Positions 1 through 13,966 of a DNA stretch of 13,966 nucleotides are shown here, in pieces. The DNA is from a bacterium. Lineage in GTDB: Bacteria > Planctomycetota > Phycisphaerae > Phycisphaerales > UBA1924. The translations under genes were made by a program, and so were the position numbers. Location: NCBI GenBank assembly GCA_002401225.1, contig NVSM01000002.1, positions 50,060-64,025 of the forward strand. The letters are read 5' to 3'. Position 1 is the stretch's first letter. Every line of letters starts with the position of its first letter. The notes under the pieces are model-generated. The model saw only the letters and a program-made list of their open reading frames with translations. It made no database searches and had not been told where the DNA came from.

Positions 1-99
1 ATTGGTAAAGTGTTTGAATCTCAGAATGCGTCGCATAATGCTGCGAAGATCATCGCACGCTATGCGGGCGTTGATGTTGTTGATCTCAACCAAGCGTGA
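1..99 (+). CDS. 3' end of an unidentified gene (partial)
   Basis: Frame 1 is open from the window edge to a TGA at 97-99 and gives 32 residues ending in DVVDLNQA. The tail has an alternating helix/strand look (a segment like NAAKIIARYAGV followed by DVVDL), as at the C-terminus of many Rossmann-type enzymes such as glycosyltransferases, but this is too little to assign a family. The stop lies one base from the stop of the leftward gene beginning at 101, so the two genes are convergent with no room for a separate terminator. The call as a real gene end rests only on the open frame, plausible composition and tight packing. Function unknown. Confidence 0.5.
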   Translation: MGKVFESQNASHNAAKIIARYAGVDVVDLNQA

Positions 100-100
100 A

Positions 101-826
101 CTAAAACCGAATGGGGATTAAACCGAGCGTACACCATTCGTTTCCTGCGTGATTCGTTATTGGGAACGCTTCGAACTCAGGAATAGAGATTGGTAAATCT
201 TGTTCAATCATCGCGTTTGCGCAGGTGGTGATATCATGGATGCCGATATCTTGGTGTTCGGAAAAAAGTACAATCAGCGAGCCGCCATTACGGATGACGG
301 GCTCTGATGCCAGCTTGATGACATCCGCCTTTGGGCCTGCGAGAAGTTCGGAGGCGTATTTGGGATTCGGCCCGGGCACGCCATCAACATAGCTGAACTG
401 TCCGACAGATTTAACCTCGATCCAATAGGCATCTTCTGGGAAGGAATCATCAGGATTTGGTTCGTGGAGTTGTGCGAAGGACTCAAACAGGGTGCCTACA
501 GCCCGATCTTGCTCGCGTTGTTCATCAATTGGATCAAAAAGATCTTGATTCTTCGATGGTGTGAGGACCAGATCGCAGCGTTGGCGTTGAGCTTCGTTGG
601 GGCGAGATTTGGGCGACGATGGGTAGCCAACCTCCCGATGTATGCCAAGTGCAGAGTTTGTAAACGCTTGGCAGAGCATGGGATGGAGTTGTATTTCAGA
701 GTTGGAATCTAGCCCTTGATACGCATTTTGGGCACACAGAGCGGCTTCAATTGCTTGAAGATGCTCGCTCATCATCAGGATAATCTCGTGAGAATTCCAC
801 ACATCCCACAATAGCCCGGTCGCCAT
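101..826 (-). CDS. Hypothetical protein with PD-(D/E)XK nuclease-like motifs
   Basis: This is a 241-residue soluble protein with no signal peptide or membrane segment. I do not recognise a named family. Seen in the sequence is an ordered set typical of the restriction-endonuclease-like (PD-(D/E)XK) fold: a helix with E65 (HREVGYP), a strand with D85 (RCDLVL), then the strand WIEVKS with E137 and K139, and Q143 a few residues on. Later comes a hydrophobic strand (SLIVLF, 183-188). A nuclease or a nuclease-derived fold is therefore an inference from motif spacing; no target is evident. The start is uncertain: the ATG at 826 has no clear ribosome site, and in-frame ATGs at 775 and 772 (giving MMSEHLQ or MSEHLQ) are alternatives. 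It is divergent from the symporter gene, with 84 bases between them, and convergent with the gene ending at 99. Confidence 0.7.
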   Translation of the reverse strand: MATGLLWDVWNSHEIILMMSEHLQAIEAALCAQNAYQGLDSNSEIQLHPMLCQAFTNSALGIHREVGYPSSPKSRPNEAQRQRCDLVLTPSKNQDLFDPIDEQREQDRAVGTLFESFAQLHEPNPDDSFPEDAYWIEVKSVGQFSYVDGVPGPNPKYASELLAGPKADVIKLASEPVIRNGGSLIVLFSEHQDIGIHDITTCANAMIEQDLPISIPEFEAFPITNHAGNEWCTLGLIPIRF

Positions 827-910
827 GTACTTGCATTCTGCTCACTGATATGGGAAAATACAGCTCAACAAGAATCAATCCAGCTTTGCACAAACATAAA
901 CGAGGGCCAG

Positions 911-2911
911 ATGGCACTGAACGATTTTATCAACTCAATCAACGGCGTGTTGTTCTCTGATTACACGGTCTACGCATTGCTTATCACAGGCCTTGTTTTC
1001 ACCTTTTGGTCCATGTTTGGACAGTACCGCGCGCTCACGCATGGTGTTCAGGTTGTACGAGGCAAGTATGACGACAAGGACGATCCGGGAGCCATCAATC
1101 ACTTCCAAGCCCTCTCGGCAGCATTGTCTGCGACTGTGGGGCTGGGCAATATCGCTGGTGTTGCTGTCGCGGTCGCACTTGGTGGTCCTGGTGCAATCTT
1201 CTGGATGTGGATCATCGGGATTCTGGGCATGTCGCTCAAGATGACCGAAGTGACACAGTCGATGATGTATAGAAATACTGACGATCCAGATAACCCGCAC
1301 GGCGGCCCGATGTTTGTGGTCAAAAAAGGGCTCGCAGAATCAAAGTCGCTCCGATTGCCAGCAGGCATCGCGTTCGCACTTGTTTCGATCGCACTCGGTT
1401 GGTTGGGTAATGATGTCTTCAGTTCATCCATCCCGCTCTTTGTTGGGATCGCTTTGGCGGTGATGTTTGTCGGACTCGCATTCACGAACATTTCAGGGCA
1501 TGTGATCGGTGGCATCTTTGTCGTCACACTGATTATCTCCGCTATTACCGGCGGCAACATGTTCCAGGCTTGGAATGTCGCGGACATCACCTTTACCTAC
1601 TTCCAGGTGCCTCAGATTGTCACTGGTGTTATTCTCACTGTGCTTGTCGGCATGGTCATTCTTGGTGGTATTAAGCGAATCGGTGCGGTTGCCGGGCGCA
1701 TTGTGCCGTTCATGTGTGCGATCTATATCATCGCGGCACTACTCGTCTTGAGCATGAACATCGGTGAAATCCCGGCGATGCTCGGGCTGATTGTTAAGAG
1801 CGGGTTGCCAGACATGCTCGGCGGTTCAAGCGCAGACGCGTCAGGTGCATTCCTTGGTGGCACATTTGGGTATGCAGCGATGTGGGGCGTCAAGCGTGCT
1901 CTCTTCTCGTCAGAAGCTGGGCAAGGCTCATCGCCAATCGCTCACTCTGCTGCCAAGACAAACGAACCTGTACGCGAAGGCGTCGTTGCGGGTCTTGAGC
2001 CGTTCATCGACACAATCGTTGTATGTACACTGACCGCACTCGTGATCCTTTCGACCGGTGCGTACAACCGTGATGCTGAATCAGAGTTCCTTGATGCGAG
2101 CACGGTCAGTATTGTTGAAGCCGAAGGATCGACAGCAGAGAATCCATCATGGACCTTGGAAACACCGTCATTGCCAATCATGTCGGCGGACGCTCGGCGT
2201 ATTCGCAAGAGTGCCGAGAACACTGCGGGTTGGCGAGATGGCGAGGTCGTCTTCTTTATTGTTGCTGCTGATGAAGATACCAATACCGGGCGAAATCTTC
2301 GCAAGATATCCGGCATTGTCAAACGCGATGATGCTGATGTTTGGAGTGCCAATTGGGACACACTCGATTCGGTTCTTGTGCCAGCGTTCAGGCAAAAGGA
2401 TGATGGCACTACCGATCTCGGTATTTATGGCGACTATGCCGGTGCTTCGATGACTGCTTACGCGTTCGATCGCCAGTTCCCGGGTTTAGGCAAATGGCTT
2501 GTATCGATTGCAGCCTGGCTCTTCGCACTCTCCACCATGATCTCGTGGTCGTACTACGGCGAGCAGGGTATCTATTACTTCGTTGGGAATATGGGTGACA
2601 AGTTCGCCAAGAACGCGGCATTCATTTACAAAATCATCTATGCACTGTTGATTCTGTTTACGACCATGCTCGCGATGCCGATGTTTGGGCCAGATAAGAA
2701 AGCGTTTATCGCGACCGATCATGAACTCGACATGTGGACAACGCTCGGGCTTGGTGTCATGCTTGTTGCCAACATCCCGATCATGTGGATCTTTGCAGCC
2801 AAATCTATGAAGGCGTACCATGAATACTTCAGCCGAATGGGTGGCAGCCATGACACGCCTCACGACGCACCATCGATTGCCGATGTCGTCGAAGGCAAAG
2901 ATGTCGAATAA
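911..2911 (+). CDS. Sodium:alanine/glycine symporter (AGCS family) with a large soluble insert
   Basis: This inner-membrane carrier imports alanine or glycine with sodium, as known for the AGCS (AlsT/DagA-like) family. The family signature is clear: ALSATVGLGNIAGV (71-84), then GGPGAIFWMW (91-100) and GMSLKMTEV (106-114). Later family blocks are KRALFSSEAGQGSSPIAH (328-345), EPFIDTIVVCTLTALVIL (363-380) and STMISWSYYGEQ (541-552). Hydrophobic helices occur throughout. At 666 residues it is well above the usual 450-550. The excess is a polar, charged, beta-looking stretch at about 385-508, between the helix ending in TALVIL and the family block resuming at GASMTAYAF. The ATG at 911 follows GAGGG (902-906) with 4 bases spacing. 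A strong terminator follows the stop, so it is probably monocistronic. D- versus L-alanine or glycine preference cannot be read from the sequence. Confidence 0.93.
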   Translation: MALNDFINSINGVLFSDYTVYALLITGLVFTFWSMFGQYRALTHGVQVVRGKYDDKDDPGAINHFQALSAALSATVGLGNIAGVAVAVALGGPGAIFWMWIIGILGMSLKMTEVTQSMMYRNTDDPDNPHGGPMFVVKKGLAESKSLRLPAGIAFALVSIALGWLGNDVFSSSIPLFVGIALAVMFVGLAFTNISGHVIGGIFVVTLIISAITGGNMFQAWNVADITFTYFQVPQIVTGVILTVLVGMVILGGIKRIGAVAGRIVPFMCAIYIIAALLVLSMNIGEIPAMLGLIVKSGLPDMLGGSSADASGAFLGGTFGYAAMWGVKRALFSSEAGQGSSPIAHSAAKTNEPVREGVVAGLEPFIDTIVVCTLTALVILSTGAYNRDAESEFLDASTVSIVEAEGSTAENPSWTLETPSLPIMSADARRIRKSAENTAGWRDGEVVFFIVAADEDTNTGRNLRKISGIVKRDDADVWSANWDTLDSVLVPAFRQKDDGTTDLGIYGDYAGASMTAYAFDRQFPGLGKWLVSIAAWLFALSTMISWSYYGEQGIYYFVGNMGDKFAKNAAFIYKIIYALLILFTTMLAMPMFGPDKKAFIATDHELDMWTTLGLGVMLVANIPIMWIFAAKSMKAYHEYFSRMGGSHDTPHDAPSIADVVEGKDVE

Positions 2912-2945
2912 GGCGAATAAGTAGCAAGAGTATATTGAATATCAC

Positions 2946-2980
2946 AACGCCGCCCATTTGTATATGGGCGGCGTTTTTTA
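2946..2980 (+). terminator. Rho-independent terminator of the symporter gene
   Basis: A perfect 12-bp stem (AACGCCGCCCAT at 2946-2957 paired with 2964-2975) closes a 6-base loop and runs into six Ts at 2974-2979. This is a textbook intrinsic terminator for the rightward symporter gene. The stop codon of the leftward gene (2978-2980) lies in the T tract. The hairpin could also slow leftward transcripts, but on that strand only a short U run would follow it. Confidence 0.93.
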
Positions 2981-3409
2981 TACCAGTTGCATCAAGCCGG
3001 CGATCGCAAACGACCAAGTAAACAGCACACCAAAGCAGATCCATCGCCCACGATTCGATAAGTTGTGATCGGTCGTTGGGGTTGGGATATCCATGAGTTC
3101 ATTCATGGCTACAGGATCGAGCCCGCCTCGGAGTTGGGCCTCTTCGACGATGCCGACCATAACGCGGGCGTGCATATCCGAGAAGCCCATGCCAACGGCT
3201 GTTTCGAGCAAGTCGTTATACTGCCCAAGTGATTGGATGCGATTCGAACAGCTGAACACCATCTGTACGCGCGTGGCGAACAACCATCTTGGGTCATCAC
3301 ATGCGATCGAGTCCGAGAACTGATTGTCCTCGGTTTGGGTGTGGTCTGCGTGCAACACAGTGTGTTGCATGTTGACGAGGCGCAACTGATTGGGGACGCT
3401 TGTTGACAT
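2978..3409 (-). CDS. Hypothetical C-terminally membrane-anchored protein
   Basis: From the chosen ATG this is a 143-residue protein: a polar N-terminus, a helical middle containing DPRWLFATRVQ (39-49) and a segment with VGIVEEAQLRGGLD (85-98), then a single hydrophobic helix at about 122-141 ending at the C-terminus. That architecture suggests a cytoplasmic domain held by a C-terminal anchor. The middle resembles, from memory, an unknown family I associate with planctomycetes that contains DPRW and AivQ..ARRG-like motifs; this was not verified. The start is unsettled: the frame is open up to a TTG at 3469, with ATGs at 3430, 3415 and 3409, none with a good ribosome site. I chose 3409 because it starts a natural MSTSVPNQ end. 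It is divergent from the gene at 3498. Function unknown. Confidence 0.65.
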   Translation of the reverse strand: MSTSVPNQLRLVNMQHTVLHADHTQTEDNQFSDSIACDDPRWLFATRVQMVFSCSNRIQSLGQYNDLLETAVGMGFSDMHARVMVGIVEEAQLRGGLDPVAMNELMDIPTPTTDHNLSNRGRWICFGVLFTWSFAIAGLMQLV

Positions 3410-3497
3410 TCTCATTGTATTTGCTTGCATATCTAAGACTGTGCAGATGGTGTGCCGAGTATGGGTCAAGTTGCGTGTCTAATCGGACCGACCTACG

Positions 3498-4031
3498 ATG
3501 AGTGCGGGTTATAACGATCAGATAACTGAGGAGGAGTTACACTTGGATCAAGAGCTACCGACCATCTCAACAAACCTCGACGCTCAAGAAGTCAAAGGTC
3601 GATTGCTCAAGATGTCTAAGCGTGGAAAGCTGCCCGGCTATGACGGCGATTGTGCGAGTGGATTACTGAGTGTGGCTGCGCACGGGGCGCCGTTTGATTC
3701 CAAGCTTATTGTGAATCATCAAGACGGAGAAGTATCGTTCAATTTCGAGCTTATTCCGATGATGCCCCGGATATTCGCAGCCCTCCTGATCATTACGATT
3801 TGGCCGGGTTTACCATTGACCGAGGGGTTCCTTGATTCGTTTACTTGGTATAGTGACTTTGTTGCCAAGACTGGAATCAAAACGATGTACTGGTATCTGC
3901 CGATGACGATTCTTCCCGCGCCGTTTATGTGGAAGAGTTCGCTTCAGAAATCGAAGGCGAGTGCGCACGAATCTGCCATCGAAACAGTTGAGAAAATTGA
4001 CAAGGTATTGAACTCTACCAAATCAGTTTGA
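3498..4031 (+). CDS. Hypothetical membrane protein with two predicted helices
   Basis: From the ATG this is 177 residues: an acidic N-terminus, a conserved-looking block with RLLKMSKRGKLPGYDGD (35-51), a strand-rich part with AHGAPFDSKLIV (61-72), two hydrophobic helices (about 88-107 with TIWPGLPLTEG, and 129-146 with YWYLPMTILP), then a charged tail that may form a short coiled coil (about 150-172). It resembles, from memory, an unknown membrane family I associate with planctomycetes (LPGY..., IWPG..LT, WYLP blocks). The ATG at 3498 has no ribosome site. A TTG at 3543 in the same frame is preceded by GAGGAGGAG (3528-3536) at 6-base spacing and may be the true start, giving 162 residues. The 3' end overlaps the convergent ABC-F gene by 9 bases. 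Function unknown. Confidence 0.72.
   Translation: MSAGYNDQITEEELHLDQELPTISTNLDAQEVKGRLLKMSKRGKLPGYDGDCASGLLSVAAHGAPFDSKLIVNHQDGEVSFNFELIPMMPRIFAALLIITIWPGLPLTEGFLDSFTWYSDFVAKTGIKTMYWYLPMTILPAPFMWKSSLQKSKASAHESAIETVEKIDKVLNSTKSV
3528..3536 (+). promoter_or_regulatory. Strong Shine-Dalgarno site pointing to a TTG start at 3543
   Basis: GAGGAGGAG at 3528-3536 sits 6 bases before an in-frame TTG (3543-3545). In the longer reading it encodes three glutamates (EEE, residues 11-13). It is one of the best ribosome-binding matches in the window, while the upstream ATG at 3498 has none. The protein segment conserved in character begins downstream of the TTG. The match could still be a coincidence of glutamate codons. 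Confidence 0.4.
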
Positions 4032-6005
4032 TTTGGTGACCCATTCGGCTTCGAGTTCTTCGAGTTCAACTTTGAGTGCGTCTCGCTTATCGGTGAGCCC
4101 ATTGGCTCGCTCGTAGTCGGTCCATACATCTGCATCGCCGAGTTCGGCATCGATGCGTTTGAGTTCGATCCCGATTTCGGTCATCCGTTCTTCGATCTTC
4201 CCAATTTGCATCCAAGAATACTTGTTTTTCTGTTCACCTTGGTTTTTTTTTGTGGGCTTTGGAGCCGCTTTCACAACTGCGGGCGTTCGTTGCTTTGCAA
4301 ACTTTGGTTTGTCTCGCACGATTAATTTGGACTGTTTCCATTCGGTATAAGTGCCAGCAAAGATTTCGCATCCGCCATTTCCATCGAGGATCAACATGTG
4401 ATCACAGACCGCGTCAATCAAGGCACGGTCATGTGAGATGAGCATGATCGTGCCCTCGTAGTCGCCTTGGGTGACTTCGCCGGTCTTTGGGTTTTCATAA
4501 GTTCGGGCAATCGCGCCTTCAAGCCGTTCGGCAGCTTGGATATCAAGGTGATTCGTCGGCTCGTCAAGCACCAAGACATTCTTTGCGCTCGCCAATAATG
4601 CTGCAAGAACAGCACGGGCTTGTTCGCCGCCAGACATAACGCCGATCTGTTTTTCTTGGTCTTTGCCAGAGAACATAAACGCGCCAGCTAAGTTGCGGGC
4701 ATCTTGCTCGCTCATCATTACGCGTTCTTCGGTTTCGCGTTTGATGGTGTCTTGGATATGGCGATAGACCGTTTTTTCAGGGTCAAGATCTTCGTGGGTT
4801 TGTGTGAAGTGCCCGACAGCGAGCTTTGAACCGAGTTTGATTGTTCCTGAATCGATGTCTTGTTCGGTTAAGAGGCAGCGGATGAGTGTGGATTTGCCCG
4901 CTCCATTTGGGCCAATGACTCCCCATCGTTGGCCGCGTTCGATATGGAAAGTCAGGTCTTTGAACAGCACCTTTGTTGAGCCGTCGTCGTTTGGGTATGA
5001 CTTGCAGATATCCCTTGCAGCAACAACAATATCGCCGGTTCGTTCGGCCTTGGGCAAGTTGAGTTTCATGTCGTCGAGTTCGATCGGGCGTTCGAGTGCG
5101 CTGAGTTTTTCGCGATCGAGCCGAGACTCGCGTCCCTTTGCTTGCTTGGCACGCTGCCCGGCTTTGAACTGGCGTATGAATGCTTCTTCTTTTTTGAACA
5201 CGGCCTGCTGTTTTTCATAAGCTCGAAGCATCACCGTTCGGCGTTCAACGCGTTGTTTTCTAAACGCGGCGTAGTTGCCCGGATATTCAACAAGCCGACC
5301 ATCTTCGACCTCGACGATTCTCGATACAACCTGGTCGAGCAAGTAGCGATCATGCGAAATCAGGATAACCGCTCCGCGATATTCGTCACGCAGGAAGTTT
5401 TCGAGCCATTCTCGCCCGTCAACATCGAGGTGGTTGGTGGGTTCATCAAGGAGTAGGACCGTAGGGCTTTCAAGGAGAATCTTGGCAAGTGCTACGCGGG
5501 CGCACTGTCCGCCTGAAAGATCTTTGACTTGAATTTGAAACTGTTCATCTGTAAACCCGAGCCCATGCAGGACCTGATCGATCTTGTGATCGTTCGCATA
5601 GCCGCCAGCGGATTCGATCGCTTTGTCAAGCCGCTCTTGTTCTTTGAGTAGTTTGTCGAGTGCATCGCCTTGGGCATCAGCCATATCTTCATAGACCGCT
5701 TCGAGTTCTGTATGGAGTTTGTCCACCATCTCAAACGCTCGCCCGGCAGCCTGATGAAGCGTGTCTTCTGCTTGAAGATCGTGGTTCTGATGCAAATAGC
5801 CAACACGAGCACCTTGTTGAACAACAACTGTCCCGGTGTCTTGTTTAATCATCCCTATCAATATTTTGAGCAGGGTGCTTTTTCCAGAGCCGTTACGGCC
5901 GACCATGCCAATTTTTTCATTGGGTTCAACAGCGATCGACATCCCTTTGAGGATCTCGACTTCGCCGTAGGAAAGGGTTAGATTGGTTCCGGTGAGTACA
6001 GGCAT
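4023..6005 (-). CDS. ABC-F family ATPase (Uup/EttA-type, ribosome-associated)
   Basis: This is a 660-residue soluble protein with two tandem ABC ATPase domains and no membrane helices, which defines ABC-F. Domain 1: Walker A GRNGSGKST (36-44), signature LSGGQ (163-167), Walker B LLLDEPTNHLD (184-194), ISHDR (216-220). A charged helical linker (about 245-320) is the P-site tRNA interaction region in this family. Domain 2: GPNGAGKST (365-373), MSGGE (457-461), VLVLDEPTNHLD (477-488), ISHDR (523-527). After a Lys/Pro-rich spacer a C-terminal coiled-coil arm (about 597-655) resembles that of Uup. Both catalytic glutamates are present. Known family members act on the ribosome during translation. 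There is no Shine-Dalgarno before ATG 6005; a TACACT box 8 bases upstream suggests a leaderless transcript. The 3' end overlaps the neighbouring gene by 9 bases. The paralogue type (Uup, YheS, EttA or other) is not certain. Confidence 0.95.
   Translation of the reverse strand: MPVLTGTNLTLSYGEVEILKGMSIAVEPNEKIGMVGRNGSGKSTLLKILIGMIKQDTGTVVVQQGARVGYLHQNHDLQAEDTLHQAAGRAFEMVDKLHTELEAVYEDMADAQGDALDKLLKEQERLDKAIESAGGYANDHKIDQVLHGLGFTDEQFQIQVKDLSGGQCARVALAKILLESPTVLLLDEPTNHLDVDGREWLENFLRDEYRGAVILISHDRYLLDQVVSRIVEVEDGRLVEYPGNYAAFRKQRVERRTVMLRAYEKQQAVFKKEEAFIRQFKAGQRAKQAKGRESRLDREKLSALERPIELDDMKLNLPKAERTGDIVVAARDICKSYPNDDGSTKVLFKDLTFHIERGQRWGVIGPNGAGKSTLIRCLLTEQDIDSGTIKLGSKLAVGHFTQTHEDLDPEKTVYRHIQDTIKRETEERVMMSEQDARNLAGAFMFSGKDQEKQIGVMSGGEQARAVLAALLASAKNVLVLDEPTNHLDIQAAERLEGAIARTYENPKTGEVTQGDYEGTIMLISHDRALIDAVCDHMLILDGNGGCEIFAGTYTEWKQSKLIVRDKPKFAKQRTPAVVKAAPKPTKKNQGEQKNKYSWMQIGKIEERMTEIGIELKRIDAELGDADVWTDYERANGLTDKRDALKVELEELEAEWVTKSN
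4234..4251 (-). other. A9 tract / A_AAA_AAC slippery heptamer with immediate -1 stop inside the ABC-F gene
   Basis: The coding strand has nine As (T9 on the plus strand at 4243-4251) covering codons 585-588, read ACA AAA AAA AAC. In frame this is the canonical -1 heptamer A_AAA_AAC. After a -1 shift the next codons are CCA AGG TGA, so translation stops at 4234-4236 and yields a protein of about 590 residues lacking the C-terminal coiled coil. Gain of one A by RNA polymerase slippage gives the same product. Whether slippage occurs is not shown by the sequence. Confidence 0.45.
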
Positions 6006-6042
6006 GGACAGCGAGTGTACGCACGGTTTGGCGAAGAGTTGG

Positions 6043-7044
6043 TCAGAGTTGGCCGAAGAATCGACGATGATGGTTCAATATTTCATCCACCATTGCTTGG
6101 TCGGGCTGGTCGTCCCAGTCGTACTCATGGAAGCAGCCGCCAAGAATCAAGGCGTCGTTCCGTGGGAACATGTATTTGAACCCATCATGTATCCCATATC
6201 CAAGATCTTGAGGCTTCATATGCACGAGCACGCCCCGCGCAGCATAGACCTGCTTGTCTCTGAAAAGAGCTCGTGATCCGAGTGCCATGCAGTTCACAAG
6301 AACCTGTTCTTTGAGTCCTATAAGCTGTTCCAGATTTGCAAACTTTTGTTGGCAAGTCTGGCCTCCAAGAGCAAGTACATCTTCATGGAGTGCGCTGAGG
6401 AAGCGGTTGTTGTGAATAAACTGTGTCTGGAACACTCGTCCAGGCTTGGCTTGGCAGTGGAATGGGAACGAATCAATCGGGGTAGGGGGATCGATGGTTC
6501 CATTCTCAAAGAGATGGGCTTCGGTGCCGCTTTGCTCTGGTTCGTAGATTGGGAGTTTCTCGATGCCGTACCGTTGTGAATCGAGCGAACGGAACGCGGC
6601 TTGGGACTGTTTCAAAATCTTGTGCATGCGTTGGATTTTGGCCGGGGTATCTCCAAAGTCGATCCCAACAGGAAGCCACAATGCGCCGGCGATGCTGCTG
6701 GTTGTTTCATGGACAGATTTGTCAGCATAGAGCGTGACGCGATAGCCTCGATTGAGGAGTTCGCGGGCGGTGGTGAGTCCGACGACGCCAGCGCCGAGGA
6801 CAGCAACTGAATCTTTTTTTTGGGCTGATTGATCCACAAGGTCCGCAGCCAACTCGGCTGTTCCAAATGAAATGGTTACGCCACACCCGCCGTGTCCGTA
6901 GTTGTGGATAATGGTCTTGGAGTCGAGTCGTTCACTGTCGAGTCGCAATCCACCATGCCGACACGGACGAAGCCCACAAACCGCCCGGAGGAACTGGTCG
7001 TTGCTCAGGTCGGGGGTTGGGTAGATGTGGGTTGAGGTCTTCAT
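6043..7044 (-). CDS. Circularly permuted D-amino-acid oxidase-like FAD oxidoreductase
   Basis: This is a 333-residue flavoprotein of the D-amino-acid oxidase (DAO) family, expected to oxidise D-amino acids to the imino acid using FAD and oxygen. The order is unusual. The normally C-terminal signature comes first: GLRPCRHGGLRL (24-35) and IIHNYGHGGCGVTISFGTA (45-63). The FAD Rossmann motif VAVLGAGVVGLTTA follows (80-93), then TSSIAGALWLP (115-125), VNCMALGSRAL (250-260), ARGVLVHMK (269-277) and the late DAO motif LILGGCFHEYDWD (299-311), after which the protein ends. Nothing like GLRP follows the stop. R26 matches the family's substrate-carboxylate arginine. The ATG at 7044 was chosen because CGGAG (7051-7055) sits 6 bases upstream; an in-frame ATG at 7125 would add 27 unrelated residues. 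It is divergent from panB and lies 37 bases upstream of the ABC-F gene. No export signal was seen. Substrate unknown. Confidence 0.88.
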   Translation of the reverse strand: MKTSTHIYPTPDLSNDQFLRAVCGLRPCRHGGLRLDSERLDSKTIIHNYGHGGCGVTISFGTAELAADLVDQSAQKKDSVAVLGAGVVGLTTARELLNRGYRVTLYADKSVHETTSSIAGALWLPVGIDFGDTPAKIQRMHKILKQSQAAFRSLDSQRYGIEKLPIYEPEQSGTEAHLFENGTIDPPTPIDSFPFHCQAKPGRVFQTQFIHNNRFLSALHEDVLALGGQTCQQKFANLEQLIGLKEQVLVNCMALGSRALFRDKQVYAARGVLVHMKPQDLGYGIHDGFKYMFPRNDALILGGCFHEYDWDDQPDQAMVDEILNHHRRFFGQL

Positions 7045-7050
7045 TGTCTG

Positions 7051-7055
7051 CTCCG
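7051..7055 (-). promoter_or_regulatory. Ribosome-binding site fixing the DAO-like start at 7044
   Basis: On the minus strand CGGAG precedes the ATG at 7044 by 6 bases. This favours the short form, MKTSTHIYP, over the ATG at 7125, which has no such site. Confidence 0.7.
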
Positions 7056-7149
7056 AATGAAACCGTAGACTCAAGTTGCTCGATTGATGACTTGTGCCTC
7101 CAGATTCAGTGAAATTTTGATTCAAACACTGCTGGGCAACTCATCGACC

Positions 7150-7155
7150 TATACT
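7150..7155 (+). promoter_or_regulatory. panB: -10-like box TATACT immediately upstream of panB
   Basis: TATACT matches the sigma-70 -10 consensus at 5 of 6 positions and ends 6 bases before the GTG at 7162. Initiation at the usual distance would fall on or next to that GTG and give a leaderless mRNA. No convincing -35 is visible at 16-18 bases. The alternative is that this box gives a 45-base leader before the ATG at 7207. Confidence 0.4.
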
Positions 7156-7161
7156 CTCGTC

Positions 7162-8058
7162 GTGAGCATATCCCCCACAAATCCCGGTGCCGGCAGTACT
7201 TCCGAAATGCCTCCCGTCGATCCAGTCACACTCAAAACGCTCAAGCGTATGAAGCGCAAGAGCGAGCCATTCGCGTGCTTGGCGTGCTATGACGCAACAA
7301 CTGCTCGATGGCTTGAGCGGGCAGGCGTACATGTATTGCTCGCGGGCGATTCGGCTGCTCAGGTAATTCTTGGGCACGATCGCACGATCGATATGCCGAT
7401 CGATTTCTCAATCCAAATTACTGCTGCGATCAAGCGAGGCGCACCACGCACGCTGATCATGGCTGACATGCCATTTATGAGCTATCACACCTCTGTCGAA
7501 TCGGCCATGCACAATGCGGCAAGGTTTATGACCGAGGGATGTGCCGATGTCATTAAGCTCGAAACAGATGAAACCTTTGCACCGCTGGTCGATCGCATGA
7601 CGCGTGCAGGAATTCCGATTTGTGCCCATGTGGGTTGTAAGCCTCAGGCGAGTTCGGTGACGGGCGGGCCGGTTGCTGCTGGTCGCACTGTGTCGCAACT
7701 CGAACAAGTCGTTCGCGACGCCAAGGTACTCGAAGCAGCAGGAGCGGTATTGATTCTCGTCGAGGCGGTTCCTCAAGAGGTCACCAAAGCCGTGATGCAA
7801 GAAGTTTCTGTTCCAGTCATCGGAATCGGTGCGGGGACAGCCTGTGATGGGCAGATTCTTGTGGTCAACGATCTACTCGGGCTGACCGATGAGCCACCAC
7901 GCTTTGCGCAAGCGGTTGATACATTTGGCTTAAGGCTCAAAGCAGCGGGGCAGCAGTGGGTCGAGCGTGTTCGAGACGGATCAATTGGTGGTCAGCTCTA
8001 CACAATGCGCGATGGCGAGAAAGAAAAGATGCAATCCACATCGCACAATAACCGATGA
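7162..8058 (+). CDS. panB: 3-methyl-2-oxobutanoate hydroxymethyltransferase (PanB)
   Basis: This cytosolic enzyme transfers a hydroxymethyl group from methylene-tetrahydrofolate to 2-oxoisovalerate to make ketopantoate, the first committed step of pantothenate and CoA synthesis. Family blocks, numbered from the GTG: ACYDATTARWLERAG (41-55), LLAGDSAAQVILGH (59-72), ADMPFMSYHTS (101-111), IKLE (131-134), AHVGCKPQ (155-162) and VEAVPQEVTK (200-209) with PVIGIGAGTACDGQIL (218-233). Expected metal ligands D63 and D102 (with E134) and catalytic E201 are present. It is divergent: the usual KxEGG is KLETDE, and the usual GG..VQG is GGPVAAG. The start is ambiguous. GTG 7162 follows a TATACT box and gives 298 residues; ATG 7207 gives 283, nearer the usual 263-275. 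The open frame back to 7084 looks non-coding. It probably heads an operon with the genes at 8117, 9563 and 10909. Confidence 0.92.
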   Translation: MSISPTNPGAGSTSEMPPVDPVTLKTLKRMKRKSEPFACLACYDATTARWLERAGVHVLLAGDSAAQVILGHDRTIDMPIDFSIQITAAIKRGAPRTLIMADMPFMSYHTSVESAMHNAARFMTEGCADVIKLETDETFAPLVDRMTRAGIPICAHVGCKPQASSVTGGPVAAGRTVSQLEQVVRDAKVLEAAGAVLILVEAVPQEVTKAVMQEVSVPVIGIGAGTACDGQILVVNDLLGLTDEPPRFAQAVDTFGLRLKAAGQQWVERVRDGSIGGQLYTMRDGEKEKMQSTSHNNR

Positions 8059-8116
8059 TGATGGCATGATCTTCTTTGTGTGTTCAGTTGGCCAAGGGTC
8101 GTAACAGGAGCGAAAG

Positions 8117-9553
8117 ATGAAAAAATTTGCTTCGTATGGCCCGGCATTGGTCGTGTTGCTCTGTGTGCTTGTCGCGATGTTCGTGGTGCCGAGCCTTGTT
8201 CAAAAATATGCCTATGCACAACAGCACGCCAAGATCACACTTGCGCGATCCGTGCTTGCTCAAGATGACATTCTCCGCCGAATCGATCGTGCGACATCGG
8301 CAATCGCCGATGCGACCGAGCCGAGTGTTGTTCATATCGAGACTCAGTTCTCGTCTTCACTCTTTGAGAACGGAGACTCCACACGCCGAACGTATTCAAC
8401 GGGTGCCGGCTGGGTCTACGACAAGTTTGGGCATGTCATCACCAATGCCCATGTTGTTCAATCGGCAACCATTGTCTCTATCGAGTTCTTCGATGGACGA
8501 GTTGTCCGAGGCGAAGTCATCGGGCTTGATCCGTATACTGATATTGCGGTGATCCGCGCCGATCCCAGTGCGGTATATTTTCCGACCCGCCGAGCGACAG
8601 AACGCTTGCCAAGAATTGGCGAAAGGGTCTATGCCTTTGGTTCGCCATTCGGATTCAAGTTTTCGATGTCCGAAGGCATTGTCTCAGGGCTTGGACGCGA
8701 GGCTGCGGGATCAAATGTTCCCGGCGGCTACACCAACTACATTCAAACAGATGCTGCGGTCAATCCCGGGAACTCCGGCGGTCCATTAATCAATGCTGAC
8801 GGGCATGTGATCGGTATGAATGTCGCGATTGCCACCGCAAAATCAGTTGGCGAATCTCCAGAAGCTTCGGGGAGTGATTCCGCCGGGATTTCCTTTGCCA
8901 TACCGCTGGGCACGATCGAACCGATTGTTCATCAGATTATCAAGTATGGAAAAGTCTCGCGAGGCTATCTCGGAATTCGGTATAACAGCAATCCTGCCGA
9001 GCGTGTGAATATTCCTCTTGCTGATGGTTCGATGATTTCAGGTATTCAAGTGACCAACATCGAACGCGATGGCCCGTCAGATCTTGGCGGCCTATTGCAG
9101 GATGATGTGATCGTCGCCGTGCAGGGCTCGCCGATTCTCAATGCCGAATCGCTCTCGTCATTGATCAGTTCATCGAGGCCCGGCGAGACAATAGAGGTTC
9201 GCGTATACCGGAACAATGAGTTTGTGAACTTACACATTACGCTCGGAAAAATGAAGAACGAGGTGCTTGCTCGGCGAATCAATGAGCCAATCATGATGCA
9301 GCTCGGCATGACTTTTCAACCAGCAAAAAATGGAATTGAAGTATACAGGACATACCCTGGATATCCCGGTGCCAACGCCGGTTTTCGTCAGGGCGATATC
9401 GTCACTCGGGTCAATGGATTAGGATTTGAAGACTATTACCATTTCTTCGTTCTCATCGCTGACGAGGGCATTCTGACCGGCTATCGGATCGAGTTCACTG
9501 TCCTTGGTTTAGACGGCTCAACAAGAACGATTTCGCTTCGCCTTGAGTGGTAG
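8117..9553 (+). CDS. HtrA/DegP-like serine protease with two PDZ domains
   Basis: This is a 478-residue envelope protease. An N-terminal hydrophobic helix (about 8-28 after MKK) ends near YAYAQQHA and acts as a signal peptide or anchor, placing the enzyme in the periplasm. The trypsin-like domain (about 60-275) carries the complete triad: H112 in TNAHVV, D142 in PYTDIAV and S220 in NPGNSGGP. Two PDZ-like domains follow, at about 280-378 (RGYLGIRY at the start) and 395-478 (GANAGFRQGDIVTRVNG inside). Known HtrA proteins degrade or refold misfolded envelope proteins, with PDZ domains controlling assembly and substrate entry. The start is supported by AGGAG (8106-8110), 6 bases before the ATG. 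panB ends 58 bases upstream and murD starts 9 bases downstream. DegP, DegQ and DegS types cannot be told apart here. Confidence 0.93.
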   Translation: MKKFASYGPALVVLLCVLVAMFVVPSLVQKYAYAQQHAKITLARSVLAQDDILRRIDRATSAIADATEPSVVHIETQFSSSLFENGDSTRRTYSTGAGWVYDKFGHVITNAHVVQSATIVSIEFFDGRVVRGEVIGLDPYTDIAVIRADPSAVYFPTRRATERLPRIGERVYAFGSPFGFKFSMSEGIVSGLGREAAGSNVPGGYTNYIQTDAAVNPGNSGGPLINADGHVIGMNVAIATAKSVGESPEASGSDSAGISFAIPLGTIEPIVHQIIKYGKVSRGYLGIRYNSNPAERVNIPLADGSMISGIQVTNIERDGPSDLGGLLQDDVIVAVQGSPILNAESLSSLISSSRPGETIEVRVYRNNEFVNLHITLGKMKNEVLARRINEPIMMQLGMTFQPAKNGIEVYRTYPGYPGANAGFRQGDIVTRVNGLGFEDYYHFFVLIADEGILTGYRIEFTVLGLDGSTRTISLRLEW

Positions 9554-9562
9554 GCTGTTCAT

Positions 9563-10927
9563 ATGAACCCAAGCAATACAGAGTTTGACTTTGCGAACAA
9601 ACGAGTTGTCGTCATGGGGCTGGGCAGATTCGGAGGCGGAGTTGGCGTTACCCGCTGGCTGATAAATCAAGGCGCCAATGTACTCGTAACCGACCAAGCC
9701 GATGCGGATACACTCGCTTCAAGTATTGAACAACTCGCCGATCTGCTCTCCACCCAACGCTTAGAAATGATACATGGCCCACATACCAACGCCTTGCTTG
9801 AACAAGCAGATCTATTGGTCGTGAACCCCGCAGTACCAATGCCTTGGAACAATCCGTTCATCAACCATGCGTATACAACTGGCGTGAGAATTACCACCGA
9901 AATTGAAATCGTTTACCGGCAGCTCAATCCTTTCAACATCATCGCGGTCACGGGTTCGGCAGGGAAAAGTACGACGAGTGCAATGATCCATCACGCACTG
10001 AAAACAACAGGGCAAAAAACGATTCTCGCCGGCAATATTGGTGGTTCTCTTCTCAGTCAGCTCGAGGAGATAGATGATGAAACAACAGTTGTACTCGAAC
10101 TATCGAGCGCAATGATCTACTGGCTCTGGGAGTATGGTTCAGCTTTGCCAACATTGCAAGGGCCACAGGTCGCTTGCATCACCAACTACATGCCCAATCA
10201 TCTTGACTGGCACGGCTGCGAAACACATTATCAAGACTCTAAAAAACAACTCATCTCAACCCTTCCAAGCACCAGCATCGCAATCCTTGGTTCATCGCTC
10301 CAAAGCTGGGCCTCATTGACCAAAGCAACCGTTCAACTCAGTCAAGAACTCGTTCATGACTGTGCAACACCTGGAAAACATAATGCGATGAATGCTGCGA
10401 TGGCAGTTCAAGCGGTTGTTGCATGCACACAAATAGAAGATCAAGATTCAATCATTCAGGCTGTTCGAACTTTTGCTGGCTTGCCTCACCGTCTGAATCT
10501 TTGTCATTGTGCCAATGGCATCAAGTTTTACAACGACTCAAAATCGACGGTTCCTCAAGCGACGCTTTTAGCCGTCGATGCGATCGCTGAGCATATACCA
10601 CGCAATCAAGTTCACTTGATTGTTGGAGGCGCAGATAAAGGGTCAGATCTTTCCTCGATCGCTGCACTGCACGATCAACTCGCCGGGCTGTATCCTATCG
10701 GCAAGACCGGGCATTCGCTCGCTCAATGTACGAATGCCAACTATTGCGAAACACTCGACAATGCGATGACGCATGTGGTGAGAGCAGTCAAGCCGGGCGA
10801 TGTTGTTCTTCTCTCGCCTGGGTGTGCTTCGTGGGATCAGTTCACCAACTACGAACAACGCGGCGATCGTTTCGTATCACTCGCCAAGCAACTCACCCAA
10901 AGCCCATCATGCTCGCCCAGATCTTAA
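9563..10927 (+). CDS. murD: UDP-N-acetylmuramoyl-L-alanine--D-glutamate ligase (MurD)
   Basis: This cytosolic Mur ligase adds D-glutamate to UDP-MurNAc-L-Ala using ATP, in peptidoglycan precursor synthesis. It has 454 residues, the normal length. Seen in order: N-terminal Rossmann MGLGRFGGG (18-26), ATP loop VTGSAGKSTT (129-138), ELSS (179-182), TNYMPNHLDWHG (207-218), probable carbamylated lysine K227 in YQDSKK, HNAMNAAMA (273-281), GLPHRL (306-311), NDSKSTVPQAT (324-334) and LLSPGCASWDQFTNYEQRG (416-434). MurD is favoured over other Mur ligases by NDSKST and the SPGCASWDQF block. The ATP loop has Ala where the family usually has Asn (GTNGKT). It starts 9 bases after the protease gene and overlaps the next start by 19 bases, implying co-transcription and perhaps translational coupling. 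It lies apart from any dcw cluster visible in this window. Confidence 0.94.
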   Translation: MNPSNTEFDFANKRVVVMGLGRFGGGVGVTRWLINQGANVLVTDQADADTLASSIEQLADLLSTQRLEMIHGPHTNALLEQADLLVVNPAVPMPWNNPFINHAYTTGVRITTEIEIVYRQLNPFNIIAVTGSAGKSTTSAMIHHALKTTGQKTILAGNIGGSLLSQLEEIDDETTVVLELSSAMIYWLWEYGSALPTLQGPQVACITNYMPNHLDWHGCETHYQDSKKQLISTLPSTSIAILGSSLQSWASLTKATVQLSQELVHDCATPGKHNAMNAAMAVQAVVACTQIEDQDSIIQAVRTFAGLPHRLNLCHCANGIKFYNDSKSTVPQATLLAVDAIAEHIPRNQVHLIVGGADKGSDLSSIAALHDQLAGLYPIGKTGHSLAQCTNANYCETLDNAMTHVVRAVKPGDVVLLSPGCASWDQFTNYEQRGDRFVSLAKQLTQSPSCSPRS

Positions 10928-11622
10928 TCGTCATCTCGATGTTCATCGTTGGGCCGCCCAAAGATGAACTTACGGAACTCCTCCCGGGTTTGTGGGTAGG
11001 CGAAAGCATTGTCGAGTTTGATGGAACCGTCGCGATCGACTGCCATCACCCAGATACGCCCGATGTCTATCTTGAAATGTTTGTGACCGCTCCAGATTCT
11101 CGTGAGCACGAATCGCTTGTTGTATCGTCGATCAAGCCTTCGCTCCTTCATGCGGCACTGCTCGCTGCTGGTGCTGAACCCGGATCGCCGATCACCCGCC
11201 ATGAAGGCAAACAACTCGCTGCGCACGGCGATCGTGTACAGGTTTTTATTGCCATCGTTGACGACAATCAACCGGGCGAATTCGTTCCAATCGAATCATG
11301 GGCCGTTCATATTGATGACGATGAAACACTCGATATTGATCATGTTTGGACAGGGTTTGTCTTTGCTGGTTCACGCTTTGACAAGGTTGGCTATGCAGCC
11401 GATCGGGCAGGCACGCTTGTCTCGCTCACATCCTTTGGCGACGAAGTCATCGCCCCCACATGGACACTTTCGCATCAAGCGGATGTTGACGAACCAGTTT
11501 GGATCGCCAATCGTGATCTCGTTCCAAAGCAAGGCACGCCGATCCGTGTTCGTATTGAGATTATCAAAGAAGAAACGGAATCACATGAGCCAGATCGGAT
11601 CGACATCGATCGCGACATGTGA
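10909..11622 (+). CDS. YdjY-domain protein, probably exported
   Basis: This is a 237-residue protein. A short hydrophobic N-terminus (MLAQILIVISMFIVG) looks like a weak signal peptide; it lacks the usual positive residues. The body matches the YdjY-type domain as I know it: VEFDGTVAIDC (35-45), VYLEMFV (53-59), REHESLVVSSIKPSLLHAALLAAG (65-88), FAGSRF (152-157) and TLVSLTSFGDEV (169-180). The molecular role of this family is not known to me. The ATG at 10909 lies inside murD (19-base overlap) and has no ribosome site, suggesting coupled translation. The same frame stays open to 10726, but that part is the murD antiframe and looks non-coding. The 3' end runs 42 bases into convergent priA; the last residues (ESHEPDRIDIDRDM) seem a non-domain tail. 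Confidence 0.82.
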   Translation: MLAQILIVISMFIVGPPKDELTELLPGLWVGESIVEFDGTVAIDCHHPDTPDVYLEMFVTAPDSREHESLVVSSIKPSLLHAALLAAGAEPGSPITRHEGKQLAAHGDRVQVFIAIVDDNQPGEFVPIESWAVHIDDDETLDIDHVWTGFVFAGSRFDKVGYAADRAGTLVSLTSFGDEVIAPTWTLSHQADVDEPVWIANRDLVPKQGTPIRVRIEIIKEETESHEPDRIDIDRDM

Positions 11623-13926
11623 ATCGCTTTTGAGCAATCCCTGCTTGCGGAGATGGGCCATCGCATCTTGCATGGGCTTGGGCGAGGGGCAAGTCATCTC
11701 GATCGCCCATCGGTATCGATTCGCAATCCGCGTGATCGAGCAAGGCATCGGCCCAACCACAAAGATGCGTGGATCGCCAACTTCACGGATTAACTCAGCG
11801 ATCGTCAACGCACGCTGATGGGCCTCGTCGTTGCGTTCATCACGAACCACGATCCGCACCATGCGCGAAGTGGGGGGGAGGTTGGACATCCGCCGAGCGT
11901 TGAGTTCATCGTTGGCAAACCCGACATAGTCGTGCTTGGCTGCTCGGGTGATCGCAGCAGAGCCGGGATTCAAAGTCTGTACAATCACCTTGCCGGGAAG
12001 GCTCCCACGCCCGGCTCGCCCGGCGACCTGTGACACGAGCTGGAAGGTTCGTTCTTCTGCGCGAAAATCTGGCAAGTACAATGCGGTGTCTGCGCTCAGT
12101 ACACCGACGAGCGAGACATTTGGAAAATCCAAGCCCTTCGCAATCATTTGTGTACCGAGCAAGAGCTTGAGTTGGCCTTTGCCAAAGCGATCGAGTACAT
12201 CGAAGTAATCCTTTGCGTGTTTCATCGTGTCCGCATCCACGCGCTCGAAGGTTTCGCCGAGGACTAAGCCCAGGCGTTCACCAAATCGATTAACTATCTC
12301 TTCTTCAACCTGTTGCGTGCCGATCCCGAGTTCGATCACAGGCTTGCCCGTCATCGGGCATTGCTTGGGGATCACCTGTTCGCTTTGGCAATGATGACAC
12401 CGCACGAACCGTCGCCCGCCTTGTTGGCGGACACATCCACGATGCACGACCATGGTTGAGTCACACTGATCACATTCGAGTTTCCACCCGCACTTTTTAT
12501 CCGTGCTGACCACAACCGATGCAAACCCGCGCCGATTGAGCAACAAAATAACTTGGCCGCCCGTTTCAATCGCAGTTGTCATCTCTCGGGCAAGCGTTCG
12601 CCCGATCGCGAGATCCTGCTTTGGGCCTTGCTTTGTCGATGCCTTCACCCGTTCGTCATCGAGTGCCATGTTCACGATCTGCACCTTGGGCATCCGTCCA
12701 ACGCCGACGCGATTGGGCAACGACCACAACGAATATCGCCCACCTCGTGCATTGGCCCAGCTTTCAAGCGATGGCGTCGCTGATCCAAGCACCACCGGGC
12801 AGCCTTCGATGTGCCCGCGTTTGACCGCAGCGTCGCGTGCGTTGTATCTTGGGAGTTGATCCTGCTTGTACGATCCGTCGTGTTCTTCGTCGACGATGAT
12901 GATTCCGGTGTTGGCAAACGGAGCGAATACCGCGGAGCGAGCACCGACGACCACCTGCGCATCGCCACTGGCAGCTGCAGCCCATTGTTGGTTCCGTGCC
13001 GAGCGTGTTAATCCAGAATGCAGTATCGCAACGCCGACGGATTCAAAGCATTTGACAAACCGCCCGGCAGTCTGAGGCGTCAACGCAATCTCAGGCACTA
13101 AAACAATCGCCTGCTTCCCGCTCGCCAATACTCGTTCTATCAGCTTGATGTACACCTCGGTCTTGCCCGATCCTGTCACGCCGTGGAGAAGATGTGACGA
13201 AAAAGACCCGAGCGATTCCGATATCCCTTCGACGACCTTCGATTGGTCTTCAGTCAAGGTATGCGTTCCCGAATCACCCGCATCGAGCAGATCAAATGCC
13301 TTGGGAGCCACGATCACTTCAATCTCGACGCGTTGAATCAATCCAGCATCAATCAACTTGTTGATCGCCCCGATCGATTTGTGCTCGATCCGTGCAGCGA
13401 GCAGCCGGGGATCCATCGGAAAACTCGAATCATCGAGTTGGCTGATTTTTGTCCACGCATCTCTCGCCTTGGGAGTGAGCGATTTGAGCAGATCGTCGTT
13501 GTCAACCAATCCTGTCCGCTCGACCATGCTCCGCTTTCGCCGCCCGGTCTGGGCTTTGACCGCTGCGGGCACGATTGAGCCAAACACCATCCCCAATGGA
13601 CACATGTAATAGGTCGACATCCACCGCCCAAGCTCGACCAAAGGCTCGGGCAACACTGTACTCGACATCTCCAGTACAGCCTTTACCTTCCGAGGGTCAA
13701 ACCCGTCGAGGAGTTCAATGCCTCCGGTTTCGATCACGATCCCGCCGGTGGCAGTATTCCCTCGCCCAACTGGCACCGAGACCCGTTGTCCCACTTGCAC
13801 ATCGTTGTTGGCCAGATAGGTCAACCCGTCCATTCGGTCGATTCCACGCTCGATCGCAACCCGCGCATAGATGCCATCTACAGGAATCTGCACAGGTGGT
13901 TCGGTATGGTCGGGAAAGAGATCCAT
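11581..13926 (-). CDS. priA: Primosomal protein N' / replication restart helicase PriA
   Basis: This 3'-to-5' DNA helicase recognises stalled forks and D-loops and reloads the replisome. It has 781 residues. Seen: N-terminal fork-binding region (about 15-120), Walker A GVTGSGKTEVY (249-259), VPEIALTPQT (277-286), DEEH box (346-349), GSATPSLES (381-389), a zinc-binding insert (about 479-526), GTQMIAKGLDFP (591-602), QVAGRAGRG (633-641) and a C-terminal domain ending VAIDVDPIWLM. The insert is odd. It keeps C479, C485, C488, C510, C513 and C523, but the first and last of the usual eight cysteines are D476 and T526, and 7 extra residues lie between C488 and C510. The ATG at 13926 has no Shine-Dalgarno; a TATAGA box ends 5 bases before it, suggesting a leaderless mRNA. 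The 3' end overlaps the YdjY-type gene by 42 bases. Confidence 0.96.
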   Translation of the reverse strand: MDLFPDHTEPPVQIPVDGIYARVAIERGIDRMDGLTYLANNDVQVGQRVSVPVGRGNTATGGIVIETGGIELLDGFDPRKVKAVLEMSSTVLPEPLVELGRWMSTYYMCPLGMVFGSIVPAAVKAQTGRRKRSMVERTGLVDNDDLLKSLTPKARDAWTKISQLDDSSFPMDPRLLAARIEHKSIGAINKLIDAGLIQRVEIEVIVAPKAFDLLDAGDSGTHTLTEDQSKVVEGISESLGSFSSHLLHGVTGSGKTEVYIKLIERVLASGKQAIVLVPEIALTPQTAGRFVKCFESVGVAILHSGLTRSARNQQWAAAASGDAQVVVGARSAVFAPFANTGIIIVDEEHDGSYKQDQLPRYNARDAAVKRGHIEGCPVVLGSATPSLESWANARGGRYSLWSLPNRVGVGRMPKVQIVNMALDDERVKASTKQGPKQDLAIGRTLAREMTTAIETGGQVILLLNRRGFASVVVSTDKKCGWKLECDQCDSTMVVHRGCVRQQGGRRFVRCHHCQSEQVIPKQCPMTGKPVIELGIGTQQVEEEIVNRFGERLGLVLGETFERVDADTMKHAKDYFDVLDRFGKGQLKLLLGTQMIAKGLDFPNVSLVGVLSADTALYLPDFRAEERTFQLVSQVAGRAGRGSLPGKVIVQTLNPGSAAITRAAKHDYVGFANDELNARRMSNLPPTSRMVRIVVRDERNDEAHQRALTIAELIREVGDPRIFVVGPMPCSITRIANRYRWAIEMTCPSPKPMQDAMAHLRKQGLLKSDSHVAIDVDPIWLM

Positions 13927-13931
13927 CGCGT

Positions 13932-13939
13932 TCTATACT
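13932..13939. promoter_or_regulatory. Possible shared bidirectional -10 element between priA and the right-edge start
   Basis: The sequence TCTATACT reads TATACT on the plus strand (13934-13939) and TATAGA on the minus strand (13937-13932), sharing the self-complementary core TATA. Leftward, TTGTGT lies 18 bases upstream of TATAGA (13961-13956), a weak -35, and priA's ATG is 5 bases downstream. Rightward, an ATG at 13947 is 7 bases downstream; no -35 was seen for that direction. Confidence 0.35.
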
Positions 13940-13946
13940 GTAAACC

Positions 13947-13966
13947 ATGATGAGCACACAAAGCGA
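13947..13966 (+). CDS. Possible start of a divergent gene running off the window
   Basis: ATG at 13947 (or the in-frame ATG at 13950) opens a frame reading MMSTQS to the window edge. It follows a TATACT box by 7 bases. Only six codons are visible, so this is a guess from position and promoter-like context; no function can be given. Confidence 0.25.

Follow-up and report, generated by a model that had tools for sequence, protein, structure and literature searches.

A natural circular permutant of D-amino-acid oxidase from a Phycisphaerales bacterium, and its permuted relatives in Planctomycetota and Alphaproteobacteria

D-Amino-acid oxidase (DAO) is a textbook flavoenzyme with uses in biosensors, antibiotic manufacture and neuroscience. 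In ordinary DAO the FAD-binding Rossmann motif lies at the N-terminus and the GLRP...HNYGHGG segment near the C-terminus, an order that the wider superfamily marks as ancestral. One gene in the window studied here (the whole stretch of DNA that was analysed, 13,966 nucleotides from a Phycisphaerales bacterium) carries these motifs the other way round. The locus therefore raises the question of whether its product arose by natural circular permutation of DAO, as the original prediction held, and, if so, how the permuted form is distributed and what it does. The gene and its parts are as follows.

6043 to 7044, minus strand: permuted D-amino-acid oxidase gene (P0001), 333 aa, ATG start, TGA stop at 6043 to 6045
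6832 to 7044, minus strand: residues 1–71, the C-terminal segment of ordinary DAO (GLRP strand, HNYGHGG loop and last helix), placed by phmmer and the structure model
6964 to 6975, minus strand: GLRP motif, residues 24–27, with R26 aligned to DAO Arg283 (6kbp_A alignment)
6886 to 6906, minus strand: HNYGHGG motif, residues 47–53, with G53 aligned to DAO G313
6811 to 6831, minus strand: seam linker joining the old C- and N-termini, residues 72–78, between helix 52–71 and strand 79–83 of the model
6046 to 6810, minus strand: residues 79–333, with the Rossmann strand for FAD and the catalytic part, which form the N-terminal portion of ordinary DAO
6775 to 6795, minus strand: GAGVVGL FAD dinucleotide motif, residues 84–90 (sequence motif)
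6112 to 6144, minus strand: LGGCFHEYDWD, residues 301–311 (sequence motif)

On translation, all four motifs stood at the residues first assigned to them, the stop codon was real and no second GLRP was present. The window's own genome, only 61 % complete, gave one match to the protein. The protein matched Pfam PF01266 (DAO) at 111.8 bits (E 7e-32; gathering score 27.9), with its best stretch at residues 80–332. Comparison with proteins of known structure divided it into two parts, residues 79–333 resembling approximately the first 271 residues of DAO and residues 11–77 approximately the last 70. Human D-aspartate oxidase (6rkf), the best PDB match by sequence and by fold and separated from the window protein by the same swap, was matched by phmmer in two pieces, query 79–324 to 14–265 of chain 6rkf_A (i-E 1.8e-15) and query 13–73 to 274–337 (i-E 1.8e-4). 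The pieces for 6kbp_A were query 80–312 to 3–249 and query 11–74 to 268–334. The canonical DAO of Rasamsonia emersonii (7ct4) gave the strongest match to the N-terminal segment among the three listed, query 15–77 aligning with 317–379 of 7ct4_A (i-E 1.5e-9). Jointly, the matched pieces cover the DAO domain once, with nothing absent from the window protein and nothing duplicated in it. A profile of ten permuted proteins matched 17 distinct DAO or D-aspartate oxidase sequences in the PDB, 16 of them in two separately significant stretches and one (1c0i) in a single stretch; the best stretch covered the whole permuted profile in a single run in none of the 17. Such two-piece matches in reversed order argue that the arrangement of motifs in the window protein is not due to chance.

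The AlphaFold2 model of the window protein was confident (pLDDT 91, pTM 0.90) and has the DAO fold, with strands at residues 18–29, 34–40 and 43–49, a helix at 52–71 and a strand at 79–83; alignments of the model with known structures for fold comparison were run in chain order. Modelled alone, residues 1–77 gave no confident fold (pLDDT 65.8, pTM 0.43). The predicted placement of these residues thus draws on three things: the confidence of the full model, the homology of each piece, and the lack of a confident fold for the segment in isolation. A short linker between the old termini had been expected at about residues 70–79, and the model places it at 72–78; the break in the chain likewise falls in the loop before GLRP, as proposed. 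Each part of DAO is present once, the two are swapped, the old termini are joined and the new termini lie in a loop, so that the circular permutation of DAO in the window protein is confirmed as genuine and natural. Its reversed order means that it is to be filed as a DAO variant and not as an ordinary member. Tandem duplication followed by loss of both outer parts is a plausible origin; no duplicated intermediate was seen. One candidate for such an intermediate, the 620 aa protein P0224, matched one Pfam family (DAO), with a best stretch at 153–350 and two matched stretches. P0224 is itself permuted and has a long additional C-terminal region. Two better-known PF01266-type flavoenzymes, ThiO and DadA, were also considered and rejected, as the window protein scored 59.4 bits against a cut-off of 250.8 for glycine oxidase ThiO (TIGR02352, its best NCBIfam match) and 35.6 bits against a cut-off of 383 for the DadA dehydrogenase (NF001933).

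Three homology searches, represented by the best 120 of 1508, 715 and 7894 hits, respectively, yielded 359 proteins including that of the window. Among these listed matches 352 had the permuted order, three were probably permuted, four were uncalled and none was canonical. Named genome records contributed 29 loci with the patterns of the window's clade, of which 24 were permuted by motif and one more (L004) by an unbroken match over residues 1–333; the remainder comprised two cut fragments (L026 and L028), a canonical gene from Actinoplanes (L029) and a weak partial match that was uncalled (L030). The permuted named-record loci came from Planctomycetota or Phycisphaerae-class bacteria, the exception being L003 from an uncultured bacterium. 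Within 397 sampled genomes of the window's class, 156 had a match at E 0.001, mostly through the Rossmann stretch alone; the permuted form was found in 11 (G000, G291, G326, G335, G185, G189, G344, G131, G332, G149 and G240, the order in the last being read by hand), and 12 others were canonical by motif. Among 392 sampled genomes of the phylum, 21 matched at E 1e-8. The order of the pieces was canonical in 12 of these; the other nine were permuted, five of them being additional genomes that do not belong to the window's class. Genome G332, which does belong to that class, has two permuted copies about 6 kb apart (L131:6031-13354), one with a twin-arginine (RR) signal and one without.

Permuted genes, their order read directly, were also found on complete plasmid records of Bradyrhizobium elkanii, Rhizobium ruizarguesonis, Niveispirillum cyanobacteriorum, Kozakia baliensis and Nonomuraea gerenzanensis. 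A plasmid record of Mesorhizobium onobrychidis adds a probable further case. The annotation there (L091:5989-7052) divides the permuted gene into two overlapping pieces, and it may be broken. The source names of listed matches added the genera Acetobacter, Gluconacetobacter and Oleisolibacter. Matches at E 1e-12 occurred in 33 of 296 sampled Actinomycetota genomes and the listed pieces were canonical in all 33, which indicates that the search can distinguish both orders; a wide spread of the permuted form in Actinomycetota was rejected, Nonomuraea gerenzanensis, from the plasmid collection, being its only permuted representative. A phage origin was likewise rejected, with no match among 50,697 phage records. 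The permuted form is therefore spread across Planctomycetota and also present in Alphaproteobacteria and a single actinomycete, which bears out the suggestion of a widespread subfamily with HNYGHGG ahead of the Rossmann motif. The further suggestion that it is undescribed held as far as open papers go: no description of a permuted DAO was found in the titles and the opening parts of the abstracts of those that the literature searches brought up. To judge from the same parts, one paper that lists circular permutation often (PMC4408115) does so for an FAD-binding fluorescent protein. In the sources the proteins are named ‘FAD-dependent oxidoreductase’, ‘D-amino-acid oxidase’ or ‘glycine/D-amino acid oxidase-like deaminating enzyme’, names that hide the swap of parts.

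Phylogenetic inference used 72 permuted and 40 canonical representatives, with the permuted rows restored to the usual order, in a quick search with no outgroup. P0115 (segment too short) and the repeated canonical loci L077, L078, L081, L083-L085, L093 and L094 were dropped; loci without both motifs by pattern (e.g. L054-L060, L076 and L118) were omitted, as were sequences at least 58 % (permuted) or 65 % (canonical) identical to a representative and the window-clade loci L002-L027 and L031-L034, that clade being represented by listed proteins. One branch separated permuted from canonical rows in the full tree (SH-aLRT 97), and again in a second tree built on residues 79–312 only, which excludes any effect of the seam (SH-aLRT 99). 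The window protein fell in a clade of 12 representatives with a support of 99. Many inner branches were weak, and the very long row L043 was uncertain. The single separating branch in both trees makes one origin of the permuted form likely.

Two alternatives bear on these comparisons. That the order is a recurrent quirk, with several origins of the permuted and canonical forms, seems improbable to us: the SH-aLRT values come from quick searches with no outgroup and there is uncertainty over very long rows such as L043, but the same division of 72 from 40 sequences appears in both trees and the spacing from HNYGHGG to the Rossmann motif is nearly constant, with medians of 35, 35 and 33 residues among the matches listed in the three homologue sets. 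An assembly chimaera or gene-prediction artefact, in which pieces of ordinary DAO were misjoined, could be suspected in a draft genome that is 61 % complete and lies in 77 contigs. The recurrence of the permuted order in the listed homologues, in the named genome records and in complete plasmid records makes this explanation practically negligible, and an assembly error is refuted by these independent records.

The predicted active-site residues of the permuted protein were located by the 6kbp_A alignment. In human and pig DAO (EC 1.4.3.3; PDB 6kbp, 1kif and 2du8) we take Arg283 to be the arginine that binds the substrate carboxylate, Tyr228 and Gly313 to be further substrate-binding residues, and Tyr224 to be the tyrosine of the active-site lid. 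R26, Y291 and G53 of the window protein occupy the positions of Arg283, Tyr228 and Gly313, so that all three counterparts are present, whereas the lid tyrosine is replaced by H286; this replacement, the swap of parts and the termini before GLRP distinguish the window protein from the mammalian enzyme. Conservation was read from an alignment of 376 permuted proteins (121, 119 and 119 listed homologues from the three sets and 17 loci). The position of R26 held arginine in 375 and a gap in one, and that of G53 held glycine in all 376. Tyrosine at the Y291 position was found in 111/121, 116/119 and 41/119 of the listed matches in the three sets and in 15/17 loci, with phenylalanine in 10/121 of the window's set and mostly serine, tyrosine or alanine among the 119 of the third. 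Histidine occupied the H286 position in 120/121 listed matches of the window's set; this position varied in the other sets, and the LGG glycines were lost across much of the listed third set. The carboxylate anchor thus appears nearly universal among permuted proteins while the lid and its surroundings vary, and the variation in the lid, the Y291 position and the LGG motif suggests that substrate specificity may differ.

The gene neighbourhood was compared between the window and L002-L027, in all 27 loci of one clade, several of which are incomplete, so that the neighbour counts are lower bounds. Two recurring neighbours in the window are:

911 to 2911, plus strand: sodium:alanine symporter gene (PF01235, 9.4e-102), in at least 18 of the 27 loci
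4023 to 6005, minus strand: ABC-F-type ATPase gene (PF00005/PF12848), 37 bases downstream of the permuted DAO gene on the same strand, in at least 21 of the 27 loci

Other recurring neighbours encode PanB (at least 20/27), an HtrA-like protease (at least 17/27) and MurD (at least 16/27), a pattern that looks like vertical inheritance. The best Pfam stretch of the symporter spans 446 residues against 288 profile positions, and about 150 residues seem to be inserted. Two small genes without a Pfam match (150 and 177 aa; window 2981–4028) lie beside the symporter and ABC-F genes and were present in 12 and 15 loci. The symporter gene in this conserved neighbourhood suggests D-alanine as a candidate substrate; neither it nor the MurD gene adjoins the permuted DAO gene, so the link with D-alanine is weak, and any functional connection with D-alanine or D-glutamate is no more than a suggestion. 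Elsewhere the surroundings differ. In Kozakia baliensis (L090:5833-7059) a signal-bearing permuted gene has a cytochrome c gene (PF13442, 1.2e-12) after it and, before it, genes for serine hydrolases and a second PF01266 oxidoreductase, DadA-like by eye; this cluster may serve the scavenging of D-residues in the periplasm. On two rhizobial plasmids (L086:4438-8765 and L087:4482-8708) the permuted gene is flanked by genes for an FAD-binding oxidoreductase and a thiamine-pyrophosphate enzyme, and a gene for the latter is also found downstream in Mesorhizobium. A planctomycete relative (L128) has a beta-lactamase-family hydrolase beside it. No shared partner gene recurred at the six loci of signal-bearing or near relatives compared (L090, L125-L128 and L131).

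We consider the window protein, with a probability of roughly 85 %, to be a natural permutant that works as a cytosolic D-amino-acid oxidase or dehydrogenase, a reading in which we infer the activity, substrate, acceptor and physiological role. At some time the old C-terminal helix was joined through about seven residues to the first FAD Rossmann strand and a new start and end were opened in the loop directly before the GLRP strand, with retention of the fold and of the sites for FAD and substrate. The protein would bind FAD and hold the carboxylate of a D-amino acid through R26 and Y291, in the manner of Arg283 and Tyr228; removal of two electrons and a proton from the alpha-carbon would give an imino acid, which would hydrolyse to a 2-oxo acid and ammonia, and the flavin would be re-oxidised by O2 or another acceptor. 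The window protein has no recognisable export signal, so a cytosolic location is likely, and in its organism the enzyme may burn or detoxify D-amino acids.

A different substrate or acceptor is a possible but less favoured reading: the permuted DAO fold might act on another amine (glycine-like, N-methyl, imino or a peptide-linked D-residue) or be a dehydrogenase that passes electrons to a respiratory carrier and not to O2. The absence of tyrosine at lid position 224, the non-universal Tyr228, the genes flanking the Kozakia copy and the hydrolase beside the planctomycete L128 gene point this way, but cytochrome c adjoins the gene in one locus only and is not recurrent in the window's clade, and the carboxylate arginine is present in 375/376 proteins. 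That the protein is a degenerate relic, retaining the fold and no longer an enzyme, we think very unlikely; the FAD, arginine and glycine motifs are kept family-wide and the gene lies in conserved synteny.

Export signals in the wider family were assessed with an RR pattern, a hydrophobicity filter and inspection by eye. The RR pattern was found in none of the 121 listed proteins of the window's set, the window protein included, and preceded the GLRP segment in 84 of 119 listed proteins of the second; with the hydrophobicity filter it was found in 111 of 119 of the third and in 81 of 240 of the first two combined, again among the matches listed. The second and third searches were seeded with mostly signal-bearing proteins, which biases these shares upwards. 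In the phylum sample an RR motif with a hydrophobic stretch was seen by eye in seven of the nine permuted genomes (L038, L040 and L061-L065) and no RR signal in the other two, the window's and G185. Pattern matching also gave a lipobox-like cysteine in 32 of 257 permuted proteins. Canonical DAOs of Planctomycetota and Actinomycetota (e.g. L044 and L096), some from the window genome's own bacterial order or family, belong to the same family but have the Rossmann motif first and GLRP/HNYGHGG last; no export signal was recognised by pattern and eye in 52 of their N-termini, the RR pattern having fired in six, in each of which, by eye, the motif either lay ahead of the probable start or had no hydrophobic stretch. 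Many permuted members outside the window's clade thus look exported, with predicted signals of the twin-arginine type, and the window's clade and the rhizobial members carry no recognisable signal. A crude exported/not-exported label changed 14 times on the tree of 72 representatives, in which certain rows are incomplete sequences or bear the not-exported label in spite of a visible RR motif (P0126, P0189, P0190 and L062).

These patterns allow a tentative scenario, which we rate as somewhat doubtful. One ancient permutation may have moved the N-terminus from the first Rossmann strand to a surface loop, leaving room for Tat signals and lipid anchors, so that descendants could strip D-amino acids in the periplasm from both cell-wall and environmental peptides and pass electrons to cytochrome c, with the window's Phycisphaerales clade signal-less and cytosolic. 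The wider superfamily includes enzymes of the usual order that have signal peptides, and permutation is therefore not strictly required for export.

In summary, the window protein represents a large and apparently undescribed bacterial family of permuted DAOs. A permutant that occurs in nature and keeps the active site shows that DAO tolerates a break in its chain before GLRP and a join between its ends, and protein engineers could use this directly for new fusion ends and insertion sites. Furthermore, the apparent link between permutation and export would make testable a question that rarely is, namely why a permutation was kept.
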